Assembly (NCBI GenBank): GCA_013298895.1
Contig: JAAFJM010000003.1
Span: forward strand, 62,001-126,000
Direction of reading: 5' to 3'
Origin: Bacteroidota bacterium
GTDB taxonomy: Bacteria > Bacteroidota > Bacteroidia > UKL13-3
DNA length: 64,000 bases
Below the pieces are notes generated by a model, which saw only the letters and a program-made list of their open reading frames with translations, was not told the DNA's origin and made no database searches. The position numbers and the translations under genes are program-made. Positions 1-64,000 of the stretch are shown piece by piece; position 1 is the first letter of the stretch, and each line of letters starts with the position of its first letter.

Positions 1-1077
1 TGGCAAATCAAGATTTTTGTAATCTTGAGGCGCTCCAAGCAGTTGTACGTTGGTTTTAGCTGCAACGCGACCTTCTTTAATATGATCCCATTGGTTGATA
101 AAATGGTACATATTGGTAAACCAATAGTTGAAACCTGCTACACCATTTTTATTAAATTCATCAACTGTAGCCATTGCAGCAGCAGTATTAGGCATTAACA
201 TATTTAAAAAAGTAGCTGAATCACCATCTGCATCAGGAATAGTAGCAAAGCTTACTCCTGGTATTTTGCCTAACTCAGCCATCATAAACTTTTTATGTTT
301 ATTATTTACCTCTCTAATCATGGGTACTCTTCGGGTTTGAGCCAAACCAACAGCAGCATGTAATTCAGAAATTCTATAATTAAATCCTAACACTGGGTGA
401 TTTTCCATTCCGCGATTATTTCCTTGGTGGTCATGTCCATGGTCAGCAAAATTATCGGCTAGTTTATAAGCAGTTTCATCGTTTGTAACAAAAACCCCAC
501 CTTCGCCTGCTGTAGCAATTTTAAAGAAATCGAAACTATAGCAACCAGTTTTTCCAAATAAACCTGTAGAAGTTCCTTTATAACTTGCAGCCATTGCTTG
601 TCCAGCATCTTCAACTAATACTAAATTATGTTCTTTAATAACTTGCATGATTTCGTCCATTTGTGCCATTTGCCCACACATGTGAACCAACATTACCGCT
701 TTGGTTTTAGGAGTAATTGCTTTTCTAATTCCTTCAGCACTTAAACATAAAGTTTCGTCAATTTCAGCAAAAACAGGCAATGCACCTGCAAAAATTACTG
801 CTTCAACAGAAGCAATGTATGTGAAAGGTGGAACAATTACTTCATCGCCAGCACCAATACCTGCAGCTGCTAAAGCACAACTTACAGCAGTACTTCCGCT
901 ACTTACTGCATGAGCATATTTAGCTCCAACTAATTTGGCTACTTCTGCTTCAAACTCGCGTGCTTTCCAAATATTGTTGCGTTGTGCATCGTGGTTATAT
1001 CTAAATAAAATTCCTGTTTCTAAAACATCGTTTACTTCTTTGCGCTCATCTGCGCCAAAATATTCATTACCTGCCAT
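1..1077 (-). CDS. kdnA: KdnA-like DegT/DnrJ/EryC1/StrS sugar aminotransferase (3' end missing)
   Basis: Reading leftward from an ATG at 1077 the frame stays open to the window edge, giving 359 residues without a stop; the C-terminus lies outside. The protein is a fold-type I PLP aminotransferase: SSGST (59-63) is the phosphate-binding turn, VLVEDAGQ carries the cofactor-binding Asp, and K186 in SFDFFKIATAGEGG is the Schiff-base lysine. From memory of the family, the PPFTYIASVEAV block, the LVHMCGQMA block and the DHGHDH stretch match the Shewanella enzyme KdnA, which makes 8-amino-3,8-dideoxy-manno-octulosonate (Kdo8N) for lipopolysaccharide with the oxidase KdnB. Kdo8N synthesis is therefore an inference; another sugar-nucleotide aminotransferase remains possible. 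The partner gene would be off the left edge. Confidence 0.8.
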   Translation of the reverse strand, partial: MAGNEYFGADERKEVNDVLETGILFRYNHDAQRNNIWKAREFEAEVAKLVGAKYAHAVSSGSTAVSCALAAAGIGAGDEVIVPPFTYIASVEAVIFAGALPVFAEIDETLCLSAEGIRKAITPKTKAVMLVHMCGQMAQMDEIMQVIKEHNLVLVEDAGQAMAASYKGTSTGLFGKTGCYSFDFFKIATAGEGGVFVTNDETAYKLADNFADHGHDHQGNNRGMENHPVLGFNYRISELHAAVGLAQTRRVPMIREVNNKHKKFMMAELGKIPGVSFATIPDADGDSATFLNMLMPNTAAAMATVDEFNKNGVAGFNYWFTNMYHFINQWDHIKEGRVAAKTNVQLLGAPQDYKNLDLP

Positions 1078-1117
1078 TATTATTAATATGTTTGATTGTT
1101 TAAATTAATTGATTGTA

Positions 1118-1125
1118 CAAATATA
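1118..1125 (-). promoter_or_regulatory. Bacteroidota -7 box for the aminotransferase gene
   Basis: On the minus strand the octamer TATATTTG matches TAnnTTTG and ends 40 nt before the ATG. A clear -33 TTTG at the expected 19-21 nt spacing is not visible, so only the -7 element is supported. Confidence 0.5.
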
Positions 1126-1183
1126 ATTTTTGTAGTGATTAAATAAAATGAGTTTTAATGACATTATGAATAAAAAATAACAA

Positions 1184-2092
1184 CTAAATCAAACATAAAA
1201 TGGCTTCTTCAATTCTTTTATATTTAAACTCAAAACCTTCGTTTATTAGTTTTTCAGGATAAACCCACCTACTTTTTAACAATAACTCAGTTTCGGTATT
1301 TATTAACCACGCCCCTATTTCTAAAAGCCATTTAGGTTGGTTTATACCTATTGGCATTTTTAGTTTTTCTCTTACTTTTTGCATAAAATAAGCATTGGTA
1401 ACTGCGTTTGGAGAAGCTAAATTATACGTTCCTGCGCAGTTAGTATTATTTATAAAATACGCTATTGCGCTGCAAAAATCATCTACATGAATCCAACTGA
1501 ACATTTGTTTTCCATTACCAGCTTTACCTCCAAGTCCAAATTTAGCCAAGTTCTTAAATGGTACCATTACGCTTTTATCCTTTTGTAAAACAATGGCAAT
1601 TCGTAAGTTAATTTGCCTAACTTCATTAAATGAAAAACTATAAAACAATTGCTCCCATTTTTGACAAACATCAACACTAAAACCTTCGCCAATAATTCCG
1701 TTTGTTTCTGTATTTGGCTTTTCATATTCATTTCTGTAAATAGTTCCAGAAGCCGCGTTCATCCAAACTTTGGGTTTTTGTTTACATTGTTTTATGGCTT
1801 CGCCTAAAATGGCTGTACTATCTAATCTTGAAGCATAAATTTCGGCTTTGTTAGCTTCATTGTACCTGCAATCTACCGATTTTCCAGTAAGGTTAATCAA
1901 TGCTTCAGCACCTTCCAATTCAGCGGCCCAATTACCTAAACTCTTAGCATCCCAATTTATAAAAGTGATGCCATTTGCTGTTTTTGAATTACCTCGTGTT
2001 AATACAATTACAAGGAATTTATCTTTAAAATAATTGGCTAATTCTTGGCCAATAAATCCGCTTCCACCCGCTATAATAATTTTCTTTTTCAT
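1184..2092 (-). CDS. TIGR01777-type NAD(P)-binding epimerase/oxidoreductase
   Basis: 302-residue extended SDR-like protein of the TIGR01777 family (E. coli YfcH relatives); substrate unknown. The Rossmann glycine motif GGSGFIG is at residues 9-15, followed by the typical ALINLTGKSVDCRY segment and, near the C-terminus, the family's helical DUF1731-like end. The start was set at the ATG at 2092 (MKKKIIIAGG), because 16 extra upstream codons would only overlap the preceding gene; a single base separates the upstream TAG stop from this ATG, so translation is probably coupled. It is the last gene of the cluster that begins with the GbsR-type regulator at 4449. Confidence 0.85.
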   Translation of the reverse strand: MKKKIIIAGGSGFIGQELANYFKDKFLVIVLTRGNSKTANGITFINWDAKSLGNWAAELEGAEALINLTGKSVDCRYNEANKAEIYASRLDSTAILGEAIKQCKQKPKVWMNAASGTIYRNEYEKPNTETNGIIGEGFSVDVCQKWEQLFYSFSFNEVRQINLRIAIVLQKDKSVMVPFKNLAKFGLGGKAGNGKQMFSWIHVDDFCSAIAYFINNTNCAGTYNLASPNAVTNAYFMQKVREKLKMPIGINQPKWLLEIGAWLINTETELLLKSRWVYPEKLINEGFEFKYKRIEEAILCLI

Positions 2093-2093
2093 G

Positions 2094-2930
2094 CTAAAAT
2101 AATTTAAAAACCAAAGGATAAATAGCCAATCTAAATACAAACCAACTTACACATAACCAAGCAGATATTTGATATAATTTTACTCTCTTTAAATGCTCTA
2201 AAAACATAAACATATAAACCATTCCGTAACTTACAGGAGCAAGAAGTGAAATATTAAATCCTAATTCTTGAATCACTAATAAACCAATTCCTAAGGCTCC
2301 TAAAAGCAATGCACCAAACAAAGAAACAGCAGCAATTTGTCCCGCATAATCGTAAAAGTTTTTCTGTTTTAATCCATAAAACACCAAAGCTTGAATAGGA
2401 AATTGCGATGTGTATAAAACAAAATCAGGAAACTGCATTTGGGTGTTTAAAAACGAAGGTAAAAAAGTATGGAAAAACCAAGTTACTGTAACATGAACCA
2501 CTAAGCCACAAAATACTATAAAAGCCAACCTGTATGTTAAGTTTTTTTCAGGATTACAGTCGTTATTTTGCGGACTTTTTCCGGGTGCAATCATTTTTCT
2601 GTTGTACGAAATAAAATTGTACAACCTATTTAAAAACCAATAAACCAAAGGTTGTTTTCCTATTTTAGCCATTTTAGGAAAACTAAAACCAATTATTTTT
2701 AAAAGACTATCCATACCATAAGTAATTTCATTATTGGTGCTATCAACTAAAGCTATTTTATTGCAAGCTAGGTTTTTATCAATTCGCGCATCGCCTTCAA
2801 AATCAAAGTCGGCAAATGCTGTGCGGCCATTTTTATCTAACATACCTTGTTTTATAAATTGGCTTGTGTATGCATTACAAAGCGGACATTCAGCATCGTA
2901 AATTAAAGTATGATTGGTTAAAGTTTTCAT
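2094..2930 (-). CDS. DCC-type thiol-disulfide oxidoreductase (DUF393) with membrane domain
   Basis: 278 residues. The N-terminal ~120 residues are a DUF393/YuxK domain with the redox motif YDAECPLC (C15, C18), a thioredoxin-like CxxC family thought to act in thiol exchange. From about residue 130 onward there are several hydrophobic segments (for example LAFIVFCGLVVHVTVTWFF and IAAVSLFGALLLGALGIGLLVI), so this is a longer, membrane-anchored version of the usual ~130-residue DCC protein. It sits one base upstream of the TIGR01777 gene. DUF393 genes next to TIGR01777 oxidoreductases and GbsR regulators are, to my knowledge, recurrent in Bacteroidota, but the shared function is not known. Confidence 0.8.
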   Translation of the reverse strand: MKTLTNHTLIYDAECPLCNAYTSQFIKQGMLDKNGRTAFADFDFEGDARIDKNLACNKIALVDSTNNEITYGMDSLLKIIGFSFPKMAKIGKQPLVYWFLNRLYNFISYNRKMIAPGKSPQNNDCNPEKNLTYRLAFIVFCGLVVHVTVTWFFHTFLPSFLNTQMQFPDFVLYTSQFPIQALVFYGLKQKNFYDYAGQIAAVSLFGALLLGALGIGLLVIQELGFNISLLAPVSYGMVYMFMFLEHLKRVKLYQISAWLCVSWFVFRLAIYPLVFKLF

Positions 2931-2968
2931 GGTATTAGCTCAGTATTATATCATATTTTCTGTTTTTC

Positions 2969-3077
2969 AACTCCTTAAGAGTTGTGTTCATTGCTAGTTT
3001 TTTACAACCGAGTTTCACTCGGTGTTATTTACATTTAACTCCTTCGGAGTTCTTTATTACATTAACTCCGAAGGAGT
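2969..3077. repeat. Cluster of four short palindromes
   Basis: The gap between the DCC gene and the small membrane protein gene holds four hairpin units in about 110 bp: AACTC..GAGTT (2969-2983), ACCGAGT-TTC-ACTCGGT (3007-3023), AACTCC-TTC-GGAGTT (3037-3051) and ACTCC-GAA-GGAGT (3065-3077). They share the ACTCC/GGAGT theme and 3-nt loops. They resemble REP-like intergenic units and could also end or attenuate transcription between the two genes. Confidence 0.7.
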
Positions 3078-3093
3078 CGAATTACTCAAAAAC

Positions 3094-3465
3094 TTAGTTT
3101 CCAAGTGCTTGGTTTTCTTTGGCTTTACGTTTGCCTCTAAAAAATAAATATAAGTTGAAGAATAGCATCAAACCAAGGTAAATAGAAAATCCACCAACTT
3201 TTAAGCTCAATACTTCTAATAAAGTTTGTCCGTTAAAAACCTCATAATTGGTTTTAAGCATCAGCATGGCAAAGCCAATATTCAATAAATAAAATCCAAC
3301 TCTAAATAAATGGTTGGTTGATTCTGCTATTTCTACTCTGCCTCTAAATATATCAAGCATAAAAATTTTACCACTGTTAAAAAGAGTTTTGGCCACATAA
3401 TAAGTTAAAAATAAGGTAACAGGTAAGTAAACCGAGTAAGCTGCAATTAAAAAATTGTCGTTCAT
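3094..3465 (-). CDS. Small membrane protein, paralogue A
   Basis: 123 residues, no named family recognised. It has about three hydrophobic segments (residues ~8-28, ~54-70, ~88-110) and a basic, polar C-terminal tail (RGKRKAKENQ), so the tail is probably cytoplasmic. It aligns end to end with the next gene upstream: both have YLP near the start, a polar centre with a VE(I/L)A motif and the block GFYLLNIGF / GYYLLNLGY. The two are a tandem duplication, 21 bp apart, downstream of a GbsR/MarR-type regulator. Similar short proteins occur widely in Bacteroidota with no assigned role. ATG at 3465 is the only reasonable start. Confidence 0.75.
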   Translation of the reverse strand: MNDNFLIAAYSVYLPVTLFLTYYVAKTLFNSGKIFMLDIFRGRVEIAESTNHLFRVGFYLLNIGFAMLMLKTNYEVFNGQTLLEVLSLKVGGFSIYLGLMLFFNLYLFFRGKRKAKENQALGN

Positions 3466-3486
3466 AATAATTGTTGTTTTAAAGTG

Positions 3487-3855
3487 TTAATGATTGTTTG
3501 AGTATAATTTTTGAATTTGTTTATTAAAGTGCGAAAAGGTGTACATATTAAAATAATGCATCATTGCTAAACCAATTATAAGCATTCCAATGCGTTTGCT
3601 TAACTCCTCAATTAATTGAGTAAAGGAATTTATTTCTGAAAAAATATGGATTGAAACTGCTGCATATCCTAAATTTAGCAGGTAATAACCTAACAATAAA
3701 AATTTGTTTAAAATGCTTGCTAGCTCTACGTTTGAATTAAATGCGTCATTTAAAAATACAATCCCTTTTTTATATAAAACCCAACCTACAATTACTGTAA
3801 TGTAAAATGCAATTGGGAGGTAAATGAGGTAACTTATAAAATTACAATTATTCAT
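3487..3855 (-). CDS. Small membrane protein, paralogue B
   Basis: 122 residues, paralogous to the protein at 3094-3465 (shared YLP, NVELA/RVEIA, and GYYLLNLGY/GFYLLNIGF blocks), with about three membrane segments. It is the first gene after the regulator's terminator, and its upstream region carries a near copy of the inverted repeat found at the regulator's own promoter (3864-3891), which suggests direct control by that regulator. No catalytic residues are evident; a role in membrane homeostasis or transport is only a guess. Confidence 0.75.
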   Translation of the reverse strand: MNNCNFISYLIYLPIAFYITVIVGWVLYKKGIVFLNDAFNSNVELASILNKFLLLGYYLLNLGYAAVSIHIFSEINSFTQLIEELSKRIGMLIIGLAMMHYFNMYTFSHFNKQIQKLYSNNH

Positions 3856-3863
3856 AAAGTTTC

Positions 3864-3891
3864 TGTATTTTCAGTTTTTATTGAAAGTTTG
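3864..3891. promoter_or_regulatory. Imperfect second copy of the GbsR-type operator
   Basis: Right arm TGAAAGTTTG (3882-3891) matches 9 of 10 bases of the operator arm at 4490-4499, left arm TGTATTTTCA (3864-3873) matches 7 of 10 bases of the other arm, and the 8-nt spacer is identical in length. It lies 8 bp upstream of the ATG at 3855. No convincing TAnnTTTG box was found here. Confidence 0.5.
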
Positions 3892-3897
3892 TTTTCT

Positions 3898-3921
3898 AAA
3901 AAAACTCCAATTTCAGGAGTT
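3898..3921 (-). terminator. Rho-independent terminator after the GbsR-type gene
   Basis: On the minus strand AACTCC and GGAGTT form a 6-bp stem around a 7-nt loop, followed directly by a run of T. It lies 21 bp past the regulator's stop codon and separates its transcript from the small membrane protein genes, or acts as a leaky attenuator. Confidence 0.55.
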
Positions 3922-3942
3922 GTAAGATTTATTTATAAAATA

Positions 3943-4449
3943 CTATTTTATCATTTTTAATATGGTTCCAAAAAACCAATTTTCATCTGCTTTTAGCATC
4001 ATATCAACCGATTTATCCATTTTGCCTACGAAATTACTTAGGTTATTTATTGTTTCAGTAAACGCTTTTAATTCTTTGTCACTTTGGTCGCCCTCTACTT
4101 CTTTTAGTCCATTAAGCACTTTTAAAACAGGTTCTATTTCTCTGCGTTTGCGCTCCCTGGCTATAATCCTAGCAATTTCCCAAATATCTTTTTCAGCTAC
4201 AAAATATTCCTTTCTATCTCCCGGAACCAACTCTTTATTAATTAAAGTCCAATTCATCAATTCGCGTAAATTCATATTGGCATTTCCGCGCGATACATTT
4301 AATTGTTCCATAATATCTTCGGTACACAATGCGTTTGGACTAATTAATAATAAAGCATGAACTTGTGCCATGGTTCTATTTATCCCCCACTCGCTTCCTA
4401 AAGTTCCCCAAGTTTGAATAAATTGTTTTTTGGCTTCTGTTAAATTCAT
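3943..4449 (-). CDS. GbsR/MarR-family transcriptional regulator
   Basis: 168 residues with the winged-helix pattern of the GbsR/MarR group: MNLTEAKKQFIQTWG opening, then a helix-turn-helix around CTEDIMEQLNVSRGNANMNLRELM (residues ~45-68), a wing (ELVPGDRKEYFVAE) and a helical dimerisation tail. ATG at 4449 was chosen over an in-frame TTG six bases further upstream, because a -7 box already overlaps that TTG. The gene is followed by a terminator and then by the small membrane protein, DCC and TIGR01777 genes in the same direction. A 10-bp inverted repeat covers its -33 element, so autorepression is likely. The ligand is unknown; GbsR of Bacillus senses choline, but that cannot be carried over. 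Confidence 0.88.
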   Translation of the reverse strand: MNLTEAKKQFIQTWGTLGSEWGINRTMAQVHALLLISPNALCTEDIMEQLNVSRGNANMNLRELMNWTLINKELVPGDRKEYFVAEKDIWEIARIIARERKRREIEPVLKVLNGLKEVEGDQSDKELKAFTETINNLSNFVGKMDKSVDMMLKADENWFFGTILKMIK

Positions 4450-4452
4450 GCA

Positions 4453-4483
4453 CAAATGTAATTGAATATTTTAAACTTTCAAT
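4453..4483 (-). promoter_or_regulatory. Promoter of the GbsR-type regulator (leaderless geometry)
   Basis: The minus strand carries ATTG (-33, 4480-4483), exactly 19 nt, then TACATTTG (-7, 4453-4460), a full match to TAnnTTTG. Only 3 nt separate the -7 box from the ATG, so the transcript probably starts at or next to the start codon. Confidence 0.75.
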
Positions 4484-4499
4484 TATTTCTGAAAGTTTA
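4472..4499. promoter_or_regulatory. Operator: perfect 10-bp inverted repeat over the -33 box
   Basis: TAAACTTTCA (4472-4481) and TGAAAGTTTA (4490-4499) are exact reverse complements separated by 8 nt. The centre covers the -33 element of the regulator's promoter, the usual place for a repressor site. A degenerate copy with the same spacing lies at 3864-3891. Confidence 0.7.
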
Positions 4500-4534
4500 T
4501 TCTTTAAATTGACAAATATCAAAGTTTGGGGCAT

Positions 4535-4566
4535 AAAAAAGGCTGCTTAATTTAAAAGCAGCCTTT
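4535..4566 (-). terminator. Terminator after glutamate dehydrogenase
   Basis: AAAGGCTGCTT (4538-4548) pairs with AAGCAGCCTTT (4556-4566) in an 11-bp stem with a 7-nt loop; on the minus strand it is followed by six T. It lies 24 bp past the stop codon. Confidence 0.85.
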
Positions 4567-4589
4567 AATTTTTAGATTAATTCAGTTGA

Positions 4590-5870
4590 TTATAAACCAA
4601 ATTTACCTCTTAATTTTTCAACTTCAGCAACACGTTGGATTGAAACAGCATATGCTGCTATACGCATTGGAATATTGTATTTTAACGAAGCTGCATATAC
4701 ACCTTCGAAAGCAGTTTTCATTACTCTATCTGCTCTGCGGTATACGCGTTCTTCTGTCCAGTAGTAACCTAAACGGTTTTGTACCCACTCAAAATAACTT
4801 ACAGTAACACCACCAGCATTGGCTAGAATATCTGGAACTACTAAAATTCCTTTTTCATTTAAAATAGCATCAGCGCTAGCACTTGTTGGGCCATTAGCAC
4901 CTTCTACTATTATTTTAGCTTTAATACGTGAAGCATTTTCTTCAGTAATTTGATCTTCCATAGCAGCAGGAACCAATACAGTTACTTCTAACTCTAATAA
5001 TTCAGCATTGGTAATTTTCGAAGCATTTTTAAATCCTTCTAAAGTTCCATTATTTCCATCGCGGTAAGCAATCGCTTCTTCAATGTTAATTCCTTCTGCA
5101 TTATGGTAAGCACCGCTTACATCGCTAATAGCTACAATTTTTAAGCCTTGTTGCGCAATTAATTTAGCACTGATTGAACCTACGTTACCAAAACCTTGAA
5201 CAGCACAAGTAGCACCTATTGGGCTAATGCCTAATTTGCCTAAAGCAGCTCTTGTTGATACCATAACACCACGACCAGTTGCTTCAACGCGGCCTAATGA
5301 ACCACCTAAAACAATTGGTTTACCTGTAACTACAGCTGGTGATGAATGTCCAACTAATTTTGAATATTCGTCCATAATCCAAGCCATTTCTTGTGGGCCT
5401 GTACCCATATCAGGAGCTGGAATATCTTTATCAGGGCCAAATACGTTAACCATTAAATCAGTATAAGAACGAGTCAATCTTTCTAACTCACCTTTACTCA
5501 TGCTTCTAGGATCACATTTAATACCACCTTTACCACCACCGTAAGGAATACCTACAACAGCACATTTCCATGTCATCCAAGCTGCTAAAGCTTTTACTTC
5601 ATCTAAATGCACATCCATGCTGTAACGAATTCCACCTTTGCTTGGGCCTAAGTTTGCGTTATGAACTACTCTAAAACCTTCAAAAACCTTCACTTTGCCA
5701 TCGTCCATTGTTACAGGAATATTTACAATTACTGCTTTTTGTGGGGCAATTAATACATTGTAATCACTTTCATCAAGACCAATAATTTTTGCTGCTTGAT
5801 CAAATCTTTGCTTCATCGACTCGAAGGGGTTTTCTGAGCCGTGTTTAATCACGTTATCTTTTTGTGACAT
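4590..5870 (-). CDS. gdhA: Glutamate dehydrogenase (Glu/Leu/Phe/Val family)
   Basis: 426 residues, the length of hexameric NAD(P)-dependent glutamate dehydrogenases. It interconverts glutamate with 2-oxoglutarate and ammonia in the cytoplasm. Visible residues: K78 (PSKGG), K102 (TWKCA) and the catalytic K114 in PYGGGKGG, the general acid D154 in PAPDMGT, and the dinucleotide motif GFGNVG (226-231). The sequence resembles the RocG/GudB catabolic group, but cofactor preference cannot be read with certainty. It is monocistronic, with its own -7 box upstream and a strong terminator downstream. Confidence 0.93.
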   Translation of the reverse strand: MSQKDNVIKHGSENPFESMKQRFDQAAKIIGLDESDYNVLIAPQKAVIVNIPVTMDDGKVKVFEGFRVVHNANLGPSKGGIRYSMDVHLDEVKALAAWMTWKCAVVGIPYGGGKGGIKCDPRSMSKGELERLTRSYTDLMVNVFGPDKDIPAPDMGTGPQEMAWIMDEYSKLVGHSSPAVVTGKPIVLGGSLGRVEATGRGVMVSTRAALGKLGISPIGATCAVQGFGNVGSISAKLIAQQGLKIVAISDVSGAYHNAEGINIEEAIAYRDGNNGTLEGFKNASKITNAELLELEVTVLVPAAMEDQITEENASRIKAKIIVEGANGPTSASADAILNEKGILVVPDILANAGGVTVSYFEWVQNRLGYYWTEERVYRRADRVMKTAFEGVYAASLKYNIPMRIAAYAVSIQRVAEVEKLRGKFGL

Positions 5871-5907
5871 ATTTTTATTGTTTATTGTTTAAAAATAATA
5901 GTGACAA

Positions 5908-5915
5908 CAAACCTA
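5908..5915 (-). promoter_or_regulatory. -7 box for glutamate dehydrogenase
   Basis: TAGGTTTG on the minus strand matches TAnnTTTG and ends 37 nt before the ATG at 5870. The -33 element is not clear. Confidence 0.5.
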
Positions 5916-5988
5916 AACAAATTTTGTAAAAATGCTAATTATTTAGTGTCAGTTATCCACTTGATAGTTGTTAGTTGTTATTTAAAGT

Positions 5989-6021
5989 TTTTAGTTCTTA
6001 GTTCGAAGTATTTAGTTTTTG
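5989..6021. repeat. Dispersed element with TTAGTTCGAAGTATTTAGTT core
   Basis: A low-complexity tract of TTAGTT-like words. Its core at 5996-6015 reappears almost unchanged (one base different) at 47652-47671, and both copies have AGTTCTTAGTT just upstream. It belongs to the degenerate intergenic repeats common in such genomes; no coding sense. Confidence 0.55.
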
Positions 6022-6060
6022 CTGATTATCTAATAATTAAGCAATTCAACCATCCAATAA

Positions 6061-6082
6061 TTAAAATCCCGATTTATCGGGA
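6061..6082 (-). terminator. Terminator after the prenyl diphosphate synthase gene
   Basis: TCCCGAT (6067-6073) and ATCGGGA (6076-6082) form a 7-bp stem immediately after the TAG stop at 6083; on the minus strand it is followed by TTTTAATTA. The same hairpin type is a common Bacteroidota intergenic unit, so it may also be a REP-like copy. Confidence 0.6.
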
Positions 6083-7051
6083 CTAACTCACTCTATTCAT
6101 TAACTCTTCGGCTGTGTGGGTTAAAATGGTTTTCTTGGTTTCATCTACTTGTACATCGGCTAAATGTTGGTAGGCTAAGTCTAAATATTGCTGTTTTTTG
6201 CTTTCGGCAAATTGCTTAATCATGTACTTATCATACAGATTAACAACACCTTGAACCTTGTTTTCTGTATCAGTCATTTGTATTAAATCGTCCAATAATT
6301 TCTTATCATCTTTATGCACCGATTCTAATAACTCAATCAATAACAACGTTTTTTTGTTAGCTATGATATCGCCACCAACTTGTTTGCCAGTAATGGTTCC
6401 ATCACCAAAAGTATCTAAAATATCGTCTTGAATTTGAAATGCTATTCCTATGTTTTTGCCAAATTCGTATAAATGCTGCGCATCATCATTGCCTGCTCCA
6501 CCAATTAAAGCACCAATTTGCAGCGAACAACCTAATAATACAGCTGTTTTCAACTTTATCATTTCTAAATATTCATCGTGCGAAACAGACTTTTGGGTTT
6601 CAAAATTCATGTCTATTTGCTGCCCTTCGCATACTTCAATAGCTGTTTTGTTAAAAATTTGAAGCAATGATTTTAAGTTAGCTGTTTCAGTTTCGCAAAG
6701 CAATTCTGTTGCCTTTATCATCATCAAATCGCCACTTAAAATAGCAATTGACATGTTCCATTTTTTATAAACAGTTTCCTTGCCTCTTCGCAATGGTGCA
6801 TTATCCATGATATCATCATGAACCAAAGTAAAGTTATGAAACACCTCAATAGCATGTGCAGCATGTAAGGCTTTTTCAATATTTGAATCAAATAAATCGC
6901 AAGCCATTAATGCCAAAATTGGGCGCAAACGCTTGCCTCCCAATTGCATCATGTAATCAATTGGTTCGTATAATTCTTTAGGATTAGCGCCATAATTAGC
7001 CGCGTTTATGTGGCTACTGAATAATTCAAATAATTGTTGGTATGTTTTCAT
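6083..7051 (-). CDS. Polyprenyl (farnesyl/geranylgeranyl-type) diphosphate synthase
   Basis: 322 residues. Head-to-tail trans-prenyltransferase that condenses isopentenyl diphosphate with allylic diphosphates for quinones, carotenoids and lipid carriers. The two Mg-binding aspartate motifs are clear: DDIMD (79-83) followed by RRG, and DDILD (209-213), with GGKRLRP (38-44) binding isopentenyl diphosphate. The first motif has the plain DDxxD form without the two-residue insert of bacterial IspA, and an aromatic residue (F74) lies five positions before it, both of which point to a short C15-C20 product; exact chain length is inference. It follows the PLP enzyme gene by 25 bp and probably shares its transcript. 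Confidence 0.85.
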   Translation of the reverse strand: MKTYQQLFELFSSHINAANYGANPKELYEPIDYMMQLGGKRLRPILALMACDLFDSNIEKALHAAHAIEVFHNFTLVHDDIMDNAPLRRGKETVYKKWNMSIAILSGDLMMIKATELLCETETANLKSLLQIFNKTAIEVCEGQQIDMNFETQKSVSHDEYLEMIKLKTAVLLGCSLQIGALIGGAGNDDAQHLYEFGKNIGIAFQIQDDILDTFGDGTITGKQVGGDIIANKKTLLLIELLESVHKDDKKLLDDLIQMTDTENKVQGVVNLYDKYMIKQFAESKKQQYLDLAYQHLADVQVDETKKTILTHTAEELMNRVS

Positions 7052-7076
7052 TAGTAATTGATGAAGCTCTATTTAA

Positions 7077-8216
7077 TTATGATAAAGCAATTTTCAAATC
7101 TTCTATTAAATCATCAATGTCTTCTACTCCAACACTTAAGCGTAATAAACTATCAACAACACCGGCAGCTTCGCGCTCTGCTTTTGGAATCGAAGCATGG
7201 GTCATGGTAGCAGGGTGGTTTATCAAACTTTCTACTCCTCCTAAACTTTCGGCCAAAGTAAATACTTTGAAGCTTGATGCTATTTTAAAAGTATCTTCTA
7301 AACTGGCATTTTTCAAAACAATTGAAATCATTCCACCAAAATCGCGCATTTGTTTTTTAGCAATTTCATAGTTAGGATGTGTTTCAAAACCTGGCCAATA
7401 CACTTTTTCTATTTTAGGATGATTAGCTAAGAAATGAGCAATTACACGACCATTTTCACAATGTGCCTTCATGCGTAAATGCAATGTTTTTAAACCACGC
7501 AATACTAAGAAACAATCTTGAGGACCTGGAGTAGCACCACAACTATTATTTATAAAAGCCAATTGCTCATGTAAATTATCATCGTTCACTACCAAAGCGC
7601 CCATTATCACATCACTATGTCCGCCCATGTATTTGGTAGCTGAATGCATTACAATATGTGCTCCTAAATCTAATGGATTTTGAAGGTAAGGCGAGGCAAA
7701 AGTATTGTCAACTCCTAAAATTAAATTATGGGTATCAGCAATTTTTGCGCAAGCTTCAATATCTACTATTTGCATAGTTGGATTGGTAGGAGTTTCAATC
7801 CAAATTAGTTTGGTATTTGAGTTGATACTTGCCACAATATTTTGTGCATTGTTTAAATCAATAAAATGGAATTTTATACCATAATTAGCAAATATTTTGG
7901 TAAACATGCGGTAAGTTCCACCATATAAATCATTTCCTGTAATTACCTCATCGCCTGGTTTTAATAACTTAACAACTGCATCTATAGCACCCATTCCGCT
8001 ACTAAAACACAAAGCATGTTTACCATTTTCTAAGGCAGCAATACAACCTTGTAAAGCTGTACGAGTAGGATTTTTACCACGTGCATAAGCATAACCTTGG
8101 TGTTTTCCTGGGCTTTCTTGCCAAAAGGTAGATGTTTGGTAAATAGGAGTCATAACTGCGCCTGTGGTTGGATCAGGCTCTTGACCAGCATGTATAGCTT
8201 TGGTAGCAAATTTCAT
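7077..8216 (-). CDS. Cystathionine gamma-lyase/synthase family PLP enzyme
   Basis: 379 residues, full length for the Cys/Met-metabolism PLP family. YARGKNPTR (44-52) contacts PLP phosphate of the neighbouring subunit, DNTF (170-173) holds the pyridine nitrogen and K195 in HSATKYMGGHSD is the Schiff-base lysine. The reaction could be cystathionine gamma-synthase (methionine path) or gamma-lyase (cysteine path); these are hard to separate by eye. A cystathionine beta-synthase at 29092-30453 makes the lyase role and complete transsulfuration plausible. A TAAGTTTG box lies 27 nt upstream. Confidence 0.88.
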   Translation of the reverse strand: MKFATKAIHAGQEPDPTTGAVMTPIYQTSTFWQESPGKHQGYAYARGKNPTRTALQGCIAALENGKHALCFSSGMGAIDAVVKLLKPGDEVITGNDLYGGTYRMFTKIFANYGIKFHFIDLNNAQNIVASINSNTKLIWIETPTNPTMQIVDIEACAKIADTHNLILGVDNTFASPYLQNPLDLGAHIVMHSATKYMGGHSDVIMGALVVNDDNLHEQLAFINNSCGATPGPQDCFLVLRGLKTLHLRMKAHCENGRVIAHFLANHPKIEKVYWPGFETHPNYEIAKKQMRDFGGMISIVLKNASLEDTFKIASSFKVFTLAESLGGVESLINHPATMTHASIPKAEREAAGVVDSLLRLSVGVEDIDDLIEDLKIALS

Positions 8217-8243
8217 AATTGAGTTGATTTAAAATTTAGGCTA

Positions 8244-8251
8244 CAAACTTA
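8244..8251 (-). promoter_or_regulatory. -7 box for the cystathionine enzyme operon
   Basis: TAAGTTTG on the minus strand, a full TAnnTTTG match, ends 27 nt before the ATG at 8216. The -33 region is AT-rich without TTTG. Confidence 0.5.
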
Positions 8252-8290
8252 TGCTATTTTTTAAAACATACTATGATGATTATTGATTTT

Positions 8291-8322
8291 TGAATGATGA
8301 ATTATAAAGTATGAATGATGAA
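8291..8322. repeat. Direct repeat TGAATGATGAA
   Basis: Two exact copies of the 11-mer TGAATGATGAA (8291-8301 and 8312-8322) with further GTATGAAT words around them. Low-complexity intergenic repeat in the 285-bp gap between the divergent PLP enzyme and SMI1/KNR4 genes; the rest of that gap shows only AT-rich sequence. Confidence 0.55.
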
Positions 8323-8501
8323 GTATGAATTGCTACTATATTTATTTTGGGGCAATTGTAAACTTTATTGACATGTTATATAATCATCAAACAATTTTTA
8401 TTGCTATTTACAGTAAAATAAGCAATGTTTGTTTTATATAAAATAACACTTCAAAGTTTTGCTCTTGCATTTAATCTGCATATGCTAGCTGGTGATTAAT
8501 T

Positions 8502-9092
8502 ATGAACGAAAACTATTTATTTGAATTAAAAAAAAGAAATGCATTTGTTGTAGATTATTTAAAACGAGGTGTTAATGAAACTACCTTATCTGAATTATCA
8601 GAAAGTTTGCAATTTGAGCTCCCTAACAGTATAAAGAATATTTATAAATGGCAAAATGGAACAGAAGATATTGAAAATAAAACAATTGGAGAGTCTTCTT
8701 TTTTTCCTGGTCACGTTTTTTTATCATTGGAAGATGCTAAATTAACCTATTTAGAATCAATGCAATTTGAAGGGTGGGATAGAAAATACTTTCCTATTTT
8801 TGCAAGTGGAGGAGGCGATTTTTTATTAGTTAATTGTGACAGAAGTGATTTGGATTTCGAAAAACTATTTTTTTATTGTCCATCTGATACTCAAATGATA
8901 AACGGCATAGCTTCAATGTATGATAATATAGATTGTTTTTTCCTAACCATTTATGAATGTATAGAAAAAGGTTGTGTTGAGGTCAATAAAGACAATGGGT
9001 GGGTTGAAATAAAAAATTATAAAAAGATACTTAAAATTTCACACCAGAATAATCCTCTGTCAGAATATTGGAAAGGTATTGATTTTGAATAG
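8502..9092 (+). CDS. SMI1/KNR4 (SUKH) domain protein
   Basis: 196 residues, cytosolic, no signal peptide. The layout fits the SUKH superfamily: an N-terminal helix with the ELPNSIKNIYKWQNGTED block (residues ~40-57), the FFPGHVFLSLEDA strand-turn, and the FPIFASGGGDFLLVNCD strand (~95-115). In bacteria such proteins are often immunity partners of secreted polymorphic toxins. No toxin gene is adjacent: it stands alone between two genes of opposite strand, so it may be an orphan immunity gene or have a housekeeping role. Base composition does not stand out from the neighbourhood. Confidence 0.75.
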   Translation: MNENYLFELKKRNAFVVDYLKRGVNETTLSELSESLQFELPNSIKNIYKWQNGTEDIENKTIGESSFFPGHVFLSLEDAKLTYLESMQFEGWDRKYFPIFASGGGDFLLVNCDRSDLDFEKLFFYCPSDTQMINGIASMYDNIDCFFLTIYECIEKGCVEVNKDNGWVEIKNYKKILKISHQNNPLSEYWKGIDFE

Positions 9093-9152
9093 TTACCTCA
9101 CTCGCTAGTGTCTCAATATTGAGGCAATATACAAGAATAAGTCTACCATTTA

Positions 9153-11114
9153 TCACTCACCTAACTGTCCAACCAAGCCTTTTACTTGCTCGTTATTTGG
9201 GTTATTCACTAAAATACGTTTCAATAGTTTTAACGCTTCGGGTTTGTTGTTTTCTAAATTATAAACTGCTGCTAAGTTAAGCAATGCTTGTTCATTGTCG
9301 GGGTTTAAAGCCAATGCTTTGTTGTAATTGGTTTTAGCCAAAGGAAGGTTATTTTGTTTTAAAAAAGCAAAGCCCAAATTTACCAAACTTCCCTCCTGCT
9401 TTTCGTTTTGTAGTAAGTTATTGTTTAATAATAAAATGGCTTCATCTAACTTATTCAGCATTATTTTAGCTTGTGCTAGTTTATCAATAAAATCAATACT
9501 TTGAGACGAAAGCGACACTGCTTTTTGGAAAAATAATTCAGCCCTTACAAATTCGTTTTTGGCTTGAAAAGCCTGCCCAACTCGATAGCACATCCACGCA
9601 CTTTTTTGCTCATCTATATTTATAAACGAAGCCTTGGCTATAATGGCATCATAATCGTTTTGTAAGTAATGTAATTGCACTTGTGCATCCAACCAATTTT
9701 GTTGGTTATCATTTGTTTTAAAATATGTTTTGGCTTGCTCTAAGGCCTCTTTTTGTCCATTAAATTTTTCTACATAATTTATTAGCGCTTTCACTTTTGA
9801 CAATTCTGTAGTTTCCTTATTATTAATGCAATACAAACCTGCAAATTCTTTTACTTTATCTATTTCGTTTTGTTTTACTGCTTTAGCAGGCTTTTTTATC
9901 CAATGGTCGTGAACGGTTACATGCGGAATATCAATAGTTCCTGAGCGCGGCATGTGGCAATTGCTACAATCGTTATTCTTAACCATTCTGTTTTTTTCGG
10001 TTTCGCTACACAAAGTTTGATTGGTGTTTGAATGGCATTTAATACAAGAATTGTTAAATATTTGTGTACCAGTTTTTTTTACACTTACGTGCGGATTATG
10101 GCAAGTAATACAAGTTAAATTTAAGGTTTCAAAGTTTTTGCCAGCTGTTTTATTTTGTTTGTTGCTTTCCGTAAAACACTTGCTTAATTGTAGTCGTTGA
10201 GCATGGCTTGCCATAATAAATTCATCGTTCTGGCCTTTGTATTTAGGCATGTACACTTCCCAAAAATCGCTTAAAACCATGCCCGGTTTAAAATCTTTAA
10301 AGGTTTTTCCTTCTTTTAAAATAGCGTTTCCTTGTAAATGACAACGTTGGCAAACATCAATTTGGCGCTCCCATGGCAACTTTTTAGGATTAACAATGGT
10401 ATAATCAATTTCATGAGCAGTATCAACCAAATGACCTGCTAACTTTTCTTTTAAATGCACTTCGCCTGGTCCATGGCAACGTTCACAATCAATTCCATTC
10501 GGAATACTGGTAAATTTATTGGCTGTAAAATCTGTTACACTTGGAAAGCCATTATGACAACTCATGCATTCAAACTCAATGGTACGGCTAAAGCGACTAT
10601 TATTTCCATTTTCAAAACCAGGAGGTAAATCCCACTTTTTTTCTTGTGCATACCAAGTCAATGGCATTTGATACAAATAACCATTGATATTCATCAAATG
10701 TGAATTGGTATGTTGGCCAGAACCAATAACATAATCAACCTTTTCAATACGTTTGTAAACAGTATCTTTACCATTCATTCTGTATTCCATAATAAACATA
10801 TTATTGTTTTTCCAAAATGGATGGTAATACAGGTTTTTAAATTTATCGTAAACTACATGGTGCTTGCTAAAATCGGCACTCGATTTTTGTTTGGTGGCTA
10901 AGTCAAAACTTTTACCCATTCCAGTTTCAATAAAAGTATTGTAAATATCGGCATGACAACTTCTACATTGTTGCATACCCACATACTTTACCGAGTCGTT
11001 ATGGTTTAAGTATTTTGTATCGTTTTTTTCGTTTAAATTCTGACCGCAATTTAAATTCATTACCAAAACAATTACAACAATTGGTATGAATAAGAGAATA
11101 AATAAATGTCTCAA
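9153..11114 (-). CDS. Exported multiheme c-type cytochrome with C-terminal TPR repeats
   Basis: 653 residues. A hydrophobic N-terminus (LFILLFIPIVVIVLVM) suggests export, possibly as a lipoprotein at C23 although NLNC is a poor lipobox. Seven CxxCH haem motifs are visible: CRSCH, CMSCH, CERCH, CQRCH, CITCH, CIKCH and CSNCH, the first part resembling the cytochrome c554 group. From about residue 480 the protein turns into TPR helices (LAQAKIMLNKLDEAILLL, LNLAAVYNLENNKPEALKLL). The cytochrome-plus-TPR design is found in Bacteroidota and Verrucomicrobia; the electron donor is unknown. No ATG fits before the signal sequence, so translation probably starts at TTG (11114), 9 nt after the AraC gene stop, implying one transcript. 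Confidence 0.85.
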   Translation of the reverse strand: MRHLFILLFIPIVVIVLVMNLNCGQNLNEKNDTKYLNHNDSVKYVGMQQCRSCHADIYNTFIETGMGKSFDLATKQKSSADFSKHHVVYDKFKNLYYHPFWKNNNMFIMEYRMNGKDTVYKRIEKVDYVIGSGQHTNSHLMNINGYLYQMPLTWYAQEKKWDLPPGFENGNNSRFSRTIEFECMSCHNGFPSVTDFTANKFTSIPNGIDCERCHGPGEVHLKEKLAGHLVDTAHEIDYTIVNPKKLPWERQIDVCQRCHLQGNAILKEGKTFKDFKPGMVLSDFWEVYMPKYKGQNDEFIMASHAQRLQLSKCFTESNKQNKTAGKNFETLNLTCITCHNPHVSVKKTGTQIFNNSCIKCHSNTNQTLCSETEKNRMVKNNDCSNCHMPRSGTIDIPHVTVHDHWIKKPAKAVKQNEIDKVKEFAGLYCINNKETTELSKVKALINYVEKFNGQKEALEQAKTYFKTNDNQQNWLDAQVQLHYLQNDYDAIIAKASFINIDEQKSAWMCYRVGQAFQAKNEFVRAELFFQKAVSLSSQSIDFIDKLAQAKIMLNKLDEAILLLNNNLLQNEKQEGSLVNLGFAFLKQNNLPLAKTNYNKALALNPDNEQALLNLAAVYNLENNKPEALKLLKRILVNNPNNEQVKGLVGQLGE

Positions 11115-11123
11115 TTTTATGAA

Positions 11124-11714
11124 TTATATTAACTGATCTAACGAGGTTCTTGGTTTTATAACTAATGATTTGTATTCACTAACCGAATAAGAAGTAATTT
11201 GTTTAAATTGGTTACTCAAGTATTGAACACTACTGTAACCCATTTGATATGAAATTTCACTTAAAGTCATTTCATTGTAACTAAGTAACTCCTTTACCCT
11301 TTCTATTTTCACTAAAATAATATACTTTTCGAGTGTGGTATTGGTTTTTTCACTAAACAATTTACTTAAAAATGAGTACGGTTGATCTAATTTATCACTT
11401 AAGTAATCTGAATTCCTAATAATTGTGTTCAAATTATTTCCATAATAAATCATTTCCAAAACAGCCACTTTAATAGCTTCAAGTAAGGCCATTTCTTTAT
11501 CATATATTAAATCGAAATTATGCTCTTGAAGTTTTTTTTGCAGTGAAATAAAATCAATGTTTCCTTTTGTATTATTGATTTGTGCTGCGCCTAAATATAC
11601 TTTTTCAACTTCAATATTAGGGGTGTTTTCAAGTACATTTTGTACCAAAGAAATACACCTGGAACTGACCATATTTCTTATTTGCAAAATTGTACTTTTA
11701 CCTAAATTTTCCAT
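11124..11714 (-). CDS. AraC-family regulator with an HMA-like N-terminus
   Basis: 196 residues. The C-terminal ~100 residues are an AraC/XylS DNA-binding domain with two helix-turn-helices; LSEISYQMGYSSVQYLSNQFKQ is the hallmark second one. The N-terminal ~70 residues follow the pattern I associate with small Bacteroidota AraC regulators that begin with a heavy-metal-associated-like fold (IxNMVCxRCI ... VEKVYLGAAQI). In this copy the first cysteine of CxxC is replaced: SSRC at residues 17-20, leaving only C20. Metal binding by CxxC is therefore lost or changed. The gene directly precedes the multiheme cytochrome on the same strand and is divergent from the carboxylase gene, 131 bp apart. Confidence 0.85.
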   Translation of the reverse strand: MENLGKSTILQIRNMVSSRCISLVQNVLENTPNIEVEKVYLGAAQINNTKGNIDFISLQKKLQEHNFDLIYDKEMALLEAIKVAVLEMIYYGNNLNTIIRNSDYLSDKLDQPYSFLSKLFSEKTNTTLEKYIILVKIERVKELLSYNEMTLSEISYQMGYSSVQYLSNQFKQITSYSVSEYKSLVIKPRTSLDQLI

Positions 11715-11845
11715 TTTTTAATTGATACTTACAATAATGCGAATAATTAAACATTTTTGCTACTCAAAAATTTTTTTTGTAATAACTAAAATCACAAAAG
11801 CAATTAATAGTAAATAGTTAATTTGCAAACTTTCATTTAAAATCC

Positions 11846-13384
11846 ATGAACAAACGCAAACAACTACAAGAGCTACGTGACCGAGCACAATTAGGTGGCG
11901 GTGCAGATAGAATAGCATCTCAACATAAAAAAGGAAAATTGACAGCCAGAGAACGCCTTCATTTTTTATTTGATGAAGGAAGTTTTGAAGAAATTGGTGC
12001 TTTTGTGTTGCATCGTTCTAAAGATTTTGGAATGGAAAACCAACAGTTTTTAGGCGATGGTGTAATTACAGGTTACGGAACTATTAACAACAGATTGGTA
12101 TATGCCTTCTCTCAAGATTTTACCGTGTTTGGTGGTTCACTTTCAGAAACACATGCTGAAAAAATTTGTAAATTAATGGACTTAGCCATGAAAAATGGTG
12201 CTCCATTAATTGGCTTAAACGATAGTGGTGGAGCAAGAATTCAAGAAGGCGTGGTTTCGTTAGGCGGTTATGCCGATATTTTTTATAGAAATACCATGGC
12301 TAGTGGAGTTATTCCTCAAATTTCAGCTATCATGGGGCCATGCGCTGGTGGGGCTGTTTATAGTCCTGCCATTACCGATTTTATTATGATGGTTGAAAAT
12401 ACAAGCTATATGTTTGTAACTGGTCCAAACGTAGTAAAAACAGTAACTCACGAAGAAGTAAGTAGCGAAGATTTAGGTGGAGCTTCGGTGCATTCAACCA
12501 AAAGTGGAGTAGCTCATTTTACTGCTGCTAACGAAATTGATTGTATCAATCAGTTGAAAAAATTGATTAGTTATATTCCCGAAAATTGCGAAGAAAAAAC
12601 ACCTGATTTTGCGTATGAATTAACTGATGAAATTAGACCCAAATTAGCTGATATTATTCCTGAAAATGCTAACCAACCTTACGATATACGCGAGGTAATT
12701 AGTGAAGTAATTGATGAAGAAAGTTTTTATGAAGTTCATAAAAATTATGCTGAAAATATAGTAGTTGGTTTTGCAAGATTAGCTGGCAGAAGCATTGGTA
12801 TAGTTGCTAATCAACCTGCTTATTTAGCGGGAGTGTTAGATATTCATTCATCGCAAAAAGCAGCTCGTTTTGTACGTTTTTGCGATAGTTTCAATATTCC
12901 TTTATTGGTTTTTGAAGATGTGCCAGGATTTTTACCAGGAACCGACCAAGAATGGAATGCCATTATTACCAATGGGGCCAAACTTTTATATGCATTTTGC
13001 GAAGCAACAGTGCCACGCATTACTGTTATTACACGCAAAGCCTATGGTGGAGCATATGATGTAATGAACTCAAAACACATTGGTGCTGATATGAACTTTG
13101 CTTGGCCAACTGCCGAAATTGCGGTTATGGGAGCTAAAGGTGCAGCTGAAATTATTTTCAAAAAAGATATTGATAAGGCCGAAGACCATGTGGCTGCATT
13201 GGCTGCAAAAGAAAAAGAATATGCCGATTTATTTGCTAATCCATACCGCGCAGCGGAACGTGGATTTATAGATGAGGTTATTTTTCCAGAGGAAACAAGA
13301 AAAAAACTTATCAAAGCATTTAAGATGTTAGAAAATAAAGTAGTGAATTTACCTAGAAAAAAACACGGTAATATTCCATTATAG
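11846..13384 (+). CDS. Acyl-CoA carboxylase, carboxyltransferase (beta) subunit
   Basis: 512 residues, the usual length of PccB/MmdA-type biotin-dependent carboxyltransferases. They move CO2 between carboxybiotin and propionyl-CoA (or related acyl-CoA). The two crotonase-fold halves are present; the oxyanion-forming glycine pairs appear as [10 protein letters not shown] and [12 protein letters not shown] in the N half and as [11 protein letters not shown] in the C half. Propionyl-CoA is the most common substrate of this type, but methylmalonyl-CoA decarboxylase alpha subunit is a real alternative. No biotin carboxylase or biotin carrier gene is nearby; the gene is monocistronic and ends in a strong terminator. 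Confidence 0.88.
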
Positions 13385-13424
13385 TTTTAAGTATCTTGAT
13401 AAGCATTTAATAAATTTGTCATGT

Positions 13425-13458
13425 AAAAAGGCTGATAATAAAATTATCAGCCTTTTTT
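13425..13458 (+). terminator. Terminator after the carboxylase gene
   Basis: AAAAAGGCTGATAAT pairs with ATTATCAGCCTTTTT through a 3-nt loop, giving a stem of about 15 bp with the T run in its 3' arm. Confidence 0.88.
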
Positions 13459-13576
13459 ATTCTTTAAATTACTTTCTTACAAATTTTAAATGAATCAAAA
13501 TAATGTTGCCTAACTTAAAGCAACAAAAGTCAAGATGAGTAACAAAGCATCTTTAAGAGAATTGTTATACTTATAA

Positions 13577-13603
13577 AGTTCCTTCGCTGCACTCAGGATG
13601 ACG
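13577..13603. repeat. Copy of a CCTTCGCTGC...CTCAGGATGAC element
   Basis: A stretch richer in GC than its surroundings, containing CCTTCGCTGCACTCAGGATG. From memory, near-identical text (TTCCTTCGCTGCGCTCAGGATGAC) recurs in noncoding DNA of many Bacteroidota genomes. No second copy is present in this window, so its repeat nature rests on that knowledge. Confidence 0.45.
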
Positions 13604-13647
13604 TTCCCGGACATTTGAATTAATTAAAATTTATTGTCTATCTTTTT

Positions 13648-16257
13648 CTAAACCAATAACTTAGCTTTCTCTATCGCAGCTTGTAAACCGTTTACATCAT
13701 TTCCGCCAGCAGTAGCATAAAAAGGTTGACCTCCGCCACCTCCTTTTATCTCTTTTGCCAATTCTTTGATAATGTTACCTGCATTTAAACCTTTTTCTTT
13801 TACCAAGTTATCGCTGATAATTACACTCAACATTGGTTTTTCGTTTAACACGCAACCCAATACACAGAACAAATTCTCCACTTCGTTTTTTAGTTGGAAA
13901 GAAAGGTTTTTCAATTGCTCTGCATTTGAAATGGTGATTAGTAGAATAAGTTGATTGGTTGATTCTTTTGATACGATTTTCCCTTTCAATTCATTCTTTA
14001 AAGCAACTGTTTTTTCATTTTCAAAAACTTCTAACTTCTTCAACAAATCTGCTTTTTCAGTCATTAATTGCTCCACAGATTTTACAATATCTTTTGAGTT
14101 TAATGTTTTACTTAAGCTATCAACTGTTAACTGCCAACTGTCAACCAATTGTTGAGCTGCATCAGCTGTTATGGCTTCAATCCTTCGTACACCTGCAGCT
14201 ACCGCAGCTTCACTTACTATTTTAAATAAACCAATTTGGCCAGTAGCTCTTACGTGCGTTCCTCCGCAAAGTTCGCGGCTGTATTTATCATCAAAAGTAA
14301 TTACACGCACTGAATCGCCATATTTTTCGCCAAAAAGCATCATGGCTCCCATTGTTTGAGCTTCTTCAATAGGTACATTTCTGCGTTCATCTAAACTGAT
14401 GTTTTCGCGTATTTTTTGGTTTACAATTTGTTCTACTTGTGCTATTTCTTCTTTGGTCATAGCCGAGAAATGCGAGAAGTCAAAACGCAAATTAGCGTTA
14501 TTTACCAAACTACCTTTTTGTGCCACATGCGTGCCCAAAACTTGACGCAATGCAGCGTGTAATAAATGCGTAGCTGAGTGGTTATTTTCAGTTAGTTTAC
14601 GTTTAGTTGTATCAACCGAAGCGGTAAATAGGGCTTCCATATTTTCGGGTAACGATTCAGTAAAATGAATGATTAAATTGTTTTCCTTTTTAGTATCAAC
14701 AATGGCAATTTTTTCGTTGGCATTGCTAATAAAACCTGTATCTCCAATTTGCCCTCCACCTTCAGGATAAAAAGGCGTTTGGTTAAATACCAATTGATAA
14801 CTTTCTTTTCCTTTGGCTTTTACTTTACGGTATCTTACAATTTGAATTTCAGCTTCGGTTTGGTCGTAACCAAGGAAAATGGTTTGTGCTTGTTGTGAAG
14901 ACGTTGCATGCAACGTCTCTACCCAATCATCCGTAGTTAATTCTGTTGCTTTACGAGAGCGAGCTTTTTGATTTTGCAATTCAATTTCAAAACCTTGTTC
15001 GTCCACAATTAAATTCTTTTCTGAGGCAATTAACTTTGTTAAATCTAAAGGAAATCCATAAGTATCATATAATTCAAAAACAACTTTTCCATCTAAATTT
15101 GTGATATTTTCTAACTTACGAATTCCATTCTCTAAAGTTCTCAAGAAACTAACTTCTTCTTCTCTTATTACTTTGCTTACAAAATCTTTTTGGGCATGTA
15201 ATTCAGGGAAAACACTTTTAAAACTATCGGCTATTAATAAAGCCAATTGGCACATAAAAGGTTCTTTAATGCCTAAAAACTGGTATTGGTATCGAACTGC
15301 TCTGCGTAGAATTCTACGAATTACATATCCAGCACCATTATTGCTCGGCAACTGTCCATCTGCAATTGCAAAGCTTATGGCACGAATATGATCAGCCATT
15401 ACACGCATGGCAATATCTTGTTTGCTATCGCTAAATTGGTATTTTACATTCGAATGTTTTTCAATAAACTGAATGGTTGGCACAAATACATCGGTATCGT
15501 AATTACTGGTTTTACCTTCAATGGCGCGTACCAAACGTTCAAAACCCATTCCTGTATCTACATGTTGTGCAGGTAATTTTTCTAAACTGCCATCTGCCTT
15601 GCGATTAAATTCCATGAACACATTGTTCCAAATTTCTATTACTTGCGGATGGTCGTTATTTACCAAAGTTTTTCCATCTACCAAAGCACGTTCAGCATCA
15701 GGGCGTAAGTCAATATGAATTTCAGAGCAAGGACCGCATGGACCTGTATCGCCCATTTCCCAAAAATTATCTTTTTTATTTCCGTTTAAAATTCGGTCTT
15801 CGGCAATGTATAATTTCCAATTATCAAAAGCCTCTTGGTCAAAGGCCAAACCTTCTTTTGCATCGCCTTCAAAAACCGTAACGTACAATCTATCTTTAGG
15901 TAATTTGTACACATCAACCAAAAGTTCCCAAGCCCATTCAATGGCTTCTTTTTTAAAATAATCGCCAAAGCTCCAATTGCCCAACATTTCAAACATGGTA
16001 TGGTGGTAAGTATCTACACCTACTTCTTCCAAATCATTATGTTTTCCGCTTACACGCAAACATTTTTGTGTATCAACCACACGTTTGTACTTTGGAGTTT
16101 CATTACCCAAAAACCAATCTTTAAATTGGTTCATACCGGCATTGGTAAACATTAAGGTTGGGTCGTTTTTTACTACAATGGGTGCTGAAGGAACAATGGT
16201 ATGCCCTTTTCCTTCAAAAAATTTTAAAAATTGGTTGCGTATTTCTCCTGATGTCAT
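13648..16257 (-). CDS. alaS: Alanine--tRNA ligase
   Basis: 869 residues, full length. Charges tRNA-Ala and edits mischarged Ser/Gly. The class II catalytic core is N-terminal (DLEEVGVDTYHHTMFEMLGNWSFGDYF), the editing domain has the zinc motif HSATHLLHA together with ELCGGTHV, and the C-terminal C-Ala domain ends in GGGGGQPFYATAGG. Two stretches look like in-frame insertions of repeat DNA: residues ~447-454 are encoded by a perfect 20-bp palindrome, and residues ~703-713 (QLVDSWQLTVDS) by a TGACAGTTGGCAGTTAACAG tract. Both fall in variable linkers, so the enzyme should remain functional. The ATG at 16257 begins the canonical MTSGEIRNQFL. Confidence 0.97.
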   Translation of the reverse strand: MTSGEIRNQFLKFFEGKGHTIVPSAPIVVKNDPTLMFTNAGMNQFKDWFLGNETPKYKRVVDTQKCLRVSGKHNDLEEVGVDTYHHTMFEMLGNWSFGDYFKKEAIEWAWELLVDVYKLPKDRLYVTVFEGDAKEGLAFDQEAFDNWKLYIAEDRILNGNKKDNFWEMGDTGPCGPCSEIHIDLRPDAERALVDGKTLVNNDHPQVIEIWNNVFMEFNRKADGSLEKLPAQHVDTGMGFERLVRAIEGKTSNYDTDVFVPTIQFIEKHSNVKYQFSDSKQDIAMRVMADHIRAISFAIADGQLPSNNGAGYVIRRILRRAVRYQYQFLGIKEPFMCQLALLIADSFKSVFPELHAQKDFVSKVIREEEVSFLRTLENGIRKLENITNLDGKVVFELYDTYGFPLDLTKLIASEKNLIVDEQGFEIELQNQKARSRKATELTTDDWVETLHATSSQQAQTIFLGYDQTEAEIQIVRYRKVKAKGKESYQLVFNQTPFYPEGGGQIGDTGFISNANEKIAIVDTKKENNLIIHFTESLPENMEALFTASVDTTKRKLTENNHSATHLLHAALRQVLGTHVAQKGSLVNNANLRFDFSHFSAMTKEEIAQVEQIVNQKIRENISLDERRNVPIEEAQTMGAMMLFGEKYGDSVRVITFDDKYSRELCGGTHVRATGQIGLFKIVSEAAVAAGVRRIEAITADAAQQLVDSWQLTVDSLSKTLNSKDIVKSVEQLMTEKADLLKKLEVFENEKTVALKNELKGKIVSKESTNQLILLITISNAEQLKNLSFQLKNEVENLFCVLGCVLNEKPMLSVIISDNLVKEKGLNAGNIIKELAKEIKGGGGGQPFYATAGGNDVNGLQAAIEKAKLLV
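14121..14150. repeat. CAACTG/GTTAACTG low-complexity repeat inside alaS
   Basis: CAACTGTTAACTGCCAACTG and following TCAACC are made of AACTG words in both orientations. Such tracts are normally intergenic in Bacteroidota; here it encodes the linker between the editing and C-Ala domains without breaking the frame. Confidence 0.6.
14899..14918. repeat. Perfect 20-bp palindrome inside alaS
   Basis: AGACGTTGCATGCAACGTCT is its own reverse complement. It is followed by CTAC, as in the GTAGAGACGTTGCATGCAACGTCTCTAC type element known from Bacteroidota intergenic regions. It encodes part of the WVETLHATS segment of AlaS. Confidence 0.75.
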
Positions 16258-16391
16258 GTGAGTTACAAAAATCTATGATGTAAATGCTAAAAAATTGGTT
16301 TAAATTAATATTTTCGCCTCTTGCTAATTTTAAAATATCAATAGCTGAAACAAGGTTTCAATATAAATATTTTTTATTCATAACAAAAAGC

Positions 16392-17357
16392 GTGGCAAAG
16401 ATAAAATACTTTTACAATCCAAATAAGCTCGACTTTGAAAAAGTTCGCACCAGTTTTACCACGGTAATTTGGCGCGTATTTGGCTTTTTATCAGCGTCAT
16501 TGGTTTCTGGAGCCATTATGGTATTAGCGCTTTACAGTTTTATTGACTCGCCAAAAGAAAAAATTTTACAGCGAGAAAACAGACAATACAAAGATCAATT
16601 ACGCAGATTACAAACTCGAGTAAACGAGCTAAGTATGGTACTTGGCGAATTACAAGATAGAGATGCACAAATTTATAGAACTATTTTTGAGGCGGATCCT
16701 ATCAGCTTTAAGCCCAAATTTAATCCTAACGATAGAAAATATAAACTTGCCGAAGGTTTTGACGATGCTGAAGTAATTAACGATTTAAACCACAAAGTTG
16801 AAAATATTACCAGTTTGGTTGCTATGCAATCAAAATCGTTTGATGAATTGAAAAAATTGGCAGATAGCAAACAAGAGTTTTTAGCTTCCATACCAGCCAT
16901 TCAGCCTATTGCCAATAAAGATTTAAAACGTATCGCCTCAGGTTTTGGTTATAGAATTCACCCTATTTATAAAACCACTAAATTCCACTCCGGAATTGAT
17001 TTTACTGCACCAACCAGAACACCTGTGTATGCTACCGGTAATGGCATTGTTAGTTTCGCCAAATATGAAGGCAGAGGATATGGCAATCACATTGTAATTA
17101 ATCATGGTTTTGGTTATAAAAGTTTGTACGGTCATTTAAGTAGCATCGAAGTTTATGAACGTCAAAAAGTAAAACGTGGAGAATTGATTGGTTATGTAGG
17201 AAATACAGGAACCTCAACTGCGCCTCATTTACATTATGAGGTAGAAAAAGGAACAAAAAAAGTAAATCCAATCAATTACTTCTTTAACGATATCAGCGAA
17301 GCCGATTACGAAGCCATTCGTGATATTTCGGCTCGTCCTACTCAATCATTTGATTAA
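16392..17357 (+). CDS. M23-family metallopeptidase (LytM), membrane anchored
   Basis: 321 residues from a GTG start at 16392. A longer version from an ATG at 16284 exists, but VAKIKYFYNP matches the usual beginning (MAKxKYYYNP) of this Bacteroidota family, so the GTG is preferred. One membrane segment (about residues 30-50) is followed by a coiled coil (KEKILQRENRQYKDQLRRLQTRVNEL) and a C-terminal LytM domain with the zinc ligands H199xxxD203 in HSGIDF and the HLH triad (279-281) of HLHYE. It should cut peptide bridges in peptidoglycan or act as a scaffold in envelope division. It is divergent from alaS, a conserved arrangement in the phylum as far as I recall. Confidence 0.88.
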   Translation: MAKIKYFYNPNKLDFEKVRTSFTTVIWRVFGFLSASLVSGAIMVLALYSFIDSPKEKILQRENRQYKDQLRRLQTRVNELSMVLGELQDRDAQIYRTIFEADPISFKPKFNPNDRKYKLAEGFDDAEVINDLNHKVENITSLVAMQSKSFDELKKLADSKQEFLASIPAIQPIANKDLKRIASGFGYRIHPIYKTTKFHSGIDFTAPTRTPVYATGNGIVSFAKYEGRGYGNHIVINHGFGYKSLYGHLSSIEVYERQKVKRGELIGYVGNTGTSTAPHLHYEVEKGTKKVNPINYFFNDISEADYEAIRDISARPTQSFD

Positions 17358-17507
17358 GGGAATTATCTACTTTATTTTACAACTGTCTTTAAATGTTCTT
17401 TTTGCAAAACGAATTGTGCGAAATTTATTTCTACAAAAAATGAACTGAATATTAGTTTTTTCAAAATAATATACTTTATTTGTTATTAGATAAATTTTAT
17501 AAACGGT

Positions 17508-18140
17508 ATGAAAAACTTATTTTTTGCTTTGGTTTTTGTTACAATCGGCAAGGTTTTAATTGCCTCAGATTGCAACCTTCAGTTAAATTTTGCAGGTAAA
17601 AATAATATCTGGAAAACGTTAAACTATACTGTTTCTAATGGTGTAATTTATGTTGATGTAGATTCTGATATGGATAGCATCAAATTTCAAGTTGCAAAAA
17701 ACAGCGAGTGCAATAGCATTTTTGAAATAAATGGTTATTCTTTAAATGAAGGATTTGTAGATTTAACGAAAAAAGGAGGTGAAATAAAAGTAAACTCTAC
17801 TGGTGGATTGCATAAAATATTAGTTGTTGGTCCAAATAACAGCGATTGGTATAAAATTTTTGTTAGGGTTACCAAACCAACCAGTGTTTCAAATGTATTA
17901 TCAAGCAATAATTTAAGTATTTATCCAAATCCTGCAACCACTAATTTTTTTGTAGAAAATGCTTCTCAAGTTGAAACAGTTAAAATACACGATATTACCG
18001 GTGCTGTGGTATTATTAGTTGAAAATAATTTTAGAAAAGATGTATTGGATATTGATATAGCTAAATTACCTGCGGGTCAATATTTCATAGCATTTCATAA
18101 CGACAAAACTAAGGTTACTAAAAAAATAGTGAAGCTATAA
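17508..18140 (+). CDS. Secreted protein with T9SS type A sorting domain
   Basis: 210 residues: signal peptide (MKNLFFALVFVTIGKVLIA), a ~110-residue middle part with no family I recognise (beta-rich, contains two Cys that could pair), and a C-terminal type A sorting domain from about residue 135 with the SIYPNPATTNFFV start, the VKIHDITGAVV strand and the LPAGQYFIAF and KKIVKL end. The domain directs secretion through the type IX system and attachment to the surface. Small for a T9SS cargo; its surface role is unknown. Followed by a strong terminator. Confidence 0.85.
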   Translation: MKNLFFALVFVTIGKVLIASDCNLQLNFAGKNNIWKTLNYTVSNGVIYVDVDSDMDSIKFQVAKNSECNSIFEINGYSLNEGFVDLTKKGGEIKVNSTGGLHKILVVGPNNSDWYKIFVRVTKPTSVSNVLSSNNLSIYPNPATTNFFVENASQVETVKIHDITGAVVLLVENNFRKDVLDIDIAKLPAGQYFIAFHNDKTKVTKKIVKL

Positions 18141-18158
18141 ATAGAAACTTGAACTCAT

Positions 18159-18197
18159 AAAAAAAGCGCTGAATTTAATAATTCAGCGCTTTTTTTA
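18159..18197 (+). terminator. Terminator after the T9SS cargo gene
   Basis: AGCGCTGAATT (18165-18175) pairs with AATTCAGCGCT (18180-18190) around a 4-nt loop, with A and T runs on the two sides, so it can act in both directions. Confidence 0.88.
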
Positions 18198-18204
18198 TTT
18201 TAGA

Positions 18205-18270
18205 GCAGACACGTAGGTCTGCCCCAACAGGTCTGCCCCAACGAGTCTGCTCCAACAGATTTACCTCAAC
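18205..18270. repeat. Tandem repeat, 14-bp unit, four copies
   Basis: Unit AGGTCTGCCCCAAC occurs twice exactly (18215-18228, 18229-18242), then as GAGTCTGCTCCAAC (18243-18256) and AGATTTACCTCAAC (18257-18270). The first unit is also the right half of a hairpin, GCAGAC (18205-18210) with GTCTGC (18217-18222). It ends 10 bp before the helicase stop codon. The GC content is far above the surroundings. Confidence 0.8.
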
Positions 18271-18279
18271 AGTTACTTT

Positions 18280-19608
18280 TTATGAGGCTTCTTCAATTTT
18301 TACTTTAATTTTCTTTAGCTTTTCGTTTTTAACTTTAGCCAATACCTCGCGCACTTTTTTTCGATTGATAGCCACGTAAGATGAATGGTCTAAAATGGTA
18401 ATTAAACCTAAATCTTCGGTGGTTAAATCGCCTTTTTTCATAAACAAACCTGCTATATCACCTTTGCTAATTTTATCTTTTTTGCCTGCGCTTATATAAA
18501 TACATTCAAAAGTGGGCGGTGCAGGTAATTTCATTTCCTCAGGAAGCGAAATTTCCTTAAAATCTTTCTTATGCATATAAATTGGCAAAGTTTCGTCTTC
18601 GGCCAATATTAAATACGCTTCTCCATCAGCATGCATGCGCGCTGTGCGTCCATTTCTGTGAATAAACTCTTCTAAATGAACAGGCATTTGGTAATGTACC
18701 ACGTGTTTAATTTCTGGAATATCTAATCCACGAGCAGCCAAATCAGTAGCAATTAATACATTGCAAGCACCACCTCTAAATTTAATTAAATTCTTTTCGC
18801 GGTCAATTTGTTCTAAATCGCCATGAAATACGCCATGAGCAAAACGGTATTTATCAAGCACACCGCTAATTCTATTTACTGCATCTTTATGGTTACAAAA
18901 AACCAAACAAACCTCTTGGTTAAAACCTGCAATTAAGCGCATTAAGGTTTCTACTTTTTCGGTACTTTCGGTTTTTACTAAGTTTAACTTCAATTTCGAT
19001 TCTACTTCTTTGTGTTGAAAATCTAATGTTTCTACACTTAAAAAAGGTAAAAACTTAGGCAATTCATCAAGCCTAGTGGCCGAAGTTAAAATATGGCTTT
19101 GATTTTTATTGAGCGAAAAGAATATGGTTTTTAACTGTTCGTGAAAACCCATTTGTAACGATTTATCAAACTCATCTAAAACAACATAATGAATGGTTGA
19201 AGGGTCGAAAGATTGGCGTTCAATATGATCGGCCAAACGACCGGGTGTTCCAATTATAACCGCTGGCGCTTCACTCAAACTATTTTGTTCAATTTTAAAC
19301 GAATGACCACCATAACAACAAGTTGCCTTGAAGTTGGTCTTCATATTTTTAAAAACTGTTTCTATTTGAATAGCTAACTCGCGCGAGGGAGTAACAATTA
19401 AAGCTTGAACGCCTTTTTTATCGGCTTGTAAAGTATTAAGCACTGGAATTAAAAACGACAGTGTTTTGCCCGAACCTGTGGGCGCTATAATCATTAAATT
19501 TTTACTTGTTCCTGCTTTTTCTAAAACTGCTAACTGCATATCGTTAAAACTTTCGATAGAAAGATTAGCCAATGTTTTAGCATGAATTGCATTAAAATTA
19601 TTTTGCAT
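18280..19608 (-). CDS. DbpA-like DEAD-box RNA helicase (DEFD variant)
   Basis: 442 residues with both RecA-like domains: Walker A APTGSGKT (42-49), TPSREL, TPGRL, motif II as DEFDK (145-149) instead of DEAD, SAT, and the C-terminal ATDLAARGLDIPE and HRNGRTAR motifs. The last ~75 residues (FECIYISAGKKDKISKGDIAGLFM...) match the DbpA RNA-binding domain that docks on 23S rRNA hairpin 92, so a role in large-subunit assembly is likely. The Ala-to-Phe change in motif II recurs in related Bacteroidota proteins, as far as I recall. Its ATG sits 4 nt after a perfect -7 box. Confidence 0.88.
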   Translation of the reverse strand: MQNNFNAIHAKTLANLSIESFNDMQLAVLEKAGTSKNLMIIAPTGSGKTLSFLIPVLNTLQADKKGVQALIVTPSRELAIQIETVFKNMKTNFKATCCYGGHSFKIEQNSLSEAPAVIIGTPGRLADHIERQSFDPSTIHYVVLDEFDKSLQMGFHEQLKTIFFSLNKNQSHILTSATRLDELPKFLPFLSVETLDFQHKEVESKLKLNLVKTESTEKVETLMRLIAGFNQEVCLVFCNHKDAVNRISGVLDKYRFAHGVFHGDLEQIDREKNLIKFRGGACNVLIATDLAARGLDIPEIKHVVHYQMPVHLEEFIHRNGRTARMHADGEAYLILAEDETLPIYMHKKDFKEISLPEEMKLPAPPTFECIYISAGKKDKISKGDIAGLFMKKGDLTTEDLGLITILDHSSYVAINRKKVREVLAKVKNEKLKKIKVKIEEAS

Positions 19609-19612
19609 GGTG

Positions 19613-19620
19613 CAAAGGTA
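19613..19620 (-). promoter_or_regulatory. -7 box for the helicase gene, leaderless geometry
   Basis: TACCTTTG on the minus strand, a full TAnnTTTG match, ends 4 nt before the ATG at 19608. No TTTG is seen at -33. Confidence 0.6.
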
Positions 19621-19731
19621 AGCTAAATAAAAGTTGAATGGTTTATAAAGTTAATTAGTAAGTTAAGAAGTTTTGATTTAAATGTGTTGTAGTAATAAAT
19701 TTAATTAATTATTGTTGTTAAAAAAATTGCT

Positions 19732-20124
19732 TTGATAACCATAAATGCTCAAATAGGAACCGATAGTTACACTACCCAAATACAATCGACTAATCATAGT
19801 ATAATAGCCGATGAGCCAATTGAAGATGGCGGAAAAGATTTAGGCTTTTCGCCTTCCGATTTAATTACTTCATCGCTTGCAGCATGCACAGTTATTACTG
19901 TTAGGATGTATGCAAACAGAAAAAATTGGCCCATAGAGAGTATTCATGTAACAGTTAATTTTGAAAGAGATAACGAAAAAAATATTTCGAAATTTGAAAG
20001 GCAATTAACTATAAATGGCACTTTAACCGAAGAACAAAGAGTAAGATTATTGGTCATTGCCAAACAATGCTATATTCACAAAGTACTAACTAACCCCATT
20101 GAAATAACCACCCATTTATTATAA
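19732..20124 (+). CDS. OsmC-family peroxiredoxin-like protein
   Basis: 130 residues. OsmC/Ohr-type proteins reduce organic hydroperoxides with two cysteines; here C52 (SSLAACTVITVRMYA) and C113 (IAKQCYIHKVL) have the family spacing. LGFSPSDLITSSLAAC is the family hallmark. No ATG precedes this conserved start in frame, so translation probably begins at TTG (19732). It opens a tight three-gene operon with the CDGSH protein (6-nt gap) and miaA. Confidence 0.85.
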   Translation: MITINAQIGTDSYTTQIQSTNHSIIADEPIEDGGKDLGFSPSDLITSSLAACTVITVRMYANRKNWPIESIHVTVNFERDNEKNISKFERQLTINGTLTEEQRVRLLVIAKQCYIHKVLTNPIEITTHLL

Positions 20125-20130
20125 AAAATT

Positions 20131-20553
20131 ATGAAAGAAATTACCAAAACCTACACCAACGATGAAATAACCATAGTTTGGAAACCAAATACTTGCATTC
20201 ATTCACGTATATGTTTTTCAGGATTAGGAAAAGTGTTTAACCCAGCTGAACGTCCATGGGTAAAACCCGAAAATGCCTCTTCGGAAGAGTTAATGGCGCA
20301 AATTGATAAATGTCCTAGTGGTGCTTTAAGTTATTATAAAAACAATGAAGCTAAAACCGAAAATGTGGAAGTGGAAACCATAGCCGAAGTTTCGGAAAAC
20401 GGACCATTATTGGTTTATGGAAATTTAAAAGTGAAAAAAAATGATGGAACCATTGAGCAAAAAAACAAAGTAACTGCTTTTTGCCGTTGTGGTGCCTCAG
20501 GCAATAAACCATACTGCGATGGCAGTCACCGCAAAATTGATTTTAAAGGATAA
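20131..20553 (+). CDS. YjdI-like ferredoxin domain fused to CDGSH iron-sulfur domain
   Basis: 140 residues in two parts. Residues 1-70 match the Fer4_19 / YjdI domain (WKPNTCIHSRICFSG, RPWVKP, DKCPSGALSYY) with C22, C28 and C61 as cluster ligands. Residues 88-140 are a CDGSH domain: C118-R-C120 and C129-D-G-S-H133, the three-Cys one-His ligand set of a 2Fe-2S cluster of mitoNEET type. It probably transfers electrons or clusters in the cytoplasm. It sits between osmC and miaA; a link to MiaB-like Fe-S modification of tRNA or to oxidative stress is only suggestive. Confidence 0.87.
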   Translation: MKEITKTYTNDEITIVWKPNTCIHSRICFSGLGKVFNPAERPWVKPENASSEELMAQIDKCPSGALSYYKNNEAKTENVEVETIAEVSENGPLLVYGNLKVKKNDGTIEQKNKVTAFCRCGASGNKPYCDGSHRKIDFKG

Positions 20554-20561
20554 AAAGTATT

Positions 20562-21455
20562 TTGGAAAATAAAAAGTACTTAATTAGTATAGTTGGACCT
20601 ACAGCTGTGGGCAAAACGGCTTTGGCCATTGAATTAGCCAAACATTATAAAACAGTAATTCTTTCAGCTGATAGTAGGCAATTTTATAAGGAAATAAGCA
20701 TTGGTACAGCTAAACCAAGCCAATATGAACTTAATGAAGTAAAGCACTATTTTATTGATAACAAAAGTGTGACTGAAACCTATTCTGCAGGTGATTTTGA
20801 GCGCGATGCAATGGAGTTATTATCAAATTTATACCTTGAAAATGATATTGTAATTTTAGTCGGAGGAAGTGGTTTATATATAAAAGCACTATGGGAAGGT
20901 TTAGATGAAATGCCTCCAGTTGATGAAGCATTGAGGCAAGAATTGAGCAGTAATTTTGAGCAAAATGGTATAACCTATTTGCAAGAAAAACTGAGAGAAT
21001 TAGATGCGCATAAATTAGAAAATATAGATACTCAAAACCCACAACGGTTAATGCGAGCAATTGAAATTGCCAGTCAAAATATAACATTGAATAAAATTAA
21101 ACCGAAGCGCCCTTTTGAAGTAATAAAAATTTGTTTGAATAGAGACCGAGAAAAACTTTACGATACCATTAACAAACGAGTGGATATCATGATAAACAAT
21201 GGTTTGATAAAAGAGTGTGAGCAAATGGTAGATTTTAGAGGTCATTATGCACTAAAAACCGTAGGCTATACTGAAGTTTTTGAGTTTTTTGATGGCATCC
21301 ATTCATTGCCAAAGGCAATAGAATTAATTAAACAACATAGCCGAAATTATGCTAAAAGACAAATTACTTGGTTTAAGCGTGAGGCTGATTTTCAGTGGTT
21401 TGAACCCAATGAAACTACAAAAATTATTGAATTTATAAATAATAAAATGGCGTAA
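20562..21455 (+). CDS. miaA: tRNA dimethylallyltransferase
   Basis: 297 residues. Adds a dimethylallyl group to A37 of tRNAs reading UNN codons. P-loop GPTAVGKT (12-19), ILSADSRQFYKEISIGTAKPS (DSRQ substrate motif) and the C-terminal LKTVGYTEVFEF and YAKRQITWFKR motifs are present. It begins at TTG (20562), 8 nt after the CDGSH gene; no ATG is available before the P-loop. Confidence 0.94.
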   Translation: MENKKYLISIVGPTAVGKTALAIELAKHYKTVILSADSRQFYKEISIGTAKPSQYELNEVKHYFIDNKSVTETYSAGDFERDAMELLSNLYLENDIVILVGGSGLYIKALWEGLDEMPPVDEALRQELSSNFEQNGITYLQEKLRELDAHKLENIDTQNPQRLMRAIEIASQNITLNKIKPKRPFEVIKICLNRDREKLYDTINKRVDIMINNGLIKECEQMVDFRGHYALKTVGYTEVFEFFDGIHSLPKAIELIKQHSRNYAKRQITWFKREADFQWFEPNETTKIIEFINNKMA

Positions 21456-21476
21456 AAAAAGTTTGTTATTTTTTTG

Positions 21477-21484
21477 TACTTTTG
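21477..21484 (+). promoter_or_regulatory. -7 box for terC
   Basis: TACTTTTG followed by CGG, a full TAnnTTTG match, ends 33 nt before the ATG at 21518. A TTTG at 21462-21465 is too close to be the -33 element. Confidence 0.55.
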
Positions 21485-21517
21485 CGGTTCAAAAAATAAT
21501 CCACTTTCTTTTAAACT

Positions 21518-22255
21518 ATGATTGAATTTTTAAGCTCTCCAGAAGCTTGGTTAAGTTTATTTACTTTAACCATCCTAGAAATTGTACTTGGTGTAGATAA
21601 TATCATTTTCATTTCTATCATTACAGGAAAACTACCTAAATTACAACAACTTAAAGCCAGAAGATTAGGATTATTTTTAGCCTTATTTATTCGTATTATT
21701 TTACTAGCATTCATCAGTAAAATTGTTCATGAATTAACTGATGATATCATTACTTTAGCTGGTATTGGTTTCAGTTGGAGAGATATTATTCTATTGGCTG
21801 GAGGTGTATTTTTATTATACAAAAGCAGCATTGAACTTTACGAAAAACTTGAAAAAGGACATGATGAAACAGAAGGTAAATCAAAATACAACTCGTTTTG
21901 GAATGTAGTAATGCAAGTTATTGTTATTGATATTGTTTTCTCTTTCGATAGTATTTTAACCGCGGTTGCAATATCTGATCACATTGAAATTATGGTAACT
22001 GCGGTTATTTTATCAATGATTGTAATGATGATTTTTGCTCAAAAAGTGGGTGACTTTATCAATGATAACCCATCAATGAAAATTTTAGCTTTAGCTTTCT
22101 TATTAATGATTGGTGGCTTATTAACAGTAGAAGCTTTTGATATTCATGTGGAGAAATCGTATATTTATTTTGCTTTGGCATTTAGTATTTTAGTAGAAAT
22201 GTTAAACTTACGTTACCGTAAAAATGTAAGTAAAGGTAAATTTAATAATCACTAA
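21518..22255 (+). CDS. TerC-family integral membrane protein
   Basis: 245 residues, about seven membrane helices. The internally repeated acidic motifs EIVLGVDNIIF (near the start) and DIVFSFDSILT (middle) define the TerC/Alx family, linked to manganese efflux and tellurite resistance. The acidic residues probably line a metal path. No ter operon partners are nearby, so a housekeeping metal-efflux role is more likely than tellurite resistance. A -7 box precedes it and folD follows after 16 nt. Confidence 0.88.
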   Translation: MIEFLSSPEAWLSLFTLTILEIVLGVDNIIFISIITGKLPKLQQLKARRLGLFLALFIRIILLAFISKIVHELTDDIITLAGIGFSWRDIILLAGGVFLLYKSSIELYEKLEKGHDETEGKSKYNSFWNVVMQVIVIDIVFSFDSILTAVAISDHIEIMVTAVILSMIVMMIFAQKVGDFINDNPSMKILALAFLLMIGGLLTVEAFDIHVEKSYIYFALAFSILVEMLNLRYRKNVSKGKFNNH

Positions 22256-22271
22256 TTAAAGCAATTAAACC

Positions 22272-23129
22272 ATGCAAATTTTAAACGGAAACGAAGTAGC
22301 TAAACAAATAAAACTTGAAATAAAAGCCGAAGTAGAACAACTAGTAGCCAATGGTTCAAAAAAACCTCATTTGGCTGCCATTTTAGTTGGAAACGATGGT
22401 GCAAGTATGACTTACGTAGCTGCTAAAGCTAAGGACTGCGAACAAGTTGGTTTTGATTCTACCGTTTTACGTTTTGATGCTTCCATAACCGAAGCCGAAT
22501 TGCTAAGTGAAGTTGAAAAAATTAATAATAACCCTGAAATTGACGGGCTAATAGTACAATTACCTTTACCAAAACATATTAATGAAAAAAAGGTAACCGA
22601 AACTATTAAGTGGCAAAAAGATGTAGATGGTTTTCATCCCTACAATGTAGGGTTAATGTTTAAAGGTTTACCTTGTTATTTACCTGCTACCCCTTTTGGA
22701 ATTATTAAATTATTAGAGCATTATAATATTGAAACTACTGGTAAAAATTGCGTTGTTATTGGCCGTAGCGATATTGTGGGTAAACCAATGAGTGCATTAA
22801 TGCTTAATAAAAACTGTACTGTTACTATTTGCCATAGCAAAACGGTAGTTATTAACTCGTTTACTCAAAAAGCAGATATTTTAATAGCCGCAGTTGGTAT
22901 TCCAAACTACGTTAAAGCCGAAATGGTAAAACAAGGTGCCGTGGTTATTGATGTGGGTATTACACGTGTTGACGACAGTTCTGAAAAAGGCTATAAACTA
23001 GTGGGTGATGTTGATTTTGAAAATGTATCAAAAGTAGCAGGTTATATTACTCCTGTTCCTGGTGGTGTTGGCCCTATGACTCGCGTTGGTTTATTGCTAA
23101 ATACATTGCTTGCAGTAAAAGCTAAGTAA
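22272..23129 (+). CDS. folD: Bifunctional methylenetetrahydrofolate dehydrogenase/cyclohydrolase
   Basis: 285 residues. Interconverts methylene-, methenyl- and formyl-tetrahydrofolate with NADP. The catalytic pair Y48 and K52 (TYVAAKAKDCE), the QLPLPKH loop, the folate motif DVDGFHPYNVG, the cofactor motif VVIGRSDIVGKPM and the C-terminal TPVPGGVGPMTR are all intact. Likely co-transcribed with terC. Confidence 0.96.
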   Translation: MQILNGNEVAKQIKLEIKAEVEQLVANGSKKPHLAAILVGNDGASMTYVAAKAKDCEQVGFDSTVLRFDASITEAELLSEVEKINNNPEIDGLIVQLPLPKHINEKKVTETIKWQKDVDGFHPYNVGLMFKGLPCYLPATPFGIIKLLEHYNIETTGKNCVVIGRSDIVGKPMSALMLNKNCTVTICHSKTVVINSFTQKADILIAAVGIPNYVKAEMVKQGAVVIDVGITRVDDSSEKGYKLVGDVDFENVSKVAGYITPVPGGVGPMTRVGLLLNTLLAVKAK

Positions 23130-23172
23130 TTTATTATCATTGTAGTACAAAAACTTTCAAACTTTTATTTTA

Positions 23173-24387
23173 ATGAAAAAAATCCTTTGGGCTTTATGCC
23201 TTTTTCCTGCGTTTTTATGTGCTCAAAATATTCCCAAAATAGGGAACGATACTTTATTAGATATTGCAGCATGGAATATAGAGTGGTTTGGAGATGCAAC
23301 TAATGGCCCTAGCGATGAAACCTTGCAATACAATAATGTAAAAGCAGTTATTACCAAAACAGATATGGACGTTTGGGGCTTAGAAGAAATGAGTAACTCA
23401 ACTTCATTTACAGCTTTAAGCAATGATTTACTGGCTTATGGAAGTGTAAATAGTACTTTTAGTCAAACACAAAAAATGTGTTTGTTTTACAAAAAAAGCA
23501 TGTTCAATTTTATAAATTCAGAACATATTTTAGCTACAAGCAATTACGATTTTGCTAGTCGCCAACCGTTAATGGTTACACTTGCTACCAAAGGCGATAG
23601 TATTAAAATAGATACCCTTTATTTTATAGTAGTTCATTTAAAAGCCAATAGCGATGCTACTGTTGCTGCCAAATTAGAATCGTATAATCGAAGAAAACGT
23701 GCAGCCGATGCATTAAAAACATTTATTGAAACTACCTTAGCCAATAAAAAATATTTTATTATGGGCGATTGGAATGACAGATTAGATTTTTCTATACACA
23801 ATGGAACCGATATTACTCCATTTAAGCAATTATTAGATTCAAAATATAACTTTATAACCATACCCTTAGCTGATGCAGGAAAACGCAGTTATGCCTTTTC
23901 CGCTGGGTTTATTGACCATATGATGTTAGCTCCAAGAATGGATTCATTTTATGTAAAACAAAGTGCTGGTGTTTTGGATAATATGGGGCAATATATTTCC
24001 AATTTTAGCAATAACACCACCGATCATTATCCTATTTATGGTAGATTTTTAATGAATAGAATTAAATATTCAGCTCCAATAGATTCCATTCCAAGTGATA
24101 CTTTACCAACCGATACGGTGCCTACAGATACTGTACCGAATACTTCTATTAAAACGATTAATAATCCAACTTTTAGTATTTATCCAAATCCTAATAATGG
24201 TGCATTTTTTATTGAATGTCATCAAATAATAAATCAATTTAATATTGAGATTTACAATAATTTGGGGCAACAAGTTTTTAGCAAACCAATTGAAAACAAA
24301 ATTGAAGAAGTAAAACTAAGCAAATTAACATCAGGTCTATATTTTGTAAAAATAAACAGTAATTATTTTAAAATCAGAATACAATAG
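23173..24387 (+). CDS. Secreted endonuclease/exonuclease/phosphatase-fold protein with T9SS sorting domain
   Basis: 404 residues. Signal peptide (KKILWALCLFPAFLCAQ), an EEP-fold catalytic domain at about 28-298 (AAWNIEWFGD, GLEEM, VVHLKA, IMGDWND with the metal- and substrate-binding Asn/Asp, TDHYPI with the catalytic Asp-His), a Pro-Asp-Thr linker made of three 5-residue units (PSDTL, PTDTV, PTDTV), and a type A sorting domain (FSIYPNPNNGAFFIE ... GLYFVKI). Probably a surface or secreted nuclease or phosphodiesterase used for nutrient scavenging; substrate not readable. It follows folD by 43 nt. Confidence 0.87.
   Translation: MKKILWALCLFPAFLCAQNIPKIGNDTLLDIAAWNIEWFGDATNGPSDETLQYNNVKAVITKTDMDVWGLEEMSNSTSFTALSNDLLAYGSVNSTFSQTQKMCLFYKKSMFNFINSEHILATSNYDFASRQPLMVTLATKGDSIKIDTLYFIVVHLKANSDATVAAKLESYNRRKRAADALKTFIETTLANKKYFIMGDWNDRLDFSIHNGTDITPFKQLLDSKYNFITIPLADAGKRSYAFSAGFIDHMMLAPRMDSFYVKQSAGVLDNMGQYISNFSNNTTDHYPIYGRFLMNRIKYSAPIDSIPSDTLPTDTVPTDTVPNTSIKTINNPTFSIYPNPNNGAFFIECHQIINQFNIEIYNNLGQQVFSKPIENKIEEVKLSKLTSGLYFVKINSNYFKIRIQ
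24091..24135. repeat. 15-bp coding tandem repeat (P-S/T-D-T-L/V linker)
   Basis: Three units, CCAAGTGATACTTTA, CCAACCGATACGGTG and CCTACAGATACTGTA, encode PSDTL, PTDTV and PTDTV. They form the linker between the catalytic domain and the T9SS sorting domain. Confidence 0.7.
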
Positions 24388-24417
24388 TTTATTATTGTAT
24401 TACTAATTTATATTTTT

Positions 24418-24519
24418 ATGGATGATTTTTACATTATTTTGATAGTAGTAAGCTGCACTATCCCAACAATTATTGTAGCTATTTCGTATAAAAAACGAAA
24501 CACAAAAAAAGACAATTAG
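24418..24519 (+). CDS. Possible 33-residue single-pass membrane peptide
   Basis: An ATG 31 nt after the EEP gene opens a 33-residue frame: a short acidic start (MDDF), one hydrophobic segment of about 20 residues (YIILIVVSCTIPTIIVAISY) and a basic tail (KKRNTKKDN). That charge layout fits an N-out, C-in small membrane protein. Its TAG stop lies inside the stem of the transcription terminator at 24504-24540. No family recognised; it may be a chance frame. Confidence 0.35.
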   Translation: MDDFYIILIVVSCTIPTIIVAISYKKRNTKKDN

Positions 24520-24540
24520 AATATTCTAATTGTCTTTTTT
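24504..24540. terminator. Bidirectional terminator between the EEP gene and argS
   Basis: AAAGACAATTAGAAT and ATTCTAATTGTCTTT form one continuous palindrome flanked by runs of A and T, so it serves both converging transcripts. Confidence 0.85.
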
Positions 24541-24561
24541 ACTATTGTATTTTAAACTAAA

Positions 24562-26343
24562 CTACATTTTTTCTGGAACATTTATTCCTAATAAACCAAA
24601 ACTCGATTTTAAAATATGAGCTGTTAAGTTAACCAACTGAATTCTAAAGTTACGTTGAGATTCATTTTCTTCTTTTAAAACCGAACATTCGTGGTAAAAA
24701 TGGTTAAAAGCTTTAGCCAAATCGTAAGCATAATTACAAATTATACCAGGACTCATGTCTTTACCTGCATCGGCTATAGCTTGTGGGTATTGGTAAATAG
24801 CAAATACTAATTTACGTTCAGGTTCTGTTATATTGGTTTTTAAAAAATCAAAATTAGTATAATCAATAGTTCCTGCATTGCGTAAAATAGATTTGATACG
24901 GGCATGCGTATATTGAATAAATGGACCAGTGTTTCCTTGAAAATCAATAGATTCTTCAGGATTAAACATCATTTTCTTTTTAGGGTCAACTTTAAGTAAA
25001 TAATACTTTAAAGCACCCATTCCAATGGTTTCAAAAAGGTGTTGTAATTCCGCTTCTGGAATGCCATCTGTTTTACCTAAAGCCTTAGTAGTTTCGGTAG
25101 CAGTAGCAATCATTTCATCAATCAAATCGTCTGCATCAACCACATTTCCTTCGCGACTTTTCATTTTACCATGAGGTAATTCAACCATACCATAACTTAA
25201 ATGGTAAATTCCATCTGCAAAAGGTTTGTGTAAACGCTTGCAAATTAATTGTAGAACTTTAAAATGGTAGTCCTGCTCGTTACCGACAACATACACAGAG
25301 CGCTCACAATCAAAGTCTTTGTATTTTAATTCGGCAGTTCCAATATCTTGTGTTATATAAACCGAAGTTCCATCGCCACGTAATAATAATTTTTGGTCTA
25401 ATCCATCAGCTGTTAAATCAATCCAAACCGAACCATCGTCTTTTTTGAAAAACGCTCCCGATTTTAAGCCTTGCTGAATAATGTCTTTACCTAAAATATA
25501 GGTATTTGATTCGTAGTAAAATTTATCAAACTGAACACCCAATTTTTTATAGGTTACATCAAAACCTTGATATACCCAGCCATTCATAGTTTTCCAAATG
25601 TTTACAGTTTCTTCATCGTTTGCTTCCCATTTTTGTAATAACTGTTGAGCAGCCATTATAGATGGAGCTTTCTTTTCCGCTTCTTCTTTGGTTAAACCTT
25701 CTGCTATTAAACCTTCAATTTCTTGTTTGTAGTGTTTATCAAAAATTACATAGTATTTACCTACCAAATGATCCCCTTTTAAACCTGCAGTTTCAGGAGT
25801 TTCTCCATTACCAAATTGCATCCAAGCATACATACTTTTGCAAATATGTATTCCTCTATCGTTTACTAAATTACAAGTATAAACTTGGTGTCCATTTGCT
25901 TTTAAAATTTGAGCAACGGAATAGCCTAATAAGTTGTTTCTTATATGACCTAAATGCAAGGGTTTATTGGTATTTGGAGAAGAATATTCAACTAATATTT
26001 TTTGTCCGCTATGGGCAAAAGTAAAACCAAAGTCTTTGTTATTATAAGCTTTGTTTAAAAACTCAAACCAAAATTGGTTATTAATTGATAAATTTAAAAA
26101 ACCTTTTATAACATTGAAACTAGCCAATTGGCTAAAATTAGTTTTTAAGTATTCACCAATTTCTTGAGCAGTTTGCTCTGGACCTTTTTTACTTTGCTTT
26201 AAAATAGAGAAAACCACATAGGTAAAATCACCTTCAAACTCTGGTTTGGTGTTTTCAACTACAATTTGATTGTCTAATACTTCTATTTGATATAAATGCT
26301 TTAATGCAGCACCTATTTGGTGTTTAATTACTTCTTGAATCAT
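24562..26343 (-). CDS. argS: Arginine--tRNA ligase
   Basis: 593 residues, full length class I synthetase. The HIGH motif reads HLGHIRN after SSPNTNKP, the KMSKS region is the looser GKMKSREGN typical of ArgRS, and the C-terminal anticodon-binding domain starts near FIQYTHARI and ends with SFGLLGINVPEKM. The N-terminal Add1 domain that contacts tRNA-Arg is present. Monocistronic. Confidence 0.96.
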   Translation of the reverse strand: MIQEVIKHQIGAALKHLYQIEVLDNQIVVENTKPEFEGDFTYVVFSILKQSKKGPEQTAQEIGEYLKTNFSQLASFNVIKGFLNLSINNQFWFEFLNKAYNNKDFGFTFAHSGQKILVEYSSPNTNKPLHLGHIRNNLLGYSVAQILKANGHQVYTCNLVNDRGIHICKSMYAWMQFGNGETPETAGLKGDHLVGKYYVIFDKHYKQEIEGLIAEGLTKEEAEKKAPSIMAAQQLLQKWEANDEETVNIWKTMNGWVYQGFDVTYKKLGVQFDKFYYESNTYILGKDIIQQGLKSGAFFKKDDGSVWIDLTADGLDQKLLLRGDGTSVYITQDIGTAELKYKDFDCERSVYVVGNEQDYHFKVLQLICKRLHKPFADGIYHLSYGMVELPHGKMKSREGNVVDADDLIDEMIATATETTKALGKTDGIPEAELQHLFETIGMGALKYYLLKVDPKKKMMFNPEESIDFQGNTGPFIQYTHARIKSILRNAGTIDYTNFDFLKTNITEPERKLVFAIYQYPQAIADAGKDMSPGIICNYAYDLAKAFNHFYHECSVLKEENESQRNFRIQLVNLTAHILKSSFGLLGINVPEKM

Positions 26344-26359
26344 GTTTTTCTATCTGCCA

Positions 26360-26367
26360 CGAAAATA
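26360..26367 (-). promoter_or_regulatory. Variant -7 box (TATTTTCG) for argS
   Basis: TATTTTCG differs from TAnnTTTG at one position and ends 16 nt before the ATG at 26343. The same C variant appears before phnA-like (38990-38997), the beta-barrel gene (28897-28904) and the DUF6580 gene (61449-61456). Confidence 0.4.
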
Positions 26368-26411
26368 TTTTATTATTATGGTATTTTATAGCAATAAATT
26401 AGTAAAAGGCA

Positions 26412-26450
26412 AAAAAAAAGTTGTTACAATGATTGTAACAACTTTTTTTT
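26412..26450 (-). terminator. Terminator after the lipoprotein gene
   Basis: AGTTGTTACAAT and ATTGTAACAACT pair across a central G, flanked by nine A on one side and eight T on the other. It stands between the lipoprotein gene stop (26467) and argS. Confidence 0.85.
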
Positions 26451-26466
26451 AACTTTCTAGCATTAA

Positions 26467-28143
26467 CTAACACTCCGGTGTAGAAAACCTAACATTTATT
26501 TTAAGTTTGTTGGTAGCAGGTACATAAGTAGCTGTACCTGTTAAACCACTAATATTGGGTAAAGTTGTATTATTTTTAGTTACTGCAAATTCAGTATTAT
26601 ATGTTTTTCCTTCATAAACAGTACTAATTACATAAGTAACACCTTCCTTTAAATTAGATAACGATAAAGCCCCATTAACCATATAATAGTTTTGGGTAGT
26701 GTTTGTTGGTGCACTTTTTTCCCTTACAGAAAAATACCCAGTATATAATACATTGTTTTTCCTTTTTTGACAATAAACTAAAGTATTTATATCAACATTT
26801 AGGACTGGGCTGGTTGGTGGAGCTTGTGGAATTGTTATTGTAATACTTCCTTGAGAACAAGGATTAAATAATGCAGTCTGAGCCAAAATATCATTTGGAT
26901 TTCTAGCTGATCCATAAGCGTTTTTCATTACTACGATTCTAGCCTGTAGGTTTGGGTTTCTTGAAATTACGTCAACCTTTCCATTAAAGATATTAGTAGA
27001 AGATGAACTGTATAAATTTGATAATTTTGTTCCAGTTGGGCTAACTAACCAAACAGGGTATTGGGTTGGGGTAGTAGAACCGGTTAAAACGAAATTTACT
27101 CTCAATGGGTTTTTACATGTTGTTGCAACAAAATCAATATTCCATGCAGATAGATGCGCAGCTTCAAACTGTGCTTCTAATTTTCCATTGGCATTTTTTA
27201 CTAGAATAGCATTTCCTTCAAAATTCCAATCTCCAGTCTCTTCATTTAAACTCCAAGTAGGAATTGAATCACCTTCTTTAATTGGATCACCAGTTTCTGG
27301 ATTTGAAATATTATCTGCAACTTCTGCTTTGATTTCTAAGGGTTCTGTAAATGATTTAACTTCTTTATCTCCTATTTTCATATTTATTGAAAAAAATCCT
27401 GCAGTGGTAAATGTTCCTCCACCTTCCATTGGACCTGTAGGACCTTGAATATTTATAGGATTAAATCCTCCAGGGAAAGTATTTAATGAGCCTTGTGTAA
27501 GTGTGCTATGATAAATAATCTCTGACTTTAAATTATCTCCTTTTAAAGTATCTCCATCAACACTAATAAAATTAGTGCCTTCTTTAACTTTAACTTCTGA
27601 TTTAAGTGGTGTTTCAGGTGTTGTTGGAATAACTATTTTTGTTTCTGGAATAGAACCATTTGGATTTAAATTAATCGTTGAAACTAAACTAGCTGTTCCT
27701 TCAGAAGGATCATTATAATCAACTAAAGTAATTATATGTTCACTAGGTTCATCTCTTGTAATAACAAAAGTTTTTGATACCGGACTAAAACCTTCAGGTT
27801 TGGCATAGATATTAAATTCAATTGGATTAGATTCCGAAGGTTGCACTGATTCTAGCATGGCTAAAGTGATAACTCCATTATAAACAATAAGTTGTTTTTT
27901 TCCACCTGAGGTGTAAATTCCATTTGCATTTTTTCCAGAGATTGTTAATTCAAAAGTGGCAGGCTGTTTTGAACTGCTTTCCTTTGCATTTACAAATTGA
28001 ATTAGCATTTGATTTTTTAAAAAACCAGATGTAGTAGTAATTTTTATACCCTCGGCAGGATTCTTACATCCGTTAAATATTGTAAATACTCCTAAACTCA
28101 AAATAGTTAGTAAGTAGAAAATAGGTAATTTTATCGTTTTCAT
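26467..28143 (-). CDS. Large surface lipoprotein of unknown function
   Basis: 558 residues. Signal peptide with an atypical lipobox at FNGC (C26), followed by beta-rich, Ser/Thr/Pro-rich sequence without strong domain matches. The middle (residues ~295-340: GDPIKEGDSIPTWSLNEETGDW ... AHLSAWNID) has the Trp-rich pattern W-x-L-x-E-x-G-x-W ... H-x-S-x-W-x-(I/V)-D that I associate with FAM171/CILP-like extracellular proteins; this is a tentative link. The C-terminal ~200 residues carry six cysteines, which suggests disulfides. It lies 4 bp downstream of the beta-barrel gene, so the two probably form one operon and may work as a surface pair. Confidence 0.7.
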   Translation of the reverse strand: MKTIKLPIFYLLTILSLGVFTIFNGCKNPAEGIKITTTSGFLKNQMLIQFVNAKESSSKQPATFELTISGKNANGIYTSGGKKQLIVYNGVITLAMLESVQPSESNPIEFNIYAKPEGFSPVSKTFVITRDEPSEHIITLVDYNDPSEGTASLVSTINLNPNGSIPETKIVIPTTPETPLKSEVKVKEGTNFISVDGDTLKGDNLKSEIIYHSTLTQGSLNTFPGGFNPINIQGPTGPMEGGGTFTTAGFFSINMKIGDKEVKSFTEPLEIKAEVADNISNPETGDPIKEGDSIPTWSLNEETGDWNFEGNAILVKNANGKLEAQFEAAHLSAWNIDFVATTCKNPLRVNFVLTGSTTPTQYPVWLVSPTGTKLSNLYSSSSTNIFNGKVDVISRNPNLQARIVVMKNAYGSARNPNDILAQTALFNPCSQGSITITIPQAPPTSPVLNVDINTLVYCQKRKNNVLYTGYFSVREKSAPTNTTQNYYMVNGALSLSNLKEGVTYVISTVYEGKTYNTEFAVTKNNTTLPNISGLTGTATYVPATNKLKINVRFSTPEC

Positions 28144-28147
28144 ATTT

Positions 28148-28873
28148 TTATTTATTAAGTTTAAAGTTAAATGATATTGCTAATTTAGGTAGCCACTGAT
28201 AACCGCTTAGGTTATCTTTTAATACAGCTCCTTGTGAAGAAGTTGGTTCTAACATTTTTGTTGTTTCAAAGGAAACTGTGGGTGATCCTATGTAATAGGT
28301 TCCTAATTCAAACGAAACGCCAAATCTTGTTTTGGGGATTGCTCTTCCAAAACCTATACCTAAATAAGGTGTAATAGGGCCTGGTTTAATTTCTAAAGAT
28401 ATATTTCCAATATCATCAGGAGATATCATGATATCATTTTGCTTAGTTGAATCACGAAGTTTTGCATCGCCATTTAACGAAGTAAACATGTAGGCAATTC
28501 CACCTGTTATTTTAAATGAATTATTAAATGGGTGCCAATCAGCATATAAACCAATTGAGCCCAATTTTACATCAGCATTTGCAATTAAAACAGAACCTGA
28601 AAAATCGGCTTGATACTTCGTAACAGAAATTGGTAAATAACTCCCTCCAAGTCTAGCTACCAAATTGCCTTTGGTATTCAAAGTTTTAGATAACTCTAGG
28701 CCCAATCCATTTGAAGAAAGACTAAATGCTGTTCCCCAGCTTTTTGATGTTGTATTAGGAATTGGGTCTCCTAATTTATTTTTTGGAATGGTTTCTTCAG
28801 CATAAACACTTTCAAAAGTGGATGTGCTATAAAATACAGCTAATAAAAATCCAGTAAGTAATTTTTTTCTCAT
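28148..28873 (-). CDS. Outer membrane beta-barrel protein
   Basis: 241 residues. Signal peptide ending near SVYAEE, then alternating amphipathic strands rich in Gly and aromatics (LVARLGGSYLPISV, IGLYADWHPF, FKITGGIAYMF, ITPYLGIGFGRAI, FGVSFELGTYYIG) and a terminal strand WLPKLAISFNFKLNK, the layout of a small outer membrane barrel. Function unknown. First gene of a two-gene operon with the lipoprotein; a palindrome over its -33 region hints at regulation. Confidence 0.75.
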   Translation of the reverse strand: MRKKLLTGFLLAVFYSTSTFESVYAEETIPKNKLGDPIPNTTSKSWGTAFSLSSNGLGLELSKTLNTKGNLVARLGGSYLPISVTKYQADFSGSVLIANADVKLGSIGLYADWHPFNNSFKITGGIAYMFTSLNGDAKLRDSTKQNDIMISPDDIGNISLEIKPGPITPYLGIGFGRAIPKTRFGVSFELGTYYIGSPTVSFETTKMLEPTSSQGAVLKDNLSGYQWLPKLAISFNFKLNK

Positions 28874-28896
28874 TGTTTTATTTTATAAAAGTGAGG

Positions 28897-28904
28897 CGAA
28901 GATA
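28897..28904 (-). promoter_or_regulatory. Variant -7 box (TATCTTCG) for the barrel/lipoprotein operon
   Basis: TATCTTCG on the minus strand differs by one base from TAnnTTTG and ends 23 nt before the ATG at 28873. Confidence 0.4.
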
Positions 28905-28915
28905 GACTTATAGTA

Positions 28916-28930
28916 TTAACACAGTGTTAA
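28916..28930. promoter_or_regulatory. 15-bp palindromic operator candidate
   Basis: TTAACACAGTGTTAA is a 7-bp perfect inverted repeat around one base. It starts 11 bp upstream of the variant -7 box, so it would cover the -33 region, a typical repressor position. Confidence 0.5.
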
Positions 28931-29055
28931 ATTAAATGGGATTTTTGCAATAAACTTATACAAATTGACAATAATTGGTGTTAAATGGATTGTTTTTGCA
29001 TTCAATTTATATTAAGAAAATTAGTTTTTATATTAAAACACTTTCAATAAATTGT

Positions 29056-29086
29056 TTTGTATTAAAGTATAGTATTGTTAAGTTTG
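29056..29086 (+). promoter_or_regulatory. Full Bacteroidota promoter for cystathionine beta-synthase
   Basis: TTTG (29056-29059), exactly 19 nt, then TAAGTTTG (29079-29086), both matching the -33/-7 consensus. The -7 box ends 5 nt before the ATG at 29092, which supports that start and a leaderless or near-leaderless mRNA. Confidence 0.8.
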
Positions 29087-29091
29087 CCACC

Positions 29092-30453
29092 ATGTGGAAA
29101 AACAACGTATTAGAAACCATTGGAAATACGCCAATGGTAAAGCTAAACAATATAGTTAAAGACTTACCCTGCACGGTTTTAGCAAAAATTGAAACAACTA
29201 ATCCTGGTAATAGCATAAAAGATAGAATGGCACTTAAAATGATTGAAGATGCCGAACGTGATGGCAGATTAAAGCCAGGTGGAACAATTATAGAAGGTAC
29301 TAGTGGGAATACAGGAATGGGCTTAGCTATAGCGGCAGTAATCAAAGGTTACAAATGTATATTTACCACTACAGATAAACAAAGCAAAGAAAAAGTAGAT
29401 GCGTTAAAAGCTTTTGGTGCCGAGGTTATTGTTTGTCCAACCGATGTAGAACCTGAAGATCCACGTTCTTACTATTCTGTTTCAAGTAGATTGATAAATG
29501 AAGTTCCAAATTCATGGAAACCAAACCAATACGATAATCTTTCAAACTCACTAGCTCATTATGAGCAAACTGGTCCCGAAATTTGGGAGCAAACCGAAGG
29601 TAAAATTACTCATTTGGTGGTAGGTGTAGGTACGGGTGGAACACTATGCGGAACTGCAAAGTTTTTAAAAGAAAAAAATCCCAATATTAAAACATTAGGT
29701 ATAGATACCTATGGTTCGGTATTTAAAAAATATAAGGAAACAGGCATTTTTGATAAAAACGAAATTTATCCATATATAACTGAAGGAATTGGAGAAGATT
29801 TTTTACCTGCCAACGTGAATTTTGAATTAATTGATCATTTTGAAAAAGTAACAGATAAAGATGCAGCCATGATGACTCGCAGAATTCCCCGCGAAGAAGG
29901 AATTTTTGTAGGAAATTCAGCGGGTTCAGCTTTGGCTGGCATTTTACAAATGAAGGATATGTTTAAAAAAGATGATGTGGTGGTGGTTATTTTTCATGAC
30001 CATGGAACACGTTATTTAGGCAAAATGTTTAACGATGATTGGATGCGCGATAGAGGTTTCTTATTAACTGAACAAACCCGTGCTATCAACTTAATTGAAG
30101 GTCATAAACACCAAAAACTAGTTACTGCAAAAACTACTGACACGGTTGGTTCAGCAGTTCAATTAATGAAAAAATACTTTATTTCTCAGCTACCAGTAAC
30201 TAACGAAACAGGTGAATTTGTTGGTTCGTTGAATGATACAGCTTTATTTAGTATGTTAATGGAAAACCATGAATTGAAACAAAAGCAAGTGAGTGAAGTG
30301 ATGAGTCCAGCCTTCCCATTTGTTGATGCAAAAGCTAGTATGGAAGAAGTTTCGCGTTCCATTACAAAAGATAATGCCGCAGTTTTAGTAAAAGATTTGA
30401 TGAATCAAGTACATATTATAACTAAACAAGATTTAATTGAGGCGATAAGCTGA
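29092..30453 (+). CDS. Cystathionine beta-synthase with CBS domain pair
   Basis: 453 residues from the ATG at 29092; a frame extension upstream crosses the promoter and is rejected. The N-terminal ~330 residues are a fold-type II PLP enzyme: K43 in NPGNSIKDRMA binds PLP, S71GNTG holds its phosphate, and VGTGGTLCGTAKFL is the second phosphate loop. The C-terminal ~115 residues (from LVTAKTTDTVGSAVQLM) form two CBS motifs, which in this family sense S-adenosylmethionine. It condenses homocysteine with serine. The gamma-type partner enzyme is at 7077-8216. A cysteine synthase function is a lesser alternative. Confidence 0.9.
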   Translation: MWKNNVLETIGNTPMVKLNNIVKDLPCTVLAKIETTNPGNSIKDRMALKMIEDAERDGRLKPGGTIIEGTSGNTGMGLAIAAVIKGYKCIFTTTDKQSKEKVDALKAFGAEVIVCPTDVEPEDPRSYYSVSSRLINEVPNSWKPNQYDNLSNSLAHYEQTGPEIWEQTEGKITHLVVGVGTGGTLCGTAKFLKEKNPNIKTLGIDTYGSVFKKYKETGIFDKNEIYPYITEGIGEDFLPANVNFELIDHFEKVTDKDAAMMTRRIPREEGIFVGNSAGSALAGILQMKDMFKKDDVVVVIFHDHGTRYLGKMFNDDWMRDRGFLLTEQTRAINLIEGHKHQKLVTAKTTDTVGSAVQLMKKYFISQLPVTNETGEFVGSLNDTALFSMLMENHELKQKQVSEVMSPAFPFVDAKASMEEVSRSITKDNAAVLVKDLMNQVHIITKQDLIEAIS

Positions 30454-30554
30454 TTTTTGAATTATGATTTGTGAAATGTGATTTGCGAGGTATTGCTACC
30501 ATTCAACTCATCAACCCTATTAACTCAATTAACCTATCAACCAAAAATAAAAAA

Positions 30555-30899
30555 ATGAAAAAATCTCAAATACGAATAGACGTAGAAATAGATGAAAAAA
30601 ACATGCCTTCCATGATAAAATGGGATGCTGATGATGCAGATTTTGACGGCCAACAACCAGCCAAAGCCGTATTACTTTCTTTATTTGATGGCTTACAACA
30701 AAATGCCATGCGTATAGACCTTTGGACAAATGAAATGCAAGTAGATGAAATGAACTTATTTATGTTTCAAACCCTTGCTACTTTAGGCGATACCTATGAG
30801 AGAGCTACGAATAACAAAGAAATAGCTGATGAAATCAGAGAATTTGCCCATCATTTTGGGCATAAAACCGAAATATTTGGCCCGGACCACCAACACTAA
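30555..30899 (+). CDS. gldC: Gliding motility protein GldC
   Basis: 114 residues from the ATG at 30555 (MKKSQIRIDVEID); the 28 codons upstream in frame come from a low-complexity tract and are left out. The sequence IKWDADDADFDGQQPAKAVLLSLFDG ... LDLWTNEMQVDEMNLFMFQTLATLGDTYERAT matches GldC, a small cytoplasmic protein linked with gliding and type IX secretion in Flavobacterium, where it neighbours gldB. Here gldB is 11 kb away. It lies about 100 bp past cystathionine beta-synthase. Confidence 0.92.
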   Translation: MKKSQIRIDVEIDEKNMPSMIKWDADDADFDGQQPAKAVLLSLFDGLQQNAMRIDLWTNEMQVDEMNLFMFQTLATLGDTYERATNNKEIADEIREFAHHFGHKTEIFGPDHQH

Positions 30900-30914
30900 A
30901 TTTTAGTATAAAAC

Positions 30915-30943
30915 CAGGTGTAATAATAAAAATATTACACCTG
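30915..30943. terminator. Hairpin terminator between gldC and fdhD
   Basis: CAGGTGTAATA (30915-30925) and TATTACACCTG (30933-30943) form a perfect 11-bp stem with a 7-nt loop between two converging genes. The T runs are weak, so its efficiency is uncertain. Confidence 0.65.
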
Positions 30944-31798
30944 TTATGATATTACCCTATGAGAATGAGAATAAACATTAAACCTGTTTTCTCTTAAAAA
31001 ACCAATTAGAGTAATATCAAATTCAATGGCTGTTTCAACAGCTAAACTACTTGGAGCACCAACAGCACAAACCATTTTCACTCCCAAAATAGCTGCCTTT
31101 TGTATTAATTCAAAACTAGCTCTTCCACTTAAAAGCAGTATTTTTTCCTCAAATGAATTTATTTCATTTTTATTACTTATCAACGAGCCTATTAATTTAT
31201 CTAAGGCATTGTGCCTTCCAACATCTTCCCTACTTATCTCCAGGTTTCCTTTTGAATCAAACAATGCACATCCATGAATTCCACCTGTATATTTAAATAC
31301 ATCTTGTTGTGCTCTTAACTTATTTGGTAATTGAGTAATTATTGTTTGATTTACTTCAAATTTATGATTGGACTTACTGAAATCACAAACCGTTTTAATA
31401 GCTTCAATGCTTGATTTCCCACATACCCCACAGCTAGATGTGGTGTAAAAATTGCGTTGCAACTTTTTAAGGTCAATTTTAACAAATTCCGTTAATTCTA
31501 CTCGTACAATATTTTGATTATCCTTTTTAGTGTTTAATTCAGTACAGTATTTTATTTGCTTAACATCTTTTGCGTTTTCAATAATACCTTCGGTAAATAA
31601 AAACCCTAAAGCTAACTCAAAATCATGACCAGGTGTACGCATGGTAATTGATATATTTTTTTGCTCACGATTATTTACCGGGCCATAACCAATTCTAATT
31701 TCCAATGGCTCCTCAACTGCAATTAAATCGTTTGAGTTGATAATTTCACCATTATTAAATGTTATGATTTGCAAAGTCGAAACGGAGGGTTTGTTCAT
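30944..31798 (-). CDS. fdhD: Formate dehydrogenase accessory sulfurtransferase FdhD
   Basis: 284 residues. FdhD carries sulfur from IscS to the molybdenum or tungsten cofactor of formate dehydrogenase. The conserved cysteines C123 and C126 in TTSSCGVCGK, the N-terminal EEPLEIRI motif and SREDVGRHNALDK are intact. It is the last gene of an operon with the NTPase-MobA fusion (5-bp gap). No formate dehydrogenase structural gene is in the window. Confidence 0.94.
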   Translation of the reverse strand: MNKPSVSTLQIITFNNGEIINSNDLIAVEEPLEIRIGYGPVNNREQKNISITMRTPGHDFELALGFLFTEGIIENAKDVKQIKYCTELNTKKDNQNIVRVELTEFVKIDLKKLQRNFYTTSSCGVCGKSSIEAIKTVCDFSKSNHKFEVNQTIITQLPNKLRAQQDVFKYTGGIHGCALFDSKGNLEISREDVGRHNALDKLIGSLISNKNEINSFEEKILLLSGRASFELIQKAAILGVKMVCAVGAPSSLAVETAIEFDITLIGFLRENRFNVYSHSHRVIS

Positions 31799-31803
31799 GT
31801 TTA

Positions 31804-32877
31804 CTAAATTAGATTTGACTTAATATTATAAAAATCTGATGGCGAGTCAATACTGATTATACTTTTCAAATTTAATGGCTCCACTTTTAAGGCATCAATA
31901 TCATTTAAAAACAATTGCAAACTTGTATTGCCATTTTTGTAAAAGGCTAATAATTGGCTTAAATCACTTGGATGATAAATAGCAATTAACGGTTCTCTAA
32001 AATTTGTATTATTATTATAAAAGGAAACCGTTTTTTTATGCTTGATAAAAGCATCTTTTAACATCACTAAATCAGCAGATGTTAGTAAAGGGTAATCGCA
32101 AGCCATCACAAAAAAAGCCTTGTTTGGATACAATTCAAATGCTGTTAAAATGGCATTTATTGGTCCTGAATTTTGGAAAGTCGCACTGTCAACAATTACC
32201 TTATAATATGGGTCTATTTTATCTTTTTGTGATTCATTACAAGATATAAAAACCTGTTCACAAATAGACTCCATTTTATCAGCTAAATAATAAATTTGTT
32301 CTTTACCATGGTAATTTAAAAAGGCTTTATCTGTTTTCATTCTAACACTTGAACCACCACACAATACTAATCCAAATAGGTTATTAGTTGTAGGGATTTC
32401 AGCTATTGAATCAATTATTTTTGCCTCTTGTAATTGATACTTTTCAATACATTCTTCCAATAAATAATCACGGATAACAAGTATTAAATTACTTGAAATT
32501 TCCTTATTTAAATATTTTTTTATAATAATCCCTAAAGCAGGTTCTAGCCCTTTACTTTGATTTAGTTCTAATCGTCCAATTTCATCAATTATTAAAAAAT
32601 CAGAATCAGTTTGATTTAAAATAATCTGTTGAGCCTTTTCAAAAACATGTTCAAGAAAATTATATTTTCCTATAGAAACTATATTTGTGTCAGTAAAAGG
32701 TTGTTTAGCTTCAAAATCAATGTATGTTTTGTTTATAATATCGTAAAGTTTTCTGGAGCCTTCAATATCTGGTGTAAGTATACCAGTTACATTGTTTTTA
32801 CCCTTACACCATTCCATTAAAGAGGTAGTTTTACCTGATTGAATTGGTTTGCTTAATATAAAAATATTAGGCTTCAT
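31804..32877 (-). CDS. Fusion of a P-loop NTPase domain with MobA (molybdenum cofactor nucleotidyltransferase)
   Basis: 357 residues. Residues 1-165 are a P-loop domain: Walker A PIQSGKTT (11-18), Walker B FLIIDEIGRLEL (94-105), resembling THEP1-type nucleoside triphosphatases or a diverged MobB. From 168 on it is MobA: LCGGSSVRMKTDKA (172-185), CDYPLL for metal, FREPLIAIYHP. MobA joins GMP or CMP to molybdopterin. The usual RMG is RMK here. MobB-MobA fusions are known, but this N-domain looks more THEP1-like. Its ATG overlaps the end of the membrane protein gene by 11 bp, and fdhD follows. Confidence 0.82.
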   Translation of the reverse strand: MKPNIFILSKPIQSGKTTSLMEWCKGKNNVTGILTPDIEGSRKLYDIINKTYIDFEAKQPFTDTNIVSIGKYNFLEHVFEKAQQIILNQTDSDFLIIDEIGRLELNQSKGLEPALGIIIKKYLNKEISSNLILVIRDYLLEECIEKYQLQEAKIIDSIAEIPTTNNLFGLVLCGGSSVRMKTDKAFLNYHGKEQIYYLADKMESICEQVFISCNESQKDKIDPYYKVIVDSATFQNSGPINAILTAFELYPNKAFFVMACDYPLLTSADLVMLKDAFIKHKKTVSFYNNNTNFREPLIAIYHPSDLSQLLAFYKNGNTSLQLFLNDIDALKVEPLNLKSIISIDSPSDFYNIKSNLI

Positions 32878-33844
32878 CGTATAAAGTTAAGGTAATTAAA
32901 ATCCAAACAAATTCTTTATATTTACTTATTCCATTTTTATTTTCACTTGCCAAAGCATAAGCCAATTCAGCAGTTTGCCTTATTTTGGGTAATTCATTTA
33001 CAATTTCATTTATTTGTTCCTGCTTTTTAACTGAGTATTTTTTAATTACAAATTGAATAAATGGCATTATAATAAAATATAACAGTGCAATCACAGAAAC
33101 TGTACGTAAAATAACAAACAATGCATCCCATTTGTGTTCTCCATTAAGTAACATTACGATAATTATAAATGATAGTGTAAAACCAAAACCAAGCCATTTT
33201 ATTTTTTTATATTTATGCTTGTTTTTGGGAAGTTCAAATAAATTTACACTAATTACTTTATATTTAATTTCACTCCATTTTTCGGCAAGTAAACTAGGTA
33301 AATTAGACAACCAATAACCTAATACCACACCCCAAATTGCATATAATAATAAGTAAAACACAATTAACCAAAAACTAAAAGAAACACCTGATTTTAAGCC
33401 AAACTCCTTAATAACATTTATAAAAAATACATCAATTGCATTCCAAAAACTCATACCATAAAAAATGGTTTTACTTATTATCATCTGAATGCTTGATTCA
33501 ATCATTGCTATTGAACCAAATACAATGGCACTTATTTTGTTAAAACCAAAACCTTTAAATACAATTGCTCCAAATAATCCTTGAAAGAAAACTGCAAAAT
33601 AAGCAGCAGGTGGAGATTGAGGACTAACAGCCGCTTTTACTAGTATTACAAGTAATGTTGATTGAATAATAATTTTAAAACTTTGGTTACTTAAAAAGGA
33701 AATTAATCCAATAATTATTATTGCAAATCCACCAATAAAAAAACCCGTAAATGGAACCTTAAACAAATGCATTAAGCCACCAAGACTACACTCTGCAAAA
33801 GCCCATAAGGCAGTTAATTTATAAATTGAATTTGTACCATGCAT
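32867..33844 (-). CDS. Conserved polytopic membrane protein in molybdenum-cofactor operon
   Basis: 325 residues from the ATG at 33844; a TTG nine bases upstream is also in frame. It has about seven or eight membrane helices. The N-terminal half (IYKLTALWAFAECSLGGLMHLFKVPFTG, VSPQSPPAAYFAVFFQGLFGA) is Gly/Pro-rich in a way reminiscent of ECF-type S components, and the C-terminal tail (NELPKIRQTAELAYALA) is amphipathic. No named family is recognised. The 11-bp overlap with the NTPase-MobA gene suggests coupled function, perhaps an NTPase-driven transporter or membrane dock for cofactor supply; that is inference. Confidence 0.7.
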   Translation of the reverse strand: MHGTNSIYKLTALWAFAECSLGGLMHLFKVPFTGFFIGGFAIIIIGLISFLSNQSFKIIIQSTLLVILVKAAVSPQSPPAAYFAVFFQGLFGAIVFKGFGFNKISAIVFGSIAMIESSIQMIISKTIFYGMSFWNAIDVFFINVIKEFGLKSGVSFSFWLIVFYLLLYAIWGVVLGYWLSNLPSLLAEKWSEIKYKVISVNLFELPKNKHKYKKIKWLGFGFTLSFIIIVMLLNGEHKWDALFVILRTVSVIALLYFIIMPFIQFVIKKYSVKKQEQINEIVNELPKIRQTAELAYALASENKNGISKYKEFVWILITLTLYDEA

Positions 33845-33904
33845 ACCATGCAATTATAAACAATTTACGTTTATAAAATTAAAGAGTAAAAAATAATTAA
33901 CCAA

Positions 33905-34288
33905 TTAATTTGTATACAAACTATCAAGTTTATTAAACTTAATCAATACATAAGAGGCAATTTGTTTTATTTCAAAATCACTTAATTTTTTACTACTTGG
34001 CATAGCCATATTATAACTTACTCCATTAACCATAATTGGTCCTTTTTGACCATATTTTATAATAGAATCAATGGCTGTAGGATTGTTTTTAATAAAATCA
34101 GAGTTTAACAATGGCGGGTATAATTGGGCTAGTCCACCCCCATCTGTTTGGTGGCAATTGCTACAATTTTTTTCGTACAATTGATAGCCAGAAGCTAAAT
34201 TAACAGTTGCATTGTTAAACTTATTATCAATGCAACTGCTATAAACAGTTATTAAAATACCTAGAACTAATAACTTATTCTTTTTCAT
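33905..34288 (-). CDS. Lipoprotein cytochrome c, class I
   Basis: 127 residues. Lipobox YSSC (C19), haem motif CSNCH (42-46) and a downstream AMPSSKKLSDFEIKQIASYV segment whose methionine is the likely sixth ligand. A small monohaem electron carrier on the periplasmic side. Its start overlaps the SCO1 gene end by 14 bp, so it is the last gene of the exported-protein operon. Confidence 0.9.
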   Translation of the reverse strand: MKKNKLLVLGILITVYSSCIDNKFNNATVNLASGYQLYEKNCSNCHQTDGGGLAQLYPPLLNSDFIKNNPTAIDSIIKYGQKGPIMVNGVSYNMAMPSSKKLSDFEIKQIASYVLIKFNKLDSLYTN

Positions 34289-34907
34289 CTAAAAGTATCT
34301 CAATCTCTTTAATTAATACTTCAGCATCTTTAGCACTTGTGCCATCGTAAATGCCACGCACCCTGCGGTGTTTATCAACTAAAATTAAACCTCCGCTATG
34401 CACATAACCTCCTGGTTCGGTTGAATCAGGCAAGGCAGTTGCATAATATCCATGTGTAGCAATTTCATAAATCGAATCTCTGTTTCCTGTTAAAAAATGC
34501 CATTGCTTGCTATCTGCTCTCAAACGATTTGCAAAATCTTTCAAAACTGCTACCGTATCATGTTCAGGATCGATAGTATGCGACAAAAACACAATATCAT
34601 TATTGCCTTTGTAAGCATTATAAATGGTAAGTAAATTCTTTTTCATTCGAGGGCAAATGGTTGGGCAGGTAACAAAAAAGAAATCAGCCACGTATATTTT
34701 ATTTTTAACCACATCTTGCGTTATTATAGCGCTATCTTGATTAATAAAAGTAAAATCTGGAACTGATTTATAAACAGTATCTACAACTTCTTTACCATCT
34801 ACCATCTTAATATCTACTGCTCTTTCGCCCATTATGGGCAGTTGTTTTTTACCACAAGCAGTAGTTAAAAACAGTATAATTACAATTGGAATTATTTTAT
34901 TTTTCAT
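34275..34907 (-). CDS. SCO1/SenC-family copper chaperone lipoprotein
   Basis: 210 residues. Lipobox TTAC (C18), thioredoxin fold with the copper-binding C81-P-T-I-C85 and distal H170 in GGYVHSGG, plus LSHTIDPEHDT. SCO proteins deliver copper to the CuA site of cytochrome c oxidase or reduce its cysteines. Overlaps its neighbours on both sides (11 and 14 bp), so tightly co-expressed with the cytochrome c. Confidence 0.93.
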   Translation of the reverse strand: MKNKIIPIVIILFLTTACGKKQLPIMGERAVDIKMVDGKEVVDTVYKSVPDFTFINQDSAIITQDVVKNKIYVADFFFVTCPTICPRMKKNLLTIYNAYKGNNDIVFLSHTIDPEHDTVAVLKDFANRLRADSKQWHFLTGNRDSIYEIATHGYYATALPDSTEPGGYVHSGGLILVDKHRRVRGIYDGTSAKDAEVLIKEIEILLDEKE

Positions 34908-35304
34908 TTTTTAAAATAGCCTCAGCAGCTTTAATGCTTTCAAAGGTAATAGAATGTACTTTATTTATTTTTTCTAATTGTAAATTCAAATAAGCTGCTG
35001 CTGTATCAGTTTCATAATTAGGTGTTTGGTATTGATGCATCCAATCAAGCATCAACCTATCGGCAGTGTATAGTTTTACAGAAATTGCTCGTAATGAATC
35101 CTTTAATAATGAATTACTTACGGAATCAAGCCTGTTGTTTATTTTTTGTTTCAAAGATAATACGTAACCCGATTTAGCCATTGCTTCATCGTGTTTTTGC
35201 ATCACTTCTTTGTCAATTTGTTCTGCCTTATTAATACTTGAATTACAAGCTACCAATAGCAATGCAAGCATTAATAGAAATATGGGAAACTTAGCGATGT
35301 ACAT
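34897..35304 (-). CDS. Small helical lipoprotein
   Basis: 135 residues with a clear lipobox (LLVAC, C20) and an all-helical, charged mature part (KEVMQKHDEAMAKSGYVLSLKQKINNRLDS ... RLMLDWMHQYQTPN). Similar proteins accompany SCO1 and YtkA-like genes in other Bacteroidota as far as I recall; the MHQY and HDEAM spots could bind metal, but nothing is proven. It overlaps the genes on both sides. Confidence 0.75.
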   Translation of the reverse strand: MYIAKFPIFLLMLALLLVACNSSINKAEQIDKEVMQKHDEAMAKSGYVLSLKQKINNRLDSVSNSLLKDSLRAISVKLYTADRLMLDWMHQYQTPNYETDTAAAYLNLQLEKINKVHSITFESIKAAEAILKNEK

Positions 35305-35998
35305 GAAAGTTAGTGGTTTTTAAATTAGATATTTCATTATTATCAGTAACACCTAGCATTAAATTAAAGTTTGCATCAGCCATAATATTTATGGTATACG
35401 AGGTATCAAATGTATAATTTTTTAGTCCAATTACATTTGGTTTTAAATTCAAAATGGTATCGTTATTTTGTAACAAAATCAAAAAGGCCTTTTCCAAAAA
35501 ATCAACATGACTGATAGACGCCTTTATATTTAAAATATCACCATTATTAAACGACATATCAGTTGGTGATAAAATTTCAATAGTTGGCTTGGTGTTTTTG
35601 ATGGTATTTAAAACCTTAAAATTTTGTGTTGTAACATACTTCTCGCCATTATGGTTTAAGGTAGTTACTACTATTTGCATTTCGGCATCCATATTTACAT
35701 TTGGTATAAAATTAACCTCAGTCAAAGCCACATTTTTATCTGAATGGCCATAGTACATGTAACTTTCAGTACCTTCTGTCAAGTTCATTACTTGAACAGA
35801 ATAATCGTGAATTTCGTTAATTGCTTCAATTTTTATTTTTATAATAACAATGTCGCTTTCTACATAAACCTTATTAACGCTTGGTGTTACAAAAGTTACG
35901 GTGGGTATATCTGAGGTTATATGCACGTCTTTATTACATGCAATAATTAATAGAAACAAAACTAAAGCCGCTTCTATTTTTATATAATTTTTTTTCAT
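35291..35998 (-). CDS. Lipoprotein with two Ig-like (DUF4625-like) repeats
   Basis: 235 residues, lipobox LIIAC (C21). The mature part contains two similar beta-sandwich units: DIPTVTFVTPSVNKVYVESDIV (from ~29) and TKPTIEILSPTDMSFNNGDILN (from ~136), each starting with P-T-(V/I)-x-(F/I)-(V/L)-(T/S)-P as in DUF4625-type domains that often bind copper-rich partners or act as surface adhesins. The end reads FHVHR. Function unknown; placed by context with the copper-like operon. Confidence 0.7.
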   Translation of the reverse strand: MKKNYIKIEAALVLFLLIIACNKDVHITSDIPTVTFVTPSVNKVYVESDIVIIKIKIEAINEIHDYSVQVMNLTEGTESYMYYGHSDKNVALTEVNFIPNVNMDAEMQIVVTTLNHNGEKYVTTQNFKVLNTIKNTKPTIEILSPTDMSFNNGDILNIKASISHVDFLEKAFLILLQNNDTILNLKPNVIGLKNYTFDTSYTINIMADANFNLMLGVTDNNEISNLKTTNFHVHR

Positions 35999-36012
35999 TG
36001 ATTCTTTTTAGT

Positions 36013-36927
36013 TTAAAATAAATAAATAGCCTGGAGGCTTGTTCGGTATTTAGTATTTACCATGTTTTCGTTTAAACTCTCAGAAATTGGCAATGAAAAA
36101 CTCGCTCCTATTGATATTTTTTTATAATATAAATCCAAACCAATATTGGCGTAAAATCCATTACCTCCAGTATATTTTTGAATTATGTTATTTTTTAAAT
36201 CTTTTTCAGCATATTCAGCCAATATTCCTAAGTTTGGTATGAATGAGGTAATGCGTTTTTTTTGCCAATAAAAAAATCTCAAACTAGTCGATATTCGATT
36301 ACCAAATTGATAGTTTTCATTGGCACCATTTAGTCTATAATTGGCATCTATATTTACACCCCATTTTTTATAACGAGTGGTATAAATAGTAGTAAACAAA
36401 TAATCCCAAGTTCCGGTTCCAATTTGTAAAGCCGGTGCACCATCTTTATCAAACTTACCTGTTGGAGCTTTTATGCCTGCTCCTACCGAAAGTGTATTTT
36501 TCCAACTTAATCGGCTTGTATCACCTGTATTTATGAGTAAATAATTAACCAAAATACTTATGTCCGATAAGCCATGAGTAGTTTCAGAAATCCCTTCTTC
36601 TGTTTTGGTATTAATTTGATAAGGTACAAATGCAAATAATTGAACACGATTTAAAGGATAAAACCTTCCCCAAACTTCTGTTCTTTGTGGCAAATCGGTT
36701 GATAAAGCATTACTTCCAGAACCCAAACCTAAAGACGCTAAAGGTTTTGATTCAAAACTATTTAACTGATGTCTAACACCAATAAAATGCTGTTTAAACT
36801 GCGGTAAAATACCTAAATAACTGCTTGCTACAGCGCTTCCGCATAAATCGCAAGCCAATGAATTACCAATAATTACAAAAACAGCAAAAAAGCTAGCCAA
36901 GGCTAGCTTTGTACTTTTTTTAAACAT
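36013..36927 (-). CDS. Outer membrane beta-barrel (MetA/TmrA-like) transporter
   Basis: 304 residues. Signal peptide ends near NSLACDLCGSA; the mature protein starts with a CxxC (CDLC), then alternating barrel strands (VQLFAFVPYQINT, NTLSVGAGIKAPTGKF, KKWGVNIDANYRLNG, TSLRFFYW) and a final aromatic strand ending in IYLF. The FxPYxIxxKxE and GIKAPTGKFD signatures resemble the phenol-degradation MetA-like barrel family, also seen in metal clusters. Likely moves a small solute or metal through the outer membrane. It sits 2 bp upstream of nothing but the next cluster genes, with a 14-bp gap to the Ig-like lipoprotein. Confidence 0.72.
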   Translation of the reverse strand: MFKKSTKLALASFFAVFVIIGNSLACDLCGSAVASSYLGILPQFKQHFIGVRHQLNSFESKPLASLGLGSGSNALSTDLPQRTEVWGRFYPLNRVQLFAFVPYQINTKTEEGISETTHGLSDISILVNYLLINTGDTSRLSWKNTLSVGAGIKAPTGKFDKDGAPALQIGTGTWDYLFTTIYTTRYKKWGVNIDANYRLNGANENYQFGNRISTSLRFFYWQKKRITSFIPNLGILAEYAEKDLKNNIIQKYTGGNGFYANIGLDLYYKKISIGASFSLPISESLNENMVNTKYRTSLQAIYLF

Positions 36928-36929
36928 AT

Positions 36930-37325
36930 TTAGTTTTCGTTCTCTTTATTACACAAACCAACTATTTGATGAAAAACATCGTGCAAACTATTTAAAGACT
37001 TAATGACATCAGCATCTGAAATCTTTTTACCTTCAATTTGTTTATTTAGTTTTTTCGAATCTTCAGCTAATTTTAAAATGGCTTTTTTTACCTTATCATT
37101 TTTAAATTCGTTTGGAATATTTGATTTTGATAAAGCGCTTGCTTTTTTTGCTAATTCTTTGCTACGTTCTTTTATTGGTTGTAAATTACCTTCTTCACTT
37201 GGGTGAAAAGTTTGTGACATTACACCGTGAAATGATTTTAACTCAGGCCATTTACTCATGGCGTTTTGTGCTTTTGCACCTATTAATACTGTTATTAACG
37301 ATAATACGAATATTATTTTTTTCAT
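36930..37325 (-). CDS. Exported four-helix-type protein of unknown function
   Basis: 131 residues from the ATG at 37325 (MKKIIFVLSLITVLIGAKAQ, signal peptide); an upstream 17-codon extension lacks sense. The mature part is helical with KSFHGVMSQTFHPSEEGNL near the start and SLHDVFHQIVGLC near the end; the His positions resemble four-helix bundles of cytochrome c' or metal-binding type but without a CxxCH. Found beside SCO1/YtkA-like genes, so periplasmic metal handling is a guess. It ends 2 bp before the barrel gene start. Confidence 0.7.
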   Translation of the reverse strand: MKKIIFVLSLITVLIGAKAQNAMSKWPELKSFHGVMSQTFHPSEEGNLQPIKERSKELAKKASALSKSNIPNEFKNDKVKKAILKLAEDSKKLNKQIEGKKISDADVIKSLNSLHDVFHQIVGLCNKENEN

Positions 37326-37393
37326 TTTGAAAGTTCTTTGTTTGATTGTTTTAACAGCACCTTGCTGTAATTGCATTAATTGAAAATTTATTA

Positions 37394-38227
37394 TTAAATA
37401 GTTACATCAAAATAGATGGTATTATCCATTACATTGCCATTTTTCTTCAATGTAATTTTTACTCGCCAAGCACCAGGCATACTGTAATTTACTGTACCTT
37501 TATAATGTCCATCAGCAGTAAATGTTGGATTGATATTACCTGTAGAACCATGACCCATGCTCAACATAAGAGGTTCGATTTCGACAGTATAATCATTAAC
37601 CGAAGCATAGCTTGTTAATGATTCAGCTTTATGCAATGCAACTTCAAAATTATTTAAACCTGCAATTGGTTTTTTACTACTTACTAAAGTTACATATAAT
37701 AATGAGCTGTCATCTGCTGCAATTACAGTACTTTTAACTAATGGCAAGGTAGGACTAACTACATTTATGTCTAATTCACCCTCCCCTTCCATATCTACTT
37801 TGTGGTTATGGAAATGCATATGTAAATGCCAATTTCCAGCCATAGTGAATATAATATTGGCTTTCCAAAATTTATCAGTAGGAATAGAAACATCTTGGTT
37901 TTCTGTTGGGCACGAATGTTCCATATCTCCTACTGTCATCATAGGTTCTGCTTCAAAATGTCCATCATTTAAACGCGCATTTGTAACCGAATCGTACATG
38001 GCTACAAATAGTTGATTATATCCCACAAAAAGATTTCCTGTGCTATAAACTACTGCTTTGGCCGATGCGCCAATTATGTAAGTTTCGCCTATTTTAACAT
38101 AACTGCTTGGTATGGTATCAGTATTAACTGTAGGTGTATTATTTGTTGTAGATTCTTCTTTTTTGCACGCATTAAGTGCAACCAATACAATTGCAAAAGC
38201 AATTGTGGCTAATTTATTAAATTTCAT
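37394..38227 (-). CDS. His/Met-rich lipoprotein with YtkA-like domains
   Basis: 277 residues, lipobox LNAC (C21). Two FixH/YtkA-like beta-sandwich domains; the first has the striking metal-site stretch NWHLHMHFHNHKVDMEG plus MGDMEHSCP, the second MLSMGHGSTGNINP and the typical GTVNYSMPGAWRVKITL. The density of His and Met implies copper binding in the periplasm. Next to SCO1 and cytochrome c, a role in copper delivery or resistance is the best inference. Confidence 0.82.
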   Translation of the reverse strand: MKFNKLATIAFAIVLVALNACKKEESTTNNTPTVNTDTIPSSYVKIGETYIIGASAKAVVYSTGNLFVGYNQLFVAMYDSVTNARLNDGHFEAEPMMTVGDMEHSCPTENQDVSIPTDKFWKANIIFTMAGNWHLHMHFHNHKVDMEGEGELDINVVSPTLPLVKSTVIAADDSSLLYVTLVSSKKPIAGLNNFEVALHKAESLTSYASVNDYTVEIEPLMLSMGHGSTGNINPTFTADGHYKGTVNYSMPGAWRVKITLKKNGNVMDNTIYFDVTI

Positions 38228-38230
38228 AAA

Positions 38231-38325
38231 ATTATTTGTTTAAGTTTAAAAGATTGAAAATGTTGCTTCGATGAAGCAATTGTTTGTTTAAGAAAAATAT
38301 CAAACAGTTTATTTAAACAAATAAT
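38231..38325. repeat. 13-bp inverted repeat around an inner hairpin
   Basis: ATTATTTGTTTAA (38231-38243) and TTAAACAAATAAT (38313-38325) are exact reverse complements; between them TTGCTTC-GAT-GAAGCAA (38263-38279) forms a 7-bp hairpin. It spans the gap between the Cys-rich protein gene, including its stop codon, and the YtkA-like gene. Could be an attenuator or RNA stability element. Confidence 0.45.
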
Positions 38326-38693
38326 AAATTGGGTGGGTGAAATACTGATGAAAAACTTAAATAATTATATAAGTTTTTATAGTCAGAAAAATATGCAGTT
38401 AATGGTATTGAAAACTTAAAATCAATTGATTTATAAACTTCCAATACCGTTACTATTTCATTAATATCTTTAATTGTAGTTGGTAATTTTTTTGATGCAG
38501 GTTCTTCAGTTTTTGAAAGTTTATCATTTAAAAAACAACTTCCTTCGCAGCATGAACGTGGGTTATACTTGTTAATACAAAGTGTATTGGCAATATATGT
38601 TTTATTGGCATGGTAATAGCTTATAACAGCTAGTTTAGCTATTATTTGGCTAATAAAAACCAATATTAACAATATGGCAATTCCTTTTTTCAA
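38313..38693 (-). CDS. Small Cys-rich membrane-anchored protein
   Basis: 126 residues from TTG at 38693, only 6 nt after a perfect -7 box; no ATG lies near the N-terminus. One hydrophobic N-terminal segment (IAILLILVFISQIIAKLAVI), then the motif YIANTLCINKYNPRSCCEGSCFL with C39, C48, C49 and C53. The same pattern (Y-x-A-x-x-L-C-x-N ... C-x-G-x-C-(F/Y)-L) is widespread in Bacteroidota beside copper or oxidase genes, with no known function. It opens the exported-protein operon. Confidence 0.78.
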   Translation of the reverse strand: MKKGIAILLILVFISQIIAKLAVISYYHANKTYIANTLCINKYNPRSCCEGSCFLNDKLSKTEEPASKKLPTTIKDINEIVTVLEVYKSIDFKFSIPLTAYFSDYKNLYNYLSFSSVFHPPNLLFV

Positions 38694-38699
38694 GTATTA

Positions 38700-38707
38700 C
38701 AAATGTA
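38700..38707 (-). promoter_or_regulatory. -7 box of the exported copper-like operon
   Basis: TACATTTG on the minus strand, a full TAnnTTTG match, ends 6 nt before the TTG start at 38693. The -33 position is not consensus, which would fit a regulated promoter. Confidence 0.6.
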
Positions 38708-38743
38708 TTAGATACAACTCTTAATTTAATCCTAAAAATAAAA

Positions 38744-38953
38744 TTAAGCTTTCTTCAAAAATTCAGCTTTTAAAACCATCATAGATTTTTCTACTTTGCC
38801 TTCTACTTCATTTGGATCATCTGTTAAACGAATATTTTTAACTACTGTACCACGTTTAATAACCGATGAAGAGCCTTTTACTTTTAAATCTTTAATAATC
38901 GTAACTGAATCACCTTCGGCTAATAATGTTCCATTGCTGTCTTTAACTTCCAT
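38744..38953 (-). CDS. PhnA-like (YjdM C-terminal domain) protein
   Basis: 69 residues: [41 protein letters not shown] is the SH3-like C-terminal domain of the PhnA/YjdM family. The N-terminal zinc ribbon of the ~110-residue full-length protein is absent, and no frame upstream supplies it, so this is a standalone domain form. The name PhnA is historic; the protein is not a phosphonoacetate hydrolase. Role unknown. Confidence 0.87.
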
Positions 38954-38989
38954 AATTTGTTGAGTATTTTTGAATGAGTAATATGGTTA

Positions 38990-38997
38990 CGAAAGTA
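38990..38997 (-). promoter_or_regulatory. Variant -7 box (TACTTTCG) for the PhnA-like gene
   Basis: TACTTTCG on the minus strand ends 36 nt before the ATG at 38953; identical to the variant box in front of the DUF6580 gene at 61449-61456. Confidence 0.4.
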
Positions 38998-39214
38998 ATT
39001 TATTTGCTTTGTAATAAAGGTTACCACAACCATGATTTTTGTTTTGAATGGTTTAATAAGTTGGGAAATTTGTCTGAATAATTATAAAATCAATGTTATA
39101 TGAGATTTTGGTCAGGAGACACAACAACGGGCAATATTTTCAGATAACCTTACGTTAATAGCTAGCAATATTCTTTTTCGGGTTTGGAATTTAACTTTTT
39201 CGAATTTACAACCT

Positions 39215-40858
39215 TTAACCCAAATATTTTGCTACCAATGGCATTCTGCGTCCTGGGCCGAATGATTTGGATGAAACCCTTAATACTGGTGGTGCTTGTA
39301 AGCGTTTCCACTCGTTATTATTTACCATTTTTAAAGTACGTTTTACCAATTCTTCACTAAATCCTAAAGCTATAATTTCATTTGGCCCTTTTCGTTCTTC
39401 AATATAGTGGTTCAAAATAGCATCCAATACTTCGTAATCCGGCAATGAATCGCTGTCTTTTTGATTTGGTCGTAACTCGGCACTTGGAGCTTTGGTGAGT
39501 ATATTTTTAGGTATAATTTCTTCATTTCGATTGATAAATTCACAAAGTGCATATACCTCCGTTTTATACAAATCGCCAATAACTGAAATACCTCCACACA
39601 TATCGCCATACAATGTTCCATAACCTACAGCTAGCTCGCTTTTATTGGATGTATTTAATAAAATATAGCCAAATTTATTGGCCAAAGCCATTAAAATAAC
39701 AGCACGACTGCGGCTTTGCATGTTCTCTTCTGCAATATTAAATTCAGTATTTTCAAACTGCTTGCTTAATGTTTGTTGCAATGCTGCAAAAGTATTTTCA
39801 ATGGAAATCAAATCGCTTTTTACACCTAAATTTTCAACCAGTTTTTGCGAATCAGAAACCGAATGATCGCTGCTATATTGTGAAGGAAGCATAACTGCCA
39901 TTACATTTTCAGCTCCTAAAGCCTTAGCTGCTAAGCAAACTACCAAAGCCGAATCAACACCACCCGAAAGACCTAAGATAGCTTTGCTAAATCCTTGTTT
40001 TCTAAAATATTCTTTAATGCCTAATACCAAAGCCTGCTCAATATCTTGGTAATTGATTTGATTGGTTTGAGGTATTTCAGTAATTAAATTTTGATTATTC
40101 AATTCATTTAAATCAACCGAAATTACATCTTCCTCAAAATGTCTCAATTGATTAACAAGCTTGCCTTTGCTATTTAAAACACAACTTCCACCATCAAAAA
40201 TTAATTGAGTTTGAGCACCAATATGATTTACATAAAGCAATGGTAAATTATATTTTACAGCATTGTTTTTTAAAACATTTAGCCTTGTATTTATTTGAAC
40301 TTTACTATATGGTGAGGCTGCAATATTAATAATGCAATCAGGATTTTGTTTTATCAATTCATCCATTGGAGAGTTGATATACATCGGATTTTCACTCAAA
40401 TTCCATAAATCTTCGCAAATAGTTACCGCTAATTTTTTGCCTTTATAATTTACTATTTCAAAGGTTCTGTTAGGTTCAAAATATCGGTATTCATCAAACA
40501 CATCGTAATTAGGTAATAATGTTTTATGAATAATTTGTTGCACTTTTCCATCAGCTAAAAAGTAGGCTGAATTATATAAATCTTTTCCTTCAACTTTTGG
40601 GTTAACGGTGGGAGCACCAACAATAGCAGCTATCCCAACACATTGTTTAGCAATCAACTGAACACTTTCGTTACATAAATTTATGAAATCATTAAACTCT
40701 AAAAAATCGCGAGGAGGATAACCACAAACTGATAATTCAGAAAAAACCACTAAATCGGCATTGTCTAGTTTAGCCTTATTAATAGCATCCAATATTTTTT
40801 GAGTATTCAATTCAAAATTACCTGTGTGGTAATTCAATTGTGCAAGTGTAATTTTCAA
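39215..40858 (-). CDS. nadE: Glutamine-dependent NAD+ synthase
   Basis: 547 residues: an N-terminal nitrilase-type glutaminase (catalytic Glu in VVFSELSVCGYPPRD, Lys in IIHKTLLPNYDVFDEYRYF, Cys in VTICEDLW) and a C-terminal ATP-dependent amidotransferase (P-loop SGGVDSALV, then SNKSELAVGYGTLYGD). It makes NAD from deamido-NAD with ammonia drawn from glutamine. MKITLAQLNYHTG is a normal beginning, but the codon used at 40858 is TTG. The 261-bp gap upstream of the preceding PhnA-like gene's start (38954-39214) separates the genes; it holds a promoter box and an unexplained GC-richer stretch near 39112-39135. Confidence 0.94.
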   Translation of the reverse strand: MKITLAQLNYHTGNFELNTQKILDAINKAKLDNADLVVFSELSVCGYPPRDFLEFNDFINLCNESVQLIAKQCVGIAAIVGAPTVNPKVEGKDLYNSAYFLADGKVQQIIHKTLLPNYDVFDEYRYFEPNRTFEIVNYKGKKLAVTICEDLWNLSENPMYINSPMDELIKQNPDCIINIAASPYSKVQINTRLNVLKNNAVKYNLPLLYVNHIGAQTQLIFDGGSCVLNSKGKLVNQLRHFEEDVISVDLNELNNQNLITEIPQTNQINYQDIEQALVLGIKEYFRKQGFSKAILGLSGGVDSALVVCLAAKALGAENVMAVMLPSQYSSDHSVSDSQKLVENLGVKSDLISIENTFAALQQTLSKQFENTEFNIAEENMQSRSRAVILMALANKFGYILLNTSNKSELAVGYGTLYGDMCGGISVIGDLYKTEVYALCEFINRNEEIIPKNILTKAPSAELRPNQKDSDSLPDYEVLDAILNHYIEERKGPNEIIALGFSEELVKRTLKMVNNNEWKRLQAPPVLRVSSKSFGPGRRMPLVAKYLG

Positions 40859-40907
40859 AATTCGTATAATTTGCTTTTAGCAATAACCAATCAAAACATT
40901 GATTGAT

Positions 40908-41651
40908 TTAAAAAATTATTCCAAGATTTAATGAAGTAAAACTATTGTTAGCTATCCATTTATCAGCATCCATATAATCAACTAATCCTCCATCATATCT
41001 TAAGCCTACATAGCCTTTGGTCTGTCCAAATAAGTCGTATAGCACACCACCTCCAATTATAAATGATGGACGTAAAAAGTTAACTTTAGTACTGTAGTTT
41101 TCATCAAATTTATTGGAATTAATAAAAAACTCATCCACTTTATCTGGACTATCTACATCGACATTAGATAAATTTAAAACCGATGAGTTTACATCAGCTT
41201 TGCTGCGTACTAAAAAACTTAATCCAACACCAAACTCACCGAAAACACGCCATTTGTCCTTAAACTCATCAGTATACATTTTAAAAATAATTGGCACCTG
41301 AACATAACGTAAGTTATAGTTAATTGCCAAATCATTGGTTTTAGCTCCACTTAATTTATCGCTGTATATGGCTAATGAATCAGTAAACTTAATTTTAGAA
41401 GTCATATTAATTACATTTACTTCAAAAGCTATGGCATATCTACTAGTAAATTTTTTAGCCACATGAAATCCATAATTCCAATCAAGGCTTCCGCCACCAT
41501 TTTCTAAACTTTTACTATCAGGGCTACTCCAACTAATTTGCGGTGCAATACGTAAACCAAATTCATACCTTGATTCATCGGTAACTTGTGCATTTGTTTT
41601 ACTTAAAATAAAACTGCAAATAATTACGGCTAAAATGTTTTTTATTCTCAT
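40908..41651 (-). CDS. Outer membrane beta-barrel protein (PorT-like)
   Basis: 247 residues from the ATG at 41651 (MRIKNILAVIICSFILSKTNAQ signal peptide); a nine-codon extension upstream overlaps the gldB promoter. The mature part has PF13568-type strands: YEFGLRIAPQISWSS, WNYGFHVAKKFTSRYAIAFEVNVI, the family hallmark INYNLRYVQVPIIFKMY, WRVFGEFGVGLSFLV and FTSLNLGIIF at the end. PorT in type IX secretion belongs to this family, and gldB is divergent 12 bp away, but a general porin-family barrel is as likely. Confidence 0.8.
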   Translation of the reverse strand: MRIKNILAVIICSFILSKTNAQVTDESRYEFGLRIAPQISWSSPDSKSLENGGGSLDWNYGFHVAKKFTSRYAIAFEVNVINMTSKIKFTDSLAIYSDKLSGAKTNDLAINYNLRYVQVPIIFKMYTDEFKDKWRVFGEFGVGLSFLVRSKADVNSSVLNLSNVDVDSPDKVDEFFINSNKFDENYSTKVNFLRPSFIIGGGVLYDLFGQTKGYVGLRYDGGLVDYMDADKWIANNSFTSLNLGIIF

Positions 41652-41658
41652 ATTTTTG
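41651..41658 (+). promoter_or_regulatory. -7 box for gldB overlapping the divergent start codon
   Basis: TATTTTTG, a full TAnnTTTG match, ends 5 nt before the gldB ATG at 41664. Its first base is also the first base of the start codon of the divergent barrel gene (41649-41651), so the two genes share their 5' ends with only 12 bp between starts. Confidence 0.55.
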
Positions 41659-41663
41659 TTGCC

Positions 41664-42710
41664 ATGAAAGCATTGCAATTTATTGATAGTTTTAATAAAA
41701 ATAGTAAGATTTTTTTAGCGGGTTTAAGTATTTGTTTTTTAGCTTCTTGCGGTAATAATTCGCCTATTTCAACCCAAGCTAAAGATGTAGAACACATTAC
41801 CATAAAACGATTTGAGCAAGATTTAATTCCAATTGATACCGTTCATATTACAGAGAATCATTTTAGTGATTTAGCAAAAAAATACAATGAGTTTTACTTT
41901 GGTTTTTGCGAAAACACCTTAGGTATATTGCCCGAAACCAAAGATCCATTCTACGCCCAAGCGCTTACTGGTTTTGTAAAATATCCTAGTATTCAAATGC
42001 TAAAACACGAAATTGATAGTCTTTATTCTAATTTAAGTGAATTAGAAGATGGTATTTCAGTGGCAATGGCTAGGTATAAAACTGAATTTCCCAAGGCTAA
42101 AGTACCTCAATTTGTATCTTATCTTTCAGAATTTACCGAAGCTCATTGCGCTTACGATAGCATTATTGGAATTGGCTTAGATATGTACTTAGGAAAAGAT
42201 TACCCTTATTATCCGGCAGAATTCCCTGAATTTATGCGTAAAAAAATGACTAAAGATTATATTCTTCCAAATACATTAAAGGCCATGGCTATATCGAATT
42301 TTGATACCCAACTAAAAGACAAACGCTTTTTGGCTTACATGCTTTTTGAAGGAAAAGTTAGGTATTTTGTAAAAAAACTAATGCCTGAATTAGCCGACAC
42401 CTTGGTGTTCGGTTATACAAAAACTCAAATGGATTGGTGTAACGAAAGTGAAGGACAAATTTGGAGCTTTGTAATTGATAAAAAATTATTGTACAACAAA
42501 AACCCAAATGATTATATGCGCTTATTAACTGATGCTCCTTTCACCTCTGCTGAAGGAGTTCCACAAGAAAGCGCTCCTATGTTAGGTGTATATTGTGGTT
42601 ATAAAATAATTGAAAGCTATGCCGATAAAACAGGTGCATCATTGGAAGAAATAATGAATAATTATAATTGGGATGAAATACTAAAAGAAAGCGCTTACAG
42701 ACCCAAATAA
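41664..42710 (+). CDS. gldB: Gliding motility lipoprotein GldB
   Basis: 348 residues. Signal peptide and lipobox LASC (C29), then the GldB pattern: ITIKRFEQDLI, NEFYFGFCENTLGI, FVSYLSEFTEAHCAYDSIIGIGLDMYLGKDYPYYP, FPEFMRKKMTKDYI and SAPMLGVYCGYKIIESY. GldB is required for gliding and type IX secretion in Flavobacterium. In F. johnsoniae gldB and gldC are adjacent; here gldC is at 30555. The divergent neighbour is a PorT-like barrel and nadE lies beyond it. Confidence 0.93.
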   Translation: MKALQFIDSFNKNSKIFLAGLSICFLASCGNNSPISTQAKDVEHITIKRFEQDLIPIDTVHITENHFSDLAKKYNEFYFGFCENTLGILPETKDPFYAQALTGFVKYPSIQMLKHEIDSLYSNLSELEDGISVAMARYKTEFPKAKVPQFVSYLSEFTEAHCAYDSIIGIGLDMYLGKDYPYYPAEFPEFMRKKMTKDYILPNTLKAMAISNFDTQLKDKRFLAYMLFEGKVRYFVKKLMPELADTLVFGYTKTQMDWCNESEGQIWSFVIDKKLLYNKNPNDYMRLLTDAPFTSAEGVPQESAPMLGVYCGYKIIESYADKTGASLEEIMNNYNWDEILKESAYRPK

Positions 42711-42755
42711 GTTATAATTAAGAAATAAAAACCCTTTTTCGGAATTTATATAAAA

Positions 42756-42794
42756 AACTAAAAGCCAAACGTTTTCACATTTGGCTTTTAGTTT
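42756..42794. terminator. Bidirectional terminator between gldB and nuoN
   Basis: AACTAAAAGCCAAA pairs with TTTGGCTTTTAGTT over 14 bp with a 10-nt loop, flanked by A and T runs, between the converging genes. Confidence 0.85.
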
Positions 42795-42808
42795 ATTGTT
42801 AAACAATT

Positions 42809-44191
42809 TTATAATAACTTAGTGAATACGCCTGGATATAAACCTAGAACAATGCTTATAATTAAACATACAGCTATAACCATTTGGTAGGCAAAAGTAG
42901 GTTTAATTTCAAACTCGTTAGCTGGTTTACTATACATAGCCACAATTACTTTCATGTAATAAAACACACCAATAATTGAACTGATAATGGCTACAAAAAC
43001 CATGTTTTGCCATCCATTTCTGAATGCTTCGCTAAAAATAAAGTATTTACCAAAAAAGCCTGCAAATGGTGGAATTCCAGCTAAACTTAACATAGCCATA
43101 GTTAAACTTGCAGCCAATAAAGGATTCTTTTTGGCCAAACCATTAAAACCACTGATACTCTCAGTTCCAGTTGATTTAAATACTGTAATGGCGATTGCAA
43201 AAGCAGCTAAACTTGCTACTGCATAACCTACTGAGTAAAGAAACAACGCACTATCGGTACTTCCTTGAATACTAATAATAGCCAACATCATATAACCGGC
43301 ATGACTTATACCAGAATAAGCTAAAAGACGTTTAAAGTTATCTTGAACCAATGCTACCAAGTTTCCTACCAATAAAGTAGCAGCACACGATATGGTTAAA
43401 ACAATTTCTGCTTTGCCTAATGCAAATACAAAACATGTTGATAATAAACGGTAAAAGGCAGCAAAAGCAGCTATTTTAACCAATGTACTCATTAATGCTG
43501 TAATTAAGCTTGGCGCACCTTCATACACATCGGGAGCCCAAAAGTGAAAGGGAGCTGCAGAAACTTTAAACAACATGGCAAATATCATGAGCAACATACC
43601 GACAATAAATAAGGGATCTAATTTATCAGCATGCATGCGCATGTAGTTACCAATTCCGTCAATGCTAAAAGTACCCGTTACACCAAATACCAAAGCTATT
43701 CCAAACAATAAAAATGCACTGGCAAATGAACCCATTAAAAAGTATTTGAAACCTGCCTCGTTTGATTTTAACTCAAACCTACGACTTCCAGCCATTACAT
43801 ACAATGAAATAGATAAAGTTTCAATTCCTAAAAACAACATGGCCATGTTTGAAAAACTAAACATCATTAATGCGCCACAAAGCGTAAACATCAATATGGC
43901 CATATAATCACTGATGTGTTTTTCATCATCGGTGCTGGTATAAAAATCGCCAGAAAGAATTAAAATAATGAGCATGATAAACAATGCCAAACCACTAAAT
44001 GCAGTTGAAAAATTGCTATCGCTCAACATGCCGTTAAAATGTGTTTGCGAATTATTCCAAGTTTGTAAGTTTAAGCTAAAAATAACAGCTAAACCCAATA
44101 CTAAAATTGGAATTAAATATTTACGTAAGTTAAATATTTCGGCTAGTAAGCCAAATAATCCTAAACAAGCTGTATATATTAAAGTATTCAT
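42809..44191 (-). CDS. nuoN: NADH-quinone oxidoreductase subunit N
   Basis: 460 residues, about 13-14 membrane helices; antiporter-like proton channel subunit of complex I. Key signatures: the conserved Glu in FLGIETLSISLYVMAG, Lys in KYFLMGSFASAFLLFG, AAPFHFWAPDVYEGAPSLITALMSTLVKIA and YSGISHAGYMML. Last gene of the nuoJKLMN operon, 28 bp after nuoM. Confidence 0.95.
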   Translation of the reverse strand: MNTLIYTACLGLFGLLAEIFNLRKYLIPILVLGLAVIFSLNLQTWNNSQTHFNGMLSDSNFSTAFSGLALFIMLIILILSGDFYTSTDDEKHISDYMAILMFTLCGALMMFSFSNMAMLFLGIETLSISLYVMAGSRRFELKSNEAGFKYFLMGSFASAFLLFGIALVFGVTGTFSIDGIGNYMRMHADKLDPLFIVGMLLMIFAMLFKVSAAPFHFWAPDVYEGAPSLITALMSTLVKIAAFAAFYRLLSTCFVFALGKAEIVLTISCAATLLVGNLVALVQDNFKRLLAYSGISHAGYMMLAIISIQGSTDSALFLYSVGYAVASLAAFAIAITVFKSTGTESISGFNGLAKKNPLLAASLTMAMLSLAGIPPFAGFFGKYFIFSEAFRNGWQNMVFVAIISSIIGVFYYMKVIVAMYSKPANEFEIKPTFAYQMVIAVCLIISIVLGLYPGVFTKLL

Positions 44192-44219
44192 TAATGAATG
44201 GTATATTTAAAATGTAAAA

Positions 44220-45683
44220 TTATCTAACAAAACTAAGTCTATAAATTTGCTCCGAAATAGGTGCAACTAATTCTAATATAGGTTTAGGGAAAATTCCAAA
44301 TGCAAAAATTAAAATGGCAATGGTAGCTAATACCAATTCTTCATTCCACTTTAAATCTTCAAAAACAGTAACGTTTTCGTTTACATCGCCTAGCATTACT
44401 TTTTGATACATTCGCAACATATAAACTGCACCTAAAATAACTGTTAAACCTGCAAATAAAGCAGCCCAACTGTTGTATTCAAATAAGCCTAATAAAAGCA
44501 TAAACTCACCTATAAAACTATTAGTTAATGGTAAAGCTACAGAGCCTAAAACTATTATAATGAAATAAGTAGCAAATCGAGGTGATAATACACGAATACC
44601 GCCTAAAGTATTAATATCTGAACTTCCTGTTCTGTTAATAATAATATCAGCACAATAAAACACACCAACCACATTAATACCATGTGCTAACATTTGAACC
44701 AATCCCCCTTGAATACCTTGAACATTTAAAGCAAAAATACCTGCAGCTATTAGTCCAACGTGAGCAATTGATGAGTAAGCAAATAGTTTCTTTAAATCAG
44801 TTTGCATAATGGCAATTACCGAAGCATAAACCACTCCAATAAAACACATAGCAATAACATAAGGAGTGTATTCAGCAGTTCCCATTGGAAGAACGGGTAA
44901 TAACCAACGCAATAAACTATATAAACCCATTTTTAGCATGATACCTGAAAGTAACATAGTGCCTTGAGTTGGTGCTGAGCTATAAGTATCTGGCTGCCAA
45001 GTATGAAAAGGAATAATTGGAATTTTAATAGCATAAGCTAAAAAGAACATCCAAAAAATAAATCCTTGTTTACAAGAGCAAATATGGTTCATGGTTAAAT
45101 CAACCCAACTTAAGCTATGGCTTGCAGTATTCCAGTACAAGAATAAGAAACCAAACAACATCAATAAACTACCTGCCAAGGTATAAATAAAGAATTTTAA
45201 AGTAACTGTTGCTCTATTTACCCCTCCCCAATTTAATGAAATAAAATAAATTGGAATCAATGCTAACTCCCAGAAAATGTAATATAAAAATCCATCGAAC
45301 GATACAAAAACACCAATTAATGCAAAGTGCATCAAAAGCATCAATGAGTACATAATATGTGTACGCTCTTGATTACGGTTAAAGCCCGCTAAAACGATTA
45401 AAGGCATTAATAAATTGGTTAAAATAACCATCAATAAACTCATGCCATCTAAACCAATATTGAAATTGATTTTTGGAGAATTAATCCAATCAATATTTAA
45501 TGATAAAAGGCCATTAGTAACCTCTGGAGCATTAGGTGCTTTAAAAACCGTAAATACATAAACTGTAAAAGCTAATTGGCTAATAGTAGCAACTAAACTA
45601 AACCATTTAACCAATTCACCTCTTAAAAATAAAGCAATAATGCTTGCTATTAAAGGTATAAGTAATAATATAAGTGTTAACAT
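44220..45683 (-). CDS. nuoM: NADH-quinone oxidoreductase subunit M
   Basis: 487 residues, antiporter-like subunit of complex I. FWELALIPIYFI carries the conserved Glu, IPFHTWQPDTYSSAPTQGTMLLSGIMLKMG is the hallmark channel segment with the broken helix, and AYSSIAHVGLIAAG follows. It is 18 bp after nuoL. Confidence 0.95.
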   Translation of the reverse strand: MLTLILLLIPLIASIIALFLRGELVKWFSLVATISQLAFTVYVFTVFKAPNAPEVTNGLLSLNIDWINSPKINFNIGLDGMSLLMVILTNLLMPLIVLAGFNRNQERTHIMYSLMLLMHFALIGVFVSFDGFLYYIFWELALIPIYFISLNWGGVNRATVTLKFFIYTLAGSLLMLFGFLFLYWNTASHSLSWVDLTMNHICSCKQGFIFWMFFLAYAIKIPIIPFHTWQPDTYSSAPTQGTMLLSGIMLKMGLYSLLRWLLPVLPMGTAEYTPYVIAMCFIGVVYASVIAIMQTDLKKLFAYSSIAHVGLIAAGIFALNVQGIQGGLVQMLAHGINVVGVFYCADIIINRTGSSDINTLGGIRVLSPRFATYFIIIVLGSVALPLTNSFIGEFMLLLGLFEYNSWAALFAGLTVILGAVYMLRMYQKVMLGDVNENVTVFEDLKWNEELVLATIAILIFAFGIFPKPILELVAPISEQIYRLSFVR

Positions 45684-45701
45684 TAATGATAAATATAAAA
45701 G

Positions 45702-47633
45702 TTAAATGACAACAAAAATTTGAACTGCTAATAATATAATCATGCTGATAACCATTGCAAACATGTAAAAACCTAAATGTCCGCTTTGGAATAAACGCAA
45801 TAATCGCCCAACTTGGCTTGTAATAAATGCCACTGCATGTACCAATAAATCAATGATTAGTTTATCAATAATTACCAAGAACAAATCGCTTAAAAGCATA
45901 ATCGGTTTTACGAAAACTGCATTATAAATTTCATCAACATAAAATTTATTAGCTACCACTTTACTTAAGCCACTTAATTGCTCATCTTCAACTGGGGTTT
46001 GTTTTTGCATCACATATTTATTATGGGCAAATGCAATACTAAGCAATGCCAATCCAACTGCAGTTCCAATTAAAATCCATTCCATAGAATGACTCATTTC
46101 ATGGCCAGCAGGCATAATGGTTTTTGATTGCGCAAATACACTTGATAAATAGTTTTTAAAACTATGCGTATGGCTTAACACTGGAGGTAAGCCAATAAAG
46201 CCAACTACTATTGAGCAAACCGCTAAAATCATCAATGGTAAAGTCATTACCATTGGACTTTCGTGAATATGGTGTTTTACTTCATCTGTTCCTCTGAATG
46301 AAGTGGAGAAAGTTAGATACAATAAGCGGAACATGTAAAATGCAGTTAGCATAGAGCTAAATGATAATAGGCCCCAAATAATTTTATTATGTTCAAATGC
46401 GGTTGCTAAAATTTCATCTTTACTAAAGAAACCAGCAAATGGAGGAATACCTGAAATGGCAACAGTTCCAATTAAGAATGTAGCAAAAGTAATTTTTATG
46501 TATTTACCTAAACCACCCATTCTGCGCATATCTTGCTCTCCACTTAAAGCATGGATAACAGAACCGGCTCCTAAAAATAATAATGCTTTAAAAAATGCAT
46601 GAGTAACAACATGGAACATACCACTTTCAAAGGCACCCATTCCTAAAGCAGCAAACATTAAACCTAACTGCGAAACAGTAGAATAAGCCAATACTTTCTT
46701 GATGTCGTTTTGTAATAAACCAATAATGGCTGCAAAAATTGTTGTAGCTGTTCCTACAATTAAAATTACATCTAACGTATGAGGAGCTAATGAGTATAAA
46801 ATGTTAGAACGTGCTATCATATAAATACCGGCAGTAACCATGGTTGCAGCATGAATTAATGCAGAAACTGGCGTTGGACCAGCCATAGCATCTGGTAACC
46901 AAGTATATAATGGTAATTGAGCCGATTTTCCCATTGCTCCAATAAATAAAGCCAATGTTATTCCAACTATGGTAATATTACCTATTCCTAAATTCAAAGC
47001 TCCAATTGCTACTTGATCGTAGTTTAAAGTTTTAAAATGGAACAACATCATAAACATACCTACTAAAAAACCTAAATCACCAATACGGTTCATGATAAAT
47101 GCTTTTTTAGCTGCATCGTTATAAGCTTGGTTTTTAAACCAAAAACCAATTAATAAATAACTGCATAAACCAACACCTTCCCAACCAATGAACATCATTA
47201 AGTAGTTATTTCCCATAACTAAAATAAGCATGAAAAACACAAATAAATTTAAGTAGGTAAAGAATCTTGAAAAGCCTTCATCATCATGCATGTAGCCAAT
47301 TGAATACAGGTGAATTAAACTTCCTATTCCAGTAACTACCAAAAGCATGGTAATGGTTAATGGGTCAATTAAAAAAGCAAATGGAATGAATATATCTTTA
47401 AAGTAGAACCAATTGCTTAAAACTACCGTTTCAGAACCACCCGCAGGAAGGTGAAAAAACAAAAATAATGAGCATGCAAAAGATGCCAAAAGCATGGTGG
47501 TGGCAATCCAACCCGAAGCATGACCTAATTTTTTGCCAAATAAACCATTGATAATAAAACCTAGTAGCGGCAACAGTGGTATTAATATTGTTGGCGTAAA
47601 TAAGTTTGATGTTTGTATAACTGTCTCTGTCAT
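45702..47633 (-). CDS. nuoL: NADH-quinone oxidoreductase subunit L
   Basis: 643 residues, the most distal antiporter-like subunit, with the long lateral helix at its C-terminal third. FIGWEGVGLCSYLLIGFWF, LPLYTWLPDAMAGPTPVSALIHAATMVTAG and AYSTVSQLGLMFAALGMG are diagnostic. The 101-bp gap to nuoK is unusually long for this operon and holds a dispersed TTAGTT repeat. Confidence 0.96.
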   Translation of the reverse strand: MTETVIQTSNLFTPTILIPLLPLLGFIINGLFGKKLGHASGWIATTMLLASFACSLFLFFHLPAGGSETVVLSNWFYFKDIFIPFAFLIDPLTITMLLVVTGIGSLIHLYSIGYMHDDEGFSRFFTYLNLFVFFMLILVMGNNYLMMFIGWEGVGLCSYLLIGFWFKNQAYNDAAKKAFIMNRIGDLGFLVGMFMMLFHFKTLNYDQVAIGALNLGIGNITIVGITLALFIGAMGKSAQLPLYTWLPDAMAGPTPVSALIHAATMVTAGIYMIARSNILYSLAPHTLDVILIVGTATTIFAAIIGLLQNDIKKVLAYSTVSQLGLMFAALGMGAFESGMFHVVTHAFFKALLFLGAGSVIHALSGEQDMRRMGGLGKYIKITFATFLIGTVAISGIPPFAGFFSKDEILATAFEHNKIIWGLLSFSSMLTAFYMFRLLYLTFSTSFRGTDEVKHHIHESPMVMTLPLMILAVCSIVVGFIGLPPVLSHTHSFKNYLSSVFAQSKTIMPAGHEMSHSMEWILIGTAVGLALLSIAFAHNKYVMQKQTPVEDEQLSGLSKVVANKFYVDEIYNAVFVKPIMLLSDLFLVIIDKLIIDLLVHAVAFITSQVGRLLRLFQSGHLGFYMFAMVISMIILLAVQIFVVI

Positions 47634-47637
47634 TTTT

Positions 47638-47672
47638 AAGTTCTTAGTTTTAAGTTCGAAGTACTTAGTTTG
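47638..47672. repeat. Second copy of the TTAGTTCGAAGTA-type element, in the nuoK-nuoL gap
   Basis: AAGTTCTTAGTTTTAAGTTC followed by GAAGTACTTAGTTTG; shares AGTTCTTAGTT and (A/T)AGTTCGAAGTA(T/C)TTAGTT with 5989-6021. It has accumulated inside an operon, just upstream of the nuoL start codon. Confidence 0.55.
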
Positions 47673-47734
47673 TTAATTTGTTAGTTAGTTAAAGCTCTTT
47701 TCGGATTTATTATTTTCAATTTCGAATTTGGTTC

Positions 47735-48055
47735 TTACCACTTCATTCTATTTAAAATATCAATATCGGTAGAAGCTACATTACGATAAATACTTACTAA
47801 AAGTGCTAAACCAACTGCAACTTCGGCAGCAGCTACTACCATAATAAAAAACACAAATACTTGGCCTTCAGCATTTCCAGCATAGCTGCTGTAACTTACT
47901 AGTAACAAGTTAACTGCATTAAGCATTAGCTCTATACACATTAATATAATAATGGCATTTCTGCGTAACAACACGCCCATTACACCAATACAAAACATAA
48001 AAGTACTTAGTAATAAATACCAATTTTGAGGAACTGATTGAATGCTATTTTCCAT
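47735..48055 (-). CDS. nuoK: NADH-quinone oxidoreductase subunit K
   Basis: 106 residues, three membrane helices. The two buried glutamates essential for proton transfer are in MCIELMLNAVNLLLVSYS and AAAEVAVGLALLVSIYR. One base separates it from nuoJ. Confidence 0.95.
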   Translation of the reverse strand: MENSIQSVPQNWYLLLSTFMFCIGVMGVLLRRNAIIILMCIELMLNAVNLLLVSYSSYAGNAEGQVFVFFIMVVAAAEVAVGLALLVSIYRNVASTDIDILNRMKW

Positions 48056-48056
48056 A

Positions 48057-48563
48057 TTAATTAAAACGTTCTTTTTTAGCTAAAACTACGGAACCAATCA
48101 TGGCCGATAAAAATAATATTGATGCTACTTCAAAAGGCAAGGTATAATCGCGATACAATTTCATACCTATATTTTTTACATAACCTACTTCCGATAATTG
48201 AGGTGCAACATAAGGTGCTGGCATGGTGCTACGAACTGCCGCAATAATGATTAAAAACAACGCACCTCCCGAAAGAACTGCTGCAAACTTTAATAAAGTT
48301 GGCTTATGAGGTTCTGTTTCGCTATTTAAATTTAAAAGCATTACTGTAAATAAAAACAAAACCATAATCGCGCCTGAATAAACAATAATGTGAACCACAG
48401 CTAAAAATTGTGCATTTAACATTACAAAATGGCCTGCTATTGAAAAAAAACACAAAATAAGCCACAAAACGCTGTAAATTGGATTTTTACTAAACACTAC
48501 AAACAGCGCACTTAACAAGGTAAATGCTGCTAGCATGTAAAATATAATTTGACTAATTCCCAT
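48057..48563 (-). CDS. nuoJ: NADH-quinone oxidoreductase subunit J
   Basis: 168 residues, five membrane helices; the VVHIIVYSGAIMVLFLFTVMLLN segment with the pi-bulge helix is diagnostic, and the C-terminal helix EVASILFLSAMIGSVVLAKKE is intact. It is the first gene of the operon: the 260 bp upstream carry no nuoI or other complex I gene, and the histidine kinase beyond is divergent. No exact TAnnTTTG box was found in that gap. Confidence 0.93.
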   Translation of the reverse strand: MGISQIIFYMLAAFTLLSALFVVFSKNPIYSVLWLILCFFSIAGHFVMLNAQFLAVVHIIVYSGAIMVLFLFTVMLLNLNSETEPHKPTLLKFAAVLSGGALFLIIIAAVRSTMPAPYVAPQLSEVGYVKNIGMKLYRDYTLPFEVASILFLSAMIGSVVLAKKERFN

Positions 48564-48823
48564 AATATTTTATTAAAAGCCCGCAATAATACTAATTACT
48601 AGTAAATTTTCTAAACACTTTATGAAAGGTTTAGTTTTTGTGGAAAGATTTTGGGTTTTTATAAAAAACTAAATTAAAATAAAATTTGACACAAGAAAGT
48701 AAAAATGGTTTATTTTTCTTCGATTGAAAAATCTATTTTGTTGTTACCATAAATAAATATTTAATTAGCCAACAATAAAATGCCAGTTTATTTAAAAAAT
48801 TGGCCATTTTGTAAATTTATTAT

Positions 48824-51643
48824 ATGCAAAAAAAAGATTCATTAGAATTTGAAATTTTACAGAATGTAACGTTTATTATCTGTGTCATGTCGGCATTAGC
48901 TAGTATAGCGAATATCATAGTAAAACTATATTCCACTGCCATTGTAACTACTGTTGCATCCTTATTTTATTTTATTATTTACCTTATCTTAAAGAAAAAG
49001 CCAGATATCAGAATAACCAATTTAAGTGTTGTTTTATCTTTTTTTGTTTATTGTATTTTTCTATGGTTTTACAATTCAGGTTCTCTTGGAGGTACTCCAT
49101 TGTTAATATTTGTACTTTACTTCATTTCATCCTTTATCATTCAAATAAAAAATCAAAATAAGTTTTTTGCACTTTCTGTTATTATCATTGTTGTTTTACA
49201 TATAATTGAATATCAGAGACCTGATTATATATTACAAACATACCCTGAAAGATTTGATAGGTATTTAGATATTACATTGGCTTGTATTTTAGCCATGATA
49301 ATGCTTAAAATTTTAGTTAATTATGTTAAGAAAAGTTATAATGAAGAAAGAAAGTTGGTTCAGTTAAAAAATGAAGAGCTTGAAAAAAGCAAACAAGATT
49401 TGATTGAAAGTAAGAACTTCTTTAATAAATTAGCTGAAAATTTACCAGGAGTTAGTTATCAATTTAAATTGTCAAAAAAAGGCGAAGTAATGTACACATA
49501 TATAAGTGGTGCCGTTAAAAGTATTTATGAGGTAACACCTGAACAAGTTTATGTTGATGGTTATATTTTATATAACATGATTAGTGAAGATACGATTAGC
49601 CAGTTTGACAGTGATTTAAAAGAATCTTTTAATAAAATTACATATTTCACTAACGAACACAAAATTACAACTCCAAGTGGTATTAAAAAGCACATACTAA
49701 TATTAGCAAAACCAGAAAAACAACCGGATGGTTCTGTAGTTTGGTACGGTTATAATAAAGATATTACAGATAGAAAATTAGAAGAAGAAAAATTATTAGC
49801 TAGTGAGGAAAAATTTAGGTTTATAAGCGAAAATACATCAGATGGAATTGTGGTTTTGGATAATAAATTAATTACTTATTTATCAAAATCATACATTAAA
49901 ATGTTTGGTTACTCAGAAGAGGAGTATTATAAACGTACCAAAGAAGAAATATTAAATTTGATTCATCCTGATGATAAACCTAATTTGCTTAAAACATTTG
50001 ATGATTCAGTATTTAAAAAGAAAGAAAACTTAGTATACGAATACCGCTATTTGCACAAAAACGGCAATTATGTTTGGAGAGAAGATACTTTTAGTTTTTT
50101 TTATGATGAGAATGGGAAAAAAATTAAAGAAATAATTGTAGCAAGAGATATAACCGAGCAAAAAAAGAATAGAATTGAGTTTGAGCAATTAAACAGTATG
50201 CTGGAGCAAACCAGTTTTTTAGCTAAAGTTGGAGGTTGGGAAGTAAATATGACAACCAAAGAAGTAATTTGGACAGATCTTATTTATGAAATGTATGAGC
50301 TTGATAAAAATGATTTTAAACCCAATATCTATTCTATTCTCCGCTATTTTAAAAAAGGCCCAAGTCGCATAAAAATAACTGAATTTTTTAATCAAGCTGT
50401 TACCGATGGTAAAGAGTATGATAAAGAATTAGAACTGATTACTGCTAAAGGAAATCATAAATGGGTTAGAGCAATTGGAAAATCTCTTTTTGAAAATGGT
50501 GAGTGTATTAAAGTATTTGGCACTTTACAAGACATAACAATTCAAAAAGAAAAAGATGAAAAAATAAAAGAATTGGCACTTGTAGCATCAAAAACTTCCG
50601 ATGCTGTTATTCTAACCGATTCAAATGCTAAAATACTTTGGGTAAATAGTGCATTTGAAAAAATGACTGAATATACTGTACAAGAAGTTATTGGCAAAGA
50701 GCAAAAAGATTTACTAGCTGGTCCTAAAACTGATTGGGATTCTGTTCATGAAATGATGGAAGCTACCAAAGTATTTGAAGCTACCAACGCAACACTTTTA
50801 AACTACACTAAAAGTGGCAAACCAATTTGGTTTGATATTTCTGTTACACCTGTATTTGATGAAAATGGTATTTGTACCAACTTTATTGATGTAAAAAAGG
50901 ATGTAACTGAACGAATGGAAAAACAAAAGCAGTTACAAGCACTTACCGATGTTACTGCAGACCAAAATAAACGACTCTTAAATTTTACATACATAGTTTC
51001 GCACAATATACGCTCACATTCCGCAAACTTGACAGGTTTGATAAATTTAATTGATAATACCAATAATGAGGAAGAAAAATTGGCTTTGTTTAAAATGCTG
51101 AAGACAAGTACTGAAAAATTAGAAGAAACAATTCAGAACTTAAATGAAATTATTTCCATCCAAAATAATTTAAATCAAGCTAAAGTAAAACTCAATTTGA
51201 AAAAAGAAATTGAAAGAACTTTCTTGGTGGTGCAAGATGTTATTTTAGAATCTCAGGTTACAATTGAAAATAATGTTTCTGATCTGATAGATTTGGAGGT
51301 AATTCCTGCTTATTTAGACAGTATATTATTAAACTTAGTTACCAATGCCATTAAATATCGTTCTCCACATAGACTTCCTGTTATTGAAATTTCAACTCAA
51401 ACGGACGGTGATTTTTTGGTACTTTTAGTAAAAGATAATGGTTTGGGTCTTGATTTAAAAAAATTTAAAGATAAGCTTTTTGGTATGTATAAAACATTTC
51501 ATAATAATCCAAACTCACGTGGTATTGGGTTGTTTATTACTAAAAATCAAATTGAAGCCATGAATGGTAAAATAGATGTGGAAAGTGAGGTAAATGTAGG
51601 CACCACTTTTAAAATTTACTTTCCTCAATTTACTAATATGTGA
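48824..51643 (+). CDS. Multi-PAS membrane sensor histidine kinase
   Basis: 939 residues. The first ~170 residues hold about six membrane helices, followed by a short coiled coil (EERKLVQLKNEELEKSKQDLIES). Four PAS/PAC units follow: about 200-318, 325-445, 455-575 and 580-700 (each closing with DIT/DVTE-type PAC ends such as NKDITDRKLEEEK and KKDVTERMEKQKQ). The phosphoacceptor is H727 in YIVSHNIRSHSANL, a Bacteroidota-type HisKA variant, and the ATPase domain has N, G1 and G2 boxes as LNLVTNAIKYRSP, VKDNGLGLDL and RGIGLFITKN. No receiver domain and no response regulator gene is adjacent, so the partner is elsewhere. Confidence 0.9.
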   Translation: MQKKDSLEFEILQNVTFIICVMSALASIANIIVKLYSTAIVTTVASLFYFIIYLILKKKPDIRITNLSVVLSFFVYCIFLWFYNSGSLGGTPLLIFVLYFISSFIIQIKNQNKFFALSVIIIVVLHIIEYQRPDYILQTYPERFDRYLDITLACILAMIMLKILVNYVKKSYNEERKLVQLKNEELEKSKQDLIESKNFFNKLAENLPGVSYQFKLSKKGEVMYTYISGAVKSIYEVTPEQVYVDGYILYNMISEDTISQFDSDLKESFNKITYFTNEHKITTPSGIKKHILILAKPEKQPDGSVVWYGYNKDITDRKLEEEKLLASEEKFRFISENTSDGIVVLDNKLITYLSKSYIKMFGYSEEEYYKRTKEEILNLIHPDDKPNLLKTFDDSVFKKKENLVYEYRYLHKNGNYVWREDTFSFFYDENGKKIKEIIVARDITEQKKNRIEFEQLNSMLEQTSFLAKVGGWEVNMTTKEVIWTDLIYEMYELDKNDFKPNIYSILRYFKKGPSRIKITEFFNQAVTDGKEYDKELELITAKGNHKWVRAIGKSLFENGECIKVFGTLQDITIQKEKDEKIKELALVASKTSDAVILTDSNAKILWVNSAFEKMTEYTVQEVIGKEQKDLLAGPKTDWDSVHEMMEATKVFEATNATLLNYTKSGKPIWFDISVTPVFDENGICTNFIDVKKDVTERMEKQKQLQALTDVTADQNKRLLNFTYIVSHNIRSHSANLTGLINLIDNTNNEEEKLALFKMLKTSTEKLEETIQNLNEIISIQNNLNQAKVKLNLKKEIERTFLVVQDVILESQVTIENNVSDLIDLEVIPAYLDSILLNLVTNAIKYRSPHRLPVIEISTQTDGDFLVLLVKDNGLGLDLKKFKDKLFGMYKTFHNNPNSRGIGLFITKNQIEAMNGKIDVESEVNVGTTFKIYFPQFTNM

Positions 51644-51843
51644 ACACAATTGTAAATTGCCTAAAATTTATATTTTAAAATGTTATTCTAAAAAAAACTA
51701 TTTTAATTTTTTATTATTTTTATTAATTTATTTGGTTGTTTTGATTGATTCTGTGAACCCTATTCGTTCCAATTCAGTTGGTAATGAAATAAATTTAGGC
51801 TAAATTTATATGTTTTTGTTTCAAAATCTTGCAAAAAGTTTGT

Positions 51844-51851
51844 TAGGTTTG
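51844..51851 (+). promoter_or_regulatory. -7 box for the lipoprotein/TPR pair
   Basis: TAGGTTTG, a full TAnnTTTG match, ends 21 nt before the ATG at 51873 and lies after an in-frame ATG at 51810, which argues against the longer start. Confidence 0.5.
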
Positions 51852-51872
51852 TTACAAAATCCCAATTATTTC

Positions 51873-52904
51873 ATGAAACTCCATTTCCAATCAAAATTAC
51901 TGTTTGTAATTATTATTTTAGGGCTAATTATTGCCTGTAATTTAGATAAAAACAAAGCGCCTATATCGAATGGCGTGTATTGGTGGAATGGAGATATGAC
52001 TCGTTATAACAGTAATTTCGAATCGTTTTTACCTTGGCTTAAAACCAATCAGGTTTCTAAAATATATTTTAAACAATACGATATAGATTGGAACAATGCA
52101 CAAGGAATATTCCCTATAAATGGCGTGAACGAAGCACCTAATGATGTTGCAATTAGGTTGTACCATCAATTTATTCCATGCATTTTTATTACCAATACAG
52201 TTTTTGAAAATGCCAACGAAGCTGAACTCAAAGAACTTTCAGAACGTTTGGCTGCTAAAATTGACACTTCGTTTTTGGAATATCAAATTGATTGTGATTG
52301 GTCGGCTGGTACTAAAGATAAATACTTTTTGTTTTTGTACATGTTAAAACAAAAACTACCTAAACATATTCAATCGGTTACCATCCGACTTTATCAATAT
52401 AAATATCCTGATAAAACTGGGGTTCCTCCAGCCGACAGAGGCGCTTTGATGTTGTATAATTTTAATTCACCCAAGAATTATAGTGAGCAAAATTCCATTT
52501 TTGACAAAGAAGAAGCTTTAAAATATGTAAACACTGAAAAGTATAAACTTCCACTCGACTTTATTCTCCCCTCGTTCTCGTGGAGCGTTATTTATGCCAA
52601 TAAAGTTTTTGTTGGTTTGCTTCGTAATTTTGATGCTACAAGTGCTTTAACTTTTTGCAATCAAAAAAGTAAAAACATTTATGAAAGTAAATTAGATACA
52701 GTAATAGAAGACTTTTACATTAGAAAAGGAAATGAAATAAAAGTAGAAGATATGGATGAAAAATCAATACAAGAAGCCAATGATTTAATACAAAAATATA
52801 AAAACACAGACCAATATACTGTATCCATTTTTAGTTTGTCAGAAAAAACAAAATCAATCGTTCATCATGAAGTTGCAAAAAGTATTTATCGCATTACTGA
52901 GTAG
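51873..52904 (+). CDS. Lipoprotein, possible TIM-barrel fold, unknown function
   Basis: 343 residues from the ATG at 51873; lipobox LIIAC (C22). The mature sequence begins NGVYWWNGDMTRYNSNFESFLPWLKTNQVSKIYFKQYDIDW, then EYQIDCDWSAGTKDKYFLFLYMLKQKLP and VTIRLYQYKYPDKTGVPPADRGALMLYNF, an alternation of strands and helices with acidic ends that resembles glycoside-hydrolase-like or DUF3142-like TIM barrels. No family assignment is certain. Its last 38 bp overlap the next gene, so they are translated together and probably work as a pair at the envelope. Confidence 0.7.
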   Translation: MKLHFQSKLLFVIIILGLIIACNLDKNKAPISNGVYWWNGDMTRYNSNFESFLPWLKTNQVSKIYFKQYDIDWNNAQGIFPINGVNEAPNDVAIRLYHQFIPCIFITNTVFENANEAELKELSERLAAKIDTSFLEYQIDCDWSAGTKDKYFLFLYMLKQKLPKHIQSVTIRLYQYKYPDKTGVPPADRGALMLYNFNSPKNYSEQNSIFDKEEALKYVNTEKYKLPLDFILPSFSWSVIYANKVFVGLLRNFDATSALTFCNQKSKNIYESKLDTVIEDFYIRKGNEIKVEDMDEKSIQEANDLIQKYKNTDQYTVSIFSLSEKTKSIVHHEVAKSIYRITE

Positions 52905-55209
52905 TTTTTTTGTGGTTTTTCCAATAAAAACTGCTTTCAATTGCATTGATTTTGCTGATGTAAATAGCATTCGTGTGAGTCATTTTTTTAGCGATATTTT
53001 ACCATTTAACGAACTCATTAATTTTCATTACGACCTTGAACACTACACTTACAGCACTGATAACGAAAACATTGTTTTGTCGGAAGCGGATGAATTGAAT
53101 GTGCAAGAATGGAAGCAAAAACTGAACGATAAAAATATTACTGATAAGGATGTGATTAGTTTTTTGTATGAATTAAAGCCCGAAAATTATTGGAAAAACA
53201 AAGCCGCTTGGGATTTAAATAATCGTTTTTTACACACAGCCAAAACCAAATTTCCGGAAGCATTTAATTATTTACAATTACTCAAAGATGTAAATTTTGA
53301 TATTGGTGAAAGAAATTTGTTTAACAACTGGAATTACAATGAGGCCATTACTTATAAAGATCAGCATTTAAAGGAAAAATTAGAAGAATTATACCATAAA
53401 ACTGCTGATTCATTCTTAAAAAGAAGGTATGCTTATAAACTTATTTCGTTACAATATTATGAGTTATGGAAAGTTGAAAAGGACTCTTTAAAAACCAACA
53501 CTAAAAACAAATTAATTCAACTTTTTGAAAACGAATTTGAAAAAGGAAATAAAGATTGGATGTATTATTCGGCTAAACATTATTATGCATTACTGCAAAG
53601 TGAAGATGAGATGTTGGAAGTATATATAAATGCTAAAGACAAAAGGGCAAGAATGGCTGATTTATTGCCTAAAACCTATTTACAAACTAAGTTTAAGCAA
53701 AGTTATTATCCTATTGAAAAAGCTACTTGTTTAGCGCTTCAAATGTTCAGAAATCCTGGTCCTTGTTTAAACGAAATAAAAACAATTTATAACCTTCAAC
53801 CCACCAACAGAGATTTTAAATTTTTAGTTACACGTGAGGTAAATAAATTAGAAAATTGGCTATGGAGTAAACAAATTAGTGGAATGAACTTTAATGATGA
53901 ATTTTGGTATGGTGAAAATGAAAAACACTTTGTGGTGAATTACAAAAATGACTTAGCTTATGCAGGAAAAGTAAATCAGTTTTTAAAACAAGTTTACCAT
54001 CAAAAAACTACCAGTAATGATGATAAATTATTTTTATCGGTTGCCATTTCTTATATCGATATTTTGCGAGGAAGTTTTTCCTCTGCCAACAGTTATTTAA
54101 AAGATTTGAGCACCTACAAAGACAATAAATATGCACTGCAAGCAAAGGTTATTTTGTTTTTATTAGATTTACATACCAAAGAAATTGATAAAAATTTTGA
54201 ACCCAATTTATTGAATTTATTAGCTGAAATTAAGCACAATAATAAATTAGATGCTGCACAATATTATGTGCAACAATTAACTAGAACGGTTGCTGAATTT
54301 TTGAAAACAAAACCAGCCTATCGTGCCAAAGGATTTTTATTAAATACGCAAAATGATTTAATCAGGTCGAAGGAATATTACTATTTATCTGAAATGTATA
54401 ATGAAGCCAGTGTGAATGATATTGATGAAATATTGGCCATTATTCGCAAACAAAATAAAACTAATTTTGAAACCATGATTACACAAGGTGTTTATTATAA
54501 ACACTTTAATGATACAGAAGATAGAATTTTAATTGATACACTCAGATTAATTGACTACAAAGGATTGAAACTGATGAGGCAAAATAAACTTTCAGAAGCT
54601 TATCAAGTTTATGCCAGCTTAAGCGATAGCATTTTAAATACTGAACCTTTTAGTTATGTAAGAGATGATGTGTTTATGTTTAGGTACCAACATGCTGATG
54701 AATTTATTTATAATAAAAAAACTTTTTTAGCGCAATTGATAAAATACAAACAACAATTACTTAGAGAACCCAATAATGCTTTGGTTAATTTTTATGTTGG
54801 CAATGCTTACATGAATATGACCTTGCATGGAAATGCTTGGCCCATGATGAGTAATTATATTTCGAGTAGTGTAGAAAATAAAGAATATGCCAAATTAATT
54901 AACCATCATTATGTTTATGGCGATTGGGCCTTACCTTTTTACAAAAAAGCGTTGCAATATGCAAAAGAAGAAAAGCTAAAAGTTTTGATTCAAATAAACA
55001 TAGCTTTTATAAAAAATATTGATAAAGATCCATCGTTTGATGAAGAGTTAGGTACTTTAAAATCGTTGTGTAACAACACCAAAGAATTTGATAATTTACT
55101 ATTGGTTTATACCAATTGCGATATGTATTACGACTACACCAATAACTTTGTTAGAAAAGGAAATAGAATTGCCAAGCAAAGCTATTGGAATAGAAATTAT
55201 TACTATTAA
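52867..55209 (+). CDS. Large exported helical-repeat (TPR-like) protein, unknown function
   Basis: 780 residues. Signal peptide (MKLQKVFIALLSSFFVVFPIKTAFNC), then almost entirely helical, aromatic-rich sequence with TPR-like spacing (for example NALVNFYVGNAYMNMTLHG, YALQAKVILFLLDLHTKEID). No catalytic motif is visible, and the C-terminus (YWNRNYYY) carries no T9SS sorting signal. It overlaps the lipoprotein gene by 38 bp in another frame. Such repeats often hold partner proteins; here the partner is probably the lipoprotein. Confidence 0.72.
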   Translation: MKLQKVFIALLSSFFVVFPIKTAFNCIDFADVNSIRVSHFFSDILPFNELINFHYDLEHYTYSTDNENIVLSEADELNVQEWKQKLNDKNITDKDVISFLYELKPENYWKNKAAWDLNNRFLHTAKTKFPEAFNYLQLLKDVNFDIGERNLFNNWNYNEAITYKDQHLKEKLEELYHKTADSFLKRRYAYKLISLQYYELWKVEKDSLKTNTKNKLIQLFENEFEKGNKDWMYYSAKHYYALLQSEDEMLEVYINAKDKRARMADLLPKTYLQTKFKQSYYPIEKATCLALQMFRNPGPCLNEIKTIYNLQPTNRDFKFLVTREVNKLENWLWSKQISGMNFNDEFWYGENEKHFVVNYKNDLAYAGKVNQFLKQVYHQKTTSNDDKLFLSVAISYIDILRGSFSSANSYLKDLSTYKDNKYALQAKVILFLLDLHTKEIDKNFEPNLLNLLAEIKHNNKLDAAQYYVQQLTRTVAEFLKTKPAYRAKGFLLNTQNDLIRSKEYYYLSEMYNEASVNDIDEILAIIRKQNKTNFETMITQGVYYKHFNDTEDRILIDTLRLIDYKGLKLMRQNKLSEAYQVYASLSDSILNTEPFSYVRDDVFMFRYQHADEFIYNKKTFLAQLIKYKQQLLREPNNALVNFYVGNAYMNMTLHGNAWPMMSNYISSSVENKEYAKLINHHYVYGDWALPFYKKALQYAKEEKLKVLIQINIAFIKNIDKDPSFDEELGTLKSLCNNTKEFDNLLLVYTNCDMYYDYTNNFVRKGNRIAKQSYWNRNYYY

Positions 55210-55300
55210 TTTTTCGTTTTAATAAAAATCAGGCATGATTGGTCTTTGTTATTAATAAAACCAATTCCAATAAAAGCGAATTAAAATTTTTCCACCAATT

Positions 55301-55323
55301 GATTTGGATTGCAAATCCAAATC
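55301..55323. repeat. REP-like palindrome GATTTGGATT-GCA-AATCCAAATC
   Basis: Ten-base arms, exact reverse complements around GCA, followed by AGCGG. From memory, similar text (ATTTGCAATCCAAATCAGCGG) recurs in Bacteroidota intergenic DNA. It sits in the 255-bp gap between converging genes and generates a false 66-residue frame on the minus strand. Confidence 0.7.
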
Positions 55324-55402
55324 AGCGGAAAAAAGAAGATGCCTTCTGCATGATGAATTTTGGTATTTAAAAATATAAGTACTAGCCCAAACTTTTCCCC
55401 TA

Positions 55403-55436
55403 TAAAAAAACCTCCAAGCTTTTAAACTTGGAGGTT
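55403..55436 (-). terminator. Terminator after gyrA
   Basis: AACCTCCAAG (55409-55418) pairs with CTTGGAGGTT (55427-55436); on the minus strand it is followed by seven T. Confidence 0.88.
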
Positions 55437-55464
55437 GTTTTTTTATTGCCAAAGGCTAATTTAG

Positions 55465-58149
55465 TTACTCTACCGGAGGAACATCATCACCTAAATCTTC
55501 TTCCTCTTTGGCCAATTCATCTTCTTCTTTCTCTAATTGATCATCTGAAGATATTGGATTGATCACTGCATCATCCATGGCTCTGTCAATAATAGTATTC
55601 AATAACTCTGAACCTTCGCTTGGTGGAATAACAGCTATAGGATTTCCGTTTTCATCTAACTCTACAGTTACAATCGGATTTCCATTTTCATCTAATTCCT
55701 CTTCATCACCAGGTATATAATTAATTTTAGCCACCGATGCTATTTCATCTTTATCTCCGATGTTAATTAAGCGTACACCTTGCGTTACACGTCCTAATAC
55801 ACGTAAATCTTTCATGCTTAAACGTATAGTAATACCGCTTTTGTTAATAATCATAACATCCATGGTATCATCTACATCTTTAATAGCAACCAATTTACCT
55901 GTTTTATCGGTAACATTCATAGCCATTACACCTTTTCCACCACGATTAGTAATACGGTAATCTTCTACTTCGCTGCGTTTACCCATTCCATTTTCAGAAA
56001 CAACCAATACATTAGTTACTTTAGGATCTTCAATAGAAACCATTCCAATTACTTCATCGCCATCAGCTAAACGAATAGCTCTTACTCCAGTAGCACTTCT
56101 TCCCATTGGGCGAACTGTACTTTCATTGAAACGAATGGCTTTTCCTTCTCTACTCGCAATAATAATTTCGCAAGTACCGTTGGTTAATCTGGCTTCTACT
56201 AAATGATCGCCTTCGCGCACATTCATTGAGTTGATACCATTTGCCCTTGGGCGACTATAAGCCTCTAAAGTAGTTTTCTTAATAGTACCTTGTTGAGTAA
56301 CCATAATTACATTCATTTGATTGATGTAATCAGGGTCGCTTAAGCTCTTCACATTTAAGAATGCTTTTACTTTATCGTCAACCGGAATATTAATTAAATT
56401 TTGAATAGCACGTCCTTTGGTAGCTTTTTCGCCTTCTGGAATTTCGTAAACACGTAACCAGAAACAACGACCTTGCTCAGTAAATAACAATAAATAATTG
56501 TGGTTAGTAGCCATAAATATGTGCTCCACAAAATCTTCTTGTCGTTTGGCTACTCCCCTACTTCCACGTCCACCGCGGGCTTGGGTGCGGTATTCACTTA
56601 ACGAAGTACGTTTAACATAACCCAAATGCGAAATAGTAATTACCACTTCTTCATCAGGAATTAAATCTTCCATACTCATTTCATTACCCACCATTTCAAT
56701 TACACTACGTCTGTCATCGCCATATTTATCGCGCATTTCAGCTAGTTCATCTTTTATAATTTGGTAACGTAAAGTTTCGTTATTCAAAATTTCGTTTAAA
56801 TGAGCAATGGTTTTCATCAACTCATCATACTCAGCTTTTATTTTATCGCGTTCAAGTCCTGTTAAACGTTGCAAACGCATATCTAAAATAGCTTTTGCTT
56901 GAATTTCAGAAAGCTTAAAAGTTTCAATTAAACCATTTTTAGCTTCTTCAGGAGTTTGAGAATCACGAATTAACTTTATAACTTGGTCTAAATGATCTAA
57001 AGCAATTAATAAACCTTCTAAAATATGTGCACGTTTTTCGGCTTCAGCTAATTCGTATTGTGTTCTACGAACAACCACATCGTGTCTGTGTGCCACAAAA
57101 TGCTCAATTAAACCTTTTAGGTTTAACATTTCAGGGCGACCTTTTACCAAACAAACATTGTTTACACTGAACGAAGTTTGTAATTGAGTAAATTTAAATA
57201 ATTTATTTAAAACTACATTTGGAACTGCATCACGTTTTAAATCGTAAACAATGCGCATTCCATCTCTATCACTCTCATCGCGCACATCGCTAATGCCTTC
57301 AATTACCTTTTCGTTAACTAAATCAGCTGTTTGTTTAATTAAAGTTGATTTATTTACTTGATAAGGAATTTCGTTAACTACTATTTGGTCTTTACCTGTT
57401 TTGCTGGTTTCAAAAACCGCTTTAGCACGCATTACAATTCTACCACGGCCAGTTTCAAAAGCATCTTTAACACCTTCGTAACCGTAAATAATACCACCTG
57501 TAGGAAAATCTGGTGCTTTAATAAATTTCATTAATTCAGGAATGGTAATTTCCCTGTTATCAATATAGGCTATAATTCCGTTTATTGCTTCAGTTAAATT
57601 ATGAGGAGCCATATTAGTGGCCATACCTACTGCAATTCCTGATGCACCATTTACCAACAAATGAGGAATTTTAGCTGGCAATACTGTTGGTTCTTGCAAA
57701 CTATCATCAAAGTTTGGACGGAAATCAACGGTATCTTTTTCAATATCATTTAAAAGCTCTTCAGCTATTTTCTTTAAACGTGCTTCAGTATAACGCATTG
57801 CAGCAGGTGGATCACCATCTACAGAGCCAAAGTTACCTTGACCATCCACTAAAGTGTAACGCATGCTCCAGTCTTGTGCCATACGCACCATGGTATCGTA
57901 AACCGATGAATCACCATGTGGATGGTACTTACCTAAAACCTCACCCACAATACGCGCTGATTTTTTATGCGGACGATTAGAGGCTAAACCTAAATCAGTC
58001 ATTCCGTACAAAACCCTGCGGTGTACTGGTTTTAATCCATCGCGCACATCAGGTAATGCGCGACTAACAATAACCGACATCGAATAATCGATGTAAGCGG
58101 TTTTCATTTCATCTTCAATGTTAATGGGTATAATTCTGTCTTCTGCCAT
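55465..58149 (-). CDS. gyrA: DNA gyrase subunit A
   Basis: 894 residues. Cuts and rejoins DNA with GyrB to add negative supercoils. The quinolone-resistance region reads [15 protein letters not shown] with S81 and D85 (E. coli S83, D87), the wild-type sensitive residues; Y120 in AAMRYTEA is the catalytic tyrosine. The GyrA box appears as QARGGRG, and six beta-pinwheel blades follow. The acidic C-terminal tail contains a short duplication (ELDENGNPI twice). Monocistronic, with a strong terminator. Confidence 0.96.
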
Positions 58150-58228
58150 TTTATATTGTTTAAAACTACCTGTTTTATAATTATTTAATAATAAATGTTA
58201 TTTAATAATTACAAAAACCGATAACATT

Positions 58229-58236
58229 CAAATATA
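58229..58236 (-). promoter_or_regulatory. -7 box for gyrA
   Basis: TATATTTG on the minus strand, a full TAnnTTTG match, 79 nt before the ATG at 58149. The leader between them contains the direct repeat TTATTTAATAAT twice. Confidence 0.5.
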
Positions 58237-58309
58237 TGCTATTTTAGATTGTTTACAGCTATAAAATACCCACAATTTTTAGATAAAATGTGGATTGTTT
58301 TAACTCATC

Positions 58310-58348
58310 AAAAAAGCCCCTTAAAACATCAGTTTTAAAGGGCTTTTT
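58310..58348 (-). terminator. Terminator after the M16 peptidase gene
   Basis: AAAAAAGCCC and TTAAAAC pair with GTTTTAA and GGGCTTTTT across a 4-nt loop with one mismatch; the minus-strand 3' side ends in T. It lies about 65 bp past the stop codon, beyond a tract of AATCTCTAAATC-like words. Confidence 0.8.
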
Positions 58349-58412
58349 AAAATTTAGAAATCAGGAAATCAATCAATCTCCAAATCTCTAAATCAATAAA
58401 TTAAAAAATTAA

Positions 58413-61274
58413 TTAGTCGTTGGCTTTTACCTCAGTAACTTTATAACCCAATTTTTTCAAAGGCTCAGTCACTTTATCTCTATCACCTACCACTACTATA
58501 ACTAACTTATCAGGGTTAATTATTTCGTTAGCTAATTGTTTTACTTCATCTTTGGTTAAAGCGTTTAAAATAGCTTTTTGACGAGCTTGGTAATCTGCTG
58601 GTAAGTTTCTATCAGCAATTCCACTTAAAAATCCTGCTTTATCGCTATTAGATTCATATTTTAAAGCATCACTTTGACCAATTGATGATTTAATAAATGC
58701 TAATTCTCCATCATCAATTCCATTTTCGCGTAATAATTTTATTTCTTTAATAATTTCACGAACTGAACTATCGGTAGAACTAGCACGAACACCAGCTGAA
58801 GTAGCCCAAATTCCATTAAAATCATTTCCACTAACACGGCTGTAAATACCATAAGTAAAACCTTTGTCTTCGCGTAAATTTAAATTTAAACGGCTATTAA
58901 AGTTTCCACCTAATACAAAGTTCATTAAGTTTGATTTGTAGAATTTACCTTCCCAATCGTATGGTAATGCTGGAGTTCCAACAAATATTTGCGATTGAGG
59001 AGCTTTGTATTTATCAACTAAATAAATTTGAGTTTGTTCTACAGCAGGAGGAGCAGGTAATGTAGGTAATACTACATTTTTTTTGCCCCAACTTTTTAAA
59101 AATCCTAATTTTGTTAATACTTCTTCTTGGCTTAAATCGCCTATGACTACTACTGTAGCAAAATCAGGTGCATAATATTTATCGTAATAATTTTGAACAT
59201 CTTTAATGCTAAAACTTTTGATAGATTTAGTAGTTCCGCTAGTTGGTACACCTTGAATAGAGTTTTTACCATACATTAATCTTGCAAAAACTACGTTACC
59301 CGCAAATGAAGCGCTTTGTAAACTTTGTTCAACGTTTTGATATGTTTGGTTTGAGATACGTTTGTAGTCATCAGCATTAAATTTAGGGTGCAATAACGCA
59401 TCTTCAAAAATTTTCAACATAGCATCTAAATCTTTCTTTTGACAACCTAAGCTTGCGAATGTGGCATCAAAACCAGCACTAAATCCGAATCCTCCACCTA
59501 ATTTTTTAGTTGCAGCATCTAATTGCTCACCAGTCATACTTTGTGTTGCCTCACCCATCATACTAGCAGTTAAACTAGCTAATCCAGTTTTACTTGGCTC
59601 TAATACCATATTACCACCTTTCATTTTTATAGTAATATCTATATTAGGAGTTTCAGTAGAGCGAGTACCAATAATCTTAATTCCGTTAGGTAAAGTAGTT
59701 TGCCAATAAGTTGGCACTGTTACATTTTTAGCAGGTGCAGGTGCTGGATGTATACTTCTATCAAAATTATCTTTTGGTTTATTATAACTTAATCCTTTAT
59801 ACTCCAAATCGTTACTACCTTTTTCCATTTCAGGATCCTTGTGTACATACTCTTGTTTATTGGCAGCATTTAAATCTTTAGGGAACACGCGTACTTTTAC
59901 AAAGTTTTGGCTAGTTTTTGAATTCACATTATAAATGTATTTTCTAAATACACGCATTACATCTTCTTTAGTTACTTTTTTGTAACGCGCCAATTCTTCG
60001 GTTAAATTATATGATTTACCATAGTGAATATATTGGAAAAACATAAGTAATGAAGAACGTCCTTGAACACTTTCCATTGCTCCGATTAAAGAGTTTTCAA
60101 TTTGTGCGTAGGCAGCAGTAATTTCTTCGTCTGTAACACCTTTAGCGTTAAATTCAGAAAAAGTTTCCATCAATAATTTTTCTTCATTGTCTTCACTTCC
60201 TGGGAAAGTATATAAATCAACTACAAATTCACCTGCTAATTCTGAACCAGAATTATATGAAATTGCTTGAGCTACTTTTTCAGGCTTTTCGAAATTACGG
60301 TAGAAAATAGAATTTTTTCCTTGACTTAATATTCCACCTAAAAAATCCAATGCAGGCTCATCAGGATGATATTGTGCTACAGTAGGCCAAGTATATTCGT
60401 TTAATGGGAAAAATACTTTATCAGGGTAGTTAACATATTTATTGTCCGCTAATCTGAATGGTTCAACACGCTGTTTGCGTACTTCAGGTCCTTTTGGAAT
60501 TGGGCCAAAATATTTTTCTACCAATTTAATTGCTTCTTGTGGATTAACATCACCACTGATAATTAATGAAGCATTATTAGGTGCATACCAACGCATAAAG
60601 AAATTTTTAACGTCATCAATGGTAGCATTATCCAAATCGCGCAAATAACCAATAACTGGCCAGCTGTATGGATGTTCCATTGGATACATATTTTGGTCAC
60701 GAATTTCGCTTACTTTACCGTAAGGTACATTATCTACGTTTTGACCTTTTTCATTTTTTACTGTTGAACGTTGAACTTCAAATTTTTTGCTAGTTAGTGA
60801 GTCTAGTAAGAAACCCATTCTATCAGATTCTAACCAAAGAGCTTGCTCCAAGTAATTTGAAGGAACAGTTTCAAAATAGGTAGTCCTATCGCGTGTAGTA
60901 TTACCATTCATTTGCCCACCAGCAGCAGACACCATTTTAAAATGTTCTTCATCTTTTACATGCTCTGACCCTTGAAACAACATGTGCTCAAATAAATGGG
61001 CAAATCCTGACTTTCCTGCTGCCTCACGAGCAGAACCTACGTGGTAAGTAACCTCAACGTGAACCAAAGGATCAGAATGATCTTCGTGAATAATTAGCGT
61101 TAAACCATTAGGAAGCTTATATTTTTCGTAAGCTATTTTTAATTCGCCTGGTTTGGCATCAACCTTTTCAACCAAAACTGTTCCAGTTGTAGCTGCAGGC
61201 TGAGTTTGGGCAATTAAGTTGGTGTTTATTCCTAAACTAATTGCTAATCCAGCTAGTAAAAAGTGTTTTTTCAT
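58413..61274 (-). CDS. Exported M16-family zinc peptidase (insulinase/pitrilysin type)
   Basis: 953 residues from the ATG at 61274 (MKKHFLLAGLAISLGINTNLIAQ, signal peptide). Two M16 halves: the active one has the inverted zinc motif H93-L-F-E96-H97 (GFAHLFEHMLFQGSEH) and the downstream Glu in STVKNEKGQN; the second half (from about 530, PTYWQTTLPNGIKII) lacks the HxxEH and completes the clamshell. It probably degrades peptides in the periplasm. Single gene with its own terminator. Confidence 0.9.
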   Translation of the reverse strand: MKKHFLLAGLAISLGINTNLIAQTQPAATTGTVLVEKVDAKPGELKIAYEKYKLPNGLTLIIHEDHSDPLVHVEVTYHVGSAREAAGKSGFAHLFEHMLFQGSEHVKDEEHFKMVSAAGGQMNGNTTRDRTTYFETVPSNYLEQALWLESDRMGFLLDSLTSKKFEVQRSTVKNEKGQNVDNVPYGKVSEIRDQNMYPMEHPYSWPVIGYLRDLDNATIDDVKNFFMRWYAPNNASLIISGDVNPQEAIKLVEKYFGPIPKGPEVRKQRVEPFRLADNKYVNYPDKVFFPLNEYTWPTVAQYHPDEPALDFLGGILSQGKNSIFYRNFEKPEKVAQAISYNSGSELAGEFVVDLYTFPGSEDNEEKLLMETFSEFNAKGVTDEEITAAYAQIENSLIGAMESVQGRSSLLMFFQYIHYGKSYNLTEELARYKKVTKEDVMRVFRKYIYNVNSKTSQNFVKVRVFPKDLNAANKQEYVHKDPEMEKGSNDLEYKGLSYNKPKDNFDRSIHPAPAPAKNVTVPTYWQTTLPNGIKIIGTRSTETPNIDITIKMKGGNMVLEPSKTGLASLTASMMGEATQSMTGEQLDAATKKLGGGFGFSAGFDATFASLGCQKKDLDAMLKIFEDALLHPKFNADDYKRISNQTYQNVEQSLQSASFAGNVVFARLMYGKNSIQGVPTSGTTKSIKSFSIKDVQNYYDKYYAPDFATVVVIGDLSQEEVLTKLGFLKSWGKKNVVLPTLPAPPAVEQTQIYLVDKYKAPQSQIFVGTPALPYDWEGKFYKSNLMNFVLGGNFNSRLNLNLREDKGFTYGIYSRVSGNDFNGIWATSAGVRASSTDSSVREIIKEIKLLRENGIDDGELAFIKSSIGQSDALKYESNSDKAGFLSGIADRNLPADYQARQKAILNALTKDEVKQLANEIINPDKLVIVVVGDRDKVTEPLKKLGYKVTEVKAND

Positions 61275-61426
61275 GTTTGTATTAAAATAATTTGTTTGCA
61301 ATATGAATAATTTACTAAACAATTAAACAACAAAAATTGCTCAATGGCTTAATTACTAATTAAACGGCTGATTACTACAATCAATTCAAAATACACACCT
61401 TGTGGATGAAATACTAAATTTATGTT

Positions 61427-61456
61427 TTTGTTTTTTAAGTATATGGTTTACTTTCG
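61427..61456 (+). promoter_or_regulatory. Promoter for the DUF6580 gene (TACTTTCG variant)
   Basis: TTTG (61427-61430), 18 nt, then TACTTTCG (61449-61456), one base off the TAnnTTTG consensus. The ATG at 61490 is 33 nt downstream. Confidence 0.55.
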
Positions 61457-61489
61457 CACACTTTAAAACTAATAATTGCACTTTAAAAA

Positions 61490-62014
61490 ATGAATAAAAA
61501 ATTTATAACCATTGTAGCTTTAGTAGCTTTAGCAGCAGCTAGTCGTTTTTTACCTTTTGCTCCTAATTTTTCGCCAATGGGCGCAGTAGCTTTGTTTGCA
61601 GGTGCTTTTATAGCCAACAGATATTTAGCAGTGGCATTGCCTCTTTTAGCTTTATTTATAAGTGATTTTTTTATAGGATTTTATGGTGCAGGAATGATTC
61701 CCGTATACATTGCAACAGCATTATTTAGTGTAATTGGAATGTTAGTTACCAATAAGAATAATCCTATTTCAATTATTGGTTCATCGTTATTAGGTTCAAT
61801 ATTATTTTTCTTAATTACCAATTTTGTATTTGTTTATACTGCAGATAATACATTATACCCTCATACATTTGCTGGTGTGCTAGAAAGTTATTTTGGAGCA
61901 ATTCCTTTTTTCAAAAACTCGGTTAAAGGTGATTTATTGTATACAACAGTATTGTTTGGTTCGTTTTACTTGTTAAGCATTAATGTTCCATTCTTAAAAG
62001 AAGAAAAAGCATAA
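61490..62014 (+). CDS. DUF6580-family membrane protein
   Basis: 174 residues with about five membrane helices. SRFLPFAPNFSPMGAVALFAGAFI at the start and the later FFLITNFVFVYTADNTLYPHTFAGVLESYFGAIPFFKNSVKGDLLYTTVLFGSFYLL match a Bacteroidota family annotated as putative transport protein, with S-component-like architecture. No substrate can be read; no riboswitch-like structure was seen upstream. Confidence 0.8.
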   Translation: MNKKFITIVALVALAAASRFLPFAPNFSPMGAVALFAGAFIANRYLAVALPLLALFISDFFIGFYGAGMIPVYIATALFSVIGMLVTNKNNPISIIGSSLLGSILFFLITNFVFVYTADNTLYPHTFAGVLESYFGAIPFFKNSVKGDLLYTTVLFGSFYLLSINVPFLKEEKA

Positions 62015-62043
62015 TAAAATATTACCAAAAGCCTATAATTATT

Positions 62044-62076
62044 AAATCCTGCCCATAATAAGGCAGGATTTTTTTT
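62044..62076 (+). terminator. Terminator after the DUF6580 gene
   Basis: AAATCCTGCC (62044-62053) pairs with GGCAGGATTT (62062-62071), loop of 8 nt, followed by further T. Confidence 0.87.
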
Positions 62077-62221
62077 GCAGGTACGTTAATAAATTATTAT
62101 CATCACTTCTTGTTTATTATACATTTTAACCTTTTTTGTTTCTTTGTTGTTTAAATGATAGAAAAAAAAACAACAATTATTATTGTTTATTTGAACTAAA
62201 CAAAACTTATCAAAGTTTTAT

Positions 62222-64000
62222 ATGATAAAATCTTACAAAGGCTATTTATTTAAAGACAGAGAAATTAGTTGGCTATACTTCAACGAACGTGTATTGCAGG
62301 AAGCCGAAAATCCGTCAACCCCGTTAATGGAAAGACTAAAGTTTTTAGCTATTTTTTCATCAAACTTAGATGAATTTTTCAGGGTGCGAGTGGCACAATT
62401 AAGAAGAGTGCAAAGAGTAAATGGCAAAAAGCCAATTAGTGATGTGCAAAATAGTCCTGACGAAATATTGGAAGCCATTCAACTAAAAGTTCAAACATTA
62501 CAAGACCGTTTTAATAAAAATTATCAAAACAGTATTTTGCCTAGCTTAGCTAGTAAAAAAATATTTTTAGTAAATGATGATCAAATAAATGACGACCAAA
62601 AACAACAAGTAAAAGAGTATTTTAAAGCCAATATTATCAATTTACTTTTTCCAATAATTATTGATGATTTGAGGCATACTCCACACTTAAGAGACCGATC
62701 GATATACTTGGCTGTTAGGTTAAGTGACAGTAAAAATATTTTAAACCCAAAGCACGCCATTATTGAAGTTCCTGTTGGAATTTTAAACCGTTTTTATCAA
62801 TTACCAACCAACGAAAATGGGAACTTTATTATTTGCCTCGAAGACATTATAAAATTAAACCTTAGTCGAATTTTTCAACAATTTGATTACAATACTTACG
62901 AAGCCTATATCATAAAAATAACCCGCGATGCTGAGTTTACATTAGATGCAGATGATAGAGATTATACTGTAACTTTGCTTGATAAAATTCAAAAAAGTTT
63001 AAAACAACGTTCACGAGGAGTGCCAACTAGATTTGTTTATGATGCAGCCATGCCAAAACAAATGCTTGAACTATTTGCAAAAAAACTAGAACTAAAAAAT
63101 GTAAACATGGTGGCGGGTGGTAAGTACCATAACTTTAAAGATTTTATGGACTTTCCAAAAGTAGGTAGCGCAGCTGATTATTATGAAAATTTACCTGCAC
63201 TTGGTGTTAAAGAACTTGATAAAGCAAAAAATTTATTTGATGTAATAGCCAAACATGATGTTTTATTACATCACCCTTACCAATCATTTGATTACTTAAT
63301 TAGGTTATTGCGAGAGGCAGCTATTGACCCAAATGTTCATACCATTAAAATTACACTTTATCGTGTTGCCAAGCATAGTAATGTAGTTAATGCTTTAATA
63401 AATGCTATAAAAAATGGAAAGATTGTTATTGTATTAATGGAGTTACAAGCAAGGTTTGATGAAGAATCAAACATTTATTGGACCAATCAATTACAAGAAG
63501 CTGGTGCCCATGTGCATTTTGGAAAACCAGGACAAAAAGTTCACACCAAGTTTTGTTTAATTTACAGAAAAGAGAATAACCACACTGTAAAATATGCTCA
63601 TCTTTCTACCGGGAATTACAATGGAATGACAAGCAGAATTTACAGTGATTTTGCTATTTTCACCAAGGATGAAAGACTAACAAGTGAGTTAGAAATGATA
63701 AGTGACCAATTGTTTTTAAACTTAAAACGTGGAATTTACAAACATTTATTGGTGGCTCCCGACAATATGAAACGTAGGTTTTTGGAAATGATTGATACAG
63801 AAACCGCCAATAAAAAAGCGGGTAAACCTGCATACATCATTGCCAAAATGAATAGTTTGGTGGATAATGATGTGATCAAAAAACTTTATGATGCTAGCCG
63901 TGCAGGAGTGAAAATACAATTAATTGTTCGTGGAGTTTGTTCGTTAGTTCCTCGTGTAAACGGACTCAGTGAAAATATTGAAGTAATAAGCATTATTGAT
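62222..64000 (+). CDS. ppk1: Polyphosphate kinase 1 (3' end missing)
   Basis: 593 codons are inside the window; the full protein is usually near 690 residues, so roughly the last 100 are off the right edge. It makes polyphosphate from ATP reversibly. Visible: the N-terminal DREISWLYFNERVLQEA and SSNLDEFFRVRVA (ATP-binding helical domain), middle-domain RSRGVPTRFVYD, LLHHPYQSFDYLIRLLREAA, the phosphoaccepting histidine in KVHTKFCLIYR and AHLSTGNYNG. Its upstream 207 bp contain the DUF6580 terminator and AT-rich sequence. Confidence 0.96.
   Translation, partial: MIKSYKGYLFKDREISWLYFNERVLQEAENPSTPLMERLKFLAIFSSNLDEFFRVRVAQLRRVQRVNGKKPISDVQNSPDEILEAIQLKVQTLQDRFNKNYQNSILPSLASKKIFLVNDDQINDDQKQQVKEYFKANIINLLFPIIIDDLRHTPHLRDRSIYLAVRLSDSKNILNPKHAIIEVPVGILNRFYQLPTNENGNFIICLEDIIKLNLSRIFQQFDYNTYEAYIIKITRDAEFTLDADDRDYTVTLLDKIQKSLKQRSRGVPTRFVYDAAMPKQMLELFAKKLELKNVNMVAGGKYHNFKDFMDFPKVGSAADYYENLPALGVKELDKAKNLFDVIAKHDVLLHHPYQSFDYLIRLLREAAIDPNVHTIKITLYRVAKHSNVVNALINAIKNGKIVIVLMELQARFDEESNIYWTNQLQEAGAHVHFGKPGQKVHTKFCLIYRKENNHTVKYAHLSTGNYNGMTSRIYSDFAIFTKDERLTSELEMISDQLFLNLKRGIYKHLLVAPDNMKRRFLEMIDTETANKKAGKPAYIIAKMNSLVDNDVIKKLYDASRAGVKIQLIVRGVCSLVPRVNGLSENIEVISIID

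Follow-up and report, generated by a model that had tools for sequence, protein, structure and literature searches.

Results

Identification of the Regulator Locus

A GbsR-type regulator encoded in a Bacteroidota genome is likely to be an autoregulated repressor that controls a local gene module through two candidate operators, O1 and O2, as judged from sequence comparison across related loci. The proposal that one operator would be used twice, for autoregulation and for control of the local gene set, came from a sequence-only reading of the same DNA, and the comparative evidence lends it strong support. The source genome is MAG-like and comprises 3.6 Mb over 90 contigs. The window, which is the whole 64-kb stretch of DNA that was analysed, contains on its minus strand genes for a glutamate dehydrogenase, the regulator of 168 residues, two small membrane proteins (M1 and M2), a DCC-domain protein and a TIGR01777 epimerase. 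The sequence-only reading had named a GbsR-type regulator, paralogous membrane proteins, a DCC protein and a TIGR01777 protein, and all of these identities were found to be correct by profile, family and identity scores.

The regulator gene (3946–4449, minus strand, ATG at 4449) is present as a single copy in the source genome and encodes a winged-helix protein of the GbsR/Mj223 type. The best match in both sequence and fold is Mj223 (PDB 1KU9), an archaeal protein whose operator and function are unknown, and which has been the template for GbsR-family models (PMC6207618). The profile of the regulator matches 1KU9 with an E value of 4.6e-23 over positions 2–151, and the AF2 model (pLDDT 88, monomer) aligns with it over 143 residues with a Z score of 16.7. 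The modelled protein has the N-terminal winged helix and the C-terminal helical dimerisation region of 1KU9, as predicted for a member of this fold family. Matches to MarR-type Pfam models are weak, and the score against the NCBIfam CudC equivalog is 40.9 bits, which is below its cut-off of 218. Residues Trp-13, Trp-20, Phe-82 and Trp-157 are invariant in the regulator alignment (A1) and may be candidates for the aromatic-cage ligand site expected close to the linker in this family.

No choline, glycine-betaine or opu genes were identified among the neighbours in the window or among the families of recurrent neighbours that were examined in relatives. Judged by the neighbours examined and by the CudC score, placement in the osmoprotectant sub-groups GbsR, OpuAR, OpcR or CudC is not supported. 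Nor were cyd genes recognised in the window neighbourhood or in the neighbour families examined, where part of the neighbours were identified.

Candidate Operator O1 and the Regulator Promoter

Candidate operator O1 (4472–4499) has the sequence TAAACTTTCA-ATTATTTC-TGAAAGTTTA. It is a perfect 10-bp dyad with an 8-nt spacer that covers the −33 box of the regulator promoter, in agreement with the sequence-only reading. When up to three mismatches are allowed, the O1 pattern has one match in the window, O1 itself (0.06 expected), and the 18-base core at zero mismatches occurs at O1 alone in the whole genome. On the minus strand the arm of O1 reads TTGAAAG, and its TTG (4480–4482, minus strand) is the −33 element, 19 nt ahead of the Bacteroidetes −7 box TACATTTG (4453–4460, minus strand), which is followed by the putative start site and the ATG at 4449. 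Because the −7 box almost abuts the start codon, the mRNA of the regulator is expected to have almost no leader.

The same geometry, TTG-N19-TAnnTTT[GA], recurs in other loci, where the right arm of O1, TTGAAA, provides the −33 TTG. Among the 67 dereplicated loci that contain O1 when one mismatch is allowed, the TAnnTTT[GA] box begins 9–12 nt past the O1 28-mer in 60, with a mode of 11, corresponding to 19 nt after the TTG. In one related genus (L063, L064 and L070) the regulator promoter retains the left arm TTTCA, and the right arms are TATAA or TAAAA-like; the operator in this genus may have shifted.

Candidate Operator O2 and Its Surroundings

Candidate operator O2 (3864–3891), TGTATTTTCA-GTTTTTAT-TGAAAGTTTG, is a degenerate dyad with the same 8-nt spacer as O1 and arm matches of 7/10 and 9/10. 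It is situated between the intrinsic terminator of the regulator gene (3898–3919, minus strand; CTCC-loop-GGAG followed by T7) and the next start codon, and it ends 8 bp before the ATG of M1 at position 3855, so the arm matches, spacing and distance claimed for the second copy agree with the sequence. Both predicted operators are inverted repeats of the AT-rich kind that is expected at or near the target promoters of the GbsR/Mj223 family. Before O2 a T tract (−13 to −6), which in the window is the tail of the terminator hairpin, is kept in 32–41 of 47 loci at most positions, and 32 of the 47 have a G at −5 or −4.

Judged from the source genome alone, O2 is at chance level. The 18-base core is found with two to three mismatches at 13 places besides O1, one of which is O2, and a reversed control pattern is found at 26. 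With 12 other places at three mismatches or fewer, O2 is not significant by itself and becomes convincing only through its conservation in other loci. Most of these 12 sites lie inside open reading frames; the motif is rarely ahead of genes elsewhere in the genome, the one other case being a three-mismatch site outside open reading frames and 73 bp ahead of a gene (L011).

Neither a canonical −7 box after O2 nor a recognisable −33 box overlapping it was seen in the loci examined. A role for O2 as a promoter −33 site was rejected, since a TAnnTTTG box is absent at the proper distance downstream. Either a non-canonical downstream promoter overlaps O2, or O2 blocks elongation.

Conservation of the Dyad across Regulator Loci

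The loci compared were 31 regulator matches from 97 related genomes and 80 named loci chosen by protein alone, labelled Cytophagales, Chitinophaga, Pedobacter, Mucilaginibacter, Rufibacter, Pontibacter, Sporocytophaga and others. Removal of regulators more than 90% identical left 73 loci. In 64 of the 73 loci an exact TTTCA-N8-TGAAA lies no more than 110 bp upstream of the regulator, and 67 have it when one mismatch is allowed; directly after the regulator the exact core is found in 46. Dinucleotide shuffles of the same regions gave 0.1 (upstream) and 0.06 (after the regulator). Spacers of 4 to 13 other than 8 gave no exact upstream match in the 73 loci. The motif thus proved to be present at homologous GbsR loci, on which the earlier proposal depended.

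When the second site is counted anywhere within 2 kb of the regulator start, it is exact in 52 of the 73 loci and absent as an exact copy in 21. Six regulators lack O1 even at one mismatch. Variation in the recognition helix does not cleanly follow the loss of O1, and covariation of the helix with dyad loss was dropped as uninformative, because some regulators with the NMT variant have the dyad and others lack it. Elsewhere in the regulator loci there are five exact dyads in 722 kb. This is a cleaner background than that of control upstream regions, of which 22 of 730 contain a dyad, a value that is too high, as O1 or O2 overlaps with some of the control regions. Flanking sequence is unalignable across the loci, and the dyad and its spacer length are retained. 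In three loci (L050–L052) an additional four-TM gene lies between the regulator and O2.

Co-occurrence with the Regulator and Unlinked Copies

Regulator matches occur in 128 of 395 genomes of the class, and genes of the M family, mostly as two tandem copies, in 48 of the 395. Both are present together in 46 of the 48 M genomes (Fisher test, 3e-23, uncorrected for relatedness); such tests overstate the significance because related genomes are not independent. Among the 128 genomes that have a regulator match, 43 contain the exact 16-base dyad AACTTTCA-N8-TGAAAGTT, as compared with three of the 267 without one. Of these three, G302 has a weak partial regulator match and G406 is 59% complete. Most regulator genomes lack the exact 16-base pattern, since true sites differ from one another beyond the core. 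In G019, which has M genes and no regulator match, the 6 kb surrounding the M genes contain no exact dyad.

In ten genomes the M genes are on another contig or megabases away from the regulator and are apparently unlinked to it. Some of these are fragmented assemblies, and in G389, G140, G353 and G373 the position of the regulator deep within a long contig shows that the two are separate. The exact dyad stands ahead of the unlinked M genes in nine of the ten (G389, G133, G068, G140, G353, G410, G373, G264 and G278), the exception being G172.

Three genomes of one genus (L260/G167, L262/G095 and G134:C293) also contain an exact dyad distant from the regulator. In L260 and L262 this dyad precedes a radical-SAM gene that resembles mqnE, as named from its sequence, and in L260 it shares the TTG-N19-TACTTTTG geometry of O1; a tie of this distant target to menaquinone synthesis is possible. 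In L257 (G140:C70) an exact dyad is situated 34 bp before three consecutive open reading frames for small membrane proteins, which do not adjoin the regulator.

Predicted Target Genes

M1 (3487–3855, minus strand, 122 residues) and its paralogue M2 (3094–3465, minus strand, 123 residues) are 32% identical. The AF2 model of M1 contains helices at residues 2–38, 43–71, 78–109 and 111–121. M1 matches no Pfam or NCBIfam family at cut-off and no PDB sequence, and a Foldseek search of its fold against the PDB returned nothing at an E value of 0.001 or better, a result that does not in itself prove a new fold. The DCC thiol-disulfide oxidoreductase gene (2094–2930, minus strand) matches PF04134 with an E value of 6.1e-10 and 40.8 bits (cut-off 27.8); the domain spans residues 9–113, and the C-terminal half is hydrophobic as read from the sequence. 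The epimerase (1184–2098, minus strand), with Epimerase and DUF1731 domains, matches TIGR01777 over positions 1–292 of 292 with 252 bits (cut-off 207.35).

Across the loci, O2 is directly ahead of M genes in 16, DCC genes in eight, TIGR01777 genes in seven, genes of another four-TM family in seven and a fatty-acid desaturase gene in one. As it precedes differing genes, O2 travels with the regulator and not with any one gene. Among all the clustered loci, TIGR01777 is present in 66, DCC in 29, M in 29, the other four-TM family in 18, an SRPBCC-like family in 15, DUF2071 in seven and the desaturase in six; the SRPBCC-like family was named from the start of its sequence and has no Pfam match. The DCC gene in the window begins 163 bp behind M2, and in a relative of the same genus (L049) the gap is 18 bp. 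Inclusion of the DCC and TIGR01777 genes in the regulon, as proposed earlier, is supported by this short gap and by the loci in which O2 directly precedes either gene.

The interval between M2 and the DCC gene in the window contains a cluster of small palindromes (2968–3077), with ACTCCTTCGGAGT present twice in opposite orientation, CAACTCC..GAGTTG and ACCGAG..CTCGGT. The 13-mer, at up to two mismatches, occurs three times in the window, always within the cluster (0.34 expected). These palindromes are candidate REP-like elements or terminators.

In two Taibaiella loci O2 is followed by open reading frames of 127–156 residues from another family, four in a row in L131 and one in L135. These apparently stand in for M1 and M2, and the one that was searched had no Pfam match. 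In L073 the regulator is followed by an extended cluster that encodes a fatty-acid desaturase, a PEMT-DCC fusion, a PF17648 luciferase-domain protein, a DUF4166 protein and a TIGR01777 protein, which hints at lipid chemistry.

Discussion

Proposed Mechanism and Alternatives

Sequence conservation, positions, co-occurrence and the dyads at unlinked M genes were computed; from the genes and sites we infer binding, repression over activation, a signal or ligand, a downstream promoter and a pathway. A dimeric regulator of the GbsR/Mj223 type would recognise two TTTCA-N8-TGAAA dyads within the locus that encodes it. By covering the −33 element at O1 it would shut off its own promoter, resulting in negative autoregulation. 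O2 begins a few bases after the terminator, and a few to tens of bases separate its end from the next start codon; the regulator bound there would block transcription of the downstream genes at initiation or in early elongation. Release of the regulator by a signal, either a small molecule or derived from the membrane, may then induce the module, which would consist of the tandem M proteins, the DCC thiol oxidoreductase and the TIGR01777 epimerase, and in other species also of DUF2071 proteins, SRPBCC-like proteins and a fatty-acid desaturase. Judged by the types of genes alone, the module probably serves membrane redox or lipid homeostasis. From the same gene types a light or photo-oxidative role was considered, and it was dropped for want of evidence.

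The position of O2 allows two other accounts of what happens there. It is unlikely that O2 is an auxiliary site that supports looping or stops read-through coming from the regulator promoter, with promoterless downstream genes transcribed by terminator read-through. This would suit the near-fixed distance of O2 past the terminator T tract in most loci that have O2, and the lack of a canonical −7 box after it, but the dyad is still found ahead of unlinked M genes with no regulator gene upstream, where a promoter must therefore exist. We consider it distinctly unlikely that the regulator, while repressing itself at O1, uses O2 to activate the genes downstream. MarR-type proteins do include activators (PMC6207618), and O2 is beside a T tract, with a TTTG-like sequence in about two-thirds of the loci; since a canonical −7 box is absent past O2, the promoter of the downstream genes may be weak. 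However, the end of O2 is at most about 35 bp from the start codon in most loci, which is downstream of the usual position of an activator, and the GbsR-family members that have been studied are repressors (PMC6207618).

The link between dyad and regulator could also be questioned. Some other protein might bind the dyads, or they might function as RNA or terminator structures, with the GbsR-type neighbour incidental; O2 would be transcribed under read-through, and a weak 5-bp stem could then form. This is highly improbable, given that in about 90% of loci O1 covers the promoter ahead of the regulator start, that the exact dyad and the regulator gene co-occur across genomes, and that G019, with no regulator match, has no exact dyad at its M genes. 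Close relatives do share sequence, and O2 alone does not exceed chance in the source genome, yet there is hardly any probability that chance or shared ancestry of the upstream sequence, instead of selection, explains the dyads. The loci, which after dereplication share at most 90% regulator identity, were drawn from many differently labelled groups, the dyad and spacer length are kept where the flanks cannot be aligned, and the locus counts, the shuffles and the 722-kb background all contradict it.

Comparison with Known Systems

The autoregulated repressor proposed here resembles GbsR and OpcR of B. subtilis, which belong to the same Mj223/1KU9 fold family, have AT-rich inverted-repeat operators and are reported to show autoregulation (PMC7396694). 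OpcR acts at the −35 region, as predicted O1 covers −33, and GbsR is a roadblock downstream of the start (PMC7396694), near the position of O2. In B. subtilis these two positions are split between two proteins, whereas here one regulator appears to use both. The targets also differ, as GbsR and OpcR control the compatible-solute genes gbsAB, opuB and opuC, and the GbsR half-sites are 4 bp apart in contrast to 8 bp for the dyads described here. CydE of Alishewanella and relatives is likewise a GbsR-family protein that represses neighbouring genes (PMC6207618), but it controls cydAB, and no cyd gene is among the neighbours identified here. The module epimerase shares the TIGR01777 family with ThyD, SDR39U1 and YfcH, and its score of 161 against the ThyD equivalog is below the cut-off of 400.

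Of 179 GbsR-type proteins grouped previously, 73, mainly from Euryarchaeota and Bacteroidetes, have a neighbourhood that is uninformative on function; for the Bacteroidetes proteins no consistent neighbourhood was reported and the process was unassigned (PMC6207618). In the literature, of which few subscription papers were covered, we found no earlier description of a TTTCA-N8-TGAAA operator or of this gene set, and nothing relevant on TIGR01777, DCC operons, a link to light or COG1510. Likewise, we came across no report there of a regulon that unites TIGR01777 with DCC and M proteins, and no assigned role for DCC, TIGR01777 or M genes in a GbsR-type context.

Implications for the GbsR Family in Bacteroidia

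A broader reading, which we put forward tentatively and hold to be rather less probable than not, is that this Bacteroidia branch of GbsR-type proteins governs an undescribed membrane homeostasis pathway and responds to a membrane-derived or quinone-like ligand, with promoter occlusion and downstream blocking by one regulator in one locus. Such a pathway would combine DCC thiol chemistry, a TIGR01777 reductase, a lipid desaturase, DUF2071 and SRPBCC-like proteins and the new family of tandem small membrane proteins.

The same palindrome occurs in the regulator's own promoter and ahead of membrane, redox and epimerase genes in many Bacteroidia, and the locus adds a membrane protein family (M) with no Pfam or NCBIfam match at cut-off and no PDB match. 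For the Bacteroidetes GbsR-type proteins, the dyad provides a predicted operator and a route to distant targets. With a core predicted target set of DCC, TIGR01777 and M-type genes, a previously unassigned group of regulators becomes directly testable.
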